Of a stretch of DNA of 64,000 bases, positions 1 through 64,000 are shown one piece after another. The position numbers and the translations under genes are program-made. The stretch's first letter is position 1, and each line of letters starts with the position of its first letter. Source of the DNA: an uncultured bacterium (GTDB lineage Bacteria > Bacillota > Clostridia > Lachnospirales > Lachnospiraceae); the NCBI GenBank assembly GCA_947243845.1, contig CAMXIF010000011.1, positions 1 to 64,000 on the forward strand, in the 5' to 3' direction. A model generated the notes under the pieces. That model was not told the origin of the DNA. It made no database searches and saw only the letters and a program-made list of their open reading frames with translations.

Positions 1-180
1 TCGTGTTCCGGGCTTCGCCCTTTCAAACTGCAATCTAACAAAATTGTCAGCAAGCAGTCGATTTGACATCTTACAGCTTTTCTCTGCTTTTTCGCCGCAG
101 TGCTCACTCGAAGCCTTCGGCTTCTTCGTGTTCCGGGCTTCGCCCTTTCAAACTGCAATCTAACAAAATTGTCAGCAAGC
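1..180. repeat. 125-bp tandem repeat, two copies at the window edge
   Basis: Positions 1-55 recur exactly at 126-180, and similarity fades into the following bases (a shared 'tcttacag' block follows in both). The period is 125 bp. The unit contains short GC-rich inverted repeats of the gccttcggc and gggcttcgccc type and no ORF of note. The array may continue to the left of the window. It lies just downstream of the flhP stop. Confidence 0.85.
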
Positions 181-217
181 TGCCATTTTGTTATCTTACA
201 GTTTGGCACTGCTCATG

Positions 218-1036
218 CTAGCGCTTCAAGTTATTAGCCACTTCGAGCATGGAATCGGAAGTTGTGATGGATTTGGAATTCATCTCATAGGCACGCTGTG
301 CCACAATCAGATTGACCATCTCATTTGCCACGTGTACGTTCGAACCTTCCAAGTATCCCTGTATGATCCTGCTCTTCTCCACTTCCGCATTGGTATCCTC
401 ATTAATAGCACGGCCGCTGGCATCAGTCACTGCAAAGAGGGTATCCCCCACTCTGTTCAGGCCGCCTGGATTGCTGAACTGGAAAGTGCCAATCTTTCTG
501 CCGATGGGAACCGGACTGTTGGTCTCATCAGGATAGCAGATTTCGCCGTCCTCAGAAATGGACAATCTGCTTGCAATATAAGTTCTCGGTAATACGATGG
601 CACGCGCCTGAGAATCCATCACCGGCAGACCATCCGCATTGGTCAGTGTCATACCGCCATTACCAGCCAGCGCCCATGTAAAATCACCGTTTCTCGTATA
701 GTATGTATTACCATCCTCGCCACGTACCGCAAAAAATCCCTCGCCCTCAATCGCAAAAGCCGTATCACTATCGGAATCCAGCAGGCTTCCCTGCGTAAAG
801 ATGGAGTTAATGGAAGAGGTACGAACACCGAGTCCTACCTGAGAACTGGTGGGTTTCGGATCTCCGTTCGCCGTGGTTGTGACTGTCTGCAGATTCTGGT
901 ACAACAGGGACTTAAACTGTGTCACCTGTGCCTTATATCCCACGGAATTGACGTTAGCAAGATTATGCGCTATCGTGTCTACATTTGTCTGCTGTGCATT
1001 CATGCCGGTCGCGCCCGACCATAAACTTCTAACCAT
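218..1036 (-). CDS. flhP: Flagellar basal-body rod protein, FlgG family (FlhP-type)
   Basis: This 272-residue protein has both hallmarks of the flagellar rod/hook family. The N-terminal rod motif spans residues 1-35 (SGATGMNAQQTNVDTIAHNLANVNSVGYK). The C-terminal motif lies at about 230-272 (EGSNVHVANEMVNLIVAQRAYEMNSK). FlgG proteins form the distal rod outside the membrane. It is last in a minus-strand series after an actin-like gene and a second rod gene, with a 25-bp gap from the latter. This is the mbl-flhO-flhP order known from Bacillus subtilis. Family is certain; the FlhP name rests on synteny. A standard flgG inside a main flagellar operon may exist elsewhere in the genome. Confidence 0.92.
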   Translation of the reverse strand: MVRSLWSGATGMNAQQTNVDTIAHNLANVNSVGYKAQVTQFKSLLYQNLQTVTTTANGDPKPTSSQVGLGVRTSSINSIFTQGSLLDSDSDTAFAIEGEGFFAVRGEDGNTYYTRNGDFTWALAGNGGMTLTNADGLPVMDSQARAIVLPRTYIASRLSISEDGEICYPDETNSPVPIGRKIGTFQFSNPGGLNRVGDTLFAVTDASGRAINEDTNAEVEKSRIIQGYLEGSNVHVANEMVNLIVAQRAYEMNSKSITTSDSMLEVANNLKR

Positions 1037-1061
1037 AATTTACCGCCTCCTGTACACTTGT

Positions 1062-1922
1062 TTAACTCAATTTACCTAACTGACTCACTGCCTGATCAAG
1101 TGTGTCATCATATGTAGTAATCACTTTCTGGTTGCTCTCGTACTGCCTCTGTAAGGTTATCATATTGACCATCTCTGTCACCACAGAAATATTGGACATT
1201 TCCAGATAACCGGCATAAATCTGCGATTCCACTTCCTCGGTTTCTACCGCTCCCTCTATGGGTTGGAAATAATTCTCGCCAAAACGCTCCAGATAATTGT
1301 AGTCTTCAAAGTCTGTGAGTCCTACGGTGGCTACAAAAGCGCCATTCTGTGTAATATTTCCATTCCGGTCAATGCTCACCGGAAGTTCTGTCTCCATCCT
1401 GATCCGGCGGCCATTTTCATCCAACACGAAATCTCCGTCCTGCGTTACCAGATTTCCCTGCAGATCCATGGTAAAATTGCCGTCTCTCGTATATTTTGTA
1501 GAAGTCTCCCCCGCCTTGTTGGTATATTCCACTGCAAAGAAACCTCTGTCAGAAATTGCCAGATCAAACTGATTACCCGTCTCTTTGATGGGACCTTCCG
1601 AATAATCCACGTAATTCTCGCCAATCTTGACGCCCAGATTCAAGCCGGTTCTTCTGACTCTGCGCTCTAAGTAATCTTCATTATTGGGATTATTCAACTC
1701 ATTCTCATCCACAGCCCTGTTACGTGCAAGCGGTCTGGGAAGATTGCCCGGCTCTGACAGATCCTTGATCTTATACGCCAATACCGTATCAAAAGCCTGA
1801 CTTGTGGTTCCCTCCTTCTTGAATCCATTGGTGGTGGAGTTCGCCAAGTTGTTTGCCAACACATCCATTCTGTGCTGTTCGTTAAGCATCCCCGTATACG
1901 CAGTATACAATCCCTTAAGCAT
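1062..1922 (-). CDS. flhO: Flagellar hook-basal body protein, FlgF/FlhO type
   Basis: This is a 286-residue rod-family protein. The N-terminal helix motif is at 2-37 (GLYTAYTGMLNEQHRMDVLANNLANSTTNGFK). The C-terminal motif is at about 243-280 (SNISVVTEMVNMITLQRQYESNQKVITTYD). The middle region is acidic and more divergent, as in FlgF/FlhO proteins. The start is 18 bp after the mbl stop, with a GAGAGGG-type ribosome site, so it is probably translated from one message with mbl and flhP. In the assembled flagellum such proteins form the proximal or distal rod. Whether it is FlgF-like or a second FlgG-like subunit cannot be settled from sequence alone. Confidence 0.88.
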   Translation of the reverse strand: MLKGLYTAYTGMLNEQHRMDVLANNLANSTTNGFKKEGTTSQAFDTVLAYKIKDLSEPGNLPRPLARNRAVDENELNNPNNEDYLERRVRRTGLNLGVKIGENYVDYSEGPIKETGNQFDLAISDRGFFAVEYTNKAGETSTKYTRDGNFTMDLQGNLVTQDGDFVLDENGRRIRMETELPVSIDRNGNITQNGAFVATVGLTDFEDYNYLERFGENYFQPIEGAVETEEVESQIYAGYLEMSNISVVTEMVNMITLQRQYESNQKVITTYDDTLDQAVSQLGKLS

Positions 1923-1940
1923 CCGTATTCCCTCTCTTTA

Positions 1941-2933
1941 TCAATCCTCGCGGTATCCCGCCAGAAATTCCACATATTTACCAGTGCCGATAGCCACCGC
2001 TGTCATCGGATCTTCCGCCGTCATCGTATTGATGCCAGTCTTGGCTGCAATCAAATCCTCCAACCCACGGAGCAGACTGCCGCCGCCGGTGAGGACAATT
2101 CCCCTGTCTGCGATATCTGCCGCCAGTTCCGGAGGTGTTTTCTCCAGAACGCTGTGTATCGTTTCCACGATCTGCACTGTCGTTTCGTGTAACGCTTCCT
2201 CTGTCTCCTCGGAAGAAACCTTCACGGTTCTGGGAAGTCCCGTCACCAGATTACGTCCTCTGACATCCATATAATCGACTTCCGGTCTTCTGAAAGCAGA
2301 ACCGATCTTAATCTTTAAATCCTCCGCTGTCCGCTCACCGATCAGCAGATTATGTTTCTTACGCATATAACGCACGATCGCCTCATCAAAATCATCTCCG
2401 GCAATCTTAATGGATGCGCTGACTACCGTACCGCCCAGAGAAATCACTGCGATATCGGAAGTACCGCCGCCAATATCAACAATCATGTTGCCACAGGGCT
2501 TGGAAATGTCAATTCCTGCACCGATAGCCGCCGCGATAGGCTCCTCGATAATGGATACTTCCCTGGCGCCTGCCTGATAGGTAGCATCCTCCACGGCCTT
2601 CTTCTCGACTTCTGTGACACCGCTCGGTACACACACCGCGATGCGGGGTTTGCGGAAAGTCTTTTTGCCCAGAGCTTTCTGAATGAAGTATTTCATCATT
2701 TTCTCTGTGACCTGATAATCCGAAATAACACCCTGCCTCAAAGGTCTTACTGCCACAATATTGCCCGGCGTTCTGCCGAGCATCAGGCGTGCATCTTCAC
2801 CTATGGCCTTAATCTTATTGGTATCTCTATCAAAAGCTACAACAGAAGGCTCCTTGAGCACAACACCCTTGCCCCTGATGTATACTAAAATGCTGGCCGT
2901 TCCTAAATCTATTCCAATGTCCGTGTACTGCAT
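1941..2933 (-). CDS. mbl: Rod-shape actin homologue MreB/Mbl
   Basis: This 330-residue protein carries the actin-fold nucleotide-binding signatures: phosphate 1 at residues 7-25 (GIDLGTASILVYIRGKGVV), phosphate 2 at about 150-166 (VDIGGGTSDIAVISLGG) and the adenosine motif near 280 (LTGGGSLLRG). MreB-family filaments guide elongation-mode peptidoglycan synthesis at the inner membrane. The two downstream rod genes point to Mbl rather than MreB, which normally travels with mreCD. Length is normal for the family. A possible TTGACA-containing promoter lies about 50 bp upstream. Confidence 0.9.
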   Translation of the reverse strand: MQYTDIGIDLGTASILVYIRGKGVVLKEPSVVAFDRDTNKIKAIGEDARLMLGRTPGNIVAVRPLRQGVISDYQVTEKMMKYFIQKALGKKTFRKPRIAVCVPSGVTEVEKKAVEDATYQAGAREVSIIEEPIAAAIGAGIDISKPCGNMIVDIGGGTSDIAVISLGGTVVSASIKIAGDDFDEAIVRYMRKKHNLLIGERTAEDLKIKIGSAFRRPEVDYMDVRGRNLVTGLPRTVKVSSEETEEALHETTVQIVETIHSVLEKTPPELAADIADRGIVLTGGGSLLRGLEDLIAAKTGINTMTAEDPMTAVAIGTGKYVEFLAGYRED

Positions 2934-2962
2934 TTATCTTTGATCCCCTTTCCCTTGGTCTC

Positions 2963-2989
2963 TCTATAATAATTTCCAAATACTGTCAA
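2963..2989 (-). promoter_or_regulatory. Candidate promoter of mbl-flhO-flhP
   Basis: On the minus strand a perfect TTGACA (2984-2989) is followed after 15 bp by TATAGA (2963-2968). The spacer is short for a vegetative promoter, so the exact -10 is uncertain. It lies 30-56 bp upstream of the mbl start. Confidence 0.4.
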
Positions 2990-3105
2990 ACTAAACAATC
3001 AGACAAATTTCACTTCATAAAAAGCGCAGTATGCTGGATATATTATAACCTAAAGAAATGGTTTTTCAAAGGTTTTTATCATTTTTTTTGAAAAATTTAA
3101 AAAAC

Positions 3106-3143
3106 GCCAAAAACAGAACGGTTCCATCCGTTCTATTTTCGGC
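3106..3143 (-). terminator. Rho-independent terminator after the PAP2 gene
   Basis: A near-perfect hairpin (gccaaaaacagaacgg / ccgttctattttcggc, loop ttccat) is followed on the minus strand by a T-rich run. It lies 33 bp after the PAP2 stop and separates that gene from mbl. Confidence 0.75.
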
Positions 3144-3176
3144 ATCCATGCCTTTCTCAGAATGTTTATCGGAAAG

Positions 3177-3731
3177 TTAACGCGATTCCTTAACCCTTTC
3201 AGGAAATATTTTTTCAACAATGGCTTCCGCTGCAAAACTGATCACGATACCGCTGATTACCCCGAACAGCACATCGCTGGGATAATGCACACCCACATAC
3301 AGTCGGGAAAGCGAAATCAAAATCGCCAGAACCAGCGCCGGGATACCATATTTTTTCGGAAGCCTGCGGAACATAATACACGCCGCCGAAAAGGAACAGC
3401 CCGCATGCCCTGACGGAAAAGAAAGATCCGATGGCTTTCTCACCAGATATGTAAGTCCCTCTATCACCTCATAAGGCCTGGTTCGGGCCACCAGATTCTT
3501 CAATATGATATTATTGACAATCAGTGTGCCGAGAAGAGCCACCGTCAACATATACCCTACTCTTCTAGTCCTGGGAACTGCCAGCAGAAGAAGTGTCAGA
3601 AGTATCCAGATCAGACCACTGTTTCCCAGCGTAGTTATGACCTTCATGATCGGCGTCAATATAGGATTCCGCAGAAATTCCTGAATAATGAGCAGTATGT
3701 TGCCATCTAAGAGCAATAAAGAATCAAACAT
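3177..3731 (-). CDS. PAP2-family membrane phosphatase
   Basis: This 184-residue integral membrane protein has the complete PAP2 phosphatase signature: KNLVARTRPYE (KX6RP), SFPSGHAG (PSGH) and SRLYVGVHYPSDV (SRX5HX3D). Such enzymes dephosphorylate lipid phosphates, including undecaprenyl pyrophosphate, phosphatidic acid and phosphatidylglycerophosphate; the substrate here cannot be read from sequence. The start at 3731 was chosen over a longer frame because GGAAGGAG sits 7 bp before this ATG and residue 1 directly precedes the first hydrophobic region. It is a single-gene unit with its own terminator. Confidence 0.87.
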   Translation of the reverse strand: MFDSLLLLDGNILLIIQEFLRNPILTPIMKVITTLGNSGLIWILLTLLLLAVPRTRRVGYMLTVALLGTLIVNNIILKNLVARTRPYEVIEGLTYLVRKPSDLSFPSGHAGCSFSAACIMFRRLPKKYGIPALVLAILISLSRLYVGVHYPSDVLFGVISGIVISFAAEAIVEKIFPERVKESR

Positions 3732-3839
3732 GTGTATACTCCTTCCGCCAATAGAATCCGTTACTCTTATTATCATACTGTATTTTCCAGGCAGAATACA
3801 AGAGATATGTCTGTTTCCATGGCGCCTGTGCAATGATTT

Positions 3840-3893
3840 CTTGAATCATCAAAACTGCACTCCACGCTTTAGGTCACCTCAGGTGAAATTTAC
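3840..3893 (-). pseudogene. Short remnant of a carboxymuconolactone decarboxylase (CMD) gene
   Basis: Positions 3840-3893 align without gaps to the 3' end of the CMD-like gene near 6777-6831, at roughly three quarters identity by eye. The minus-strand translation keeps PKAWSAVLMIQE, matching PKAWSTFPMIQE there. No other part of the gene remains, so this is a decayed second copy or a duplicated fragment. Confidence 0.55.
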
Positions 3894-3945
3894 CATTATC
3901 ACTTAGTAAAAACAGAAAAGGCACAATGCGTTGAATATATTTTAC

Positions 3946-5013
3946 CTATTTTAAATATGATAAAATATATTTTGCTATCTCCTCTGACACCTGATAATAT
4001 GTTTTAAATTCTCCCTGATTACTATATTCACCTGAAATGATTTCCTCAATGTAGTAATTACCATCGCTTTTATAAAGTATCTGGGTATCCATTTCTTTTA
4101 ACTCTTTTTTATTATCCCTTGATAACATAAATCTAACAATTTGACATTCAACTTCTTCTGGATTTGGTGCATTATCTGCATATTCCCACTGATCCAGAGC
4201 CAACCCGTTCAGGTATTGCGCTATTTCAGAAATATCGTCTATTTCATTCAGCAACGTATTTTGGTCTGCTCCGTAAATCTGTATCTTCTGCTCTTTAGAA
4301 GTCTTGCGTAGTTCCTTTTCTGTAAAGGATGTTTCTCCTTGATAATATCTGGCATTCTCTATAAGTGATGTTTCTCCTTCATAATATCGGGCATTTTCTA
4401 TATCATCTGTTTTTTCAATATCACTATCTGGCACATAGAAATCAAGTCCCCACCCATCCAGTATTTCCTTCGCTGTTATATGCTTATTTAGTTCTAAGTC
4501 CTCTGGCGCATTAAGAAACCGTCCCGCCTTTTCTGATATTCTGGCTATTGCTTCTATTTCCTGATTATAATCTCGTATAATATATTCACCTTTACTGGAA
4601 ATATAAAATTCTAAGGTACTCTTATTAACTAACTGTTTTCCATCCTGTAAAAAAGTAAATTTGCTTTGCAAATTATCTTTGCGAGATCCGCTCCGCGGAC
4701 TCGGATAAGCGGAGGAATTTTCTATACAAGAAAACAGAGGTTCATCAATTACCTCATATGATATATAACTATATACCAAGTCTATATCTTCAGGCAGCTG
4801 TTCCATATCATTCCAAGATTCAATATCCAGTTGTTTTACGAACCTTTCTATTTCTTTATTATTGTCAATGATACCAATCATCTCACCAGAAGCTGTAATA
4901 ATTTCAGTAAATTGCTTTTTTTCTTCAACGTTACTGAAATACTCTTTTTGACTACAACCATATATACCTATGGCACTAAACGCAAACAATAAAATAAATA
5001 GTAATTTTTTCAT
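3946..5013 (-). CDS. Unrecognised lipoprotein with an internal repeat and an in-frame palindromic element
   Basis: This 355-residue protein begins with a lipoprotein signal (MKKLLFILLFAFSAIGIYGC, Cys20), so it is probably anchored outside the membrane. I do not recognise a family. Two similar segments of about 80-100 residues, near 45-160 and 260-355, each contain a variant of 'DQWEYADNAPN..' / 'ESWNDMEQLPE..' and may be duplicated domains. Residues about 205-231 hold a tandem 13-residue repeat (IENARYYEGETSL, IENARYYQGETSF) encoded by a 39-bp duplication. Residues about 96-111 are encoded by a dispersed palindromic repeat. It is last of three genes, after an HTH-membrane protein and a second lipoprotein. 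Confidence 0.75.
   Translation of the reverse strand: MKKLLFILLFAFSAIGIYGCSQKEYFSNVEEKKQFTEIITASGEMIGIIDNNKEIERFVKQLDIESWNDMEQLPEDIDLVYSYISYEVIDEPLFSCIENSSAYPSPRSGSRKDNLQSKFTFLQDGKQLVNKSTLEFYISSKGEYIIRDYNQEIEAIARISEKAGRFLNAPEDLELNKHITAKEILDGWGLDFYVPDSDIEKTDDIENARYYEGETSLIENARYYQGETSFTEKELRKTSKEQKIQIYGADQNTLLNEIDDISEIAQYLNGLALDQWEYADNAPNPEEVECQIVRFMLSRDNKKELKEMDTQILYKSDGNYYIEEIISGEYSNQGEFKTYYQVSEEIAKYILSYLK
4681..4727. repeat. Dispersed palindromic repeat, copy inside a coding region
   Basis: The sequence gcgagatccgctccgcggac plus its flank matches 15101-15147 with only a handful of differences over 47 bp, and matches 12232-12279 more distantly. The core folds as a cgag/ctcg and tccgc/gcgga hairpin. 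Here it lies in frame within the lipoprotein gene and encodes about 15 residues without disrupting it. Confidence 0.75.
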
Positions 5014-5049
5014 AGCTAGTCTCCTTAAACATTTTAATAGGATTGCCGC

Positions 5050-5550
5050 TCAATAAACCCCTTCTTCAACCAATGCACGATAACTATTTATTTCCTCTTC
5101 GGAAAGTTCATAATAGAAAGTCAAAAATTCTTCCGGAATAGTAAATGCTTTGATACTTTCTTCAGCCACTGTCATTTTGATTATACAGGTATCCTCATAT
5201 AACGTAATGGTAGTATTTTCCTCCAGTTCCTTTCCGCCAAAACGCGCAGCGGGATATTTGTATGCAACCAAATAGTATTGTTCCTTTGCCCCCTCTAAGT
5301 TCCTTTTTAATTCATCCTGATGTTCTACTATGTCCGAATCATCAAAAATCGAACACTGGTTATATTGATATAATTCTTCTTCATCACTTATTGTTTTTAT
5401 AAGCTCATTATTCTCCGCCGAGTATATCCTGATTTCAGCCAAGTTATTTAATTCTTCTAAGGTATATTTTTCTCCCTGCTGTGCGGAACACCCTGCACAA
5501 ATACATAATCCAAACACAAGCAGACTACTGCGTATTATATAGTTTCTCAT
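5050..5550 (-). CDS. Small unrecognised lipoprotein
   Basis: This protein of about 166 residues has a lipoprotein signal ending in LCICAGC and a polar, acidic mature region. No family was recognised. The start at ATG 5550 is preferred over GTG 5556 because GGAAAGG lies 5 bp before it; either way the start sits within a few bases of the upstream HTH gene's stop (TGA 5553-5555), implying translational coupling. The mature part contains 'EIRIYSAENNELIKTISDEEELYQY', similar in pattern to 'QIYGADQNTLLNEIDDISEIAQYL' in the next lipoprotein, so the two may share a fold. Confidence 0.72.
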   Translation of the reverse strand: MRNYIIRSSLLVFGLCICAGCSAQQGEKYTLEELNNLAEIRIYSAENNELIKTISDEEELYQYNQCSIFDDSDIVEHQDELKRNLEGAKEQYYLVAYKYPAARFGGKELEENTTITLYEDTCIIKMTVAEESIKAFTIPEEFLTFYYELSEEEINSYRALVEEGVY

Positions 5551-5552
5551 AT

Positions 5553-6470
5553 TCACCTTTCCCCCCTGCTTTCTATAAGTAATTTACAAGTTGTGACCAA
5601 TAAACAGCAAAACAAAATGATGATAGGCGCATATGGACTCCATGCATTTGTTACCATTCCAATCAGAACCGCAATCACTGTAAACGGCAATGCCATATAT
5701 ATCCAGCGATACTTTTTCATATGACCGCTTTTAGGCGCATGTTCTGTGTTTTTAATGATAATGCTGTCAATGTGCATAGACATCCCCGCCCATACAATAA
5801 GCGCTAACCACACCGTATCGGCAATCCACCCAAAAACGTTGTAGGCCGTGTGCCCAAAATAAAGCTTTATAAAGCTTTCTATTTCGGAACTTGTCAAAAG
5901 AATGATCACTCCTGCAATAACCATAACTGCATATTTTTTTCTTCTGCTCTCCCGCTGTTTCTTAAACTCCCCGAATATCTTATCATCAAATGTAAGGCGT
6001 TCACTTTTGATTTCCTGATACTGTCTGGTCTGAAAAAATTGCCAAATAATAATGATGATTCCTGCTGTCATTGTAAGCCAATAGAGAAAAGACATTATCA
6101 TGCTATTGTGATCAAAGCAGTCGAAGACGTTCGATACTATAAAGAGACTGATTCCTCCCGTAATCCGCTTTGCATTCTGTTTACTGTACAACAAGTATCC
6201 GTCCAGCATCTCCTGACTGACATAGTAACCACTGTTTGATATGGCTCTTTCTTCCGTTACACCTTTTTCAGCACAATCCTCTTTCAACAGGTAGTCCGTT
6301 GATACTCCGAATAGGTTACTGATTTGTACTATTTTCCCTACTTCAGGTATTCCTTTATCATTAACCCATTTTCCTACTGCCTGTCGGGATACCTCCAGCC
6401 TTTCAGCCAGATCCTCCTGCGTCATACCATTGTCTTTCAACAATGTTTTTAATTTCTGTCCCAATGTCAT
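5553..6470 (-). CDS. XRE-family HTH regulator with a C-terminal membrane domain
   Basis: Residues 1-65 form a Cro/CI-type helix-turn-helix (MTQEDLAERLEVSRQAVGKWVNDKGIPEVGKIVQISNLFGVSTDYLL). The rest of the 305 residues contains about six hydrophobic segments (near 100-120, 125-145, 178-198, 212-235, 255-275 and 278-298), so it is probably a membrane-tethered DNA-binding protein. This architecture is common in Firmicutes, usually beside the genes it controls. It leads an operon with two lipoproteins, the first overlapping its stop. A role sensing an envelope state and regulating the operon is inference. Confidence 0.82.
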   Translation of the reverse strand: MTLGQKLKTLLKDNGMTQEDLAERLEVSRQAVGKWVNDKGIPEVGKIVQISNLFGVSTDYLLKEDCAEKGVTEERAISNSGYYVSQEMLDGYLLYSKQNAKRITGGISLFIVSNVFDCFDHNSMIMSFLYWLTMTAGIIIIIWQFFQTRQYQEIKSERLTFDDKIFGEFKKQRESRRKKYAVMVIAGVIILLTSSEIESFIKLYFGHTAYNVFGWIADTVWLALIVWAGMSMHIDSIIIKNTEHAPKSGHMKKYRWIYMALPFTVIAVLIGMVTNAWSPYAPIIILFCCLLVTTCKLLIESRGER

Positions 6471-6651
6471 TTTGATCCACCTCCTGCAAACATTCTACTT
6501 TTAAGCAATAGAGAAAAACAACCAATCTGTGGTTTCATCTTGTCAACTTTGCGTTTCATTCACTTATTTTATCGTCTTTTCCGCACATACATATAACTTT
6601 TGCCATTTATTAGATCAATAGGATGTCATTTCATACGGTAATTACCGCATG

Positions 6652-6686
6652 AAAAAAGACTATAACCGTTGCTGTCATAGTCTTTT
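6652..6686 (-). terminator. Terminator after the CMD-like gene
   Basis: A 10-bp stem (aaaagactat / atagtctttt) with a 13-nt loop is followed on the minus strand by six T. It lies about 70 bp after the CMD reading frame. Confidence 0.7.
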
Positions 6687-6753
6687 AAGGATTGAGGGCA
6701 TCCGTACAAATTCTCCACAAGCGGAAATCATCTGCAGATTTCCCTTCATAAAA

Positions 6754-7081
6754 TCAGTCCTCTGTTTCATATACTTCCTGAATCATCGGAAATGTACTCC
6801 ACGCTTTGGGCCAGCCACAGTAAAATGCAAGCTGTGTCACGATTTCCACCGCTTCTTCTTTGGTAATCCCGTGTTCCTTCCCAAGTACCAAATGAGATTT
6901 TAACTGTGGATACAATCCTGCCGAAAAAAAGCGCCGCAATGGTAATCATACTCCGGTCTCTCGCGGAAAGCTGTTCTTCCCTTGACCATACCTCCCCAAA
7001 TAAAATATCATCATTTAACTCCGCAAATTTGGGCGCCAATTCTCCCAGCCTGTCTCTTCCTGCCGTCTGCTTCTTTGCCAT
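6754..7081 (-). pseudogene. Carboxymuconolactone decarboxylase family gene, frameshifted
   Basis: The first frame from 7081 reads MAKKQTAGRDRLGELAPKFAELNDDILFGEVWSREEQLSARDRSMITIAALF, a typical CMD/AhpD-like N-terminus. The family sequence then continues in the next frame as FSAGLYPQLKSHLVLGKEHGITKEEAVEIVTQLAFYCGWPKAWSTFPMIQEVYETED, ending at 6754. The switch falls on a run of seven A (6924-6930); removing one base restores a protein of normal length (about 108 residues). It may be a real mutation or a homopolymer sequencing error. Such small proteins often accompany aldo/keto reductases and oxidoreductases, as here. Confidence 0.75.
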
Positions 7082-7114
7082 AATCTCAAACCGCCTTTCA
7101 CTCTTTATTTTTGC

Positions 7115-7265
7115 TTACCCCGCTACATTATCTTCCCAGAACTAAACCGCATTGTCAAGGCAACCGTCCGCCGCCATCCCCTCGCCTAATCCAAATCCAT
7201 GCGGCAGTCCTTCAAAAACTTCTATTAGGGCACTTGTTTCCTGCGTCTGAATGCGCCCTACGACA
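7115..7265 (-). pseudogene. C-terminal remnant of an alpha/beta-hydrolase (esterase)
   Basis: The minus-strand translation reads ALIEVFEGLPHGFGLGEGMAADG followed by LDNAV-stop-FWEDN. This matches the end of acetyl-esterase-type alpha/beta hydrolases, where PHGFG carries the catalytic His. One in-frame TAG interrupts it and nothing of the N-terminal domain remains. It lies between the CMD pseudogene and an intact aldo/keto reductase. Confidence 0.6.
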
Positions 7266-7271
7266 AAATAC

Positions 7272-8126
7272 TTATTTCTGCTCATCCACAGGCGGAACCA
7301 TCTTCACATATGACTCCAACATCTGGGGCGTACTGGTATAGTATCTCTTATTCCTGTCAACAGCTGCCACCCGTGCCATCTCCTCGTCAGTCAGCATAAA
7401 ATCAAACAGCGCAAAATTATCGCGGATATGATCGGGGTTCTTGGAACCGGGAATCACAATGTTTCCCGCCTGTATATGCCAGCGCAGGATTACCTGTGCA
7501 TTGCTCTTTCCGTATTTTGCGGCCAATTCTGTAAATACCGGCTCTTCTATCAATGCTTTATCGCCATGTCCGAGCGGATACCACGCTTGAATTACCATCC
7601 CTTCTTTTTCCAGAAAGGCTTTCATCTCCTTCTCCTGAAAATAAGGGTGCACTTCCGTCTGCAGGATAGCAGGTTTTACCACACAGATATCCAATATCTC
7701 CTGTATCTGTTCTTTGTTAAAATTGGAAAGTCCGATTGCTTTCACCTTACCCGCCTGATACGCTTTCTCCATCAACCGGTAACCAGTCTGATAATTGCCA
7801 GCGGGCTGGTGAATCAGAAGCAAATCAATATAATCTGTATCCAGCCTTTCCAAAGTTTTTTCCACGGCGTCCTCCTGTTCATAGAACGCTGGCCAGATTT
7901 TTGTTTCCAGAAAAATTTCTTCTCTGGGAATACCTGACTTTTTCATCGCTCTGCCCACAGCCTTTTCATTCACATAGGCATTTGCCGTGTCAATCAGGCG
8001 GTAACCGTCCTGCAAAGCACTTACCACAGAAGCCTCCGCTTCATCCGGACTTAGCAGAAATGTTCCGATTCCCACTACAGGCATTTCCACACCATTATTT
8101 AATTTTACATATTTCTGTTCGCTCAT
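7272..8126 (-). CDS. Aldo/keto reductase (AKR, 2,5-diketo-gluconate-reductase type)
   Basis: This NADPH-dependent reductase of about 284 residues belongs to the family that includes YvgN/DkgA. It begins KLNNGVEMPVVGIGTFLL and has the catalytic Asp-Tyr region at about 45-55 (LIDTANAYVNEKAVG), the Lys segment (FLETKIWPAF) and the His segment (YIDLLLIHQPAGNY). The C-terminal cofactor motif is IVIPGSKNPDHIRDNF. The start at 8126 was chosen because GGAGGAG lies 8 bp before it; the longer open frame upstream is a decayed alcohol dehydrogenase fused by chance. The physiological carbonyl substrate is unknown. Confidence 0.85.
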   Translation of the reverse strand: MSEQKYVKLNNGVEMPVVGIGTFLLSPDEAEASVVSALQDGYRLIDTANAYVNEKAVGRAMKKSGIPREEIFLETKIWPAFYEQEDAVEKTLERLDTDYIDLLLIHQPAGNYQTGYRLMEKAYQAGKVKAIGLSNFNKEQIQEILDICVVKPAILQTEVHPYFQEKEMKAFLEKEGMVIQAWYPLGHGDKALIEEPVFTELAAKYGKSNAQVILRWHIQAGNIVIPGSKNPDHIRDNFALFDFMLTDEEMARVAAVDRNKRYYTSTPQMLESYVKMVPPVDEQK

Positions 8127-8132
8127 TTTCAT

Positions 8133-8580
8133 CTCTCCTCCTTCTAAAATACACTCCATCAAAATTTCATAAACCTCATCCCTGCCAAGCTCACGAGGAT
8201 TGCAATCCGTAAATGCGCCAAGCTGATGCTCTATCTGGTGAGCCTGAAAATCCGTAATCCTACCGACTTTCAGAATACCATTCTGTGCCGGATGCCGTAA
8301 CCACCGCACCCATCGGCAGGTATTCCGCAGGAAATACACCTTCCGAAAACTCCATTTTCCAGATGTCCTTATCGGTCTTTGCCTGTGCCACTATGATATT
8401 GCAGCAGTCAATGACGCACCTACTACTACCAGGATAAAGTTCACGCCTTTTCTTTTGCAAGCGCCGCCATAAGCAAGCTTCACCGTCTTTCCATGCTGTT
8501 TAACTCTGTCCGAAGCGCTTTTTCCAAAGAGTTCTGCCCGAAGTATACCTTTGGGAATAGGTAAAGACAAACTCATTCAT
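8133..8580 (-). pseudogene. Decayed iron-containing alcohol dehydrogenase
   Basis: Fragments of one Fe-ADH lie in order but in different minus-strand frames. Near 8400-8576 there is FGKSASDRVKQHGKTVKLAYGG (N-terminus). At 8270-8420 there is VIDCCNIIVAQAKTDKDIWKM followed by LPMGAVVTASGTE (the NAD/central region). At 8133-8270 there is GRITDFQAHQIEHQLGAFTDCNP, the metal-site helix, and the C-terminus. The whole is about 450 bp where an intact gene needs about 1,160 bp, so there are large internal deletions as well as frameshifts. A similar remnant lies at 11455-12163. Confidence 0.7.
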
Positions 8581-8610
8581 TGCATTTTCCTTCTCTCATC
8601 TCCATCAGTA

Positions 8611-9606
8611 TCACTTACAGCTTGTGCCGCCAAATACATCCGACATTTCCATTGTGTCAAGCTGCCTATCCAAGACTTCGATTTCTTTTGCCGTCAGCTT
8701 GATATCTACTGCTCCTGCATTTTCTTTCAGACGATCCGATTTTCGGGTACCGGGAATCGGCACCAGATAAGGTTTTTTCCCGAGCATCCATGCAAGTGAG
8801 ATCTGCCCCGGCGTAGCCTGCTTTCCTTCCGCAACCGTCTCAATCAACTTCAGAAGTTTCTGATTCTGTTCCACTGCCTCCGGAGCAAACTGCGGCATCA
8901 TGCTCCGATAATCCGTCCCCAGATCAAACTTGGAATCCTTTCCATACTTTGCAGACAAGAATCCATTTGCCAAAGGGGAAAATGCCACATAACCAATATG
9001 CAATTCCTCCAGCACGGGAAAGAGTGCTTCATACCAGCGCGCCATCATAGAATAACGGTTCTGGATTGCTGTTACCGGACAGACCGCATGAGCGCGGCGT
9101 ATGGTTTCCTCGTCAGCCTCGGAGAGTCCCCAGTGTGTAATCTTTCCTTCCTGTATCAGCTCCCGCATGACTCCCGCCACTTCCTCAATTGGAACAAACG
9201 GATCAGCACGATGCTGATAGTATAGGTCAATATGATCTGTTCCAAGCCGGCTTAAAGAATTTTCTGCCGAAGCACGAATCACCTCCGGTCTGGAATCCGG
9301 CAGCAGCGGTTTATTTACCTGCTTGCTTTCCATATCAAAATAGATTCCGAATTTGGTGGCAATCACAACCTTGTCCCGATATGGTCTTAATGCCTCTCCT
9401 ACCAGTTCTTCATTATGATGGGGATTATCCGGCGTACCATAAACTTCCGCTGTATCAAAGAATGTGTATCCTATATCCACGGCCTCCGCCAACAATTCCC
9501 TCATTTCCTTTTTGTCAGCCGGCGCCCCGTAAGCGTGACTCATGCCCATACAGCCAAGCCCCACTGCAGATACCGTTAAATCTTTTCCCAATGTCCTGTA
9601 TTCCAT
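8611..9606 (-). CDS. Aldo/keto reductase (YhdN/AKR13-like)
   Basis: This 331-residue protein starts MEYRTLGKDLTVSAVGLGCMGMSHAYG. It carries the DTAEVYG catalytic segment (about 51-57), the Lys segment VVIATKFGIYF, and the His-equivalent LYYQHRADP. The end, LVPIPGTRKSDRLKENAGAVDI, is the NADP-binding part. It belongs to the long-chain AKR group of broad-range carbonyl reductases and is of normal length and intact. The ribosome site GGAGG lies 7 bp before the start. It is the second of three AKR genes in this redox-rich segment; only the third is broken. Confidence 0.87.
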   Translation of the reverse strand: MEYRTLGKDLTVSAVGLGCMGMSHAYGAPADKKEMRELLAEAVDIGYTFFDTAEVYGTPDNPHHNEELVGEALRPYRDKVVIATKFGIYFDMESKQVNKPLLPDSRPEVIRASAENSLSRLGTDHIDLYYQHRADPFVPIEEVAGVMRELIQEGKITHWGLSEADEETIRRAHAVCPVTAIQNRYSMMARWYEALFPVLEELHIGYVAFSPLANGFLSAKYGKDSKFDLGTDYRSMMPQFAPEAVEQNQKLLKLIETVAEGKQATPGQISLAWMLGKKPYLVPIPGTRKSDRLKENAGAVDIKLTAKEIEVLDRQLDTMEMSDVFGGTSCK

Positions 9607-9965
9607 TACTATCCTCCATACTCTCTGCTGTCGTGTTTTCCTTCTGCTGTGATAACTTTATTATAATAAATTATATTTTTTACAGAAGTTCCGAAAAGTT
9701 TTCAAGTTATTACCCAGAGGTATCTACATCCATTTCAAACAATCAGATTCGTAATCTTTGTGGCAGGATCAGCCATGCCCGAACCGCTTCCTCGGAGGCG
9801 CCGGACGCGAATCTCGTTCCCTCCAGTCCAAGTCGGCACTGCTATATGGCTCTATCGGTTCCACCTTAGGGTTATAGCAAAACCGATTGTTTTATCTTTC
9901 TTTGAGAACAGAAAAGCCGCAAGCCATCTACATTCGATCGGCTCGCAGCTTTTTAGAGTCTCTTG
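9607..9965. other. 359-bp gap with an unexplained GC-rich fragment
   Basis: Upstream of the AKR gene the first 100 bp is AT-rich with several possible -10 sites. At 9769-9888 the minus strand holds a short open stretch (YNPKVEPIEPYSSADLDW...PPRKRFGHG, then TGA). A second start overlaps its end (ATG at 9774-9776, reading MADPATKITNLIV). Base composition is richer in G+C than the surroundings. I do not recognise it; it may be a leftover of an inserted element. Confidence 0.35.
9912..9953 (-). terminator. Terminator after the frameshifted aldo/keto reductase
   Basis: An inverted repeat (aaaagccgcaagcc at 9912-9925, ggctcgcagctttt at 9940-9953) lies 12 bp after the pseudogene's stop. The minus-strand T-tract is short. 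Confidence 0.55.
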
Positions 9966-10834
9966 TTAGTCGTGAATTTTTCTATTTGTACACATTCTTA
10001 CAAACTCAGGATCAAAGTGCTTGACAGCCGTACCCTGGTATCCCCTGTCGAGGGTGCTGATCTTTGCCATTTCCCCATCTGTAAGAGCAAAATCCCATAT
10101 GTTGAAATTTTCTTTAATACGCTCCTTGTGAACGGACTTCGGAATGACAACTACTCCACGCTGAACATTCCATCGAAGAATAACCTGGCCTATGGTCTTA
10201 CCATGGTTCTCAGCAATACTCTTAAGCATTTCATCATTCCATGGGCTGTACCTGCCGCCTCCAATGGAGCCCATGCCTCAGGAACTACACCGTAGTCGTT
10301 CATGACTTCAAGGGACTGCTCCTGCGTAAAGTATGGATGTGTCTCAATCTGGTTGACCATTGGTTTAATATCAACAGTTTCACAGAAATTCGTAAGTACA
10401 AACGGATAGAAGTTGGATACCCCGATTGCCTTAATCTTACCTTCCTTGTAAGCATCCTCCATGGCACGCCAGGCGCTGAAATAATCCTTCATAGCCTGAT
10501 GAAGAAGATAAAGATCGATGTAATCCACACCAAGAGTTTTAATGGATGCGTCAATCGCCTTCTCGGCCATGTCATAATTCTGCATATCCTGGACCCACAT
10601 CTTGGAAGTAATGAAAAGTTCTTCGCGGGTGCAGATGCCCTCGGCAACAGCCTCACGTACAGCCTCGCCGACAGCGTCCTCATTAGTATAGGAAGCGGCT
10701 GTGTCGATAAGACGATAACCCGCTCGAATCGCATTCAAAACGGACTGCTTGCATTCCTCTTTGTCGCGTACCTGAAAAACACCAAATCCTTCCATGGGCA
10801 TTTTTATTCCGTTATGTAAAGTTTTAAATTCCAT
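9966..10834 (-). pseudogene. Aldo/keto reductase gene broken by one frameshift
   Basis: The first frame (from 10834) gives an AKR N-terminus, MEFKTLHNGIKMPMEGFGVFQV, with LIDTAASYTNEDAVG and YIDLYLLHQAM, up to PEAWAPLEAAG near 10245. The rest (GGRYSPWNDEMLKSIAENHGKTIGQVILRWNVQRGVVVIPKSVHKERIKENFNIWDF) is in another frame, ending at 9966. The two overlap at a GGCGGC run around 10250-10260, and one base appears to be missing. Together they make a full protein of about 285 residues. It could be a recent inactivation or a sequencing error; the rest of the sequence is well conserved. Confidence 0.8.
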
Positions 10835-10913
10835 CCTCTTTTCTCTCCTTTATTTTGATGATATTATATCAGTCCTTCACTAGTCCCTTTTATAGAAATT
10901 TTCACATCGATGG

Positions 10914-11441
10914 TCACTCACCAATAGTTCCGTAAACATTTTCTATTTCACCCATGAAGACAAAGTGTAAATCTCCGTTTTTATAGAGGGTATCCCGCAC
11001 AAAATCCGGTAGTTCGTCCTTACCCATTAGATGTGTGTAGATTTTCTTGCACACGAAAGTAAGTTTCGCTTCCTCAAATCCTACGGCATTGTCCAGTAGT
11101 TTTGGGGTAAGGTTCGTAAGATTAATCTTATCTGGTACATCCTTACCGGATTTTGATCCAAGGATGCCAAGATCCTTGCGATTCTCTTCAGGGAAAAAGC
11201 ATACAGTAAAGTAATCATCCTTAAGAAGAATGTCACTGGTCCGGCGGCTTTCGCGCAGAAAAACGGTAATAATCTGCTTGCCATGGTTCGCCGGTCCCCA
11301 GATTGTTCCCATGGTACCCCAGCCAATCGTCATAGTATTATACTCTTTAGGGCCGCCTGCAGTACAAAGCGCCCACTGCTCATTAAACATAGAGAATACG
11401 TCATACTTCATTTTTGCAAAGTTTTCCATTGTAATTTCCAT
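10914..11441 (-). CDS. Flavin reductase-like protein (FMN-binding split barrel)
   Basis: This protein of about 175 residues resembles flavin reductase/FlaRed-type proteins. Recognisable blocks are NTMTIGWGTMGTIWGP, ITVFLRESRRTSDILLKDDYFTVCFF, and VGFEEAKLTFVCKKIYTHLM. The family binds FMN and transfers hydride from NAD(P)H or acts as a flavin-dependent reductase. The start at 11441 is preferred because AAAGGAGG lies 7 bp before it; the upstream 13 codons overlap the end of a decayed alcohol dehydrogenase. The stop of that remnant lies inside its ribosome site, a sign that the two were once coupled. Confidence 0.8.
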   Translation of the reverse strand: MEITMENFAKMKYDVFSMFNEQWALCTAGGPKEYNTMTIGWGTMGTIWGPANHGKQIITVFLRESRRTSDILLKDDYFTVCFFPEENRKDLGILGSKSGKDVPDKINLTNLTPKLLDNAVGFEEAKLTFVCKKIYTHLMGKDELPDFVRDTLYKNGDLHFVFMGEIENVYGTIGE

Positions 11442-11454
11442 TGCTCTACCTCCT

Positions 11455-12163
11455 TTAATAGCATTCTCGAAAAATCTCAAGAATTTCTTTATGTGTCATT
11501 TGTTTATAACTTCCAGCTGAAAGAATACAGGAATCCGCTATCCTCCTCAAATCTGTATTCTCATTTGCTCCTAAATCACGAAGGTTAGTGGAAAGACCGA
11601 TTCCCCATACATTCGTAGCAAATCTCTTGAACTTGTCACAGCCATTGCTATATATATGGCGATAGTAAATCGGATGCAGAACAGCAAGTTGCTGCTCCAT
11701 CTGGTGACATTGCCAATCCGTCTGTTTCCCCAATTGCAGAATGCAATTTTCCGCCATTGCCGCATCCCATAGCAGGTTACTTCTGGCCATATAATCCTGT
11801 GGATTTATGATTGCCGCCCTTAAGTTTCGGATAACGCTCCGCATCAATGCCTCCGCAATATCATCAGAAACATTATCCTCATCGGGTTTACTGAAATAAA
11901 TCTCCATAATATGAGAAAGCGTATCAAAACCGTCTGACACCATCTGCTTTGTGGAAACATGACAGCTATATGCGGGATCGATTAGCTCAAATCTGGGATC
12001 ACACTTGATTTTCTCTCGCCACCCCTGCCCCTTCCAGAACTTTTTCATAAGTTGGATTTTCACCAATACCTGAAAATTCAATGATGTTCTTTTCCGCTTT
12101 TGTCAGACACTCCGTAATCTCATCATAAATTCCATTATTCCTGATAAATTGTTCATAACCATC
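11455..12163 (-). pseudogene. Decayed iron-containing alcohol dehydrogenase, second copy
   Basis: The N-terminal part (GIYDEITECLTKAEKNIIEFSGIGENPTYEKVLEGAGVARENQ) lies at about 12030-12160 in one frame. The next preserved part follows in another frame: DPRFELIDPAYSCHVSTKQMVSDGFDTLSHIMEIYFSKPDEDNVSDDIAEALMRSVI, and then DWQCHQMEQQLAVLHPIYYRHIY, which is the His-rich metal site. The GGGS cofactor region between them is missing. About 700 bp remain of roughly 1,160. The C-terminal open frame alone (208 codons) has no start suited to a functional enzyme. Confidence 0.75.
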
Positions 12164-12231
12164 CTTTTTCTGTCAATGCAACATTATTTATCAGCAAGTT
12201 TTTAGGCTTTCTCTAGTATAAAAGTTAATTT

Positions 12232-12279
12232 GCGAGTTCTGCTTCGCAGCCTCGGATAATCGCAGCACTTTCTTATACC
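12232..12279. repeat. Diverged copy of the dispersed palindromic repeat
   Basis: The stretch gcgagttctgcttcgcagcc followed by ctcggataa keeps the layout of the copies at 4681 and 15101 (hairpin core, then ctcggataa, then a ttt..atac tail). It is non-coding here, between the ADH remnant and the LysR terminator. Confidence 0.6.
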
Positions 12280-12285
12280 ATAAAA

Positions 12286-12318
12286 GAAACGAGGCTTCCC
12301 TGGAAGTCTCGTTTCGTT
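12286..12318 (-). terminator. Terminator after the lysR-type gene
   Basis: A 13-bp hairpin (gaaacgaggcttcc / ggaagtctcgtttc) is followed on the minus strand by TTTT. It lies about 65 bp after the LysR stop. Confidence 0.75.
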
Positions 12319-12381
12319 CATCAGTTTATACCTTTGGGTTATATCCAGCTATAGTGAAATAGTAACTCTTATACGAGTCTC

Positions 12382-13269
12382 TTACAGCACCTTCTGTATT
12401 GCTGACAGGAAACGCTTCACTGCCGCCGAAGGTTCAGAGGAATGCAGCAGACCATAAGGAATGGAATGATCCCACTCCACAGGTATCACCTTTAATAATG
12501 GATGGACATTATCCCATACTTGGACAGCCATCAGCACATCATTTCCGTTCTCACAACGGTTGAACACGTCCACGCTGTAAAAATCAAAATCCACAATATG
12601 TATCTGACTGTGATTCTGCCAAATATCATCTCGAAGTCTGTCCACATAATGGCTCCAGCCCCGATGCATCAGCAACAGATTTTCCTCATACAAATCCTGT
12701 ATCGTCAGCGTTTTCTTATCTGCAAGGCGATGATGAATAGACACCGCACAGCACAAAGGCTGCCTGAAAAGTTCAAATCCCGCGCACTGTCGCAGATTCA
12801 GCATTGTTTCATCAAAGATACCCGCCACCACATCAATATTTTGGCCGAGATTCTTCAGTATTTCCCTTGCGTTTTCCGGTGTATTTTCAAAGGGAACGAG
12901 TTTAAATTTAGTCTCCGGGCATAGCGTATGTATCTTTGGCCATAGCTCCACGAGAACCTGCGCCGGAGTCATGGGAGAAGTGCCAATCCGTATCATATCT
13001 GCGGTCTCCTGCATGGCATTTTTTGCCCGTATCACAGAATCCTTACAATATTGGATTATATATTTTGTATCTTTATACAAGGAATTTCCTGCCTTCGTCA
13101 AGGAAAGCCCTCTATGTGTTCTGTCAAAAAGCTGTACTCCCAAGTCCGCTTCTAACAGATTAATCTGCTTCAAGACCGCCGTTGGGGTAATAAATGCCTG
13201 CTCTGCCGCCTTGTTAAAGCTTCCGGCATCCGCCACACGGATAAATGTTTCCAGTTGGGGGTTGTACAT
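12382..13269 (-). CDS. LysR-family transcriptional regulator
   Basis: This 295-residue protein has the LysR winged helix at 1-60 (LETFIRVADAGSFNKAAEQAFITPTAVLKQINLLEADLGVQLFDRTHRGLSLTKAG). A periplasmic-binding-protein-like effector domain follows. The start at 13269 is preferred over 13305 because a promoter just upstream would place the transcript start within a few bases of 13305. It stands at the upstream end of the decaying redox cluster and reads in the same direction as those genes, so it may have controlled them; this is inference. The effector is unknown. Confidence 0.85.
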   Translation of the reverse strand: MYNPQLETFIRVADAGSFNKAAEQAFITPTAVLKQINLLEADLGVQLFDRTHRGLSLTKAGNSLYKDTKYIIQYCKDSVIRAKNAMQETADMIRIGTSPMTPAQVLVELWPKIHTLCPETKFKLVPFENTPENAREILKNLGQNIDVVAGIFDETMLNLRQCAGFELFRQPLCCAVSIHHRLADKKTLTIQDLYEENLLLMHRGWSHYVDRLRDDIWQNHSQIHIVDFDFYSVDVFNRCENGNDVLMAVQVWDNVHPLLKVIPVEWDHSIPYGLLHSSEPSAAVKRFLSAIQKVL

Positions 13270-13313
13270 AGTCTCTCTGCCTTTCTTACTGTCTTTTGTG
13301 GACATCTTAAGTT

Positions 13314-13343
13314 ATTATAGTATATGGCACTTTATGAGCGCAA
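13314..13343 (-). promoter_or_regulatory. Candidate promoter of the lysR-type gene
   Basis: The minus strand reads TTGCGC (13338-13343), 18 bp, TATAAT (13314-13319). Confidence 0.55.
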
Positions 13344-13437
13344 TATATTCGTATATAAATTAAATTCTGTAATTACACTCGTTTTAATCCGGCCTTCTGA
13401 CAATTCCTATGTCCGGAATATTGCCACAGCTTATGTG

Positions 13438-13466
13438 TTGCAAAGCATTTTACCTTTTACTATAAT
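13438..13466 (+). promoter_or_regulatory. Candidate promoter of the glycoside-hydrolase-like gene
   Basis: TTGCAA (13438-13443), a 17-bp spacer and TATAAT (13461-13466) lie about 90 bp upstream of the start at 13558. Confidence 0.6.
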
Positions 13467-13557
13467 TATTGTTATATGAATACGGCTCTTCACCGTACAG
13501 CTGCCTCCGTTTCCTTCTTATGGATAATGGAATAAACCATCACAGAAAGGGATACCC

Positions 13558-15060
13558 ATGACAGAACAATACAAAATTTTTGAGACTGAACTGACTGGCA
13601 CCGACAAGGGAAATCCCTATGCGGAGGTCTGGTTAAAAGCCGATTTTATAAATGACTCGGAGCTAATCAGCGTAAACGGCTTTTATTGTGGAAACGGCCA
13701 CTACAAAATCCGTTTCATGCCCACGAAACCAGGCACATGGACTGGCGTCACACATTCCAACGACTCTCAGTTGAATAACATAGCCTTAACATGTGAATGT
13801 GCACCGGCAGAGAAAGGAAACCACGGCAGGGTACTGCCCATGAGCGATGTACTCCCGCAGGATGTATCACAGGATACCTCTCTTGAAGAAAGCAAATTCC
13901 ATTTTGCCTATGAAGACGGCACACGTTTCCAACCCTTCGGAACCACATGCTATGCCTGGATCCATCAGCCCACTGAGATTCAGGAGCAGACATTGGAGAC
14001 TCTGCAAAAGTCTCCTTTTAACAAAGTAAGAATGTGTATCTTCCCCAAGTTTTACACTTACAATACTACCAATCCGCAGTATTATGCTTTTGCAGGAAGC
14101 GAGGAGGAAGGTTTTGATTTTACGCGTTTTAACCCCCTGTTCTGGGATAATCTGGAAAACCGCATTCGCCAGCTGGATGCACTGGGAATTGAAGCGGATA
14201 TCATTCTGCTGCACCCTTACGACCGCTGGGGTTTCTCCAAAATGAATCGGGACACCGATGTGTTTTATTTGAAATATGCGGTAGACCGTTTATGTCATTT
14301 CAAAAATATTTGGTGGTCGCTGGCAAATGAATACGATCTGCTGCCATGGAAGTCCGTGGAGGACTGGGAATTATATGCTCGCGTCATTCTGCGCAGGGAC
14401 TCCTACGGACATCTTCGTTCCATCCATAATTGTATGAAGCTGTATGATCACAGCAGACCCTGGATTACCCATGCCAGTATACAACGTGTAGATGTCTATA
14501 AAACGGCAGAGACAGTTACTGAGTGGAGACAGCAATATCAGAAACCCATTGTGGTGGACGAATGTTCCTACGAAGGAAATATTAACTTCGGGTGGGGCAA
14601 TATTACCGGCGAAGAATTGACAAGACGGTTTTGGGAGGGCTGCATCCGCGGCGGATATCTCACCCACGGCGAAGTCTATGTCCAATATGATCAGATCTGG
14701 TGGTCACATGGCGGAACTTTACACGGTACATGCCCGGAACGAATCGCCTTTTTAAAAAAAATTATGGCAGATACCCCGCCGGGTGCCGCTCCTCTGAAAC
14801 TCACGCCGGAGAATCATATGGCTAACTGGGATGTTCCCTGCCTGTGTAAAGAGGATGATCATTCTTATTATCTGTACTATTTCGGATTCTCTAAACCCGC
14901 CTTTCGCACTTATGAACTGACTGAAGGGTGTTGTTATGAGATTGAGCTGATTGATACGTGGGATATGACAATAAACAAACTGCCAGGAGTTTATTCCGGA
15001 AGTATTAAGATTGATATGCCGGAAAAGCAGTATATGGCTATCCGCATAACAAAAAGGTAA
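13558..15060 (+). CDS. Glycoside-hydrolase-like protein (DUF5060 / DUF4038-type barrel / DUF5605)
   Basis: This 500-residue protein has no signal peptide, so it is probably cytoplasmic. Residues 1-90 resemble the DUF5060 beta domain (NPYAEVWLKADFIN ... GHYKIRFMPTKPGTW). Residues about 105-410 look like a TIM barrel, with FQPFGTTCYAWIHQ at its start. Two candidate catalytic acids are in NIWWSLANEYD (Glu about 257) and PIVVDECSYEG (Glu about 333), as in clan GH-A enzymes. The C-terminal 80 residues resemble the DUF5605 sandwich. The substrate is unknown. The gene has its own promoter and a good ribosome site, and the repeat at 15082 follows it. Confidence 0.8.
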   Translation: MTEQYKIFETELTGTDKGNPYAEVWLKADFINDSELISVNGFYCGNGHYKIRFMPTKPGTWTGVTHSNDSQLNNIALTCECAPAEKGNHGRVLPMSDVLPQDVSQDTSLEESKFHFAYEDGTRFQPFGTTCYAWIHQPTEIQEQTLETLQKSPFNKVRMCIFPKFYTYNTTNPQYYAFAGSEEEGFDFTRFNPLFWDNLENRIRQLDALGIEADIILLHPYDRWGFSKMNRDTDVFYLKYAVDRLCHFKNIWWSLANEYDLLPWKSVEDWELYARVILRRDSYGHLRSIHNCMKLYDHSRPWITHASIQRVDVYKTAETVTEWRQQYQKPIVVDECSYEGNINFGWGNITGEELTRRFWEGCIRGGYLTHGEVYVQYDQIWWSHGGTLHGTCPERIAFLKKIMADTPPGAAPLKLTPENHMANWDVPCLCKEDDHSYYLYYFGFSKPAFRTYELTEGCCYEIELIDTWDMTINKLPGVYSGSIKIDMPEKQYMAIRITKR

Positions 15061-15081
15061 CTTTCTTCGGAGATATTAACA

Positions 15082-15147
15082 AATCGAGCAAAGCTCGATT
15101 GCGAGATCCGCTTCGCGGACTCGGATAAGTGAAAGATTTTTCGATAC
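15082..15147. repeat. Dispersed palindromic repeat with a second adjoining hairpin
   Basis: Positions 15082-15100 (aatcgagcaaagctcgatt) form one perfect hairpin. Positions 15101-15147 are the closest relative of the 4681 copy: gcgagatccgcttcgcggac, then ctcggataag and a tail ending in cgatac. A further partial ggcggactcggg follows near 15160. The element fills the gap between two plus-strand genes. Confidence 0.75.
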
Positions 15148-15197
15148 GAAAACTACTTGGCGGACTCGGGTAGAACACAGAAAGGAAATATAAGAGC

Positions 15198-16859
15198 ATG
15201 AAAACACAGGCAGAATTACGGACACAATTAAAACAGATCGACCATAAAGGATATAAAGCCTATAAGGTTCTGGAAGGAGAATATGATTTTGGAGTCTATC
15301 GTCTCTGTATCGACCACGTGCAGGGCGACCCTTTTGCTACTCCTTCCCGGGTGCGAATCGTCTATAGAAACCAGGGAAATATACCCGAACAATATTTTGG
15401 GACAAAACACCGCAGAATTGCGGTAGAGGATTATCTGCTCCGCTGTCTGCACCGGGCTCTTAGAAGCGGGGATGGCAGGGCCGCGAAAGGTTCCGGTAAG
15501 AGCGGTCTTGTGACAGCCTGCCGGGTAGGACAGGAAATTCTGGAGACCACCGCCATGCATATCAGCAAAGAGGCGATTGAAGCCCGTATTGAAGTGGGAT
15601 TCCCGGCTTTCGGGCGCACTATCGCCGCGGAGGAACTTTCTCAGATTCTTTTCCGTCAGCTTCCCGATCTGGCGCAAAAATGCTTCCGTATGGAGCCCCG
15701 CATGAAACAGGATCTGGATAAAGTAACCGCCCTTGCTGACGACCAGCAGTTTATCCGGGAAGCCCTCTCTGCGCACAATCTTGCAGCTTTTGTAGCAGAC
15801 GGCTCCATTCTGCCCAGAGAAAGCGGCGTGTCACAAAGGCCCTTGAAGGAGGCTGTTGTGTTCAAAAGCCCCGACTCTCTGGCAATCACCTTAAACCTGC
15901 CCCACAAAGGTGAGGTGCGCGGTATGGGAATCCGCCGGGGAATCACGGTAATTGCAGGCGGCGGTTTCCACGGAAAATCCACTCTGTTAAAGGCACTGGA
16001 ACGGGGCGTATACAACCATATCGCAGGAGATGGCAGAGAGCTTGTCATTACTGACGAGACCGCCTTCAAACTGCGGGCCGAAGAAAACCGCTGTATCCAC
16101 GACACGGACATTTCCATGTTCATTAATAATCTGCCAATGAGATCGGACACCACTCGTTTCCACACGGAAAACGCCAGCGGAAGTACCTCTCAGGCCGCCA
16201 ATACCGTAGAAGCGCTGGCAGCGGGCAGCACGGTGCTTTTGATTGATGAGGACACCTCCGCCACCAACTTCATGGTGCGCGACACCCGCATGGCCAAACT
16301 GGTCTCCGATGAAAAAGAACCCATTACGCCTTTTATCCGAAAGATCAGAAGTCTCTATCAGGATCTGGGCATTTCCACTATACTGGTTGCGGGAAGTTCC
16401 GGCGACTACCTTTCCGTGGCTGACACGGTATTACAAATGGATTGTTATGAGACAAAAGATGTGACTGCACGGGCAAAAGAACTGGCCGCAGAGTTAATCG
16501 AAGAAAAGGTGCAGAAAAGCGACTGGGTGAAAAAGACTGTCCGTAAAAAACAAATTGAAAAAGCAAGGACACACGGCTGGGATACGATCAGCCTCGACAA
16601 AAACGAAATTGACCTGCGTTATCTGGAACAAATCGTAGGGGAAAGCCAGACCGCGGCCCTCGCCTATATCATGCAATATGCTCTGGATCGGATGGCAGAC
16701 GGGAAAAAGGCCATTCCCCAATTGGCAAAAGAAGCTTCCGATAAACTGGAAAAAGAGGGTATTCTTGCCCTGACACCCAGAAACTACGGAACCGGCCCCG
16801 CCGCCTATGTGAGAAGGCAGGAGATTCTGGCGTGTCTGGCGAGGTATCGGATGCTGTGA
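15198..16859 (+). CDS. ABC-class ATPase domain protein (COG3044 family)
   Basis: This 553-residue protein matches the family annotated as predicted ATPase of the ABC class. Walker A is at about 254 (GGGFHGKSTLLKALE), Walker B at about 346 (TVLLIDEDTSATNFMVRD), and a late switch-like region reads STILVAGSSGDYLSVADTVLQMD. No transmembrane segments are evident, so it is not a transporter component. The N-terminal 180 residues form the family-specific domain (ending in an LxxHN region before the ATPase). Its cellular role is not established. It is a single gene following the palindromic repeat, with an AGAAAGGAAATA ribosome site. Confidence 0.85.
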   Translation: MKTQAELRTQLKQIDHKGYKAYKVLEGEYDFGVYRLCIDHVQGDPFATPSRVRIVYRNQGNIPEQYFGTKHRRIAVEDYLLRCLHRALRSGDGRAAKGSGKSGLVTACRVGQEILETTAMHISKEAIEARIEVGFPAFGRTIAAEELSQILFRQLPDLAQKCFRMEPRMKQDLDKVTALADDQQFIREALSAHNLAAFVADGSILPRESGVSQRPLKEAVVFKSPDSLAITLNLPHKGEVRGMGIRRGITVIAGGGFHGKSTLLKALERGVYNHIAGDGRELVITDETAFKLRAEENRCIHDTDISMFINNLPMRSDTTRFHTENASGSTSQAANTVEALAAGSTVLLIDEDTSATNFMVRDTRMAKLVSDEKEPITPFIRKIRSLYQDLGISTILVAGSSGDYLSVADTVLQMDCYETKDVTARAKELAAELIEEKVQKSDWVKKTVRKKQIEKARTHGWDTISLDKNEIDLRYLEQIVGESQTAALAYIMQYALDRMADGKKAIPQLAKEASDKLEKEGILALTPRNYGTGPAAYVRRQEILACLARYRML

Positions 16860-16996
16860 CGATCACCTTAAGAGTGTTATTACTGGTAAAACGTACCAAT
16901 GGTAAAAAAATATTTCAACTTCTTTTACTATCAGTATGTTCACTTGCCCTGAACCACTTGGTATAATCTATCCATAGAAAGAGAGGTGGATAGGTT

Positions 16997-18100
16997 TTGG
17001 AAATAAAACTTTCAGAGAACATCAAAAAATTCCGTAAGGAACGAAAGCTGACACAGGAGCAGCTTGCGGAAGCGATGGGTGTCAGCGTCAGTGCGGTTTA
17101 TAAGTGGGAATCAAATCAGTCTATGCCGGAAATCAGGCTGATTCTGGAAATGGCCGACATGTTTCACACTTCGACTGATGTTCTTCTCGGATATGAATGG
17201 AGAATGGGCGGCGCAGTATCTGCCGTTAATAGAATTGTGACACTGACAAAGGCGAAAGAATATGATGAGGCGGTCACTGAGGCGGAAAAGGCACTGAAAA
17301 ACTATCCCAATAATTTTGATGTCATATATCAAAGCGCTTTGCTGTATCTGGAATTGGGCAAAGAGACAAAACACCGTGAGGCGAACAGCCGCGCCATCTG
17401 TCTTTTGGAGCACTCCTGTGAACTGATTGCGCAGAATCAGGACGATAATGTCAGCGAGGTTTCAATCCGTACACAGATTGCAAAGGTGCATCTGCTTCTG
17501 GGACATACAGAAACCGCGCTGCGGGTTTTGAAAAAATACAACGTCTGCGGTGTCAACAATGCTTTAATCGGCATGGTGCTCGGCGATTATCTCCACGATG
17601 CGGACGGGGCAGAGAAATACCTCGGCCGGGCCTTTGCCGCCTTCGCGGAAGATATCAACAACATCATGGTGGGCTACTGCAATGTGTTTTTCCAGCGCAT
17701 GGACTACGATACCGCCGCAGACTGCCTCCAGTGGCTCCGGGTCGTCCTTCGAGGCATCCAACCGGAAACAGAGCTCACCTGGTTTGACAAGTATGAATGT
17801 ATCCTTTTGGAGACCATCGCCGAATGCTACTGCCTCAAAGACAACCCGGAAAAGGCTCTCCTCTTTCTCAAAGATGCTGTGACAAAGGCCCTCCGATACG
17901 ATGGTGCCGGCCGGGGAGAAGTCACGGATATACGGTTCTTCACCGAACTTGGCTTGAATTGCCAGCTCACCTATGACAAGTACGGAAAAACCGCCATGGA
18001 AAGCTTACGGCAAAGGATTGAAGAGGAAAGCGGCATGGTTCCTGGGCTTGCGCGGCTGTGGCTTGAGATTACAGGAAATTTAGATACGACAATCAACTGA
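16997..18100 (+). CDS. XRE-family HTH protein with a TPR-like C-terminal domain
   Basis: Residues 1-60 are a helix-turn-helix (LSENIKKFRKERKLTQEQLAEAMGVSVSAVYKWESNQSMPEIRLILEMADMFHTSTDVLLGY). The remaining 300 residues are alpha-helical and look like tetratricopeptide repeats (AKEYDEAVTEAEKALKNYPNNFDVIYQSALLYLELGK), ending with a longer helical array. The start codon is TTG at 16997, supported by AGGTGG 7 bp upstream. Such proteins resemble peptide-responsive regulators of the Rap/Rgg/PlcR type, but no peptide gene is visible nearby. The target is unknown. Confidence 0.8.
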   Translation: MEIKLSENIKKFRKERKLTQEQLAEAMGVSVSAVYKWESNQSMPEIRLILEMADMFHTSTDVLLGYEWRMGGAVSAVNRIVTLTKAKEYDEAVTEAEKALKNYPNNFDVIYQSALLYLELGKETKHREANSRAICLLEHSCELIAQNQDDNVSEVSIRTQIAKVHLLLGHTETALRVLKKYNVCGVNNALIGMVLGDYLHDADGAEKYLGRAFAAFAEDINNIMVGYCNVFFQRMDYDTAADCLQWLRVVLRGIQPETELTWFDKYECILLETIAECYCLKDNPEKALLFLKDAVTKALRYDGAGRGEVTDIRFFTELGLNCQLTYDKYGKTAMESLRQRIEEESGMVPGLARLWLEITGNLDTTIN

Positions 18101-18113
18101 TTAAAAAAGAAAT

Positions 18114-18158
18114 AATCCCAGAATACCTTTTTCTATTGCATAAAGTATTCTGGGAATT
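18114..18158. terminator. Bidirectional terminator between the HTH-TPR gene and uvrA
   Basis: A 13-bp inverted repeat (aatcccagaatac / gtattctgggaatt) lies in the 89-bp gap between convergent genes, flanked by A-rich sequence on the left and T-rich loop sequence. It can serve both. Confidence 0.75.
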
Positions 18159-18189
18159 AAACAGGCTACATTCCTTTTGACTGCCTGGT

Positions 18190-21054
18190 TTAGCATTTTT
18201 TAGAGGCCCGTTCCAACATTTTCTTCACATAAATACCCGTATAAGACTTCTTATTCTTCGCCACCTCTTCCGGTGTCCCCTGTGCGATCACTGTCCCGCC
18301 GCCATCGCCGCCTTCCGGGCCCATATCTATGATATAATCGGCTGTTTTGATCACATCCAGGTTATGTTCGATGACCACCACCGTGTTGCCTCCTTCCGCC
18401 AGCTTATGCAGGATGTCCACCAGTTTATGGACATCGGCAAAGTGCAAGCCGGTAGTAGGCTCATCCAGAATATAGATAGTCTTTCCGGTACTGCGCTTAC
18501 TCAGTTCTGTGGCCAGCTTGATACGCTGTGCCTCGCCGCCGGAAAGCGTAGTGGAAGGCTGTCCTAATTTCACATAGGAGAGTCCCACATCATAAAGCGT
18601 CTCAATCTTTCTGCGAATGGAGGGCAGATTTTCGAAGAATGGCACCGCTTCCTCCACCGTCATGTCCAACACATCGAAAATGCTCTTCCCCTTATACTTC
18701 ACTTCCAGGGTTTCCCGGTTGTAGCGTTTGCCGCCGCAGACTTCGCAGGGCACATACACATCCGGCAGAAAATGCATCTCTATTTTTATAATGCCATCAC
18801 CGCCGCAGGCCTCACAACGTCCGCCCTTGACATTGAAACTAAACCGGCCTTTCTTGTACCCCCGCGCCTTCGCATCCTGGGTGGAGGCAAACAGATCTCT
18901 GATCTGATCAAATACCCCCGTGTAAGTGGCCGGATTAGAACGGGGCGTCCTGCCGATGGGAGACTGGTCAATGTTTATCACCTTGTCCAGCTGTTCAATC
19001 CCCTGTATTCCCTTATGTTTGCCCGGAATACACCTGGCCCTGTTTAAGTCTCTCGCCAGATGCTTATAGAGGATTTCATTGACCAGAGAACTCTTGCCGG
19101 AACCAGATACCCCAGTCACACAGGTCATGATACCCGTGGGAATCTTTACATCTATCTTCTTAAGATTATTTTCCTCCGCTCCTTTGACTGTCAGATAACC
19201 GGAAGGTTGCCTGCGCGTTTTCGGCACCGGAATCGACAGCTTACCGCTCAGATATTGTCCCGTGATGGACTCTTCCACCTGCATGATCTCTTCCGCCGTG
19301 CCCTGGGCTACCACTTCACCTCCGTGAGATCCTGCTCCCGGCCCGATATCCACAATATGATCCGCCGCCAGCATTGTGTCCTCGTCATGCTCCACTACCA
19401 GAAGCGTGTTACCCATATCTTTCAGATTTTTGAGAGCAGCAATCAACTTATCATTATCTCTCTGATGCAGGCCGATACTGGGTTCATCCAAGATATAGCA
19501 GACACCCACCAGTCCGGATCCAATCTGTGTTGCCAGGCGGATACGCTGAGACTCTCCGCCGGAAAGACTTCCCGTGGCTCTGGACAGGGAAAGATAATCC
19601 AGTCCCACTTCCATCAGAAATCCTACTCTTGCGCGAATTTCCTTTAAGATACGTTTACCGATCAATTCCTGTGTGGGAGTCAGTTTCATCTCTCCGATAA
19701 ATTCATGCAGCTTGGCAATGGACAGGGAGGTAATCTCAAAAATATTCTTATCACAGATCGTCACTGCCAGGGATTCCTTTTTCAGACGCATCCCCTTACA
19801 TTCTTTACAAGGCGTGATCCGCATGAAACTCTCATACTCCTGCTTGCTCCACTCAGAACCGGTCTCCCGGTACCGCCGTTCTACATTTTTGATCACGCCC
19901 TCAAAAGTGATAGGATACACGCCCTTGCCCCGCTGTCCCTCATAATACACATCCACTTTGCGGTCCGTGCCATTGATAATCACATCCTGTACTTTCTCCG
20001 GAAGTTCTTCAAAAGGCGTTTCCAAACTGAACTTATACTCTCTGGCCAGAGCCTGCAGTACTGCATTGGTAAAACTTCCGCTGTCACCGCTGGACTGCCA
20101 TCCCATCACCGCAATGGCGCCGTCCTTTAAACTGACACTTTTGTCAGGTATTATCAAATCTACGTCAAATTCCATCTTATAGCCAAGACCAAAGCATTCC
20201 GGGCAGGCCCCAAACGGGTTGTTGAAGGAAAAGCTTCTGGGCTCAATCTCGCTGATACTGATACCGCAGTCCGGACAGGCAAAACTCTGACTGAAATTCA
20301 TGGATTCACCATCAATTACATCCACAATCATCAGCCCTTCCGCCAGGGCAAATACATTTTCCACCGAATCCGTCAGACGTCTCTCGATTCCCGCTTTGAC
20401 CACCAGCCGATCCACGATGATTTCTATGTTATGCTTGATGTTCTTCTCCAGCTTGATCTCCTCAGATAGATCATAGAGATTACCATCTACACGTACTCTC
20501 ACATAACCGCTCTTCTTGGCACGTTCGAAGACCTTGGCATGTTCACCCTTTCTGCCTCGCACCACCGGCGCCAGAAGCTGAATCTTCGTGCCCTCAGGAA
20601 GCGCCATCACCTGATCCACAATCTGGTCTACAGTCTGTTTCTTAATCTCCTTACCGCAGTTAGGACAGTGTGGGATACCAATGCGGGCATAGAGCAGCCG
20701 GAAATAATCATAAATCTCCGTCACTGTACCCACCGTGGAACGGGGGTTGCGATTGGTAGATTTCTGGTCAATGGAAATCGCCGGAGATAGTCCGTCAATC
20801 CGCTCCACATTCGGCTTCTCCATCTGGCCGAGGAACTGTCTTGCATAGGAGGAGAGGGATTCCATATATCGTCTCTGTCCTTCTGCATAGATTGTATCAA
20901 AAGCCAGGGAAGATTTACCGGAGCCGGACAATCCCGTCAACACCACAAATTCATTCCTCGGTATATCAATGTCTATCTCTTTCAGGTTATGTTCGCTGGC
21001 GCCACGGATCTTAATATACTCCCGAGGACGCATCTTAATCGTATCTTCCATCAT
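18190..21054 (-). CDS. uvrA: Excinuclease ABC subunit A
   Basis: This 954-residue protein is of normal UvrA length and carries two ABC ATPase modules. The first Walker A is [14 protein letters not shown] (about 36-49) and the second [14 protein letters not shown] (about 640). Signature motifs [18 protein letters not shown] and [14 protein letters not shown] are present, as are zinc fingers (CPNCGKE, CPDCGIS...CPECFG, CEACGGD...CEVCGG). UvrA finds bulky DNA lesions and loads UvrB in nucleotide excision repair. The start at 21054 has GGAG 5 bp before it. It lies 104 bp after uvrB on the same strand and probably shares its SOS-type control. Confidence 0.97.
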
Positions 21055-21158
21055 TTATTCTCCGTTCTGATATATTCTTTTCTTACTTCATGCCATCTCA
21101 CACTAATCCCTTAATCCCGCTCCGCGAAATCTTAAATCTGTACAGAGAACGCCTTCGC

Positions 21159-23153
21159 TCACTCATCTTTATCAAAATCCCTCAGTTTCTTCTTCAAATC
21201 TACCATCCTGTCACGCAGTTCTGCCGCTGCCTCGAAATTGAGATCCGCTGCCGCTTTCTTCATCTGCTTCTCCACATCCTTGATCAGTTTCTCAAGCTCC
21301 TGCCTGCTCATGGATTCCGGATCTTTCTCAAATTTCAATTCTTCCTTGGCAATGGTCTTGGAGATACTGATCAGATCGCGAACCGCTTTCTGTATGGTCT
21401 GCGGCGTGATACCGTGTTCCTCATTGTAGGCCTGCTGTATTTTGCGGCGCCTGTTGGTCTCTGAAATGGCCGTGTGCATGGAGTCCGTCATATCATCTGC
21501 GTACATGATGACATGCCCCTTAGCATTACGCGCCGCGCGCCCGATGGTTTGAATCAGAGATGTGCCGGAACGAAGGAATCCTTCCTTATCAGCATCCAGG
21601 ATTGCCACCAATGATATCTCCGGAATATCCAATCCCTCTCGCAGCAAATTGATACCCACCAGCACATCAAACACATCAAGACGCATGTCCCGGATAATCT
21701 GCGCCCGTTCCAGCGTATCGATATCGGAGTGCAGATATTTCACGCGAATTCCCACATCATTCATATACGCTGTCAAATCCTCCGCCATCCGTTTGGTCAA
21801 AGTGGTCACCAGTACTTTATTATGTTCCGCCACTTCTTTATTGATTTCCGAGATCAAATCATCAATCTGCCCTTCCACCGGCCGTACATCCACTTCCGGA
21901 TCCAAAAGACCCGTAGGCCTTATGATCTGCTCCGTCCGGAACAACTCATGGGCTGCCTCATAATCGGAAGGTGTCGCCGACACAAAGAGCATCTGGTCAA
22001 TATGCTGTTCAAACTCCTCAAAACACAACGGCCTGTTATCCAGAGCAGAGGGCAGACGGAACCCATACTCTACCAATGTATTCTTGCGGGATCTGTCCCC
22101 TGCAAACATGCCCCGAATCTGCGGAACCGTCATATGCGACTCGTCTATGATAATCAGGAAATCATCCTTGAAATAATCCAAAAGTGTGAAAGGCGGCTCG
22201 CCTTCGGCCATCCCGTTTAAGTGTCTGGAATAATTCTCAATCCCCGAACAGAATCCTGTTTCCCGCAGCATCTCGATATCAAAGTTTGTCCTCTCTGAAA
22301 TCCTCTGGGCTTCCAGCAGCTTGTCCTCACTTTTAAAGTATTTGACCCTGCCTTCCAGTTCTTTCTCAATCTCCTTACAGGCCGCAGTAATCTTCTCCTG
22401 CGCCACCACATAGTGGGAAGCCGGGTAAATCATCACGTGCTCCAGCGTAGCATGCACCTGACCGGTAAGCGGGTCTGTCTGTGCAATCCGGTCTATCTCA
22501 TCTCCAAAGAACTCAATACGGATCAGATAGTCGCCGCCCTGCGCCGGATAGACCTCCACCACATCTCCCCGTACCCGGAAACAGCATCTGTCCAAGTCCA
22601 GATCATTGCGATCGTACTGCATCTCAATCAGTCCACGTATCACCTCGTCACGATCCTTACACATACCGGGACGCAGAGACATACTCATACCTGCGTATTC
22701 CTCCGGACTTCCCAGGCCATAGATACAGGACACGCTGGCGATTACCACCACATCCCGCCGTTCTGTCAGGGAAGCCGTAGCGGACAATCTGAGTTTATCA
22801 ATCTCGTCATTGATCGAGGAATCCTTGGCAATATAAGTATCCGTGGAAGGCACATAAGCTTCCGGCTGATAGTAATCATAATAGGACACAAAATATTCTA
22901 CCGCATTTTCCGGGAAAAATTCTTTGAACTCGCCGTACAGCTGTCCGGCAAGGGTCTTGTTATGCGCTATGACCAGAGTAGGCTTGTTAAGCGCCTGTAT
23001 GATGTTGGCCATCGTGAACGTCTTGCCTGAACCCGTAACCCCCAGTAAAGTCTGGAATTGGTTGCCTTTTTTGAAGCCGTCTACGAGGGCTTCGATGGCT
23101 GCAGGCTGGTCGCCGGTGGGTTGGTATTCTGAATGAAGTATGAAATGATCCAT
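21159..23153 (-). CDS. uvrB: Excinuclease ABC subunit B
   Basis: This 664-residue protein shows UvrB's helicase-like motifs: Walker [14 protein letters not shown] (about 39-51), the beta-hairpin region [27 protein letters not shown] as motif II, and GLDIPE / QTIGRAARN as motifs V-VI. The C-terminal 50 residues form the UVR motif that contacts UvrC ([31 protein letters not shown]). It is transcribed ahead of uvrA. AGGAG lies 8 bp before the start. Its upstream region contains a LexA-type box and a TATAAT -10. Confidence 0.97.
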
Positions 23154-23205
23154 AAATATCTCCTGAATATATCTTCAACATTTTTATTATTTCACTTCAA
23201 AGCGT

Positions 23206-23256
23206 ATTATAACAAAGAAGGAAATAAAAGTACATACAAAAATCGAACTTTTGTTC
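23206..23256 (-). promoter_or_regulatory. LexA-type SOS box and promoter of uvrBA
   Basis: The palindrome GAACTTTTGTTC (23245-23256), read as CGAAC-4-GTTC, fits the Gram-positive LexA/DinR consensus CGAACNNNNGTTYG. A TATAAT -10 lies downstream at 23206-23211; its -35 (TGTACT) is weak. The box sits 91 bp upstream of the uvrB start, where such sites control damage-inducible repair genes. Confidence 0.7.
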
Positions 23257-23280
23257 TTTTCTTTTTAATTATTTTTTATA

Positions 23281-23565
23281 GTAATTGGTAGACAGTAAAA
23301 GCGGCATAGCCTTTATGAACAAAATATGGGCGCCTGCTACTTTTTTACACACTCCTCACAATTAGCATGCAGCGTTCAACATGTGTCGGTATGACAAGTC
23401 CCGGATGTTTCATCAATGCAATATACTTAATGCACTGTTTGGTTAATTAAATTTTTCATCTTCCGTTATAAAATTAGCCCAGTGCAGGGGCTGTTATTAC
23501 GCCCCTAAATATGGTATACTACATTTAATATTGTGGGGTATACACAGATAAGAGAGGAGCATTGA
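23281..23565 (+). other. Upstream region of the chemoreceptor gene
   Basis: This is a 285-bp non-coding stretch. It contains a small hairpin (aggggctgttattacgcccct, 23486-23506) and a possible -10, TATACT, about 45 bp before the ATG. I could not place a convincing -35 or a flagellar sigma-28 promoter, although one might be expected for a chemotaxis gene. No known riboswitch was recognised. Confidence 0.4.
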
Positions 23566-25287
23566 ATGAGGGTTAAAAAGCAGAAAACAACAAGCAGTAA
23601 GGGAGCCGGGATCAGACTGAAAATCAACGCCTGTATTCTGGGCACTCTGGTGGTTCTGATTGCACTGATGGCGGTACTGATTTTTCGATCCAACGAATAC
23701 AATTCCCAGTATTCCCGGATTCTTGACAGCATCAGTAAAGTAACATACATAAAAGATAACTCCTCCTATCTGGGCCGCACGGTAGTTACTATGTGTGGTG
23801 TCGGCGGAGATATTGCGTCAAGCGGACATATCGAAACCATAGACACGATGGAGCAATATGTTGCGGAAGTAGGTGAAGGCCTCCCACAGGGGTCTGAATA
23901 TACCGAAATGCAAAATCAATATGATAAGTTCGCTTCCGAGACAGGTAAATTTATTGCTTCCTATCGTGAAATCCTCTCTGCCTGCGGAAATACCTATTCT
24001 TCAGCCGGACTAAATGCCGCGCAGGATATGAGCAGCAATATGAGTTTTGTCAGTTCCAGCGCCGAGACACTTCTGGCATCTGAAATTGCCCGAAGTGAAA
24101 TGATCGTAGACGAAATCCAGAATGATTTCAGACACACCCTCCTGATTATTGTGATTGCTGTTATCATCACTGTGATCATTGTTATGATCGCTGCATTCTC
24201 CTTAACCCAGAGCATAACTGCACCTATCATACAGCTGCAAAAGAAACTCACCGTCATGTCAGAGGGAATTTTGACAGACGAGGATATTACGATAAAAAGC
24301 CAGGACGAAGTGGGGCGCGCTGCTACAGCTTTTAACAAAATGAAAGGAAGCCTTGTTCATCTAATAAGCGAAGTTGCCTCGAATATGGCGTCCCTGAAAG
24401 AATCCACTGCAACCGTAAACACCAGCGTGGATGAAAACGCGCAGGGCGGCACCCGCATCGCGGACGCAGTGGACGGTATGTTGGCCGCATTAGAAAGACA
24501 GCAGGGAGAAGTTGTACGCACGCGTGAACAGATTAAACATATGGAAGATGTGGCTGGACACATGGCGGACTATGCAGAAGCAATTCACGGAAATGCTGGC
24601 AAGACCAGAGACAATGCCAGAGATGGTATGCAGAAGATTACAGCTTATGTGGAACAGATGCAGGAAGTTAACCGTTCCATGCGTGAGATGGAAGTCGTTT
24701 TCTCCTCCTTTGGAGAGAACACAAAGGGTATGACAGAGGCATTGGAATCTATTTCTTCCATTGCATCCCAGACAAATCTGCTGTCCTTAAATGCTTCTAT
24801 TGAGGCCGCGAGGGCAGGCGAAGCAGGCAGAGGATTTGCAGTAGTAGCTACAGAAATCCGGAATCTGGCTGATGATTCCCAGGCCGCAGCGACACACATC
24901 GGTAAGATGATCGAATCAGTGGGTAATCAGGCAGATCACATGACGGCCCGACTCAGGGAAAGCCTTGACCAACTGGAAAAAGGCAATCAGATGACCGGAG
25001 AAGCGAAAGAAAGCTTCGAGATCATTACTGCCGGCACGGACGAAGTCAATAATAATGTGGAAGATATCATAAAAGGTGTGGAGGTCCTGACCGACAGAAT
25101 CTCAGAGGCCATGGACAGCATGGGAACTGTCAAGGATGCCGCCGACAATAATGTAACAGAAATCAATGAAGTCAGCGCAGTGGTTACTGAGCAGTCGGCA
25201 AACTTGGAAGAAGTATCCGAGGCTATGGACAGACTGCTTGCCCTCACAAGTGAAGTGGAGAATCTTGTGGCGGGGTTTAAGATTTAA
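23566..25287 (+). CDS. Methyl-accepting chemotaxis protein
   Basis: This 573-residue transmembrane receptor has a basic N-terminus, a first membrane helix at about 20-42 and a small extracytoplasmic sensor (about 43-185). A second helix at about 186-213 ([21 protein letters not shown]) and a HAMP linker (about 214-268) follow. The cytoplasmic signalling domain has the highly conserved tip [43 protein letters not shown]. It signals through CheA/CheW to the flagellar motor. The ligand of the small sensor domain is unknown. The start follows AGAGAGGAGCATTGA. It fits the motile lifestyle implied by the flagellar genes at the left. Confidence 0.93.
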
Positions 25288-25318
25288 GTATCGGGGAAAC
25301 CCATCAATAAAAAATTAG

Positions 25319-25357
25319 TGGGGAGAACATGGTCATTGTTAACCATCTTTCTCCCCA
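25319..25357. terminator. Bidirectional terminator after the chemoreceptor gene
   Basis: A tggggagaa / ttctcccca stem with a 21-nt loop lies in the 132-bp gap between two convergent genes, flanked by A-runs on one side and T-rich sequence on the other. Confidence 0.7.
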
Positions 25358-25419
25358 TTATATTTCATAATTTAATTATATATTAAAATATCTTTTCATA
25401 CACATCTCTTGTTCCCATA

Positions 25420-26379
25420 TCAAATAAGCAGCCCCCAGTAATGCCTTGCATTTTCAATGGAAAAGGAATTCCACTGACTGACATACTGAATTAGACCCTG
25501 ATTTTTGCTATTCCCGGAAGCAAGAGCATTTAAAGTATCCTGCATCATTGTAATGGAATCATCCACAGACTTTTCACCGCTGACAAGCATTTTGAAATAT
25601 GTCTGCCAGCTTTCAGCCGCCTTGGTAAAATCAGCGTCTTCCACCTTTACTTTTCCGACCTGTTGGACAATCTTTTCTTCCTCCCTCATTGGCCGCACCA
25701 TCTTAGAAGCCGTTCTGTCATAAATTCCTGCAAGAAGTTCATTGGAGATCTCCTTCGTTGAGCGATATCCCTCTAAAGCTTTTGCATTATGCTCATAATA
25801 CTGATCGATTAGCTTGTCAAATCTTTCTCTCATCTCTGAAGGTACAAATTCTTCAGAAAATTGTCTCAATGCCGCTGTTGACGATTCTAGTTCAAATCTG
25901 GCCGCATGAGAAGATAATTGTTCAAAGCCGGGGTTCTCTTCTTTCATGTTACCACAGACACTGTTCATGCCGTAAGTAATCCCGGCAAGAAGTTGGTCGA
26001 CCTGCAAAGTCTCATCATCGCTCAGACTATCATAAAACCCCATTTCCGATAACTCACCACTGATGATGGAAAACTGTGTCCCAATCTGGTCAAATGCATT
26101 CTCTTTGTTTAAAAAGCTATTTTCTTGGCGTATACGTTCGTTTTCGGCATACATAGCTTCTTTTCTTTCCCGAAGGCCGGTCATAAATTCAGTAGCCTCT
26201 GGCGACATTTTTACACTGACACCTTTCAGCCTTTCCCTTAAAGCTTCCGCAGCAGCATCTGCAGCCTGTCGCTGTTCGGGTGTTGAAACATCAGAAAAAA
26301 CCTGCCGACTCTTTTGCAACATTCGATTATCGTAGGCACCGCCTGCGATTGCCACGTCATAATCAATCCTTGCCCCCAT
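25420..26379 (-). CDS. Unrecognised helical protein
   Basis: This 319-residue protein has no signal peptide or membrane segment, is rich in Ala, Glu and Lys, and looks almost entirely alpha-helical. It contains a coiled-coil-like stretch at about 65-95 (LRERKEAMYAENERIRQENSFLNKENAF). I do not recognise a family. The ribosome site AAGGAGGT is strong (7 bp before ATG), and codon use looks like that of neighbouring genes, so the gene is probably real. The start is a single gene unit between the chemoreceptor and the BlaI-controlled block. A function cannot be inferred from context. Confidence 0.7.
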   Translation of the reverse strand: MGARIDYDVAIAGGAYDNRMLQKSRQVFSDVSTPEQRQAADAAAEALRERLKGVSVKMSPEATEFMTGLRERKEAMYAENERIRQENSFLNKENAFDQIGTQFSIISGELSEMGFYDSLSDDETLQVDQLLAGITYGMNSVCGNMKEENPGFEQLSSHAARFELESSTAALRQFSEEFVPSEMRERFDKLIDQYYEHNAKALEGYRSTKEISNELLAGIYDRTASKMVRPMREEEKIVQQVGKVKVEDADFTKAAESWQTYFKMLVSGEKSVDDSITMMQDTLNALASGNSKNQGLIQYVSQWNSFSIENARHYWGLLI

Positions 26380-26449
26380 GTAAACCTCCTTGTATAAATA
26401 TATTTATTTTCGGCTAGTGCTGACATCATAATAACAACATTTCTATATT

Positions 26450-27787
26450 TTAAATTAAATACTCAAACGCAAAATGATAAAAGAACTGAACATTGGCTTT
26501 AACAGGAGTCCCATTGCTCTCAAAATTAACTGGTACAATATCGTAATAATGTATGGCAACTCCCGGAATTCTATGATTATATGTGCCTTCTCCGGCACCA
26601 ATATCTAACCGTATTTTAAATCTTCCTTGACTATCAGTTTTACCACTTGCAGGAATTTCCAAATTATTATGTTTCACTGTTATTTTAATAGTGACATCTG
26701 CATTGGCTAATGCTCTCCCAGCAGAATCATATGCAACACCTTCAACATAAGAATTTGGAAAAACTCTCCAATAAGGGCCATCTACATAATCTTTTATTGG
26801 TTCAGCAGCATCACCCGCATGAGTAACCACAACACTTGCGGCTTGAACACGTGTATCCCCGCTTAAAGTATATGTGGAATTATAGTCATTTCCAAAAGAA
26901 GAGCAGTAAACTTTAAAGTAAATAGTGGCCTGTGGCAAATCAACATTATATTTTATATTCTGTTTCAAGGTAGCAAGCCGAACCCCATTAGGGCCTAATA
27001 TATCTACTGCATATACATTTTTACTGGAATTATTATTTTTTAAATATATGTTCACTCTTCCAGCTGTTCTAATTTCATATTTTTGAATATCAATATCAAA
27101 TTGATTATCTATTGTTCCAGTAACACTATAATCCACATTGGTAAAAGAATAAGCATCTTGTAACCTGTCGTCAACCTCTTGACTATCATAATAAATAGAT
27201 TCTACAATCGCAAGAGAATATTTATTGGTCACATCATAACCAGAATATCCATTTACCATTACAAAGTAAACTCCAGATTCAACTATACGAGAAAAATGCT
27301 CAATATTATTAGTTGACTCCATTTTATCTATCATAGTGATCGTACCATCTATATCACTGTATTGAAACAAATATAAATCATAGTCAACGTTAGTAGAATT
27401 TACAAAATTCAAATCTAACGTAAGTTTCCCTCCATCTGTTGCAAAGGCATACCATCTTTGCTGGCCGTCTTCTGTGATTGCATCACTAATAATTGAATTG
27501 ACCGGAATAATTTCTGCATTATTAGGATCTGTATTTGGAGCGTCTGTCATAGGCACGACATTAATATCCAAATTTTCACCCACAAAAAATTCATGATTTA
27601 TATTTTCAACATTTTTTGTGGTTTCTGATAATGTCAAATCAAGACTTTCCGAAACTATAATTTCTTCCTCAGGGATAAAATCATTTACTTCTTCCGCTTT
27701 AACAGTTAATGGATTCCAAAACAGACCACATAATAAAATTGGAACCAGTACTTTCTGTTGTATTTTATTTTTTAACTTCATTTTCAT
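26450..27787 (-). CDS. Secreted protein with a pre-peptidase-like and an Ig-like domain, under a BlaI-type operator
   Basis: This protein of 445 residues starts with a signal peptide (about 1-31, ending TVKA). A repeat-rich acidic linker follows. Residues about 95-195 resemble a bacterial pre-peptidase C-terminal domain (EDGQQRWYAFATDGGKLTLDLNFVNSTNVDYDLYLFQY ... VESGVYFVMVNGYSGYD). Residues about 340-415 look like a carboxypeptidase-regulatory/Ig-like beta sandwich (VEGVAYDSAGRALANADVTIKITVKHNN ... GRFKIRLDIGAG). No catalytic motif was found, so it may act in adhesion or as a binding protein. The start may be the ATG at 27787 or 27781 (both after AAGGAG). It has its own promoter with an operator like that of the neighbouring blaI gene. 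Confidence 0.7.
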   Translation of the reverse strand: MKMKLKNKIQQKVLVPILLCGLFWNPLTVKAEEVNDFIPEEEIIVSESLDLTLSETTKNVENINHEFFVGENLDINVVPMTDAPNTDPNNAEIIPVNSIISDAITEDGQQRWYAFATDGGKLTLDLNFVNSTNVDYDLYLFQYSDIDGTITMIDKMESTNNIEHFSRIVESGVYFVMVNGYSGYDVTNKYSLAIVESIYYDSQEVDDRLQDAYSFTNVDYSVTGTIDNQFDIDIQKYEIRTAGRVNIYLKNNNSSKNVYAVDILGPNGVRLATLKQNIKYNVDLPQATIYFKVYCSSFGNDYNSTYTLSGDTRVQAASVVVTHAGDAAEPIKDYVDGPYWRVFPNSYVEGVAYDSAGRALANADVTIKITVKHNNLEIPASGKTDSQGRFKIRLDIGAGEGTYNHRIPGVAIHYYDIVPVNFESNGTPVKANVQFFYHFAFEYLI

Positions 27788-27890
27788 TTGCTCCTTCCAT
27801 TCCTTTTTCCTTTTCTGATAGAATATCCTGCATAACCGCAGAATTTCTTTTGTTGTGTAAGTATTATTTTACATAAAATAATTTTAAAAC

Positions 27891-27952
27891 CGCTAGTACT
27901 ACAAATATGTAGTTCTAGCGGTAATATACTACGTTTTTAAACTATTGTCAAG
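27891..27952 (-). promoter_or_regulatory. Promoter and BlaI-type operator of the secreted-protein gene
   Basis: On the minus strand TTGACA (27947-27952), a 17-bp spacer and TATATT (27924-27929) form a near-consensus promoter. Just downstream a 32-bp imperfect inverted repeat spans 27891-27922, centred on actacaaatatgtagt. This keeps the TACA-N4-TGTA core used by BlaI/MecI repressors and matches the operator at 29773-29788. A repressor there would block the start of transcription. Confidence 0.7.
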
Positions 27953-28044
27953 TTAAAATATCATCTCTACATTTTACATCTTCACTGCAGACGACCATAT
28001 CCATAAAATACTACGTTTTGACGATAGATAAATTAGCCTTATTA

Positions 28045-29358
28045 CTAATGTGTGCATTTCGATGATGTTTCTGTATGTGAATATCCCTTTGATTCCACCT
28101 TCCCGCACTTACTGCACCGTTCTGCATAATAATAATCCGTTCTGCAGCTTCCATCCAAATTTTTATGATGATCAGCAATATATCCACTTACAAAAGAGTG
28201 TATACAGCCCGCTCTTTCCATGTTATCATCCTGCATCCCCAACAAATCATAGCAGGTACCGTCATCTCCCCAAAATTTCGTGTAATCCAATACTTCCTCT
28301 TCCGAAAAATGCATCTCTTCCGCAACAAATGTCTTAATAACCTCTTCATCCGGGTATACCACTAACAGGGCAGTTTCTCCACTAATCACAACAGGTTCCT
28401 CGTATGCGCAGACTGTCAGGGAACCTCCAAACAGGATAACAACACTTAGCAATAGGGATGCCACTTTTTTAAACTTCTTTCTTTTCCTTACTTCTAACAT
28501 ACTTGTCAGTCTCCATTTGATAATTTTCCGGCTTCCGCTTAAATGCATCTGACGTTTCCATTTACCAGATCCAACATCTTGTGACATATTAACAATCAAT
28601 TCGCCATATCTTTTTCGTGCCGTTTTATCAAGGTTTTGTACCAGAATCGCATCACAACTCTGTTCACAGTAAATAGACATTATATAAAAATAGAAATATA
28701 CTAACAGATTAAACCAATTTATCAATACTGCGAGCAGCGCAATATATCGCCATGCAACATCTGCTCTCTTTACATGAATCAACTCATGTTTAAGACTGTA
28801 ATAAACCTCTTCGTCCGTCATACCCCTTTCCGGTATAATGATGTATTTCTTAAATATTCCTATTGTGCAGACCGTTTCTGACTCGTTGGCCCTCAGTAGA
28901 GCCACACCTTTTTTGATTTCCAATTCTTTTCTGACTCTGTCGAGTATCTCCAGATAATTCGTTTGACTCACCTGTGGATTTAACTTTTTTAATTTCACTT
29001 TCTTATACTTGTAAATATTCCTGAAAAAAATAAGCAGAAGTCCACATATCCAGACAAGCCAAACCAAAATCAGGTACTTCTGAAAATTTAGATAAATCCT
29101 CCCACTCTTTTCTATCCCAATAACGTTATCTGTTGCCATATTTATCGCGCCCCACTGCCTTGGAATGCCCAATATGTTAAACAATCTATCTTTATACTCA
29201 CTATTGTACAAATGCAGTGGAAAACAGAAAAAAATCAGATTGATCCTTAGCATATTGTATATCCACGCAGAAGAAACCACTTTTCTCCCCAAAACTGCAC
29301 TTAGCAGAATAGCAAGAAATACAACAGTTCCACTAAAGGTCATTGCCAGAATAAGCAT
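28045..29358 (-). CDS. M56-family BlaR1/MecR1-like sensor metalloprotease
   Basis: This 437-residue protein has N-terminal membrane segments and a zinc-metalloprotease motif HELIHVKRAD (HEXXH, about residue 191), flanked by further membrane helices as in BlaR1/MecR1. About 100 residues after the last membrane helix (near 320-340) lie outside and lack the penicillin-binding sensor domain. They instead contain a Cys-rich tail ending CSKCGKVESKG...CTH. BlaR1 proteins cleave BlaI to induce target genes. The start overlaps the blaI stop by one base (TAATG). The sensed signal is therefore probably not a beta-lactam. Confidence 0.83.
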   Translation of the reverse strand: MLILAMTFSGTVVFLAILLSAVLGRKVVSSAWIYNMLRINLIFFCFPLHLYNSEYKDRLFNILGIPRQWGAINMATDNVIGIEKSGRIYLNFQKYLILVWLVWICGLLLIFFRNIYKYKKVKLKKLNPQVSQTNYLEILDRVRKELEIKKGVALLRANESETVCTIGIFKKYIIIPERGMTDEEVYYSLKHELIHVKRADVAWRYIALLAVLINWFNLLVYFYFYIMSIYCEQSCDAILVQNLDKTARKRYGELIVNMSQDVGSGKWKRQMHLSGSRKIIKWRLTSMLEVRKRKKFKKVASLLLSVVILFGGSLTVCAYEEPVVISGETALLVVYPDEEVIKTFVAEEMHFSEEEVLDYTKFWGDDGTCYDLLGMQDDNMERAGCIHSFVSGYIADHHKNLDGSCRTDYYYAERCSKCGKVESKGYSHTETSSKCTH

Positions 29359-29747
29359 TATGCATCCTCCAGAAACTTTCTCAGTTCATCAGCCTCGTCA
29401 CTGCTTAACCTCTCCCCTCCATTTAATGCTGTCATAAATTGACTCAAAGAGCCGTTAAAATAAGAATCCAAAAGGGTTTTTGCCCGTTTTCTTTCATACT
29501 GCCGTCTGTTTAATGCCACTGTAAAATATCTCTTTTTCTTAAAACGTTCTTCCCCTTCACACCTTACAGATATGGCGCCCTTTTGTTCCATCCGCGTTAA
29601 AAAGGTAGATAACGTCTGCTTTTTCCATCCTTTTTCCGTTCCTTCCCCAAACTGTAATGCGATATCCCTGTAAGAATACTCTTTATCTTCCTGCCACATC
29701 CATTCCAATATCTCTTTTTCAGAGTCAGAAAGTATTATTTCATCCAT
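29358..29747 (-). CDS. BlaI/MecI/CopY-family transcriptional repressor
   Basis: This 129-residue protein is a winged-helix repressor of the BlaI type: LSDSEKEILEWMWQEDKEYSYRDIALQF (helix 1-3), then TLSTFLTRMEQKGAISVRCEG (wing), and a helical dimerisation tail. BlaI dimers bind TACA/TGTA dyads. Its stop overlaps the M56 sensor gene's start, so the pair is one operon. Its own promoter carries the perfect palindrome at 29773-29788, implying autoregulation. A target gene other than the operon itself is suggested by the same operator at 27891-27922. Confidence 0.87.
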   Translation of the reverse strand: MDEIILSDSEKEILEWMWQEDKEYSYRDIALQFGEGTEKGWKKQTLSTFLTRMEQKGAISVRCEGEERFKKKRYFTVALNRRQYERKRAKTLLDSYFNGSLSQFMTALNGGERLSSDEADELRKFLEDA

Positions 29748-29767
29748 ATATTAATCCTCCTTACTTA

Positions 29768-29796
29768 AAAGTACTACAATATTGTAGTTCAGTCAA
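29768..29796 (-). promoter_or_regulatory. Promoter with a perfect BlaI-type operator in its spacer
   Basis: On the minus strand TTGACT (29791-29796), a 17-bp spacer and TACTTT (29768-29773) form the promoter. A perfect 16-bp palindrome, ACTACAATATTGTAGT (29773-29788), fills the spacer. AAGGAGG follows before the blaI start. Confidence 0.75.
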
Positions 29797-29843
29797 TATA
29801 AAATACCGTGAGAACAAATCTTCTTCATTTTCTATAACATAAA

Positions 29844-29879
29844 AAGTGTGCAAGTTCGTTCCTGATAACTTACACACTT
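29844..29879 (-). terminator. Terminator after manC
   Basis: An aagtgtgcaagtt / aacttacacactt stem with a 10-nt loop is followed on the minus strand by five T. It lies 10 bp after the manC stop. Confidence 0.75.
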
Positions 29880-29888
29880 CATATTACA

Positions 29889-31193
29889 CTACAGTTTCTT
29901 CTTATCACTCACACTAATCTCTTCCCCAATCTGCACCTCTATCACCTGTAGCAGGGTATCAGCTATAATCGTATGCGGTATCCCAGCCGGCATCATGATA
30001 ACATCTCCGGCTGCAACATTGCGTTCCACACCATCCACAATCGTGCGTCCCTCTCCGGAAATCACCGTCCACACTTCATCCCGGCGTTCATGGCTGTGAT
30101 AATTCATTCTATGTCCCGGATTGAGCGTGACCTTAATGGTCATACTTTCATCTTCGATATCTATCACACGAAAACTGCCCCAGGACTTCTCCGCGAACAT
30201 GATCTGCTGATTAATCTCGTCCACGTAAGGCTTGATATAGCTGGACTGCGTCTTATCCGACACCAGAATTCCTTCCGGGCTCGCTGACACCACCACATCC
30301 TTCAAGCCCATACAGAGCACTGGCACATCCAGTTCGTTTACCACATGGACATTATCACAGGTATCGTTCAGGATTGCTTTGCCTATGGCCTCACTTTCCA
30401 TCGCTTCCGTCAGCGTGTTCCATGTGCCCATATCCTTCCACATGCCCCCGAAGCGCATCACCTCAATCATGGTCTCATGTTCCGCCACAGCATAATCAAA
30501 ACTGATCTTCGTGAGGGTCTCATATTTTGCATAAAGGTTCTGATAGTCCGTAAAATCAATGAGTTCATGGGCCCGCTGTAACACATACCCAAGGCGAAAG
30601 GCAAAGACGCCGCCATTCCATAACGCGCCCTTCTTAATATACTCTCTGGCCGTCTCTTCATCCGGTTTTTCTTTAAACACAGATACTCTGCTGATATCCT
30701 CCGTATTCTCCGGAATGATATAACCGTACTTGGCGCTGGGGTAGGTAGGTTCTATACCCATTAGCACCAGGTTGGCCTCGCTGACCGCCGCACGGTCACT
30801 GAGTTTATAAAGCGCTTCAAAATAATCCTGCTCCACATATGGATCCACAGGGCACACAACCACAGGTTCTTGTTCAGACACTCCTTTGATATCGTGCAGG
30901 TAGGCCGCCGCCAGCGCGATTGCCGGAAACGTATCCCTGCGGCAGGGCTCCACACTGATTCCCACATGTTCACCCAGTTGGTTATGAATAGCCGAAACCT
31001 GAGATTTCGAGGTGGCAATCGTCACCTCTGCTTTCTCATCCACCGAGGAAATCTGCCGGTACACACGCTGTACCATAGACTCATACTTCCCATCTGCCGT
31101 CTTAAATATCTTGATAAATTGTTTGGACCGGGTATCGTTGGATAATGGCCACAGCCGTTTACCGGAACCGCCGGACAGCAATACTATATTCAT
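29889..31193 (-). CDS. manC: Mannose-1-phosphate guanylyltransferase with mannose-6-phosphate isomerase-like domain
   Basis: This protein of about 434 residues makes GDP-mannose from mannose-1-phosphate and GTP. The nucleotidyltransferase motif is LLSGGSGKRLWPLSND (about 6-21), with active-site blocks VCPVDPYVEQDYF, PSAKYGYII and EKP near 185. The C-terminal cupin (about 350-425, MNYHSHERRDEVWTVISGEGRTIVDG) is the isomerase-like part. It probably supplies GDP-mannose for capsule or glycan synthesis. The start at 31193 is chosen over 31205 because GGAG lies 6 bp before it and the P-loop follows directly. It is a single-gene unit with its own terminator. Confidence 0.9.
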   Translation of the reverse strand: MNIVLLSGGSGKRLWPLSNDTRSKQFIKIFKTADGKYESMVQRVYRQISSVDEKAEVTIATSKSQVSAIHNQLGEHVGISVEPCRRDTFPAIALAAAYLHDIKGVSEQEPVVVCPVDPYVEQDYFEALYKLSDRAAVSEANLVLMGIEPTYPSAKYGYIIPENTEDISRVSVFKEKPDEETAREYIKKGALWNGGVFAFRLGYVLQRAHELIDFTDYQNLYAKYETLTKISFDYAVAEHETMIEVMRFGGMWKDMGTWNTLTEAMESEAIGKAILNDTCDNVHVVNELDVPVLCMGLKDVVVSASPEGILVSDKTQSSYIKPYVDEINQQIMFAEKSWGSFRVIDIEDESMTIKVTLNPGHRMNYHSHERRDEVWTVISGEGRTIVDGVERNVAAGDVIMMPAGIPHTIIADTLLQVIEVQIGEEISVSDKKKL

Positions 31194-31247
31194 GATATTC
31201 TCCATTCCGGAGCATTTACGACTAATTCTCGCTCCCTCAGTAATCTT

Positions 31248-32612
31248 CTACTTTGCCATTTTTTGAACTTCCTGTATTGCTCTTTGTAATTGATTGTCTA
31301 CATCCTCATCATAATAGGCATCACTGTCAAATTCGCAGACAATATCCGGCTCTATACCCACACCGTGGATATTATTGCCATTAGGTGTATAGTATGCACT
31401 GATCGTCAGCTTCAGTGCCGTGCCATCGCTTAACGGCATAACGCGCTGTACGATTCCTTTCCCAAAGGTTGTTGTACCAATCAAAGTTCCCTTCCCGTAA
31501 TCTTTGATGGCCCCAGCCAAAATCTCGGATGCACTGGCAGAATTACCATTCACCAACACCACCAGCGGCAGGTTCAGTTCGTGCTGCCCGTCACAGGTAT
31601 ACTCATCACGTTCCCCGTATTTATCCTCCGTATAGACAATCAGTCCTTTCGGCAGAATCATCCTTGCAATATCTACCACCACTGGCAGACTGCCACCGGG
31701 ATTGCTGCGCAGATCCAGAATCAGTCCTTTGGCCTTGGAACCCTTGATCACTGCCAGCGCCTCTGTGAACTGGTCTGTCGTCACATCGTCAAACTCTGTA
31801 ATCTGTATATATCCTATACCGTTATCATACATTTCATAATTGACAGTTGGACTCTCTATCTTACGTCTCTCTACATCAATCTCCAGATAATCTGTCTCAC
31901 CCTCCCGATAAATTGTCAGATGGACTGTGGTACCCTCCTCGCCCTTCACACGGGCCACAATCTCCGAAAGATCCAGTCCCTGGGAACTCTCCCCATCAAT
32001 CAGGTAGATCAGATCATTCTCCCGAAGCCCTGCCTCTTCCGCCGGTGTATTGGCAATCACCCCATTGATTTTGCCGAGCCCTGTTGTAGGATCCAGACTG
32101 ATATAGGCACCGATGCCATAATAAATACCCTCTGTCTCCTGCATCAGTTCGTTCCATTCCTCTTCCGTATAGTATACAGAGTAAGGATCTCCCAGCGCAT
32201 CAACCATACCGGAATACATGCCTTCGATCATTAAATCCGTATCAATATCCTCGTCTTTATAATAGTACTCATCGATCACTTCTTCTATGGTGGACAGCTT
32301 CTTCTCTGTCTCTTCATTCAGGACGCTTTCCGCACCCCCGGAACCGCCATTCACCTGCTTTGCATCATTTTCTTTAACCAGATCGTATATCTTGACGCCT
32401 GCAGTCGCAATGCCTCCAACTAACAATGTCAAGATCACGCCGAGAAGAAGCCCTAACAGAAATGAGCCGCCTCCTTGATTCCCGTGACGGGGAGGCTGCG
32501 GCTGCATCGGCGTAAACGGTGGCTGCGGCTGACTGTTGTAGGGATTCTGCCTGCCGTAGCCATTATTATGATAGTCTTGATTATAGTAATTGTTATCTCC
32601 GCCTTGATTCAC
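31248..32612 (-). CDS. S41-family C-terminal processing peptidase (CtpA/CtpB-like)
   Basis: The 454-residue protein starts at a GTG with AGGAG upstream. Residues 1-45 are Asn/Gln/Pro-rich and cytoplasmic, and a single membrane anchor lies at about 46-72 (SFLLGLLLGVILTLLVGGIATAGVKIYDL). A PDZ domain (about 150-225, GIGAYISLDPTTGLGKINGVIANTPAEEAGLRENDLIYLIDGE) and the S41 fold follow. The catalytic Ser-Lys pair is in NGNSASASEILAGAIKDYGKGTLIGTTTFGKG (about 355-390). These proteases process envelope proteins. It is the last gene of the ftsE-ftsX-envC-like operon, 20 bp after the hydrolase gene. Confidence 0.9.
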   Translation of the reverse strand: MNQGGDNNYYNQDYHNNGYGRQNPYNSQPQPPFTPMQPQPPRHGNQGGGSFLLGLLLGVILTLLVGGIATAGVKIYDLVKENDAKQVNGGSGGAESVLNEETEKKLSTIEEVIDEYYYKDEDIDTDLMIEGMYSGMVDALGDPYSVYYTEEEWNELMQETEGIYYGIGAYISLDPTTGLGKINGVIANTPAEEAGLRENDLIYLIDGESSQGLDLSEIVARVKGEEGTTVHLTIYREGETDYLEIDVERRKIESPTVNYEMYDNGIGYIQITEFDDVTTDQFTEALAVIKGSKAKGLILDLRSNPGGSLPVVVDIARMILPKGLIVYTEDKYGERDEYTCDGQHELNLPLVVLVNGNSASASEILAGAIKDYGKGTLIGTTTFGKGIVQRVMPLSDGTALKLTISAYYTPNGNNIHGVGIEPDIVCEFDSDAYYDEDVDNQLQRAIQEVQKMAK

Positions 32613-32632
32613 AACAATTCATCTCCTACATC

Positions 32633-33838
32633 TTATTTTAGGTAGTTCCAGGGACTCACATAATTACCGTTCAGACGAACACTGAAATGCAGGTGATTAC
32701 CGGTAGAACGTCCGGTACTGCCCACTGCCGCAATCGTCTCGCCCTTCGACACGGACTGACCCTTTGATACATACAATGCTGAACAGTGCATATAAATGGT
32801 ATACAGTCCACTGCCGTGATTGATCATAATATAATTGCCCATACTGCTGCTGTAAGCTGCTGCCGCCACATCGCCATCATAGGCCGCCAAAATGGGGGTA
32901 CCTCCGGGCGCTGCCATATCCAGCCCATTATGAAACTTCTCGATCCCCAGTATTGGATGTATCCGGCTGCCATACTCATCGGAAATCCTTTTATAACCTG
33001 GACAGGGCCACGCAAACATACCGCCATTATAGACACGGGCATTTTCTGCCGCCAGTCTGGCCCTCTCCTCGGCAATCGCTTTCTCCAGAGCAGCGATTTC
33101 CTGATTCTCCTGCTCGATCATTGCCTCATATTCTTTGATGGCCGCCTCTTTATTGTTAATATCAGCAGAGACAGAGACAATCTGTGCTTCCTTCTCCGAT
33201 AGAAGACTATTGACGTTTGCCTCTTCCTCTTTGACCGCCTCTCTGGCCTCATTCAAGACCTCATGCTCTGCTTCCAGTTCCTGTTTGCACAGTTCCACAT
33301 ACTCTCTGGTCTCCACATACTCATCCAGCTTTTTGCGGTCATATCTGGACAGCGCCTCAATGTAATCAGCCCGGTTGGCCATATCCGCAAAACTCTCCTC
33401 CGCCAGAAGCATTTCCAGATAGAAAGAATCCCCCCGCTCATACATGAACTGAATACGCTTCTTCATCGCCGCATACTGCTCATCCTGCTGTTCGATTGCC
33501 GCTTCCAGTTCCTTGCCGGTCTCCTCAATCTGTGCCTCTTTTTCGGTGATCATTGTATTATATTGCTCTATCTTTTCCTGTATGCCCATCAACTGTGTAT
33601 CCAGTTGTGTCACATAATCCGCCAGATCGCTTTTGGATTTTTCCAACTGCTTCTTAAGGTTCTCTACATCCGTCTTATTAGATTTCAGCCCGGAAACTTC
33701 CTCTTTCGCCTTCTTGATCTGCGCTTCTTTCTCCCGGATACTATCATTGGTCAAAGCCGCCTGGACCGGTGAGATACAGGTAAACATGAGCGTCAGACAG
33801 AGCATCAGACATATCAATCTTTTCCCATATTTCAACAT
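32633..33838 (-). CDS. EnvC/PcsB-like peptidoglycan hydrolase (coiled coil plus M23)
   Basis: This protein of about 401 residues has a signal peptide (about 1-27, ending VQA). A long coiled coil (about 30-260, many EAQIKKAKEE-type heptads) and a C-terminal M23 metallopeptidase follow. The M23 zinc motifs are intact: HNGLDMAAP (HXXXD) and HLHFSV (HXH), so it should be active on cross-links. Coiled-coil hydrolases of this kind are activated by FtsEX at the division site. The start at 33838 is chosen because GAGGG lies 5 bp before it; a GTG at 33850 overlaps the ftsX stop. Confidence 0.85.
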   Translation of the reverse strand: MLKYGKRLICLMLCLTLMFTCISPVQAALTNDSIREKEAQIKKAKEEVSGLKSNKTDVENLKKQLEKSKSDLADYVTQLDTQLMGIQEKIEQYNTMITEKEAQIEETGKELEAAIEQQDEQYAAMKKRIQFMYERGDSFYLEMLLAEESFADMANRADYIEALSRYDRKKLDEYVETREYVELCKQELEAEHEVLNEAREAVKEEEANVNSLLSEKEAQIVSVSADINNKEAAIKEYEAMIEQENQEIAALEKAIAEERARLAAENARVYNGGMFAWPCPGYKRISDEYGSRIHPILGIEKFHNGLDMAAPGGTPILAAYDGDVAAAAYSSSMGNYIMINHGSGLYTIYMHCSALYVSKGQSVSKGETIAAVGSTGRSTGNHLHFSVRLNGNYVSPWNYLK

Positions 33839-33849
33839 GCTTACCCTCA

Positions 33850-34746
33850 CTATACTCTAAGGTGCTTTCTCACTGTCGTAAAACTGCCCAGGAATCCAAT
33901 GCCTACACCCAGTCCCAGAGAGACCGGAACCAGCACATGGAACACTTCTTCTACTGTCACAAAACTCAAGAGCGAAGACAGCATAGAGAATCGCTCCATT
34001 ACATAGGAAAGCACTATATTGTACAACGTATAAATAAATCCAAGCGGAATTGCCGCACCAATCAGGCCGATCAGCATACCTTCCACCACAAAAGGAGATC
34101 TGACGAAAAAGTCCGTGGCCCCAATATATTTCATGATATTAATCTCTTCCTTACGCACAGAGATACCAATCGTGACTGTGTTGCTGATCAGGAATATGGA
34201 CACTGCCAGCAAGATTACAATAATACCCACCGACACATACGCAATCAGGGCGTTCACACCTGTCAGTGTTGTCGCCGCCAGTTCCGAACGGTTAACCTGA
34301 CGCACACCGTCCACAGATTCCAGATAGGTTACAAGCGCCGTCTGCATGGATACATCATTTAAATAAACCTGATAGTTGGCGGAATTCTCCAACGGATTCT
34401 CTGTGAACCCATCGCCGTATTCCCCAAGGTACTCTTCTTTAAATCCTTCCCATGCTTCCTCTGCTGACACAAAGTTAATATCGGAAACTTCTGGCCGCTT
34501 GGCAATCATATCACCAATCTGCTGAATCCTGATATCTTCCAGTCCCTCGTCAAAAAATACCCAGACAGACACACCTTCCTCCGCCGTCCTGACAATATGC
34601 TCAAAGTTTGTCACTATTGCATAAAAAAGGCCGAACAAAAACAGGCAGGCCCCAATCGTTGCAATGGACGCGAGCGTAAAGAGCTTGTTCCTGAAAAGAT
34701 TGCGGAAGCCCTGTCTGAGCGTATAGAAAAATGAACTAATCCTCAT
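33850..34746 (-). CDS. ftsX: Cell-division permease-like protein FtsX
   Basis: This 298-residue protein has the FtsX arrangement: a short N-terminal tail with RQGFRNLFRNKLFTLASI, TM1 at about 22-45, a large extracellular loop (about 50-160), then three membrane helices. The typical permease end motif lies in TVTIGISVRKEEINIMKYIGATDFFVRSPFVVEGMLIGLIG. FtsX links the FtsE ATPase to peptidoglycan hydrolases outside the membrane. The start at 34746 was chosen because GGGAGG lies 8 bp before it and it overlaps the end of ftsE by about 11 bp. Coupling of ftsE-ftsX-hydrolase is thus very tight. Confidence 0.92.
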   Translation of the reverse strand: MRISSFFYTLRQGFRNLFRNKLFTLASIATIGACLFLFGLFYAIVTNFEHIVRTAEEGVSVWVFFDEGLEDIRIQQIGDMIAKRPEVSDINFVSAEEAWEGFKEEYLGEYGDGFTENPLENSANYQVYLNDVSMQTALVTYLESVDGVRQVNRSELAATTLTGVNALIAYVSVGIIVILLAVSIFLISNTVTIGISVRKEEINIMKYIGATDFFVRSPFVVEGMLIGLIGAAIPLGFIYTLYNIVLSYVMERFSMLSSLLSFVTVEEVFHVLVPVSLGLGVGIGFLGSFTTVRKHLRV

Positions 34747-35467
34747 CGATATATCCTCCCTTTTCCTCATCGCTGACAATAACGCCGCGCTTTAAGGTGA
34801 CCACCCGCTTCTGCATGGCATTGACAATCTCTCTATTATGCGTCACAACAATGACTGTAGTGCCGTTTTCATTAATCTGCTCAAGCAGTTTCATAATCTC
34901 CCAGGAGTTCTTCGGATCCAGATTACCGGTAGGCTCGTCCGCCAGAAGGATTGTCGGCTGATTGATCAACGCCCTGGCAAGCGCCACCCTCTGTTGTTCG
35001 CCACCGGAAAGCTGCTTGGGCTTCGCCTTATACTTGCCAGCCAGTCCTACAATGGCCAATATACTGGGAACGTTCTTCTTAATCTCCTTATTAGATTTCT
35101 GGATAATCCTCTGGGCAAAAGCTACATTGTCATAGACATTCCTATCCTTCAGGAGACGGAAGTCCTGGAATACAATCCCCAGATTTCTTCTGAACTTCGG
35201 AATCTTTCGATGCTTGATCTTGGATAGATCATATCCCATCACATTGATATATCCGCTCGTAATCGTAAGTTCACGCAGCAGAAGTTTGATCAGTGTCGAT
35301 TTACCGGATCCGCTATCTCCCACGATAAAGACAAACTCACCTCTGCTGATATGTAAATTCACATCCTTAAGCGCCGGCGCACCTGTGGAATATGCCTTAC
35401 AGACATTCGTCAGTGTAATGATTTCTTTGTCCGCCGCTGTACTTTTTTTTCTTTTCTTTGTTGCCAC
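34736..35467 (-). CDS. ftsE: Cell-division ATP-binding protein FtsE
   Basis: This 243-residue ABC ATPase carries Walker A GDSGSGKSTLIKLL (about 50-63), the signature LSGGEQQRVALARAL (about 146-160), Walker B ILLADEPTGNLD (about 166-177), the Q-loop FQDFRLL and the H-loop VTHNREI. FtsE works with FtsX to control cell-wall hydrolysis at division. It starts with a GTG (35467) after AGGTGG. The lysine-rich first 15 residues are unusual but not rare in Firmicutes. It opens the operon that continues with ftsX, the EnvC-like hydrolase and the S41 protease. Confidence 0.93.
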   Translation of the reverse strand: MATKKRKKSTAADKEIITLTNVCKAYSTGAPALKDVNLHISRGEFVFIVGDSGSGKSTLIKLLLRELTITSGYINVMGYDLSKIKHRKIPKFRRNLGIVFQDFRLLKDRNVYDNVAFAQRIIQKSNKEIKKNVPSILAIVGLAGKYKAKPKQLSGGEQQRVALARALINQPTILLADEPTGNLDPKNSWEIMKLLEQINENGTTVIVVTHNREIVNAMQKRVVTLKRGVIVSDEEKGGYIDED

Positions 35468-35494
35468 GTTTTCACCACCTGTATATTCTTTTGA

Positions 35495-36583
35495 TTAAAA
35501 TTCGTAACTCTCCATGTACTTCATGTACTTGACAACCATGAGGGCAATCTTAAACGTAATGGCATCCTCAAACACCCGCAGGTCAAGCCCAGTACTTTTC
35601 TGCAGTTTATCAAGACGATAGACCAGCGTATTCCTGTGAATAAAAAGCTGTCTGGAAGTCTCTGACACATTCAGCGAATTCTCGAAGAATTTATTGATAG
35701 TCGTCAATGTCTCCTCATCAAACTCGTCCGGACTCCTGCCGTCAAATATCTCTTTGATAAACATCTTGCATAGCGGAATCGGCAATTGATAGATCAAACG
35801 GCCAATACCCAATTCACTGTAGGCAATAATATCCCTCTCGTCAAAGAAAATCTTCCCTACATCGAGAGCCATCTTGGCTTCCTTATAGGAACGGCTCACC
35901 TCTTTGAGTTCTCCCACTACCGTGCCATAAGCAATCCTGACGCTCTTATAATTCTCTTTGCGCAAATATCCGGCTACGCCGGTGGCGCTTCTGTCAATAT
36001 CCCTTACGCTGTCTCCATCAGACAGATCCTTGACCACAATGACATTATTCTCATCCACCGCAGTAATAAAATCTTTACTGCCCGCGCCGAAATAAGCCCG
36101 CATAGTCTCAAGCACATTACTGTCCTTGGTGTTGTCAGTTTCGATAATCAGCACCACACGTCTGACATCGGTCTGGATATGAAGTTTCTTAGCGCGGCTG
36201 TAGATGTCCACCAGAAGCAGGTTATCCAGAAGAAGATTCTTGATAAAATTATCTTTATCAAACCGCTCCTTATAAGCCACCAGAAGATTCTGAATCTGGA
36301 AAGCCACCATCTTGCCCACCATATACACATCCTCGCCCACACCGCCGGCAACCAGAATGTACTCTAACTGCTGTTCGTCAAAGATCTTAAAATACTGATA
36401 TCCTTGAATCTCCTGCGAATCTGCCGGAGATTTGGCAAACTCTGCCGCCGGCTTTCCGCATTTCTCCATCTCGTCCGCCGTCATAGCTACGGACTTTCCG
36501 TCCACATCCATCACGCACAGTTCCACCCTTGCGATTGCTTTCAATCCCTCAATCGTATTCTGCAAAATTTGATTTGAAATCAT
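35495..36583 (-). CDS. CdaR/PucR-family transcriptional regulator
   Basis: This 362-residue protein has the sugar-diacid-type domain order. The N-terminal domain (about 1-150) begins LQNTIEGLKAIARVELCVMDVDGKSVAM. A GGDEF-like middle domain (about 150-270) and a C-terminal PucR-type helix-turn-helix (about 305-355: FFENSLNVSETSRQLFIHRNTLVYRLDKLQKSTGLDLRVFEDAITFKIAL) follow. CdaR relatives control carbohydrate or amino-acid use, but its target here is unknown. It is immediately upstream of ftsE on the same strand, 27 bp apart, so it may share the message. Confidence 0.82.
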   Translation of the reverse strand: MISNQILQNTIEGLKAIARVELCVMDVDGKSVAMTADEMEKCGKPAAEFAKSPADSQEIQGYQYFKIFDEQQLEYILVAGGVGEDVYMVGKMVAFQIQNLLVAYKERFDKDNFIKNLLLDNLLLVDIYSRAKKLHIQTDVRRVVLIIETDNTKDSNVLETMRAYFGAGSKDFITAVDENNVIVVKDLSDGDSVRDIDRSATGVAGYLRKENYKSVRIAYGTVVGELKEVSRSYKEAKMALDVGKIFFDERDIIAYSELGIGRLIYQLPIPLCKMFIKEIFDGRSPDEFDEETLTTINKFFENSLNVSETSRQLFIHRNTLVYRLDKLQKSTGLDLRVFEDAITFKIALMVVKYMKYMESYEF

Positions 36584-36920
36584 ACCCCCACCTCTTATTC
36601 TATTATAGCAATTTACACAAAGTATCCGCCCTTCTTTTGCTTCCCAAACACAAATACAAATACTATTTTAATCTATATTTACAAAAAAATCTACCTATAA
36701 TCATGTAGTTTTTGTGAATTTTTGAAAGAAATCGTTGATTTTGTCCATTTTTAACCTTTAGACATTTTCAACAAAAGTAATTTGCTCCGCAAATAACTTT
36801 ACTAAAACCGCTTCGCGGCCTCAAACACCCGGCAAGTTCTGCTTTTGCTGTATCTATACAGCCCCAAAATAATGTGATATACTATACACGGCAATAGTTT
36901 GCAAAAAGCGAGGTGATCTT
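36584..36920. other. 337-bp gap between the CdaR-like gene and yjfB
   Basis: This is AT-rich intergenic DNA. A candidate plus-strand promoter with TATACA (36855-36860), a 17-bp spacer and extended TGA-TATACT (36878-36883) serves yjfB; a GCGAGGTG ribosome site precedes its start. A tgctccgcaa and an aaccgcttcgcggcc hairpin at 36783-36820 may be a weak relative of the dispersed palindromic repeat. I see nothing else. Confidence 0.5.
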
Positions 36921-37112
36921 ATGGATATTGCAAGATTGTCTATGGCTATGTCCACTGCAGAGACGAGCAGCGCTTACGGTGTTGCAATGTTGAGCAAATC
37001 CTTGGATCAGGCTTCCTCTACAGGAGCTCAGATCGTAGGAATGATGGACGCCGCAGCTATGGAGTTGTCCGTCAACCCCCATATCGGTGCCAACTTCGAT
37101 ATGACGGTATAA
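36921..37112 (+). CDS. yjfB: YjfB-family small protein (putative motility protein)
   Basis: The 63-residue protein reads MDIARLSMAMSTAETSSAYGVAMLSKSLDQASSTGAQIVGMMDAAAMELSVNPHIGANFDMTV. It matches the YjfB family of short Firmicutes proteins, whose genes are often under flagellar control; the molecular function is not established. The N-terminal 'SMAMSTA' and C-terminal 'NPHIGANFDM' are the conserved blocks. It has its own extended -10 promoter, a ribosome site and a strong terminator, so it is a monocistronic gene of real length. Confidence 0.8.
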   Translation: MDIARLSMAMSTAETSSAYGVAMLSKSLDQASSTGAQIVGMMDAAAMELSVNPHIGANFDMTV

Positions 37113-37125
37113 CAGGATAACGTGA

Positions 37126-37157
37126 AAAAGGAACCGGCACCGCCGGTTTCCTTTTTT
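37126..37157 (+). terminator. Rho-independent terminator after yjfB
   Basis: A GC-rich stem (aaaggaaccggc / gccggtttccttt) with a 3-nt loop is followed by six T on the plus strand, 14 bp after the yjfB stop. Confidence 0.9.
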
Positions 37158-37184
37158 ATGGTATAAGATATAAAGACTGTCAAG

Positions 37185-38099
37185 TCACAAAATAAATTCT
37201 AAGCTGATATAACCAAGGCACAGCATAATGCCCGTAATCAAAGGAATGCTGATCAGATATTCTCCCTGCCCCTCTTTCCGGATGCGGAGGCCCCTGATAA
37301 TTTCCACCCGGTTTTCATTCTTAGCCATCCAAGCCAGCACACAGATCGCAATGGGCGTTGTTACCGCTGCGATCACCAGGTAAACACTCAGGGCCGCCAT
37401 CAATTCTACATTGCTGATCTCCGTCTGGGGCAAGGTTCCGCCATAAAAAGTATCAACCAGCCAGTCGGAAAAGAACATCAGGCAGACCTGCAAGGAATTA
37501 AAAATCATATGGCAGAGTGTGGAGGCCCACAGACTACCTGTCACTTCCACAAGCATGGCCAACAGAAGCCCAATGGCAAAAGCATAGAGCGCCTGGTTAA
37601 AATTCATATGCATGAGTCCAAACGTCAGGGAGGATAACAGAACCGCACCGATTACCTTTCCCGTTCTCTTATACCCAGTGTATAAAACACCCCGGAATAC
37701 AAACTCCTCACAGAAAGGCCCGTAAATACCAATCAGAAACCACATCACTCCCAACGGCACTCCGACAATATCATCCTGCATAGCTGCCACCGCATTGTCC
37801 GTAAAAAACAGGGACAACGCATTTAAAACCGTCACCAGCGGCATGACCAGAATCGTGAACAGAACGATCATGAAGCAGGTGGATATCCGTATCTTATGAA
37901 ATCCCAGCGCCTCATTGACCCTTCCTTTCATCGGCAGCAGAAACAAGATTGCCGGCCCGATAATGATTGCCTCACTCAACAAGAAATTGGCGATAATGCT
38001 AAAAGTAATCCTGTCTCCCGCCCAATATAGCAGGGTCACCACCGCTATATGTACCAATATAATGACCAGAAACAGCCAGTTTGCTTTCTTACTCTTCAT
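37185..38099 (-). CDS. CPBP-family intramembrane metalloprotease
   Basis: The 304-residue protein has about eight hydrophobic segments and the CPBP signature: EEFVFRGVLYTGYKR (EEXXXR, about 143), SSLTFGLMHMNFNQALYAF (His about 172), and CHMIFNSLQ (about 203). Enzymes of this family (Rce1/CAAX type) cleave within membranes; in bacteria they often act in bacteriocin immunity or maturation, but no bacteriocin gene is nearby. It has its own start near 38099. It is about 20 bp after cvfB's stop on the same strand. Confidence 0.83.
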   Translation of the reverse strand: MKSKKANWLFLVIILVHIAVVTLLYWAGDRITFSIIANFLLSEAIIIGPAILFLLPMKGRVNEALGFHKIRISTCFMIVLFTILVMPLVTVLNALSLFFTDNAVAAMQDDIVGVPLGVMWFLIGIYGPFCEEFVFRGVLYTGYKRTGKVIGAVLLSSLTFGLMHMNFNQALYAFAIGLLLAMLVEVTGSLWASTLCHMIFNSLQVCLMFFSDWLVDTFYGGTLPQTEISNVELMAALSVYLVIAAVTTPIAICVLAWMAKNENRVEIIRGLRIRKEGQGEYLISIPLITGIMLCLGYISLEFIL

Positions 38100-38119
38100 C
38101 TCTATTTTAACCTGCTCCT

Positions 38120-38968
38120 CTAGTTATCCGCGGATTCATTTCTCCGGATTGCTCTCTCTGTTATCGTAATCTTACCAGTTTTTAAAAGATGCCCTACGGC
38201 CCGCTTAAACTCGTTCTTACTCATCTGTGTCTCCCGGCGGATCACCTCCGGCGATGCCTTATCGGTGAAAGGAAGCGCCCCGTCAAAACTATCGATGATC
38301 TCCAGAATCCTCTCCGCATCCTGTCCAATCTGCAGATAAGCCTTCTCCCGGATGCTGAGGTTGAGCTTGCCATCCTCCTTTACCTCCGTGACACGTGCGT
38401 TGACTGTGTCTCCCACTTCCACTGCCCCGTACAACTCCCGCTTGGGAATCAACGCTGAGTATCTGTCATCCACCGCCACAAAGGCGCCAAAGTTCTGACT
38501 GATCTCATAGACAGTGCCTGTCACCCGGTCGTCTTTTCCATAAGGACTGTCCATATCCAGATACGGATATACATTCATGGTAGCGCAGAGCCTGTTGCTC
38601 TTATCGATATACAGCGCTGCCAGACACTCCTCTCCCGCCGACACCCTTTTGGTCTGCTCCTTAAAAGGAAGCAGCAGATCCTTCTCAAGCCCCCAATCAA
38701 GAAATGCGCCGATTTTGCCTACCTGGGCCACTTTAAGTCTGGCCACACCGCCAAGCGTCAATCTGGGTATATTGGTGGTAGCAATCAGCCTGTCCTTGGA
38801 ATCCCGATAGACAAAAACTTCTATCTCATCACCTGTCTGCACTTCTTCCGGCACCTGTTTCCTGGGAAGAAGCACTTTTTCTTCCCTGTTGTCGCCATCT
38901 CCCAGATAAACGCCAAATTCCACCTTTTTTACAACCTGTAACGTCTGTATTTCTCCCAATCGAATCAT
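38120..38968 (-). CDS. cvfB: S1-domain RNA-binding protein CvfB
   Basis: This protein of about 282 residues begins MIRLGEIQTLQVVKKVEFGVYLGD. It contains three or four S1-like beta-barrels (about 1-60, 63-128, 140-210) and a C-terminal winged helix (about 220-280, KNEFKRAVGHLLKTGKITITE). This is the CvfB architecture, known from a Staphylococcus virulence regulator. It probably affects RNA metabolism. The start at 38968 gives the standard N-terminus; GAGGAG lies 4 bp before it. The upstream frame to 39016 adds no family sequence. It lies just after the acyl-ACP thioesterase gene. Confidence 0.85.
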   Translation of the reverse strand: MIRLGEIQTLQVVKKVEFGVYLGDGDNREEKVLLPRKQVPEEVQTGDEIEVFVYRDSKDRLIATTNIPRLTLGGVARLKVAQVGKIGAFLDWGLEKDLLLPFKEQTKRVSAGEECLAALYIDKSNRLCATMNVYPYLDMDSPYGKDDRVTGTVYEISQNFGAFVAVDDRYSALIPKRELYGAVEVGDTVNARVTEVKEDGKLNLSIREKAYLQIGQDAERILEIIDSFDGALPFTDKASPEVIRRETQMSKNEFKRAVGHLLKTGKITITERAIRRNESADN

Positions 38969-39041
38969 ATTGCTCCTCATTCCTGTAACATTTCCGTTCT
39001 TTTCACTGCCAGACACTATATCATCATCGGCAAGCCTGCAC

Positions 39042-39746
39042 TTATCCTGCTATCTCTATAATACAATATGGTCTGCCGTCCTCTTTGTTCAAAGATACCA
39101 CATACTTCCCATCTATACTGCACACCACCGGATATATCACATCTCCCAGTACCGCCTGAATCTTATACTCCACACGCAGCTGCTTAACCTCAAACTTTTC
39201 CGGCGCATAATCCATGGCCATGCGCACGAACTGACCGTTATTTACGTGATGATTGGTGTCCAGATGATGGGCTTTCACCGTGAAAGGTTCTTCTTCTTTA
39301 CCGTTCGCCGGCACGGCAATCTTGCGCGGCGCATAATTCATCGGATACCTTTCTTCCAGCACATAGCCCGCTAACATTTTTTCATTCGGTTTAGCCGGTA
39401 CCATCTTATCCGTATCCATCAGACTCCAGATGGAGTTTGCATAGGCCAGCACCTCCCCATCTATCGTCTTCATCTCAAAGTTACGGCTCCCCACAAAACC
39501 GCGAAACTCATACGGAGCCGTCCCGATCACGATCTTCTCGCATACTTTGGGATATCTGTTGACACAGATCTGCCAGGCTGACAGAAACCATACCTGATGA
39601 ATCTGCTTGAAATACTCCACACCCAGTCCGATATCTTCAGAATGAAAGGTAGAACAATCCTGAAAATAATCCAGAAGCGACTGTAAGGTCATCCTTCCAT
39701 CCTCACCTACTTCACTATACCGCACCCTGCTCTCAAATGTATACAC
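39042..39746 (-). CDS. Acyl-ACP thioesterase
   Basis: The 234-residue protein is a bacterial FatA-like thioesterase, with two hotdog domains. The conserved opening is RVRYSEVGEDGRMTLQSLLDYFQDCSTFHSEDIG. The catalytic Asn-His region is AHHLDTNHHVNNGQFVRMAMDYAP (about 150-175). It releases free fatty acids from acyl-ACP and sets acyl chain use. It starts with GTG at 39746, directly after the hydF stop (no gap), with AGAGGG 7 bp before, so the two genes are almost certainly cotranslated. The link between this lipid gene and the hydrogenase genes is not obvious. Confidence 0.85.
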   Translation of the reverse strand: MYTFESRVRYSEVGEDGRMTLQSLLDYFQDCSTFHSEDIGLGVEYFKQIHQVWFLSAWQICVNRYPKVCEKIVIGTAPYEFRGFVGSRNFEMKTIDGEVLAYANSIWSLMDTDKMVPAKPNEKMLAGYVLEERYPMNYAPRKIAVPANGKEEEPFTVKAHHLDTNHHVNNGQFVRMAMDYAPEKFEVKQLRVEYKIQAVLGDVIYPVVCSIDGKYVVSLNKEDGRPYCIIEIAG

Positions 39747-40988
39747 TTATTTTCCCTCTTTCAATAACTTTTGCAAATCCGGAAAGATTCCGATGCTTCT
39801 TCTAAGTATGCCCTTCATATGTGCAATGGCAATCCCATAGTTTGTGATCGGTACGCCTTCCTCACCGGCACAGTGTATCCGCCAGTGCACTTCCCGCTCA
39901 TTGAGCATACAGCCCCCACAATGAATGACAAGCGCATAGGAAGATAAATCTTCCGGAAAACTCATGCCGGAAGCCGTCTCAATGACCAATTCCTTCCCGG
40001 TATATCCCTTTAGAAAACGGGGAATTTTCACTGTGCCGATGTCGTCACACTGCCTGTGATGTGTACAGCCTTCCGCAATCAAAATCTTGTCCCCGTCCTG
40101 CAGTCTGTCTATAGCAGTCACACCCTGTACCGCTGTCTCTAACAGCCCCTTATAACGTGCCATCAGAATGGAAAAAGATGTGAGCGGAACATCCAAAGGC
40201 ACCACACCCACCACTTCCTCAAAAACCTGGCTGTCGGTAATGACCATATCCGGGTTTCGTCCCAATTTCTGTAAGACATCTGCCAGTTCACTCTCCCGCA
40301 CCACCAAGGATGATGCTCCCGCTTCCAGAATATCCCGGATGGTCTGCTGCTGAGGCAGGATTAATCTGCCCTTAGGCGCCGCCGAATCAATGGGCACCAC
40401 CAAGACTATCATATCTAACGGCTGTATCAGATCCGCCGCCAGCCTGCGAGACTTGTCCTCCGCAGCCGACAGGGCGGCAATCCTTTCCTTCAATTCATAA
40501 ATCTTATCTCCCTGAGCGGCGCTCACATAAACCGGATCCCACCCTGTTTGGAAAGATTCATCCGGCGGTTCTATTCTCCCGTCTGCCTCGCCCATAAGAT
40601 CACTCTTATTGACAGCAATGAGATAAGGAATCCCCTTCTTTCGAAACAACTCCAACAACTGCCTGTCACACGGACAGATGCCTTCCGGCGCATCCACCAC
40701 CAGCACTGCTACATCCGTCTTATGAAGTATCTGCCTGGTCTTCTGCACCCGAAGTTCCCCCAGACTGCCCTCATCGTCAAACCCTGGTGTATCAATGATC
40801 ACCACAGGCCCCATGGGGAGTAGTTCCATCGCCTTATATACCGGATCAGTGGTCGTCCCCCTGACCTCGGATACCACGGAGAGTTCCTGGCCCGTAACCC
40901 GGTTCACAAGACTGGACTTTCCCACATTCCTCCTACCAAAAAATCCAATATGCACCCGTTCCCCTGACGGTGTATCATTCATTCCCAT
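39747..40988 (-). CDS. hydF: [FeFe] hydrogenase maturation GTPase HydF
   Basis: The 413-residue protein has an Era-type GTPase domain: P-loop GFFGRRNVGKSSLVN (about 11-25), DTPGFDD (about 60), and NKSD (about 115). Dimerisation and Fe-S domains follow. The cluster ligands fit the HydF pattern CXH...HCXXC: GCTHHRQC near 290 and VIHCGGCMLN near 345. HydF is the scaffold on which HydE and HydG products become the 2Fe subcluster of the H-cluster. The start at 40988 is chosen because AAGGCGG lies 6 bp before it. It follows hydG and precedes the thioesterase. Confidence 0.94.
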   Translation of the reverse strand: MGMNDTPSGERVHIGFFGRRNVGKSSLVNRVTGQELSVVSEVRGTTTDPVYKAMELLPMGPVVIIDTPGFDDEGSLGELRVQKTRQILHKTDVAVLVVDAPEGICPCDRQLLELFRKKGIPYLIAVNKSDLMGEADGRIEPPDESFQTGWDPVYVSAAQGDKIYELKERIAALSAAEDKSRRLAADLIQPLDMIVLVVPIDSAAPKGRLILPQQQTIRDILEAGASSLVVRESELADVLQKLGRNPDMVITDSQVFEEVVGVVPLDVPLTSFSILMARYKGLLETAVQGVTAIDRLQDGDKILIAEGCTHHRQCDDIGTVKIPRFLKGYTGKELVIETASGMSFPEDLSSYALVIHCGGCMLNEREVHWRIHCAGEEGVPITNYGIAIAHMKGILRRSIGIFPDLQKLLKEGK

Positions 40989-41068
40989 CTGTATCCGCCT
41001 TCCCTGCTTTGACACAGGCTGATGAGCCTGCATCTATTTTAGCACATCTTTACATTATTGTAAAAAAT

Positions 41069-42508
41069 CTAAAACCGAAAATCCCTGATTCCCTCCGCGA
41101 TCTGCTCAAGATGCTCTTTCGCAATCCGTCTCACCTGCTCCTTCGGAATATTAGAAAGTTCCGCCTGAATCAACGCTTCCCCGACTACTCTTGTCTCCTC
41201 GGACGCATAGTCCATCAGATACTCTTTCAAAGTCATCAGTGCGTTGGGATGACAGCAATTCTGAATCTGTCCGGTCTTGCACAGACTCATAAACCGGTCT
41301 CCTGTCCTGCCCTCCCTATAACATGCCGTGCAGAAAGAAGGGATATATCCCAACTCCATCAGCCATTTGATCACTTCGTCCAGTGTCCTCTGATCCGATA
41401 CGTCAAACTGTTCCGTATCCGTAGGCCTCTCCTCTTTCGTATAACCGCCCACCGAAGTCCGGGAAGCGCCGGAAATCTGCGACACTCCAAGGCGAATCAC
41501 TTTCTCCCTGACTGCCTGGCTCTCTCTGGTGGAAATAATCATTCCCGTGTAGGGCACCGCAATCCGAATCAGGGCGCAGAGTTTCGCAAAAATCTCATCG
41601 CTGATACCATTATCAAAAGCAGAAGGATCAATGTCATCTGCATGTTTGATCCGCGGCACACTGATGGTATGCGGCCCCACCCCGTGTACAGCCTCCAAAT
41701 GCTCCGCATGCATGAGAAGGCCGGCAAACTCATACTTGTATAATTCCAGACCGAACAAAACACCCAGCCCCACATCATCAATACCGCCTTCCATGGCGCG
41801 ATCCATAGCTTCCGTGTGGTAATTGTAATCATGTTTAGGCCCTGTTGGATGCAGTTTTAGATAACTTTCCTTATGATAAGTTTCCTGAAACAAAATATAA
41901 GTGCCAATACCCGCTTCTTTCAGCATACGATACTCCTCCACCGTAGTGGCCGCGATGTTCACATTCACCCGGCGTATTGCCCCGTTTTTATGCTGAATGG
42001 AGTAAATCGTCTTAATACACTCCAAAATATATTCTATGGGATTGTTCTGCGGATCCTCCCCCGCTTCAATGGCAAGCCGCTTATGCCCCATATCCTGCAG
42101 GGCAATCACTTCCTGCCTGACTTCTTCCTGCGATAACTTCTTGCGCGGTATATTCTTGTTTTTCCTATGATAAGGACAGTAGACACAACCGTTAATGCAG
42201 TAGTTGGACAGATACAGCGGCGCAAAAATCACAATCCGATTGCCATAATAAGCCAGCTTAATCTCCTCCGCCAGCGCATAAATCTGCCCAAGGATCTCCG
42301 GATCCTCGCAGGCCAGAAGCACGGAAGCCTCCCTGTGTGTCAGCCCGGCACAGATTGTGGAGCTGCCCTCCTTGCGGGGTCTGGCCTTCTCAAGAATCTG
42401 TGCAATCAGTTCCTTGTTATTCTTGTTCTCCTCCGCATAGGCGAGTGTCGCCAGAATTTCTTCATGACTGATAAAATCATCTGCGCATAATGATTTTGGA
42501 TCATACAT
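41069..42508 (-). CDS. hydG: [FeFe] hydrogenase H-cluster radical SAM maturase HydG
   Basis: The 479-residue protein is a radical-SAM tyrosine lyase that makes CO and CN for the H-cluster. The SAM-cluster motif is CINGCVYC (CX3CX2C, about 100-107). The HydG-specific C-terminal auxiliary site is CTACYREGRTGDRFMSLCKTGQIQNCC (about 385-412). The tyrosine-binding YREGRTGDRFM region is typical. It starts 128 bp downstream of hydE's stop and is followed at 35 bp or more by hydF. The gene is full length. Confidence 0.95.
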   Translation of the reverse strand: MYDPKSLCADDFISHEEILATLAYAEENKNNKELIAQILEKARPRKEGSSTICAGLTHREASVLLACEDPEILGQIYALAEEIKLAYYGNRIVIFAPLYLSNYCINGCVYCPYHRKNKNIPRKKLSQEEVRQEVIALQDMGHKRLAIEAGEDPQNNPIEYILECIKTIYSIQHKNGAIRRVNVNIAATTVEEYRMLKEAGIGTYILFQETYHKESYLKLHPTGPKHDYNYHTEAMDRAMEGGIDDVGLGVLFGLELYKYEFAGLLMHAEHLEAVHGVGPHTISVPRIKHADDIDPSAFDNGISDEIFAKLCALIRIAVPYTGMIISTRESQAVREKVIRLGVSQISGASRTSVGGYTKEERPTDTEQFDVSDQRTLDEVIKWLMELGYIPSFCTACYREGRTGDRFMSLCKTGQIQNCCHPNALMTLKEYLMDYASEETRVVGEALIQAELSNIPKEQVRRIAKEHLEQIAEGIRDFRF

Positions 42509-42635
42509 AACTGTTATACCTTCTTTCTGTAGTCTTTAACATACGCATCTGTGACAGAACATCCGGGTTCTCACTATCAGTGAATTCCAACCGGCTGTCT
42601 TTTGGTTTCTGCCTGTATCTTCCTCCTGCTTCCAG

Positions 42636-43781
42636 CTAAACATCTGTCTTCATGCGGCTGTCTCCCTTGTCAACCACTATCTGATATCCAATAGCCGCCA
42701 CACACTGCTTCAGCTCCTCAAGTCCCTCCGCTGCTTCATCCCCCGTACATCTTTTATTATCATACAGGCTGTACTGCCCGCGCACTGCCGGCGGGGAAAG
42801 ATTGGGCATGACCACATTGGCTCCCGCCTGCAATCCCAGTTCCCTGCCCTGCGGATGAATCGTCCCAAGCGCTGTGGTCGCTGGAATCAAAGTTTTTGGC
42901 AAAACCAGCCTTGTAAGGGCTATCATAGTGAGCGTCTGCGTCAGACTCCCCTGTGCATATTCCCGAAAAGGTGTATCATAATGCGGAATAAACGGCCCGA
43001 TGCCCACCATATGCGGTCGAAACTCCTGCAAAAACTTCATGTCGGCAATCAATTCCTCCGTACCCTGGAACGGGGAACCCACCATGAACCCACAGCCTGT
43101 CTGATATCCGATCTGCTTTAAGTCCCGCAAACACTGCATCCTGTGTTCATAAGTTATTCCCGGCGGATGCAGTTTTTGGTAATGCTCTTTTGAAGCCGTC
43201 TCATGCCGAAGCAAATACCTGTCCGCCCCCGCTTTATACCAGACCTCGTAATCAGTCCGCTCCCGTTCTCCCAAGGAAAGGGTCACTGCGCAGTCGGGAT
43301 ATCTCTCCTTGATACTCTGTACAATCCCCGCCACCTGCTTCGTGGTATAATAGGCATCCTCCCCGCCCTGCAGGACAAAGGTGCGAAATCCCAGACCGTA
43401 TCCCTGCTCACAACAGGACAATATGTCTTCTTTTGACAGACGATAACGCTGCGCATGGGAATTACTGCGCCGGATACCACAATAGAGACAGTCGTTTTTA
43501 CAATAACTGGATATCTCAATCAGTCCCCTGATATAGATGTCTGTTCCGTATTGTTTCCGGCGCATTTCATCAGCCTTTGTATAAAGCAGGTTCCTGTCAT
43601 ATTCGCCTGCAATCAGGAACCGCCACTCCTGCTCTGAGGGGTGATAACCTTCCGATAGTTTATGAAGTAATCCTCTTATTTTCTCACCACCTGGCAAACC
43701 AAAATCTGCCGATCCAATCATTACACTATTGTCCTCTCCGCCCGGCATACTCGAATCGGCACGATCATTTAACACTGGCAT
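42636..43781 (-). CDS. hydE: [FeFe] hydrogenase H-cluster radical SAM maturase HydE
   Basis: This protein of 361-381 residues is the radical-SAM enzyme that helps build the azadithiolate bridge of the H-cluster. The SAM motif CKNDCLYC (about 93-100) and typical HydE blocks (GFRTFVLQGGEDAYYT, TLSLGERERTDYEVWYKAGADRYLLRHETAS) are present. The start is uncertain: ATG 43781 overlaps the TM1266-type gene, and ATG 43721 gives a protein nearer the family's length. It has no obvious broken motif. It opens the maturation series followed by hydG and hydF. Confidence 0.92.
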   Translation of the reverse strand: MPVLNDRADSSMPGGEDNSVMIGSADFGLPGGEKIRGLLHKLSEGYHPSEQEWRFLIAGEYDRNLLYTKADEMRRKQYGTDIYIRGLIEISSYCKNDCLYCGIRRSNSHAQRYRLSKEDILSCCEQGYGLGFRTFVLQGGEDAYYTTKQVAGIVQSIKERYPDCAVTLSLGERERTDYEVWYKAGADRYLLRHETASKEHYQKLHPPGITYEHRMQCLRDLKQIGYQTGCGFMVGSPFQGTEELIADMKFLQEFRPHMVGIGPFIPHYDTPFREYAQGSLTQTLTMIALTRLVLPKTLIPATTALGTIHPQGRELGLQAGANVVMPNLSPPAVRGQYSLYDNKRCTGDEAAEGLEELKQCVAAIGYQIVVDKGDSRMKTDV

Positions 43782-44053
43782 CCTTTCTTCTCATCCGGCC
43801 ACTCACTGACGACACTGGAAAAGGCTATCTTGCTGTTAACCCCCGGCACCTTGCCAATCTTGCCGGACAAGGCATTGATCACATCCTGGGGCGCGTCAAT
43901 CGCCACACTGATGATGTGAATCCCACATTTTCGATAAGGCAGGCCCATCCTGCCGATGATATATTCTCCATACTCATGGAGCAGGGCATTTAATTTCTCC
44001 ACGGAAGATGTGTCCTCCACAATAATGCTTAAGGTCGCTACTCTGGTCTGCAT
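43769..44053 (-). CDS. TM1266-family putative hydrogenase-system regulator
   Basis: This is a small protein of about 94 residues, MQTRVATLSIIVEDTSSVEKLNALLHEYGEYIIGRMGLPYRKCGIHIISVAIDAPQDVINALSGKIGKVPGVNSKIAFSSV. It matches the ACT-like TM1266 family found beside hydEFG in many Clostridia and thought to regulate iron-only hydrogenase systems. A GAAAGGCGG ribosome site precedes ATG 44053, which is preferred over the upstream frame. Its 3' end overlaps the 5' end of the longer hydE frame. The ligand is unknown. Confidence 0.83.
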   Translation of the reverse strand: MQTRVATLSIIVEDTSSVEKLNALLHEYGEYIIGRMGLPYRKCGIHIISVAIDAPQDVINALSGKIGKVPGVNSKIAFSSVVSEWPDEKKGCQC

Positions 44054-44450
44054 CCTGCCACCGCCTTTCTTAATCATGCACTTTCTGACTGTCTGAAAAA
44101 TCAGCACACACGATCACAAATTCTATTTTACAAACACAGGTCAGCAAGAGATTCTCTCATGCCTGTCATACCATGCCGTCATACTAAATACAGGCCGTAT
44201 CCTTCCATGGAAAGATACAGCCTGTAGACATACTATCCCTATGATTTATGCTGCTCTTTCATCTCAAACCCTGTTTTCGATGTCAGACGTGCGCCAATAA
44301 AAATTTTAATGTTTTTGATTTTATGTTTATAAAAAATTATCTTTTTATCATATATTCAGAGTGTAACATGCGGAAACTTTTTTGACAATACTGTCCGCAG
44401 CTTTTCCGCCACACACAAACAGGGGGCCGTATGCGACAGCCCCCTGTTCC
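44054..44450. other. 397-bp gap with two hairpins
   Basis: Between the TM1266-type gene and the end of the sugar ABC operon lies non-coding DNA. It holds a near-perfect 34-bp inverted repeat (44191-44224; caggccgtatcc / aaagatacagcctg with ttccatgg in the middle) and a strong GC hairpin at 44418-44448 (aacagggggc / gccccctgtt). The latter is a terminator-like structure 3 bp after the ABC operon but lacks a clear T-run on that strand. Confidence 0.55.
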
Positions 44451-45293
44451 TTATCCTTTAATTCCGGTAGAAGCGATTCCTTCCACGTAATATTTCTGCA
44501 GAAAGATAAACATAATCAGCATCGGAATAGCCGAGATAGTCAATGATGCCATGATCGGCCCGTAGTTGATTGGCTTGGAGCCGAAAAATGTCTGTATCGC
44601 AAGCTGGATGGTTCTCTTTTCTTCGCCTGTCACCACTAACAAAGGCCACATAAAATCATTCCAATGCGCCACAAAATCCAAAATCAAAATTGTAGCATAT
44701 ACGGTTCCGGAAATCGGCACCACAACGGTAAAAAATGTTTTGATCGGCCCGCACCCGTCAATTTTGGCAGCTTCCAGAAGATCATTGGGAATATCCAGAA
44801 AAAACTGCCTGAACATATAGATACTGAAACATTTTGCTATAAAAGGAACAATCAATGATGCCCAGGTATTAATCCATCCCAGATCCGCCATCTCTCTATA
44901 CATAGGAAGCATAATCGCTTCGGCCGGAAATACCATCAAACTGATCACCAGCGTGAGGAGTGCATTTTTCCCTTTAAATTCAAATTTCGCCAGCGCGTAG
45001 CCGCACAGGGAATTCACTAACAAATCCAGTACAATAATAACCAACACATAGAAAAGGCTGTTGAAGATAAACTTCCACATATTAATTCTCTCGAACACTT
45101 CCACATAGTTATTAAAGGAAGCACCTTTGGGAATAAATGTCGACAGGGAATTTAACCCTTTAAAAATACCCGCCTCCGGTTTCAGAGAAGACGCGATCAT
45201 CCAGATTAGAGGCGATACAAAAATCAGCGCAATAATTGTATTTCCAACATAAAACAGCAGACTGCCCAATTGTTTTCTTTGTTTCTGTGTCAT
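44451..45293 (-). CDS. Carbohydrate ABC transporter permease (MalG type)
   Basis: This 280-residue membrane protein has six hydrophobic segments. It contains the MalG-type cytoplasmic EAA loop (DLLEAAKIDGCGPIKTFFTVVVPISGTVYA, about 170-200), which contacts the ATPase. It forms the channel with the MalF-type subunit encoded 16 bp upstream. The adjoining genes encode a sugar-binding lipoprotein, a GH32 enzyme and a LacI regulator, so fructose- or sucrose-containing oligosaccharides are a plausible substrate. No ATPase gene is in the operon, so a shared MsmK-type ATPase is implied. Confidence 0.88.
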   Translation of the reverse strand: MTQKQRKQLGSLLFYVGNTIIALIFVSPLIWMIASSLKPEAGIFKGLNSLSTFIPKGASFNNYVEVFERINMWKFIFNSLFYVLVIIVLDLLVNSLCGYALAKFEFKGKNALLTLVISLMVFPAEAIMLPMYREMADLGWINTWASLIVPFIAKCFSIYMFRQFFLDIPNDLLEAAKIDGCGPIKTFFTVVVPISGTVYATILILDFVAHWNDFMWPLLVVTGEEKRTIQLAIQTFFGSKPINYGPIMASLTISAIPMLIMFIFLQKYYVEGIASTGIKG

Positions 45294-45309
45294 GTGAACT
45301 CTCTCCTTT

Positions 45310-46194
45310 CTACTCTGCCTTTATAATCTTTTTCATCCCGATAGACAAGGATATGACGATGACAAAAAATACCGCCGCCACCGCACAGGCGTATCCGAAA
45401 TTTCTTTTCTGAAAGCCCTGTTCATACACATAGTACACAAGGGTTCTGGTGGCATTCTGAGGGCCGCCCTTGGTCATGACATACGGCTGTGTAAACAGCT
45501 TCATAGCCTGAATGACTGTAATCATAATGACATAAGAGATCACATTCTTAAGCCCTGGCAGCGTCACATAGAAGAAGCTCTTAATCCTTCCGGCGCCATC
45601 AATGGAAGCCGCCTCATACTGATCCTTGGGAATTCCCTGCAATCCTGCCAGGAATATCATCATCTGATAACCTGCGCCCTGCCATGCCGACATGAAGATA
45701 ATGGAATTCATCGCTGTTTTGGGATCGTTCAAAAATCCGCACGGCTCCATGCCCAGCTTCACCAAAAGCGCATTCAAAAGCCCACTGCTCGGATTGGAAT
45801 TGTACAAAACGGTCCAGAGGATTGCCACCACGACCATCGAAGTAACCTGCGGGCTGAAATATGCTGCCCGAAAGATGGATACACCCTTTCTTCTGGATGA
45901 GATCAAAAGCGCCAGCGCCAATGCCAATATCGTCTGAAAAGGCACAACCAGCACCGTAAAGTGCAACGTATTCTTTACAGCAATCCAGAAGTCTTTATCT
46001 TGAAACAGTTCCATGAAATTATTCAGTCCGCAAAACTTGATTCTATCCGGACGCATTATATTATAGTCTGTAAAAGCATATCTGACGGTCTGCAGAGCCG
46101 GATACAGAAGAAATGCCGCCAACAGTACCACTGCAGGAATGATAAAAATATATGCCGCTTTCCGTTCACTCTTTTTATTTACCGATACTTGCAT
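45310..46194 (-). CDS. Carbohydrate ABC transporter permease (MalF type)
   Basis: This is a 294-residue protein with six transmembrane segments. The EAA-type loop is YEAASIDGAGRIKSFFYVTLPGLKNV (about 195-220). The start at 46194 was chosen because AGGAGGGG lies 6 bp before it. It is the inner-membrane partner of the next gene and follows the binding-protein gene at 12 bp. Substrate as for the operon: inferred, not shown. Confidence 0.87.
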   Translation of the reverse strand: MQVSVNKKSERKAAYIFIIPAVVLLAAFLLYPALQTVRYAFTDYNIMRPDRIKFCGLNNFMELFQDKDFWIAVKNTLHFTVLVVPFQTILALALALLISSRRKGVSIFRAAYFSPQVTSMVVVAILWTVLYNSNPSSGLLNALLVKLGMEPCGFLNDPKTAMNSIIFMSAWQGAGYQMMIFLAGLQGIPKDQYEAASIDGAGRIKSFFYVTLPGLKNVISYVIMITVIQAMKLFTQPYVMTKGGPQNATRTLVYYVYEQGFQKRNFGYACAVAAVFFVIVISLSIGMKKIIKAE

Positions 46195-46206
46195 AATCAA
46201 CCCCTC

Positions 46207-47493
46207 CTATTCTGCATAATATTTCTGATAATCTTTGTCTGTCGCTGCGGCCGCCGCATCAAGCGCCTCCCTGGCATCCACACCCGTAAAGATATTTAAC
46301 ATTGCCTCGGAAAATTCCGCTGACAATACACTATAGGAAGGTGTCCTCGGTCTCGGATGTCCTGTTTCCATAAGTTGCTCTTTGATCAGGGAGCGGGGAT
46401 ATTCATTGTATTCTGTCAGCACGTCATAACTGGATTTTCTGGTAGGCGGTTTAGAGATTGCCTTCGCATAGGTCGTCACATTCTCTTCTGAGAACAGAAA
46501 ATTCATCACCTCTTTGACAGCATCCAGATCCTGTGCATTCTTTGTCACAGAAGCCACCCAGTCGCCAGTAGGCGAAGTCAGGGTACCATTCTCCGCCACC
46601 GGGAAATAAGTCACACCCCAGTTCAACTCCGGATAATCATTTTCCAGCGTGGCTATTTCCCAGGAACCGCCCAGCATTGTAGCTGCGCGTTCATTGTGGA
46701 ATTCCTTCTGAATGGGATCGATATTGGCGTAGCCGCCCTGAATCAGGCTGTTCAAAAATTCCGCCGCCTCTATTCCCTCCGGACTGTTAATATAACCATC
46801 TGCCTGGCTGCCGTCCGCACTGATTAGATCCGTACCGTTAGATATCCAGAATTGTTCCAGAACATAGGGCAGACCCTCTCCTTTATCCATAATGATATTC
46901 GTTCCCACTACACCATCTTTGGTCAGTTTTCTGGCAGCATCGTAGAACTCCGCCCAGGTCCAGGCTTCCTCCTTGGACGCCGGAATACGGATTCCTGCTT
47001 CCTCCAGCATATCCACGTTATAATACAGCGCCACCGAACTTTCTGTCGCCCCTATTGCATAGATCTTGCCATCATATGTATTCTGCTGCTTAGAGGAATC
47101 CAGAAAATCATCCCAGTCCTCTTTCGTAAAGAAATCATCGATGGGAAGAGTTATCTCATTAGCCGCATACACAGACACCGTTGGCCCATCCACAAAAAGG
47201 ATATCCGGCAGATCATTGGATGTGATTGCGGCGTTGATCTTATCCTCATACGCATAAGAATCCGCACGAACAATAGCTTCTCTCCGTAAATGAATCTTTC
47301 CCTTGTGTTCTGCATTAAACGCCTCGATTCTGTCTACCCACCACTCCTCGATGGCCGGCTCATCTGTAGGACTCCAGACCGTGATGACTGACTCGCCTTC
47401 TTCATTGACTCTCTCCTTCGTCTGCCCGCACCCGGCGCACAGGCAGGAGACCATCATTGCTGTGAGTGTAACTGCAACTGCTCTCTTTTTCAC
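46207..47493 (-). CDS. Sugar ABC transporter substrate-binding lipoprotein
   Basis: This protein of about 428 residues begins at a GTG (47493), supported by GAAAGGAG 8 bp upstream. The lipoprotein signal KKRAVAVTLTAMMVSCLCAGC puts the lipid-modified Cys at about 22. The mature part is a family-1 extracellular solute-binding fold (ESVITVWSPTDEPAIEEWWVDRIEAFNAEHKGKI; YPELNWGVTYFPVAENGTLTSPTGDWVASVTKNAQD). It collects a sugar outside and delivers it to the two permeases. The longer upstream frame lacks any ribosome site. It is between the permease genes and the GH32 gene. Confidence 0.88.
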   Translation of the reverse strand: MKKRAVAVTLTAMMVSCLCAGCGQTKERVNEEGESVITVWSPTDEPAIEEWWVDRIEAFNAEHKGKIHLRREAIVRADSYAYEDKINAAITSNDLPDILFVDGPTVSVYAANEITLPIDDFFTKEDWDDFLDSSKQQNTYDGKIYAIGATESSVALYYNVDMLEEAGIRIPASKEEAWTWAEFYDAARKLTKDGVVGTNIIMDKGEGLPYVLEQFWISNGTDLISADGSQADGYINSPEGIEAAEFLNSLIQGGYANIDPIQKEFHNERAATMLGGSWEIATLENDYPELNWGVTYFPVAENGTLTSPTGDWVASVTKNAQDLDAVKEVMNFLFSEENVTTYAKAISKPPTRKSSYDVLTEYNEYPRSLIKEQLMETGHPRPRTPSYSVLSAEFSEAMLNIFTGVDAREALDAAAAATDKDYQKYYAE

Positions 47494-47601
47494 TTTAACC
47501 GCTCCTTTCTTATCTATCTTAGTTCTATACTGGCCTCTGTTCTGCCACCCCATAGGATAGCGTGTAACAGCTTTACAGTTCATTGTGCTTTTTCCGCCGT
47601 C

Positions 47602-49266
47602 TCATCTCCGATTCCATATGGATTTCATAAGCGCTAACTCCGCCCGTTCGACATTTCCCACTCTCATAGCGCACAATTCAAAGCATCCGTCTTGAGAAGT
47701 ATTGTAGAATACTTTCGTGCCCACTGCTTCTCCCCCATTCACATAGACTTCTGCCACGCGGCGATCCATATAAATCTCCAGTTCTCTGACTTCCGCCACA
47801 TCCGCCGCAAAGTCTATACCTTCGCTTCTTACACCTTTCGTCACAATCCGCAGCCCCTTTAGATCATGAATCAGTGAGATTGACCGGTCTTTGTCCTGTC
47901 CGAGCAGAATTGTAAAAAAGGTGTTCTCTGAAAACTTTATCGTTGCCCGGTAAGCGTTGCCTTCTATCTTCGGCATCATGATGTTTTCTCCACCGCCCTG
48001 ATAGAGTATCTCTCCTTTCAGTGATAATATCTCTTCCACCGGCGTCATATACAGTCTGTCGTTCCTGATATGAAGCTGTCTGGGAATCGTCATACTGCCA
48101 TAAACGCCGTCCGGATAGTTCACATGTTCACCGTAAAAATCAGAGACCCATCCTATACTGATCCGCCTGCCCTGATGCACAAAACTCTGCATCGCATAAC
48201 AATTGCTCCCGAAATCAAACCAGCCTTCTTTTACCTTTTCAATCTTTCGATCGCGCCAGTTCCCAATATAATACCTGCTCATCTGATATCTTCCACAGCT
48301 GTCATAATGTTCCATAAAGGCGCCTACTGCCAGATATCTGCCGTCCAGTTCCATCAGATCCGGACATTCAAAACAGCGTATCTCGTACTGCTCTTCAAGC
48401 AAAAGAGGATGTACATATTTCCAGTGTTCCTTATCCTCTGATTCGTATAAAAGAATGGCTCCCTTTCCCCTTATGGCACTGCCCAGAACCATGTACCATG
48501 TTTCTCCAATCTTTAATACTTTAGGATCCCTGAAATCAAAGGACGCCTCTTCCGGCGGACTCTCGATCACACACTTTTCCTCTGTAAAATGAATCATATC
48601 CCGGCTTCTCATAATCCACTGCTGCTCAACAGTGTCCTCGCAATCCTGCAAAGGCCCTTGATGCCTTGTCAGATAGAAAATAACCTCATCTCCATCAACC
48701 ACCGCACAACCCGAAAATGCGCCGCCTTTAGCGGTCTTTGGATTCATCAGAATATCTTCCTGTGGAGCCAGTACAATGGGAAGATGTGTCCAATGGACTA
48801 AGTCTCTGCTAGCCGCGTGTCCCCAATACATATTGGACCACTCCTGTCCATGAGGATTGCACTGATAAAACATGTGATAGTATCCCTGAAACCAACATAA
48901 ACCGTTAGGATCATTCATCCAGTTTTTCCAGGGTGCAAAATGATAAGCCTCCCGCATCGGACGATCATACCATGCCTCCGAATCCTGCACGGTAAACTTT
49001 TCCCCATCCTGTGTTCTCTCCAGATAACATACACCCGTTTCTAATATGTTTTCACTGCCGCTCAGATAGCATAGAGATATATCGCAGGACTCGCATACAA
49101 TCTCATATTCCGTATCCGGACACAGCGAAAATTTGAGCCATGCATGATAACTGCCGCCTGCTGCTTTCTCCTGGCTTTCCCGAGTATCAGAGAGAACTCT
49201 GACCCTGCCTCCAGGCGCTGTTTGTTTTGCAAATAGTTCCAAGCATGTATATTTCCCTGTATTCAT
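47602..49266 (-). CDS. Glycoside hydrolase family 32 (sucrose-6-phosphate hydrolase / fructanase-like)
   Basis: The 554-residue enzyme carries the GH32 signature blocks: the nucleophile region WMNDPNGLCW (Asp about 117), FDFRDPKVL (about 243-251) and RCFECPDLM with the acid/base Glu (about 300). No signal peptide is present, so it is probably cytoplasmic and acts on imported sucrose or fructo-oligosaccharide (or its phosphate). The N-terminal 95 residues form an additional small beta domain. The start at 49266 was chosen because GGAGGAGGG lies before it. It leads the operon with the ABC importer and has two LacI-type operators upstream. Confidence 0.9.
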   Translation of the reverse strand: MNTGKYTCLELFAKQTAPGGRVRVLSDTRESQEKAAGGSYHAWLKFSLCPDTEYEIVCESCDISLCYLSGSENILETGVCYLERTQDGEKFTVQDSEAWYDRPMREAYHFAPWKNWMNDPNGLCWFQGYYHMFYQCNPHGQEWSNMYWGHAASRDLVHWTHLPIVLAPQEDILMNPKTAKGGAFSGCAVVDGDEVIFYLTRHQGPLQDCEDTVEQQWIMRSRDMIHFTEEKCVIESPPEEASFDFRDPKVLKIGETWYMVLGSAIRGKGAILLYESEDKEHWKYVHPLLLEEQYEIRCFECPDLMELDGRYLAVGAFMEHYDSCGRYQMSRYYIGNWRDRKIEKVKEGWFDFGSNCYAMQSFVHQGRRISIGWVSDFYGEHVNYPDGVYGSMTIPRQLHIRNDRLYMTPVEEILSLKGEILYQGGGENIMMPKIEGNAYRATIKFSENTFFTILLGQDKDRSISLIHDLKGLRIVTKGVRSEGIDFAADVAEVRELEIYMDRRVAEVYVNGGEAVGTKVFYNTSQDGCFELCAMRVGNVERAELALMKSIWNRR

Positions 49267-49369
49267 ACAAACCCTCCTCCATCCATTCACACCTATTATG
49301 ATTCTGTCTTACAGTGTTTACGGCTTATCTTACTCCTGTCATTATCTCCATGTGCCCTATTTCCCCTAA

Positions 49370-49470
49370 ATTATATAGAACCGTTTCCATGCCGTATTAT
49401 CAATATTTTTTGAACATATAATTTGATTTATTAGCACTTTTCTTTCATATTTTATGGAACGCGTTCCATA
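49370..49470 (-). promoter_or_regulatory. LacI-type operators and promoter of the GH32-ABC operon
   Basis: A perfect 18-bp palindrome, TATGGAACGCGTTCCATA, lies at 49453-49470. A related imperfect dyad (atagaaccgtttccat, 49375-49390) overlaps a TATAAT -10 (49370-49375) read on the minus strand. Two operators about 80 bp apart, one over the promoter, are what a DNA-looping LacI-type repressor would use. The regulator gene is next to it. Confidence 0.7.
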
Positions 49471-49535
49471 TTGCATATTATATTTCTTTACGATTTATTT
49501 GTCAACTGCATATTTACAATTTTTACTCTCTACAC

Positions 49536-49581
49536 AAAAAAGCAGGGGGTGTTTTTGTACATTCTGCACAACCCTGCTTTT
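49536..49581 (-). terminator. Terminator after the LacI-family gene
   Basis: An aaaaaagcaggg / ccctgctttt stem with a roughly 20-nt loop is followed on the minus strand by six T, about 80 bp after the regulator's stop. Confidence 0.75.
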
Positions 49582-49660
49582 CTGCCCTGTCTTAATTCTA
49601 TTTTATTCTTATTTCTTCTCTGCTCTGTCTTTCTCTGTTCTATCTTTCCTCTGTACAGTC

Positions 49661-50665
49661 CTATCTGTTATGCCTTTGTTCCTGCTCCGCCCTCGTTGTT
49701 CCCCCGCAACAGACATCCACATTCAGAATCTGTCTGTGCAGAATGTCACGCCTTTGCTCAATTTGATCTAACAATGTATTCACTGATACTTCTGCCAGAA
49801 GTTCCACATTCTGCCGAATCGCAGTCAGTCTTGGATAGACCATCTGGGTCACGCTGGTTGCATCGAATCCTACCAGACTGATATCTTTCGGTATATCCAT
49901 TCCTCTTTGCCTGGCCATGTTCATACAGGCCACTGCGCCTAAATCTCCCGAAAAAATGCCATCGACATCCGGATGTCTCTCCATGATCTTCAATGCCGTT
50001 TTGTGAAAGGCTTCCCACTCGAAGACATTCCAGTCCATCTCTTCTGTCAGCACTTCCACCCCTTTATCCTCCAGCGTTTTCTGAAATGCCAAATGTCTTT
50101 CGTTCGCCAAAATATGTGGAGACACTCCGCAGATCTGCAGGACATGCTTTCGCCCATCCTTGATCATCAGTTCTGCTGCCATTTTGCCGCCCATCATATG
50201 ATCACTTCCCACAATGGGAATTTCCGGCCCAAAATCACGGTCTATCGACACGATCGGTTTTTCATGCTTTAGGTATTCTTCTCCGTCAAGACAATGTGAT
50301 CCTGTAATGATGCCATCCACAATGTTGCGTTCCAGCATATCCAGATATTCCCGTTCTCTGTCGCTGACTCCCACTGCATTACAGACCATTGTTTTATATC
50401 CCTGTCCGTAAAGCTGCATCTCAATGTTTTTGACCAGGCTGGAAAAGAAGGGATGGTTTAAGTCCGGTACAATAACTCCCACAATTCCGCTTCTGTTACG
50501 AAAAAGATTACGCGCCAACTCATTGGGAGTATAATTCAATTTTTCGACTGCCTTATCAATCTTCTTTCTTGTATCCGGAGAAACATATCCTGTATTATTG
50601 ATCGCTCTGGACACAGTGCCCACCCCGACTCCGGCTTCCTTTGCCACATCCTTAATACTTGCCAT
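49661..50665 (-). CDS. LacI-family transcriptional regulator
   Basis: The 334-residue protein has the LacI DNA-binding motif at 2-50 (SIKDVAKEAGVGVGTVSRAINNTGYVSPDTRKKIDKAVEKLNYTPNELAR), with the hinge helix at about 50-60. A periplasmic-binding-protein-like effector domain follows (about 61-330). It probably represses the GH32-sugar importer operon just downstream, since a matching palindromic operator lies there. The effector is likely a sugar derived from the substrate. Length is normal. The start at 50665 follows GGAGCAGGGATT. Confidence 0.88.
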   Translation of the reverse strand: MASIKDVAKEAGVGVGTVSRAINNTGYVSPDTRKKIDKAVEKLNYTPNELARNLFRNRSGIVGVIVPDLNHPFFSSLVKNIEMQLYGQGYKTMVCNAVGVSDREREYLDMLERNIVDGIITGSHCLDGEEYLKHEKPIVSIDRDFGPEIPIVGSDHMMGGKMAAELMIKDGRKHVLQICGVSPHILANERHLAFQKTLEDKGVEVLTEEMDWNVFEWEAFHKTALKIMERHPDVDGIFSGDLGAVACMNMARQRGMDIPKDISLVGFDATSVTQMVYPRLTAIRQNVELLAEVSVNTLLDQIEQRRDILHRQILNVDVCCGGTTRAEQEQRHNR

Positions 50666-50676
50666 AATCCCTGCTC

Positions 50677-50706
50677 CTTATATCTCTTTGACCGGTCAAA
50701 TGTCAA
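50677..50706 (-). promoter_or_regulatory. Promoter of the LacI-family gene with a palindrome in its spacer
   Basis: On the minus strand TTGACA (50701-50706), 18 bp and TATAAG (50677-50682). A perfect 14-bp palindrome, TTTGACCGGTCAAA (50687-50700), fills the spacer. It differs from the GH32 operator, so a different regulator may bind, or it may be an autoregulatory site of the same protein. Confidence 0.5.
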
Positions 50707-50819
50707 GGTAATGATAGCACAAGCGGTTTGGAATCTCAACCATACATTTTAACGCATCTTCATTTATTATTTTGCGCATGTCAGACAGGAGCAGCATCTG
50801 AGCGGATAGCAAATTATCC

Positions 50820-51626
50820 TTACTGCGGCTGCTTCCCAATATAAGCCAAAATACCGCCGTCCACATACAGCACATGACCATTCACAAAGTCAGATGCCTC
50901 GGATGCCAGGAACACAGCCGGTCCCTGTAAATCCTCCGTCACACCCCAGCGCGCTGCCGGTGTCTTGGCGATAATAAACTGATCAAACGGATGCCTGGAT
51001 CCGTCCGGCTGCACCTCCCTTAAAGGCGCTGTCTGCGGGGTTGCAATATAACCGGGACCGATGCCGTTACACTGAATGTTAAACTCACCGTACTCTGACG
51101 CGATGTTTCTGGTCAGCATTTTCAGGCCGCCCTTTGCAGCCGCGTAGGCAGAGACAGTCTCACGCCCCAGTTCGCTCATCATGGAACAGATGTTGATAAT
51201 TTTTCCATGCCCCTTCTTGATCATGCTCGGAATGACTGCTTTGGATACAATAAAAGGTGCGTTTAAGTCCACATCGATGACCTGACGGAACTCTTCAGCA
51301 GTCATATCGCACATGGGAATCCGCTTGATGATGCCCGCATTATTTACGAGGATATCGATCACACCCACTTCTTTCTCAATCTTAGCCACCAGTTCGTGCA
51401 CCTGTGCTTCATCCGTCACATCGCATACATAGCCGTGTGCCTTTATCCCCTTTTCCTCGTAGGCCGCAAGTCCCTTGTCCACCAGTTCCTGCTTGATATC
51501 GTTGAACACGATCGTTGCGCCTGCCTCAGCATAAGCAGATGCGATCGCAAAACCAATCCCGTAGGATGCCCCTGTCACCAATGCTATTTTCCCTTCCAGG
51601 GAAAATTTCTTCATAAAATCACTCAT
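50820..51626 (-). CDS. SDR-family dehydrogenase (gluconate 5-dehydrogenase / KduD-like)
   Basis: The 268-residue protein shows the short-chain dehydrogenase motifs: VTGASYGIGFAIA (TGXXXGXG, about 18-30), NNAG (about 95), and the catalytic SAYAAAKGG (YXXXK, about 165-173). Its order beside a KduI gene points to 2-deoxy-D-gluconate 3-dehydrogenase (3-deoxy-D-glycero-2,5-hexodiulosonate to KDG) in uronate breakdown. Sequence similarity to gluconate 5-dehydrogenases leaves the substrate open. The start at 51626 follows GGAGG at 8 bp. It lies 43 bp after the KduI gene. Confidence 0.83.
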   Translation of the reverse strand: MSDFMKKFSLEGKIALVTGASYGIGFAIASAYAEAGATIVFNDIKQELVDKGLAAYEEKGIKAHGYVCDVTDEAQVHELVAKIEKEVGVIDILVNNAGIIKRIPMCDMTAEEFRQVIDVDLNAPFIVSKAVIPSMIKKGHGKIINICSMMSELGRETVSAYAAAKGGLKMLTRNIASEYGEFNIQCNGIGPGYIATPQTAPLREVQPDGSRHPFDQFIIAKTPAARWGVTEDLQGPAVFLASEASDFVNGHVLYVDGGILAYIGKQPQ

Positions 51627-51669
51627 GATCCTGTCCTCCATTTTATATCCGAAATCCCTCGCCGCAACT

Positions 51670-52530
51670 TCAGCGCAAATCTTTCATCGCCACATCATCC
51701 ATGTCATTAAATGCCTGGTTTTCACCTACCATGCCCCAGATAAAAGTATAGGCTCTGGTGCCGCAGCCCGCATGGATAGACCAGCTCGGTGAAATGACTG
51801 CCTCCTCATTTCTCATCACAATATGCCTCGTCTCATCAGGCTCACCCATATAGTGCATCACAATAGCATCTTCCGGCATTTCAAAATAGAGATATACCTC
51901 CATTCGTCTGTCGTGTGTGTGACAAGGCATGGTATTCCATACACTGCCGGGTGCCAGCTTGGTCATGCCCATCACAAGTTGACAGCTCTCCACCTGTCCG
52001 GGGAGGATATACTTACAGATCACTCTGTGGTTTGACTCTTCCAGAGAACCCAACTCCACTTTGTTCTCATCCTTTACAATCACCACACCTTCTTCCGCCG
52101 TCCCTTCCGGTCTGATCAGTACCGTGGGATATGTTTTATGTGCAGGTGCGCTGTTTAGATAGAACTTGGCAGGCTCTTTCGCATCGACACTCTCAAAAGT
52201 AATGTCTTTGGAACCCATACCGATATACATAGCCTCTTTGTATCCTACCTCATATTTCTTCCCATCAATGGTAATGCTGCCGGCGCCGCCTACATTGATG
52301 ACGCCCATCTCTCTCCTCTGCAGGAAGTACTCCGCCCGCAGTTCATCTCCTGCCGTAAGCGCCAATGGTTCCACCGGCACTGCCGCTCCTGTAATAATCC
52401 TGTCAACATGACTGTACACCAGCTTGATCTGACCCGGCTGGAATAAATCCTGAATCAAAAATTCCTCCCGCAGTCTCTCTGTCGTATAGTGCTTCATATC
52501 TTTTGGTGACGCCGCCGTTCTCAGTTCCAT
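51670..52530 (-). CDS. kduI: 5-keto-4-deoxyuronate isomerase
   Basis: This protein of about 286 residues is very close to the known KduI fold. Typical blocks are VYSHVDRIITGAAVPV, EYFLQRREMGVINVGGAGSITIDGKKYEVG, MPCHTHDRRMEVYLYF (metal-binding His/Glu) and VISPSWSIHAGCGTRAYTFIWGMVGENQAFNDMDDVAMKDLR. It converts 5-keto-4-deoxyuronate to 3-deoxy-D-glycero-2,5-hexodiulosonate, a step in degrading pectin or glycosaminoglycan uronates. The start near 52530 fits the family's N-terminus; upstream ATGs at 52542 and beyond are possible. The dehydrogenase gene follows, and an AraC regulator is divergent. Confidence 0.92.
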   Translation of the reverse strand: MELRTAASPKDMKHYTTERLREEFLIQDLFQPGQIKLVYSHVDRIITGAAVPVEPLALTAGDELRAEYFLQRREMGVINVGGAGSITIDGKKYEVGYKEAMYIGMGSKDITFESVDAKEPAKFYLNSAPAHKTYPTVLIRPEGTAEEGVVIVKDENKVELGSLEESNHRVICKYILPGQVESCQLVMGMTKLAPGSVWNTMPCHTHDRRMEVYLYFEMPEDAIVMHYMGEPDETRHIVMRNEEAVISPSWSIHAGCGTRAYTFIWGMVGENQAFNDMDDVAMKDLR

Positions 52531-52632
52531 TTCCTCATCCATCCTTTCTGTTTTGCCTGTAAACCTGTCCGTTATGAAGTCCGCCCCTGCCTCACTTCTG
52601 TGCCAGGGCAAAACTCTCTCTTATGATATTCC

Positions 52633-52712
52633 TTATTATACAGGATTAAATTCTCTATGTCTTTTCAAATATTTCTGTAAATATTGAAAATAATGAACCC
52701 TTCCCTTATAAT
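52633..52712. promoter_or_regulatory. Divergent promoter region for kduI and the AraC gene
   Basis: On the plus strand TTGAAA (52684-52689), 17 bp and TATAAT (52707-52712) serve the AraC gene. On the minus strand a TATAAT (about 52635-52640) with AAGACA 17 bp further upstream can serve kduI. The two overlap-facing promoters are consistent with local control by the AraC regulator. Confidence 0.5.
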
Positions 52713-52823
52713 CACACTAACAGGAGATGCATCGTATCCCGGAATCCACACTAGCAGAGCCGCTGTGCGAATGAAACATAAATTAAGGCGTGCGGATATC
52801 TGCATCGGAAAGGACAAAACAAA

Positions 52824-53681
52824 ATGAATGAACTGTATTCCTGCCGAGAGGCAATTGAACAGTGTTCCGCTACCCATACCTTTGCCATTGCACACCTATA
52901 TAAAGAAGAAAAAACCATGGATATGCATATTCATGATTGTTACGAAATTTATTATTCTGTGTCCGGTGGGAAACAGTTCTTGATCGACAATAAACTGTAT
53001 GACATCGAACCAGGCAATCTGTTCATAATCAATCAATACGAGAGCCATAAAATCACACAGGCCGACAAGATGACACATGAGCGCATCGTCCTGTCCATTC
53101 ACCCAGAATACCCGAAGCGCCTCTCTTCTGCCGGAACAAACCTGGATGCTTGTTTCACTGCAAGGCCGGAAACTTTCTGCCATAGAATCGCTTTAAACAA
53201 AGAACAACAGAAGCGTTTCCTGTATTATATTAATAAAATCACAGGCGCAGAAGGTTACGCCTGTGACATTTATGAACAAACTGCTTTTATGGAATTGCTG
53301 GTGTTAGTCAACCGGCTGGCCCTGGCCTGCCAGATGCCGGAAATATCCGTCAACTGCGTGCACAATCAGCAGGTGGATGATATCCTGACCTACCTTAATC
53401 TGCATATTTCTTCTCCCCTTACTCTGTCGCAGCTGGCCGGGGAATTTTTCTTGAGCGAATCTTACATCTGCCGGATTTTCAAAGCAGCTACCGGTACGAC
53501 CATCAACAAATATATCACCGCCAGAAGAATCAGCATCGCCAAGGCTCTGCTGAGTGATGGCTGCAGCGTCATGGAAGCCTATGAAAAAAGCGGCTTCACC
53601 GATTATAGCGCTTTCTTCAAGGCTTTTACCAAAGCGATCGGCATCTCGCCCAAAAAGTATGCGCAGTGCAGCGTCAGCTGA
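52824..53681 (+). CDS. AraC-family transcriptional regulator
   Basis: The 285-residue protein has an N-terminal cupin domain (about 25-110, TMDMHIHDCYEIYYSVSGGKQFLIDNKLYDIEPGNLFIINQYESH). A C-terminal AraC helix-turn-helix pair follows at about 185-280 (LSQLAGEFFLSESYICRIFKAATGTTINKYITARRISIAKALL ... FTDYSAFFKAFTKAIGISPKKYAQ). It is divergent from kduI and the SDR gene across about 290 bp and is probably their activator. The ligand is likely a uronate-derived compound. A good promoter precedes it. Confidence 0.87.
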   Translation: MNELYSCREAIEQCSATHTFAIAHLYKEEKTMDMHIHDCYEIYYSVSGGKQFLIDNKLYDIEPGNLFIINQYESHKITQADKMTHERIVLSIHPEYPKRLSSAGTNLDACFTARPETFCHRIALNKEQQKRFLYYINKITGAEGYACDIYEQTAFMELLVLVNRLALACQMPEISVNCVHNQQVDDILTYLNLHISSPLTLSQLAGEFFLSESYICRIFKAATGTTINKYITARRISIAKALLSDGCSVMEAYEKSGFTDYSAFFKAFTKAIGISPKKYAQCSVS

Positions 53682-53756
53682 TCTCTTAAACTTGTTTCAG
53701 CGAATCGCATCTATACCAATTTATGTATCTATGTACATGCCAGTATTTCGTACTCT

Positions 53757-53915
53757 TTATTGCTCCACTATAATTTTTTCTGCATGCGCCGATACTGCAA
53801 ACATTTTATTATAAGCATCCTTTTTCCAATTTGGCCATCCATTGATCGTTTTATTTACCTTTTCATAAGATTCCTTAGGATCCCAGCTTTTTTCATTTAC
53901 TTTTGTTGCTTCCAT
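53757..53915 (-). CDS. 52-residue unrecognised protein directly after the dCTP deaminase gene
   Basis: A complete short ORF reads MEATKVNEKSWDPKESYEKV and on through NKTINGWPNWKKDAYNKMFAVSAHAEKI to a TAA at 53757-53759. The ATG (53913-53915) is one base after the deaminase stop (TAA, 53917-53919), and GGAAAGG lies about 12-17 bp before it, inside the deaminase's last codons. The peptide is charged and Trp-rich and looks like a real small protein. I do not recognise a family. Being cotranslated with an anti-phage enzyme, it may belong to the same defence unit; that is inference. Confidence 0.6.
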   Translation of the reverse strand: MEATKVNEKSWDPKESYEKVNKTINGWPNWKKDAYNKMFAVSAHAEKIIVEQ

Positions 53916-53916
53916 T

Positions 53917-55401
53917 TTACCTATTTTCCTTTCCTATTTGATCGATTTCCTCAGTATACTGTTTATGTGCACTTTGTTCCATTTCTATATAATTCATCAA
54001 AGACATAGGATTCCTTAAATTAGCTTTGCTCCTGTCCCATTGAATTACATACCCATCTTTATTTTTTCTGTTACGTGAATACCACCTAATAGAGTGCATT
54101 GAGAACAAATCAATAAATCGGTGTGGCCCAACACCTTTAAAAGGAATAAAAACTACTTTTCTCTCACTATTCTGTCCATTTTGCGAAATCTCATTCGGAT
54201 AAAATTCCAATGCTTTACTTTTGGGATATGGCTCAATATAAACCACTTTTTTAATGCCTGCTGCAATAATATGTTTCGCACAATTATGACAAGGAAAAGT
54301 AGTCATATACATAGAACAACCTTTCGTAGAGATGCCATTTCGTGCGCACATCATTAATGCTTCCATCTCTCCATGTACAACTCTTCCAAATTCTGTTAAA
54401 GCGCCAATCCCTGTGGACTTTATTTTCGCAATATTTTCATCTGTACTAGGACAGTTCAGTTCTTTTAAAATGTTTGTGATTATTTTTTGCTGTTGAATTT
54501 TATTTGAATCATAACCTCCTTCAAATTTATAATCCCTTCCATTTACTTCGTCTTCATATTCTCCCTCTTCTTTGTTATAAACCGGCCAATATACGCCACC
54601 AAAAGCCCTTGGACAGTCATTAACACCTTCTGCCAAAATTTCACTGTCTTTTGTCACCACAACTCCAATTTGCCTGGATAAATCAGCCGATCTCAAAGAT
54701 GCCACATACGCCCTAAACATTGCATATTCCTCAAATGTCGGCGTTATAAACGGATCACCAAACAATAAATCCAAAAGCCGAAATATATGCCCCTGCATTT
54801 CAGTAGAACTATCGCCTGCACTAATAAAATAGTCTGCCTGCTGATATACATCCCCAGTGTGCTGCCCATTCTTTTCTTTTTCATTGTTGTCACGATTTAA
54901 AATTGTTTGAGCATTTGATTCAGACATGCCCTTTCGATCGACTAAATATTTTTTACGGCGCTCATATGTATCTGAAATACCTATAAGATGAAAACCCTCT
55001 CCATACGTATTTCTTAAAAATTCAACCTCATCAGGATGTTTAATAGAATCAATGATATACGCATTTCTTGGTTGCGGTCCCTCATTATTCGCTCTATAAT
55101 TGTCATAAATATAAGCTGATACGCCTTTCATAAGAATTGCTGCATCTTGAGTCATTTTACGAATTTCATTGCCCTTATCCATGAAAAACCTGATTCGATC
55201 ATATTCTTTGCCTGAAAAATCAGGTAAATCAGCAACAAATTTAGACAAAATATGTTCCGACACTTTGATTATATTGGTTTTGTAATTAAATTGATTTAAA
55301 CTATCTATAATACATGTTTTTATTTCAGAAGAATTAGTTCCAACCGGGCTGACAATTCCAATTACCAACTCGCTGTCATTATTAGTATTTCTATTCATCA
55401 T
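53917..55401 (-). CDS. Anti-phage dCTP deaminase (AvcD/DcdV family)
   Basis: The 494-residue protein matches the two-domain family of anti-phage dCTP deaminases. Residues about 10-230 form a P-loop-kinase-like domain, with a degenerate P-loop GIVSPVGTNSSE lacking the Lys. Residues about 240-470 form a cytidine-deaminase fold with the zinc motif VHGEME (HXE, about 341-346) and PCHNC (about 363-367). Such enzymes deplete dCTP and dCMP during phage infection and are held inactive in uninfected cells by a small RNA encoded upstream in known systems. The gene has a strong promoter and a leader of about 210 nt. Nearby genes are housekeeping, so it is an isolated defence island. Confidence 0.85.
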   Translation of the reverse strand: MMNRNTNNDSELVIGIVSPVGTNSSEIKTCIIDSLNQFNYKTNIIKVSEHILSKFVADLPDFSGKEYDRIRFFMDKGNEIRKMTQDAAILMKGVSAYIYDNYRANNEGPQPRNAYIIDSIKHPDEVEFLRNTYGEGFHLIGISDTYERRKKYLVDRKGMSESNAQTILNRDNNEKEKNGQHTGDVYQQADYFISAGDSSTEMQGHIFRLLDLLFGDPFITPTFEEYAMFRAYVASLRSADLSRQIGVVVTKDSEILAEGVNDCPRAFGGVYWPVYNKEEGEYEDEVNGRDYKFEGGYDSNKIQQQKIITNILKELNCPSTDENIAKIKSTGIGALTEFGRVVHGEMEALMMCARNGISTKGCSMYMTTFPCHNCAKHIIAAGIKKVVYIEPYPKSKALEFYPNEISQNGQNSERKVVFIPFKGVGPHRFIDLFSMHSIRWYSRNRKNKDGYVIQWDRSKANLRNPMSLMNYIEMEQSAHKQYTEEIDQIGKENR

Positions 55402-55646
55402 ATGTATTCCTTAAATTTTTATATATGCTGCCACAGTATAAAATGCAAACTGATACTTATAATTCCCATTACATTTTGTAGCCATTATCTTGCCAGCACG
55501 TCTATATATAGTAGTATATCATCTCCAACTACATATATCTAGTATAAATTGCTCTAATACTACATTAAAGAGACATAATATTTCTCCGCTTGCCTTCTAC
55601 AATATGCTTACAGTTTCATTATAGCAAACATACGTTCTATTTTCAA
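55402..55646 (-). promoter_or_regulatory. Promoter and long leader of the dCTP deaminase gene
   Basis: On the minus strand TTGAAA (55641-55646), 17 bp and TATAAT (55618-55623) give a strong promoter starting in the 2 bp after carB. About 210 nt separate the transcript start from the deaminase ATG. This stretch is AT-rich and includes a 24-codon ORF (55411-55485) ending just before the deaminase. In known AvcID-type systems a regulatory RNA of about this size lies in this place; no direct sequence match can be claimed. Confidence 0.55.
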
Positions 55647-55647
55647 G

Positions 55648-58600
55648 TCATACCTTATCATATATCTCCCCATGCAGTTCCTGAAGCGATTTCACTTCAC
55701 TGCTCTTATGGGTTTTCAGATAGTGGATACCCTCCGCAGTCACTTTCGCCGCCGCCACGGTCGTGATGTAGGGCGCTTTCGCCTTGATTGCAGCCTTGCG
55801 CAGATAACTGTCATCATGCACACTACCCTTCCCCACAGGAGAGTTAATAATCAGATCAAAATCTCCATTGGTGATCATGTCACCCACATTGGGGCGGCCC
55901 TCATAAAGTTTATTAACTCTGGTGGCCGAAATACCTGCTGCTGTGATCAGGTTATAAGTTCCTTCGGTGGCCATAATCTTAAATCCATCTTCTGCCAGAA
56001 TCCTGGCCACTTCTACTACTTCATCCTTATCCTTTTTATTGACGGAAATGAGTACTGTCCCCTCAAGGGGCAGCTTGGACTGCACCGCTTCCTGAGCTTT
56101 ATAAAAAGCTTCACCGTAGGAACGGGACAGACCCAATACTTCACCGGTGGAACGCATCTCCGGTCCCAAGATTGGATCCACTTCCGGGAACATATTGAAG
56201 GGGAATACCGCTTCCTTAACACCGTAATTGGGGATTACCTGCTCCTTTAACTCCCGTATGGGGGAAGGACGGCCTGTAATCTCCGAAGTGATAATGTCTG
56301 TCGCCAACGGCACCATGCGGATATTGCAGACCTTGGATACCAGCGGAACGGTACGGGACGCCCTGGGATTTGCTTCCAGCACGAACACCTTGCCATTCTC
56401 GATCGCATACTGCATGTTCATCAGTCCCTTGACATGCATCTCCTCTGCAATCTTTCTGGTGTACTCCTTGATGGTCTCCACGCTCTCCTCCGGGATTTGC
56501 ACGGAAGGGATGATGCAGGCCGAATCTCCGGAATGGATACCGGCAAGCTCAATATGCTCCATCACCGCAGGCACGAAAGCATGGGTGCCGTCACTGATGG
56601 CATCCGCCTCGCACTCCAGCGCATGATTTAAGAACCGGTCAATCAGGATTGGCCGATCCGGCGTCACACCCACCGCCGCATTCATATATTCTGTCATACT
56701 CTCATCGTCATAGACCACTTCCATGCCTCTGCCGCCCAGCACATAAGATGGACGCACCATCACCGGATATCCAATCTGTGCCGCAATGCCAAGGGCCTCC
56801 TCCACCGTGGTTGCCATGCCGGACTCCGGCATCGGTATCTCCAGTTTTTCCATCATGGCACGGAACTGATCCCTGTCTTCCGCCAGGTCAATGACAGAAG
56901 GGGAAGTTCCCAGGATTCGCACGCCGTTCTTTTCCAGTTCAGAAGCCAGGTTCAGCGGTGTCTGTCCACCAAACTGCGCAATCACGCCCAAAGGTTTCTC
57001 TTTATTATAGATACTCAATACATCCTCTAAAGTCAGAGGCTCGAAATACAGTTTATCCGAAGTATCATAGTCGGTAGACACCGTCTCCGGGTTACAGTTC
57101 ACAATGATGGTCTCAAAGCCCAGTTTCTTAAGGGCCATAGCCGCATGGACGCAGCAGTAATCGAACTCGATACCCTGCCCGATCCGATTAGGTCCACCTC
57201 CCAGAATCATGATCTTGGGCTTATCTTCATTAACCGGATTCTTGTCCGGTGCATTATATGTGGAATAGAAATATGCACTGTTCTCCGTGCCGCTGACATG
57301 CACGCCTTCCCAGGCTTCCTCCACACCCAAGGCGATACGGCGGTTACGAATATCCTCCTCCGGAACCTCCAAAAGCTGACTTAAATACTTGTCGGAGAAA
57401 CCGTCTTTCTTAGCTGTGATCAGCAATTCATCCGGAAGCATGCTGCCTTTGTGCTGCAGGATTGTTTCCTCTTCCTCAACAAGTTCTTTCATCTGCTCAA
57501 TAAAATAAGCTTTCACTTTGGTGATCTCAAAAATTTCTTCCACGGTCGCACCTTTGCGCAGCGCCTCATACATGAGGAAATGACGCTCGCTGGAAGGCGT
57601 GATCAGCCGGTGAAGCAGTTCTTCTTTTGATAATGTGTCAAAGTCCTTCGCATGTCCCAGTCCATAACGTCCCGTTTCCAGAGAACGAATCGCCTTCTGG
57701 AAAGCCTCTTTATAAGTCTTACCGATACTCATGACTTCGCCCACGGCGCGCATCTGGGTTCCCAGCTTATCCTCCACACCCTTGAACTTTTCGAAGGCCC
57801 AGCGGGCAAATTTAATCACCACATAATCGCCGTCAGGCACATATTTGTCCAGCGTTCCATATTTCCCACAGGGAATGTCTTTTAAGGTAAGACCTGCTGC
57901 CAGCATGGACGATACCAGTGCGATGGGGAATCCTGTCGCCTTAGATGCCAGCGCAGAAGACCGGGAAGTTCGGGGATTGATCTCAATGACAATAATCCGG
58001 TCTGTCACCGGGTCGTGAGCAAACTGTACATTGGTACCGCCGATTACCTGCACTGATTCTACGATTCTGTAAGCCTGCTCCTGCAGACGTTTCTGGCACT
58101 CCTCAGATATAGTCAGCATAGGCGCGGAACAGAAAGAATCTCCCGTGTGCACACCCAGCGGATCTATATTTTCAATAAAGCAGACCGTGATGATGTTATT
58201 GTCCGCATCCCGAACCACTTCCAGTTCCAGTTCCTCCCAGCCGAGGATGGATTCCTCCACCAGAACCTGCCCCACAAGGCTGGCCTGCAGACCTCTGGCA
58301 CACACTACTTTCAATTCTTCTTTATTATAGACCAGACCGCCGCCGGCACCGCCCATGGTATAGGCCGGACGAAGAACCACCGGATAACTCAGCTTTTCCG
58401 CAATGGAAAGCGCTTCCTCCACAGAATAGGCCACCTCACTGCGTGCCATCTCGATCCCCAGCTTATTCATGGTATTCTTAAATTCGATGCGGTCCTCTCC
58501 GCGCTCGATAGCATCTACCTGCACGCCAATTACTTTGACATTATATTTATCCAGGATACCTGCCTTGTTCAGTTCCGCACACAAATTAAGCCCAGACTGC

Positions 58601-58875
58601 CCTCCCAGATTCGGGAGCAGCGCATCGGGGCGTTCCTTTGCAATAATCTGCTCTAATCGTTCTACATTAAGCGGCTCAATATAAGTCACGTCAGCCGTCT
58701 CCGGATCAGTCATGATCGTAGCCGGATTGGAATTGACAAGTACAATCTCATATCCCAGCTTCCGAAGCGCCTTACACGCCTGTGTTCCTGAATAGTCAAA
58801 CTCACATGCCTGTCCGATAATGATCGGGCCTGAACCTATAATCAGCACCTTATGAATGTCTGTTCTACGCGGCAT
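55648..58875 (-). CDS. carB: Carbamoyl-phosphate synthase large subunit
   Basis: The 1,075-residue protein has two ATP-grasp halves. The first begins KVLIIGSGPIIIGQACEFDYSGTQACKAL; the second begins KIMILGGGPNRIGQGIEFDYCCVHAAMALKKLGFE (about residue 550). The C-terminal MGS-like regulatory domain starts near 935 (GTVLISVNKKDKDEVVEVARIL). With the small glutaminase subunit it makes carbamoyl phosphate for pyrimidine and arginine synthesis. Length is normal, and all ATP-grasp motifs look intact. The small subunit gene carA is not adjacent in this window, unlike the usual carAB order. AGGAGGATATTT precedes the start. Confidence 0.96.
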   Translation of the reverse strand: MPRRTDIHKVLIIGSGPIIIGQACEFDYSGTQACKALRKLGYEIVLVNSNPATIMTDPETADVTYIEPLNVERLEQIIAKERPDALLPNLGGQSGLNLCAELNKAGILDKYNVKVIGVQVDAIERGEDRIEFKNTMNKLGIEMARSEVAYSVEEALSIAEKLSYPVVLRPAYTMGGAGGGLVYNKEELKVVCARGLQASLVGQVLVEESILGWEELELEVVRDADNNIITVCFIENIDPLGVHTGDSFCSAPMLTISEECQKRLQEQAYRIVESVQVIGGTNVQFAHDPVTDRIIVIEINPRTSRSSALASKATGFPIALVSSMLAAGLTLKDIPCGKYGTLDKYVPDGDYVVIKFARWAFEKFKGVEDKLGTQMRAVGEVMSIGKTYKEAFQKAIRSLETGRYGLGHAKDFDTLSKEELLHRLITPSSERHFLMYEALRKGATVEEIFEITKVKAYFIEQMKELVEEEETILQHKGSMLPDELLITAKKDGFSDKYLSQLLEVPEEDIRNRRIALGVEEAWEGVHVSGTENSAYFYSTYNAPDKNPVNEDKPKIMILGGGPNRIGQGIEFDYCCVHAAMALKKLGFETIIVNCNPETVSTDYDTSDKLYFEPLTLEDVLSIYNKEKPLGVIAQFGGQTPLNLASELEKNGVRILGTSPSVIDLAEDRDQFRAMMEKLEIPMPESGMATTVEEALGIAAQIGYPVMVRPSYVLGGRGMEVVYDDESMTEYMNAAVGVTPDRPILIDRFLNHALECEADAISDGTHAFVPAVMEHIELAGIHSGDSACIIPSVQIPEESVETIKEYTRKIAEEMHVKGLMNMQYAIENGKVFVLEANPRASRTVPLVSKVCNIRMVPLATDIITSEITGRPSPIRELKEQVIPNYGVKEAVFPFNMFPEVDPILGPEMRSTGEVLGLSRSYGEAFYKAQEAVQSKLPLEGTVLISVNKKDKDEVVEVARILAEDGFKIMATEGTYNLITAAGISATRVNKLYEGRPNVGDMITNGDFDLIINSPVGKGSVHDDSYLRKAAIKAKAPYITTVAAAKVTAEGIHYLKTHKSSEVKSLQELHGEIYDKV

Positions 58876-58982
58876 AAATATCCTCCTATCTACCCTGTAG
58901 CGCGGCCTTGCACACCTGTGCCGCCCGCCTCTGAAACCTCACAATGTATTTTCACTTCTGTCGATTTTTGCTGCTGTTGAAT

Positions 58983-59012
58983 ATTTTATCATTAGATGTG
59001 AGGGGGTGTCAA
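58983..59012 (-). promoter_or_regulatory. Promoter of carB
   Basis: On the minus strand TTGACA (59007-59012), an 18-bp spacer and TAAAAT (58983-58988) lie about 110 bp before the carB start. The leader holds GC-rich stems (near 58900-58925), but no known attenuator was recognised. Confidence 0.6.
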
Positions 59013-59054
59013 TTCGGTTACGGCATGAAATTATTCACCCCTCTTTACGTCCAG

Positions 59055-61214
59055 TCACTCATTCATTAAACACATAGATTCAAAAGTCACAGATAATACT
59101 CGTGTATCTGTATTGCTTCTATCCAGCTGATTTGGCGTCACTGCATTGGGAAATACAAACCGGAGTATCAATATATCATCCTCTATTTTATCACCGGGGA
59201 TGTTAACCGTATTATCTTTATGTTTTCCTTCTTGCGAACATACAACTTCATCCACTTTTCTCCCATTTGCGTAGATACGCATGGTCTGCTTCTCATTGTA
59301 TATCTCCGAATAAGTGTAATGGAATACCAAATCATCTGCTCCCGCATCCTGCAGATTAAAACATATGCTCAATTCATTACTGGCCGTAACACCACCCCCA
59401 GCATTCTTATACATACGATACGTTATCTGATCTGCATATATATTATCTGCGGTATAATCAATCTTCTCCCCTAAGCGATAATCTATTCTGTTGATATTAT
59501 AGGGATCCCAAATTTTGTACTGAGAGATATCCTCTGCATCCGGCGGCACGATAAATCTGCATTCCACAGTCTTGTCCCATTCATCATCAAGTGAATTTTT
59601 ATCTCTGATCGGCGTATCTATTGTATGCAGTCTTTCCACGTCACTTGCGGCAGTAATGTCAAACACGGAAGGTCCATAAGCTGAATAGTCCTCCATAGCA
59701 ACCTCTGCCAATGTAGGTATAACATTTCTGAAATGTACCGGCGCTGAATTATACTGCAGAGCGAAATCCTCATAAGGCCGCTTTATCAAAAATGCCGCAT
59801 TGGCCCCAGGACTATTCTCCTCAAAACGACCGTGATCTCCTGTAATGATAATTGTGCTCGCATCGTATATTCCTGCCGTTTCCATATAATCCATATATTT
59901 ATAAACTTCTTTCATGACACCCTGTAACACTTGTTGTTCCGTTACAGAGCCCTCTTCTACAATCTGAAGGTTCTCATCCGTTGTATATGGATAATGCACA
60001 CCGGACAGATGATACATGCGAAAGGCTTTCTCATATTTAATCTGAAGAGCGCCTGCCTCTTCCAAATCGCTTTGAAATTGAATATTTCCTATTTTATAAA
60101 GATCATCATCTGCTATAACAGACTTTGTCAAATCATCCGTAGTCAACCAGAAATATTGTTTCAGACATTGCGGCATCAGATATAAATTCACTAATTTATA
60201 TAATTGACCTGTAAAATCCGCATAATCCCCAACATATTTATTGGATGGTACAAAATTATCTATGATCTTATCTGAAACACCAGGTAATGACAGATCAGAA
60301 TAAAAACGTACATCATAATCGTTTTGATGCAAATCATCGTACAATGTAACCTCTTCCCATCGTTCCGCGGCCGCTTCCGACTCAATTTGCAGAGGGTCGT
60401 ACTCGTTTCCCGTCAAAAATACCGGTAATCCCCTTGCCGTTGGCGATCCGCCTGACACCGCATTATCAAAAAATGTAAAACCATCAAAACGATCTGACGG
60501 ATACACATCAGACGCAAGATATTCTTTCATTGCAGAAGACTGCAGACTATCAACAACAAATATCACTATATTTTCCTTTGCCCCAACCGAAAACTCTCCT
60601 TCTTTAGAAAACCCATAACTCCCAATGTCCGGCTCACTCATAAAAATCAGCGCCACAAGGGACACTGCCTGTACCGCACTCAGAAAACAGGCAAGATATT
60701 TCATTGCCTGTTGTAACTTTGTTTTCCAACGGCTCCAAAAACATACTGCCAACATTACCAGCAGCAGAACCCAGAATAACTTACTGATAAAATCACGTTT
60801 ATAATATATAGACCAGTCAATGGGCGCTCCATCCAGTGTCGGAAACTGAGGATTCAGGAAATTCCCCTGAACGTACAGCCCCAATGCCAGGGCAAAAAGA
60901 AATCCGCTGAAGAAAACGACATTCTTCTCACTCATAACACATAATGCAACAAATAAAACATCCATGAAGATGATAAATACCAAAAACAACAAACTTGGTA
61001 TGACATGTAAATATGTTATCGAAAAATCAGACATGTTTTGTAAGAACAGGGAACTGGGTGTGTAAATTGCATAAGTAATCACCAAGAAAAGAGTCGCTGG
61101 CAACAATTGTATTATAATAGGACGCAATTGTGCAAAATTCATTTTTCGTATAAATCTATAAAACAAAATACCAATCAAAACAAGGCCGATATTGCCAAAC
61201 AAGACATACAACAT
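59055..61214 (-). CDS. Membrane-anchored sulfatase/alkaline-phosphatase superfamily protein
   Basis: The roughly 719-residue protein has several membrane helices in its first 200 residues. An alkaline-phosphatase-type fold follows: a metal-binding VIFVVDSLQSS (Asp about 219), a PTARG segment with the Thr nucleophile (about 258), and ITGDHGRFEE (metal ligands about 460). This places it near phosphoglycerol transferases and LTA-synthase-like enzymes, probably modifying a surface glycan or teichoic acid. The last 130 residues form an extra beta-rich domain. The start at 61214 was chosen because AGGGAG lies 6 bp before it. It lies 180 bp upstream of carB on the same strand. Confidence 0.75.
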   Translation of the reverse strand: MLYVLFGNIGLVLIGILFYRFIRKMNFAQLRPIIIQLLPATLFLVITYAIYTPSSLFLQNMSDFSITYLHVIPSLLFLVFIIFMDVLFVALCVMSEKNVVFFSGFLFALALGLYVQGNFLNPQFPTLDGAPIDWSIYYKRDFISKLFWVLLLVMLAVCFWSRWKTKLQQAMKYLACFLSAVQAVSLVALIFMSEPDIGSYGFSKEGEFSVGAKENIVIFVVDSLQSSAMKEYLASDVYPSDRFDGFTFFDNAVSGGSPTARGLPVFLTGNEYDPLQIESEAAAERWEEVTLYDDLHQNDYDVRFYSDLSLPGVSDKIIDNFVPSNKYVGDYADFTGQLYKLVNLYLMPQCLKQYFWLTTDDLTKSVIADDDLYKIGNIQFQSDLEEAGALQIKYEKAFRMYHLSGVHYPYTTDENLQIVEEGSVTEQQVLQGVMKEVYKYMDYMETAGIYDASTIIITGDHGRFEENSPGANAAFLIKRPYEDFALQYNSAPVHFRNVIPTLAEVAMEDYSAYGPSVFDITAASDVERLHTIDTPIRDKNSLDDEWDKTVECRFIVPPDAEDISQYKIWDPYNINRIDYRLGEKIDYTADNIYADQITYRMYKNAGGGVTASNELSICFNLQDAGADDLVFHYTYSEIYNEKQTMRIYANGRKVDEVVCSQEGKHKDNTVNIPGDKIEDDILILRFVFPNAVTPNQLDRSNTDTRVLSVTFESMCLMNE

Positions 61215-61370
61215 GACGTACTCCCTCTCCCAGACAACACATACCATCAAATTTCATTTTGCATGTATTAAATCCAGTATTTTGTGTGATATGTAACCCA
61301 TTTTCTTCTAAAATATATCATACCGATACCGTGGTATAATATGCAAGAAGTATTTCAATTCCGCATTTAA

Positions 61371-61400
61371 AAACCCCGGCGAATTACTCTCACCGGGGTT
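61371..61400 (-). terminator. Terminator of tRNA-Gln
   Basis: An aaccccgg / ccggggtt stem with a 13-nt loop is followed on the minus strand by five T. It lies 8 bp after the tRNA's 3' end. Confidence 0.85.
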
Positions 61401-61407
61401 TCCAAGC

Positions 61408-61478
61408 TGGGCTACAAGGATTCGAACCTTGAAATGACGGAGTCAGAGTCCGTTGCCTTACCGTTTGGCGATAGCCCA
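61408..61478 (-). tRNA. tRNA-Gln (anticodon CUG)
   Basis: The minus strand folds into a complete cloverleaf of 71 nt. The acceptor stem is TGGGCTA / TAGCCCA, the anticodon stem is ACGGA / TCCGT with the loop C-T-CTG-A-C giving anticodon CUG, and the T-arm GGTTCGAATCC is intact. The 3' CCA is not encoded. It decodes CAG. A strong promoter and a terminator flank it, so it is a single-gene unit, separate from glnN. Confidence 0.95.
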
Positions 61479-61491
61479 TCAACAATTAACG

Positions 61492-61520
61492 ATTATAAAG
61501 GAAAAGAGCCTGTTTGGCAA
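61492..61520 (-). promoter_or_regulatory. Promoter of tRNA-Gln
   Basis: On the minus strand TTGCCA (61515-61520), a 17-bp spacer and TATAAT (61492-61497) would start transcription about 7 nt before the tRNA. The overlapping ggaaaag / cttttcc inverted repeat (61501-61530) with a plus-strand T-run may also end glnN-side transcription. Confidence 0.75.
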
Positions 61521-61581
61521 GCCCTTTTCCTCATTTTTTTTAAAAATTTTCAAAAAAGTTTTCGATGCTTTTTGACAGTCC

Positions 61582-63693
61582 TCAAATCTCAAACATCAGC
61601 TCGCCGTAAGTAGGAATCGGCCAGTATTCTTTGTCTACAATCATCTCCAGTTCATCCGCCGGCTTACGCAGCTCCTCCATGATGGCCTTGACCGTATCTT
61701 TGTAGAAAAATGCCTGTGCCTTGGCATCCTCCATCTGAGATGCTTCTTTCTCCGCCTTCTCCAATTTCCTTAAAGCTGCCTGCATGGCAGTCAGTTTCTC
61801 ACCCACCACCATCAGAAGTTCATCCTGGGTGGTCGCATCTGCGCCTGCCATCTTCACGGCATTTACCGTATCCGCCAGGGATTTTGTATATCTGATGACC
61901 GCCGGCACAATCTGCTTGCCTGCCATATCGATCATGGTAAGGGCCTCAATGTTAATGGTCTTTGCATAGGTCTCATAGATGATCTCTTCGCGGGATTCCA
62001 GTTCTACCTTTGTAAAGATACCGAATTTCTCAAACAGCTTCACTGCCTTATCTGTGGTGATGGTACCTGCTGCCTCAATCATGGATTTGATATCCGGCAG
62101 GCCTCTCCTGTGCGCCTCTTCCACCCACTCATCGGAATAGCCGTTGCCATTGAAGATGATTCTCTGGTGTTTGGTCATGTACTCTTTGATCAGGTCGTGA
62201 ATCGCCAGTTCCTTATCTTCCGCTTTTTCCAGAATGTCAGCCGCCTCGCAGAAAGCCTCCGCCACGATGGCATTGAGGGTAGTGTTGGGACTTGCGATGG
62301 AATCTGCAGAACCTACCATACGGAATTCAAATTTATTTCCTGTGAACGCAAAGGGCGATGTCCTGTTGCGGTCAGTCGCGTCCTTCTGAAAATCGGGGAG
62401 GGTCTTAACACCTGTCAGGAGAATACCGCCTTCTTTGACAGAAGTTGCCTCACCGGTCTCGATCAGCTGTTTCACCACATCCTCCAGCTGTTCACCCAGG
62501 AAAATGGAAATGATTGCCGGAGGCGCCTCGTTCGCTCCGAGTCTGTGATCGTTACCCACATCGGCCGCAGACTGTCTTAACAAATCGGCATGGATATCCA
62601 CAGCCTTCATAATACATGCCAGTACCAGCAGGAACTGTATATTCTCGTTGGGTGTATCTCCGGGATCCAAAAGGTTTACCCCGTTATCTGTAGTGATAGA
62701 CCAGTTATTGTGTTTGCCGGAGCCGTTCACGCCTGCGTATGGTTTCTCATGCAGCAGGCATCTCATATTATGATGCACCGCCACTCTCTTCATGGTCTCC
62801 ATCACAATCTGGTTATGATCTACGGCAATATTCGCCGTCTCATAAATGGGTGCCAGTTCGTGCTGTGCAGGCGCCACCTCATTATGCTGCGTCTTAGCCG
62901 TTACACCCAGTTTCCACAATTCCTCATTCAAATCTTTCATAAAAGCGCCGACACGCTCTCTGATGACACCGAAATAGTGATCTTCCATCTCCTGCCCCTT
63001 GGGTGCAGGTGCGCCAAACAAGGTACGGCCCGCAAACATCAAATCGGTTCTCTTCATATATAAGTCTTTATCTACCAGGAAGTATTCCTGCTCCGGCCCC
63101 ACAGATGCAACCACTTTGGTTGCTCCGGTATTGCCGAACAGTCTCACGATACGCAGAGCCTGATCGCTGAGGGCTTCCATGGAACGCAGAAGCGGTGTCT
63201 TCTTATCCAGTGCCTCTCCCGTATAAGAACAGAAGGCCGTGGGAATACAGAGAATCTTACCGCATCCTGAATCCTTAATAAACGCAGGGGAAGTGATATC
63301 CCATGCTGTATAGCCTCTCGCCTCGAATGTGGCGCGCAGTCCTCCTGACGGGAAAGAAGACGCATCCGGCTCACCCTTGATCAGTTCCTTGCCTGAAAAG
63401 TCTGTCATCATCTTGCCGGTCTCATCGGGATGAGCCACGAAGGCATCGTGCTTTTCCGCCGTGATACCGGTCAATGGCTGGAACCAATGCGTATAGTGCG
63501 TAGCGCCCTTCTCCACAGCCCAGTCTTTCATGGCTTTAGCTACCACATTTGCGGTGTCCATGGTCAGCTCTCCGCCGCGATTCATCACATTCACTACTTC
63601 TTTGTACACATTTTTCGGCAGACGCTCCTTCATCTTACCGAGAGTAAATACATCCTGACCGAAAATTTCTTCCACATTAAATGTTCCGCTCAT
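61582..63693 (-). CDS. glnN: Glutamine synthetase, type III
   Basis: The 703-residue protein has the length and motifs of GS-III (GlnN), longer than the GlnA type. The ATP/glutamate-site region NEVAPAQHELAPIYETANIAVDHNQIVMETMKRVAVHHNMRCLLHEKPYAGVNGSGKHNNWS is at about 265-330, and a further conserved block GANEAPPAIISIFLGEQLE lies near 400. It makes glutamine from glutamate, ammonia and ATP. GS-III is common in anaerobic Firmicutes and Bacteroidetes. A GAGGAGGAG ribosome site lies 6-7 bp before the start. A terminator-like hairpin lies in its leader. Confidence 0.95.
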   Translation of the reverse strand: MSGTFNVEEIFGQDVFTLGKMKERLPKNVYKEVVNVMNRGGELTMDTANVVAKAMKDWAVEKGATHYTHWFQPLTGITAEKHDAFVAHPDETGKMMTDFSGKELIKGEPDASSFPSGGLRATFEARGYTAWDITSPAFIKDSGCGKILCIPTAFCSYTGEALDKKTPLLRSMEALSDQALRIVRLFGNTGATKVVASVGPEQEYFLVDKDLYMKRTDLMFAGRTLFGAPAPKGQEMEDHYFGVIRERVGAFMKDLNEELWKLGVTAKTQHNEVAPAQHELAPIYETANIAVDHNQIVMETMKRVAVHHNMRCLLHEKPYAGVNGSGKHNNWSITTDNGVNLLDPGDTPNENIQFLLVLACIMKAVDIHADLLRQSAADVGNDHRLGANEAPPAIISIFLGEQLEDVVKQLIETGEATSVKEGGILLTGVKTLPDFQKDATDRNRTSPFAFTGNKFEFRMVGSADSIASPNTTLNAIVAEAFCEAADILEKAEDKELAIHDLIKEYMTKHQRIIFNGNGYSDEWVEEAHRRGLPDIKSMIEAAGTITTDKAVKLFEKFGIFTKVELESREEIIYETYAKTINIEALTMIDMAGKQIVPAVIRYTKSLADTVNAVKMAGADATTQDELLMVVGEKLTAMQAALRKLEKAEKEASQMEDAKAQAFFYKDTVKAIMEELRKPADELEMIVDKEYWPIPTYGELMFEI

Positions 63694-63709
63694 TTTTTCT
63701 CCTCCTCAT

Positions 63710-63745
63710 AAAAAAATGTTCCAAAAATAGACCTTTTTGGAACAT
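63710..63745 (-). promoter_or_regulatory. Terminator-like attenuator hairpin in the glnN leader
   Basis: A perfect 12-bp stem (atgttccaaaaa at 63716-63727, tttttggaacat at 63734-63745) with a 6-nt loop is followed on the minus strand by seven T, then the glnN ribosome site. This is a complete intrinsic-terminator structure between the promoter and the gene, so glnN expression could be set by antitermination. Confidence 0.7.
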
Positions 63746-64000
63746 CATTGTTCTGGATACCTGTATACAACCTTTTCTATAAAGATACTCTAAAACTTTT
63801 TACATTGCAATACCCTAGTTGTATTTTCGTCTATTTTGTAAAAAAAGTAAGCGCTTTACCCAATCTATTGTCTAAATTATACAATCCTCTTTTTCTTTCA
63901 CTTCCCTACAAATCTCTTCTTCCTTTTCTTTCACTTCTCCCCGAATCCCTTCCTGTCTGACCTTAACGCCCCATAGTATTTTCCGGCACATTGGTGCTAA
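63746..64000. other. Upstream region of glnN
   Basis: On the minus strand TTGCAA (63805-63810), a 17-bp spacer and TATCTT (63782-63787) form a candidate promoter placing the transcript start near 63776, about 30 nt before the leader hairpin. The rest is purine-rich and holds no gene. Confidence 0.5.

Follow-up and report, generated by a model that had tools for sequence, protein, structure and literature searches.

A mobile-looking dCTP-deaminase cassette with a conserved small companion ORF and a LexA box in its promoter

What restrains an anti-phage dCTP deaminase that is encoded together with a small protein at its stop codon? The question is raised by a locus in the window, by which we mean the whole stretch of 64,000 nucleotides that was analysed, from a gut bacterium. 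There, on the minus strand, carB (58875-55648) is directly followed by a promoter with its leader of about 210 nt, and then by ORFs of 494 aa and 52 aa. The initial annotation had described the deaminase, the adjacent small ORF and the promoter after carB, all of which are found where it placed them. It had missed the LexA box inside the promoter, an AT-rich block in the leader, and the fact that all these parts, promoter included, behave as one cassette. Its interpretation held for the family of the deaminase and the conservation of the small ORF, but found no support for the leader, which it had noted to lie where known systems keep their inhibitory RNA, as an RNA of the AvcI type.

The deaminase cassette, its promoter and its borders

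The ORF at 53917-55401 (minus strand, ATG start, 494 aa) is a member of the anti-phage dCTP deaminase family, judging from a score above the curated cut-off and from its two-domain plan. It reaches 441.1 bits against NF041025 (cut-off 400), 512 bits against the PADLOC dCTPase model (E 7e-154) and 59.9 bits against PF00383 (cut-off 25), which agrees with its initial assignment to the AvcD/DcdV type. The deaminase domain, of the zinc dCMP/cytidine type, has intact HxE and PCxxC motifs, H343-x-E345 (HGE, residues 343-345) and PCHNC (370-374). An N-terminal P-loop-kinase-like domain covers about residues 11-213, with boundaries taken from the predicted model; its P-loop is degenerate (GIVSPVGT) and lacks the Walker lysine. 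The AlphaFold model of the protein (mean pLDDT 86.8) matched in Foldseek the dCMP deaminase 2hvv and, for the P-loop-kinase-like domain, the adenylate-kinase-related structure 3lw7. The enzyme is predicted to destroy dCTP, a DNA building block.

The promoter, TTGAAA-17-TATAAT (55646-55618, minus strand), is a sequence match with 11 of 12 consensus positions and an extended TG before the second hexamer. A single base separates the carB stop codon from the -35 hexamer, and the start inferred from the -10 box gives the leader of about 210 nt (55402-55611, minus strand). Promoter-like sites in the region are not above chance (9, against 10.0 in shuffles), and what sets this one apart is that three other cassettes, L005, L006 and L008, conserve it. 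Exactly between its -35 and -10 hexamers, at 55637-55626 on the same strand, sits a LexA (SOS) box, GAACGTATGTTT; the Gram-positive LexA consensus, as given in PMC2248561, is CGAACRNRYGTTYC. The cassette promoter carries a consensus box of the LexA/SOS regulon of the window's genome, in which the same pattern precedes recA and lexA. Two further sets of sites with this pattern precede genes that we take, from reading by eye, for one encoding a Y-family polymerase and one encoding a radical-SAM repair-like protein.

A match to the LexA pattern arose by chance in the 246-nt gap in 55 of 200,000 first-order simulated sequences. Genome-wide the pattern is not enriched (21 matches at 19 places, against 25 in the control), with 7 of the 19 places falling within a long ORF, and with one mismatch allowed the window holds 11 matches against 10.7 expected, which is chance level. 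Beyond the window, four of the 23 upstream regions scanned have the box: L005, L006 and L008, which keep both box and promoter, and L012, where the LexA-like sequence GAACTGTGGTTC is looser. The box was not found upstream in L007, L009, L010 and L011. From its sequence the cassette promoter looks SOS-linked, and we infer that it would be inducible.

Aligned locally, L005 and the window match over 55646-53755: one end falls on the opening base of the -35 hexamer, the other immediately beyond the stop codon of the small ORF. L005 comes from another genus of the window's family and its neighbouring genes differ from those in the window; with such borders and such neighbours, the promoter, LexA box, leader, deaminase and small ORF (53755-55646, minus strand) appear to travel together as one mobile cassette. 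L006 and L008 also follow carB, and there the homology to the window extends into carB. In 500-nt windows, G+C is 31-39% in the cassette, 49-56% in carB and 41-47% in the opposite flank, so that the cassette lies below both flanks, as is expected of an acquired unit. In that part of the locus, an ORF read by eye as an AraC-type regulator (52824-53681) lies on the opposite strand and converges with the cassette.

The companion ORF and the deaminases that carry it

The small ORF (53757-53915, minus strand) starts 1 nt past the deaminase stop, at a TAA-A-ATG junction; its product has 52 aa with 3 Trp and 9 Lys, in keeping with its first description as Trp- and Lys-rich, and carries the motif WPxWK at residues 27-31 (53837-53823). 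The initial annotation had allowed that such an ORF might not be conserved beside deaminase genes, and relatives were found there in three named phyla, the Bacillota, the Actinomycetota (L017) and the Pseudomonadota (L040, a Vibrio plasmid). Of 13 deaminase loci read from genome contigs, ten (L005-L012, L016 and L017) carry a relative of the small ORF right at the deaminase stop; the remaining three, L013-L015, have none there. Eleven aligned copies, the window's included, share invariant Y17, N25, W27, P28, W30 and K31; viral, phage and plasmid loci add remoter copies, and across this mixed set invariance is confined to the start Met and the W-P-x-W-K residues. In all nine close pairs pN (0.03-0.11) is lower than pS (0.23-0.56), the first codons of the small ORF overlapping the deaminase in several loci, although not in the window or L005. 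These comparisons mark the small ORF as a genuine gene, conserved and under purifying selection. At 18 junctions (17 loci and the window) the possible ORF starts range from about 35 nt upstream of the deaminase stop to 7 nt downstream of it, which makes translational coupling likely throughout.

The predicted model of the small protein, with helices at residues 13-25 and 29-38, is weak (mean pLDDT 67.6) and gave no match in the PDB. A PADLOC match to Csm2 (E 0.0022, 2 of 11 members) is probably a chance match of a short protein, and we also set aside the weak Pfam matches to Villin headpiece, Carla_C4 and DUF7809 (1 of 13 members each) and the weak matches in Vibrio plasmids at E 3 to 10. Scanning viral contigs with the small ORF alone brought nothing new. 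One annotated plasmid copy was checked, and its gene table does not list the companion, PLSDB tables being incomplete.

In a tree of 51 deaminases (LG+G4; one flagged long-branch pair, outside the clade), all bearers of the small ORF fall in a single clade of 20 rows, with support 100/99. A relative with the W-P-x-W-K core is present at the deaminase stop in 16 of these 20 rows (15 with strict WPxWK; the motif was loosened to W[PS]x[WS]K after L068, with WSDSK, had been seen) and in none of the 31 rows outside. The presence or absence of the ORF requires three changes on this tree; 500 shuffles averaged 13.8, and not one of them was as low. L017, L037 and L084 are partial rows. Two loci with the ORF stand outside the 51-row tree, L016, which is partial, and L008, whose deaminase (L008:5001-6508) is split over two overlapping frames with the downstream small ORF intact. 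Also outside are L025 (divergent, below the cut-off), L088 (a tiny match), and L029, L071 and further repeats of contigs or genomes already in. The divergent relative at L025:139-2355 (minus strand), of 739 aa, belongs to another member of the window's family. Twelve enzymes were examined from 51 plasmid records with a deaminase match, and 11 of them, all but L040, lie outside the clade; we expect the AvcD studied in Vibrio cholerae, itself outside the tree sample, to sit with these non-clade plasmid enzymes.

In a sample of 397 genomes from the window's family, deaminases over the cut-off and matches to the small-ORF profile (E<=0.001) fall in the same two genomes; a third has a divergent deaminase relative below the cut-off and no ORF. 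The ORF occurs in three of 98 relatives, the window's own genome included, and among 299 genomes of the phylum it is matched in the window's own genome alone. Across 378 Pseudomonadota genomes, a profile of the distant copies gave one match at E<=0.003, with an internal stop, and NF041025 matched 17 genomes at E<=1e-40, 9 of them over the cut-off. From these 17 genomes 14 loci were classified, one being L015 and one identical to L074 (L119 and L120 were left out and L118 is incomplete): by best BLAST match 12 belong outside the clade and two inside it, namely L015 and a close relative, and none of the 14 has the small ORF. Overall, the partnership between small ORF and deaminase is well supported.

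Association and coupling fit both a protein that restrains the enzyme, which is the reading we prefer, and one that is a required subunit or activator, completing an oligomer or a regulatory site and needed for defence. The latter is the main rival, and it also agrees with an alignment in which the C-terminal region of the bearer clade differs from that of the E. coli and Photobacterium plasmid enzymes. Against it, four members within the clade (L013, L014, L015 and L037) have a deaminase without the small ORF, as do the 31 rows outside; the four members show that the ORF is dispensable, which weighs against the brake reading too. We hold a required subunit to be possible, if doubtful. Eleven positions separating ORF-bearing rows from L013-L015 were considered as an interface and rejected as uninformative on it, because at several of them L013-L015 differ from most outside rows too. 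In L013 and L015, which belong to the subclade without the small ORF, from about 6440 onward, the end of the deaminase overlaps an ORF starting MKHTSEAAFETAIESVLL or MKFTSEAAFETAIESVLL, HsdR-like by eye. An extra deaminase N-terminus of about 100 residues is found in L013, L014, L015, L026/L065 and L039 (FTGTFDELKEKL... / FYGDFDDLKAL... / FDGSFEELKKKL...).

The leader

AvcI-type inhibitory RNA is encoded 5' of its deaminase, and a leader RNA acting as an AvcI-like type III antitoxin, with the small ORF as an accessory, has to be weighed against a protein that does the restraining. The leader of about 210 nt is correctly placed for this. It also contains an AT-rich block of 41 nt (55542-55502, minus strand) that is conserved in four cassettes, has two arms able to pair, and spans a second promoter-like -10 (TATACT, 55518-55513); save for the final bases ahead of the start codon, nothing else in the leader is kept so well. 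However, the leader folds like its own shuffles (z-score 0.53, no unusual RNA stability), and in the fold of the four-leader alignment one of 21 predicted pairs is compensatory, four close sequences having little power to reveal covariation. Rfam gave no match above gathering in the cassette region, and L006 has a leader that is shorter by some 50-65 nt. The block is narrowly distributed: among 120 loci a 21-nt part of it was found in the window's cassette, L005, L006 and L008 alone, a 20-nt part in no viral contig, and the block with up to 3 mismatches once in the window's genome and not at all in 40 relatives. Neither the folding of the leader and of the alignment nor Rfam nor the pattern scans support the leader as an RNA antitoxin, and we regard that explanation as quite unlikely. 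The block may be an operator or a hairpin.

The sole Rfam match above gathering in the window is a tRNA gene at 61407-61478. The plasmid enzymes of E. coli, Klebsiella and Photobacterium belong to a branch in which another small ORF, of 56-61 aa, immediately precedes the deaminase, in the place that an AvcI-type RNA would take (L041:2197-2382, L090:848-1018, L093:895-1077 and L095:124-306). These four ORFs share an ending pattern (SKKITW, AQKIRW, SKSLKW and SKSLKW, respectively), which is a hint of a protein-coding region, so that the upstream region in this branch may encode a protein; L098 has an upstream ORF without a SKKITW-type ending.

A proposed protein brake, the WPxWK motif in phages, and known systems

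Given the family, the coupled pair, the restriction to one clade, the selection, the borders and the box that can be read from the sequence, we find it most economical to see the locus as a mobile, SOS-linked dCTP-deaminase cassette in which the cotranslated WPxWK protein would bind and restrain the enzyme, in place of AvcI. We give this a probability of roughly 0.5; binding, inhibition, release and induction are steps that we infer. According to PMC10511110, AvcI RNA holds AvcD, and the shut-off of transcription by a phage frees AvcD. By analogy, the deaminase and the 52-aa protein would be cotranslated from the SOS-linked promoter, so that the brake is made in step with the enzyme, and the small protein would bind the deaminase and restrain its activity as AvcI RNA does with AvcD. 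Upon infection new synthesis would fall, and the deaminase so freed would destroy dCTP. DNA damage or replication stress could derepress the LexA-boxed promoter and raise the dose.

The WPxWK motif is also found in phages. It lies near the C-terminus of phiTE and Peat1 proteins, in ORFs of 37 and 38 aa in XbC2 and Kaldavass, and in an internal segment in phage 15G. A tblastn search matched 39 phage records, the query's own included, among them Vibrio phages, with a best E of 6e-3 besides the query's own phage 15G and its twin 15b; the matches are weak singly, leaving common descent uncertain. As a chance control, the loose motif occurred in 292 of 24,200 random 330-nt stretches of the fetched loci, an upper estimate because the sampled loci include true copies. 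Two phage proteins of unknown function were also matched at E<=1 by a set made up of 12 companions and phiTE_068: phrog_38465 by 8 of the 13 sequences and phrog_29728 by 6, with a best E for a companion of 1e-14. Unlike the window's companion, the phage copies read in phiTE, Peat1 and XbC2 have no deaminase annotated in the stretches around them. An anti-phage deaminase was detected at E<=1e-20 in 2 of 50,697 phage records, MT838710, which carries a companion ORF (L039) and is among the 39 tblastn records, and MT839973, which is not among them.

With WPxWK in phages that lack an anti-phage deaminase, the motif may have another target, and the ORFs could be small mobile modules of phage type that are carried along next to the deaminase. 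An orphan WPxWK ORF in the genome of L013 (L100:411-596), away from the deaminase and beside what by eye appears to be the end of an IS transposase, would suit such mobility, as would the phage copies. The weakness of the phage matches taken singly argues against this explanation, as do the fixed position and coupling across the clade, with three changes on the tree, and we consider it very unlikely. A wider version of the brake reading holds that this deaminase branch swapped an RNA antitoxin for a cotranslated WPxWK protein antitoxin, LexA-controlled in the window's group, and that the WPxWK proteins of deaminase-less phages, jumbo phages included, are antitoxin mimics that silence these deaminases; taken as a whole, we think it unlikely.

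AvcI RNA (PMC10511110) is the one brake that we found in the literature for an anti-phage deaminase that depletes nucleotides. Among the matches listed in our literature searches, titles and the beginnings of abstracts mentioned no protein companion and no SOS control for the dCTP deaminase family, which is no proof of absence. The deaminase branch described here, found in three named phyla and accompanied by a conserved protein, offers a small pair open to test, and may tie the SOS response to defence by nucleotide depletion. Should the relation to the phage WPxWK proteins be real, the latter might imitate the brake and give a lead to counter-defence.

Several known systems resemble the cassette in part. 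Stand-alone dCMP deaminases (S. mutans 2hvv, T4 1vq2 and human 2w4l) are like the window's enzyme in the sequence and fold of the deaminase domain, but are chains of 178-193 residues without its N-terminal P-loop-like domain. A type II toxin-antitoxin makes a small protein together with the toxin that this protein neutralises; the window's small ORF is conserved and coupled to the enzyme, and might inhibit it in such a way. AvcID (AvcD/AvcI, a type III toxin-antitoxin) and DcdV share with the window's enzyme the family model and the two-domain plan and form a compact defence unit with a presumed brake (PMC10511110), as the cassette would. On the tree, which was built without V. cholerae AvcD, the window's clade is nevertheless separate from the plasmid enzymes of E. 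coli and Klebsiella, at 31-36% identity, and the cassette differs from AvcID in that it lacks support for an upstream RNA and has instead a cotranslated protein downstream and a promoter with a LexA box.
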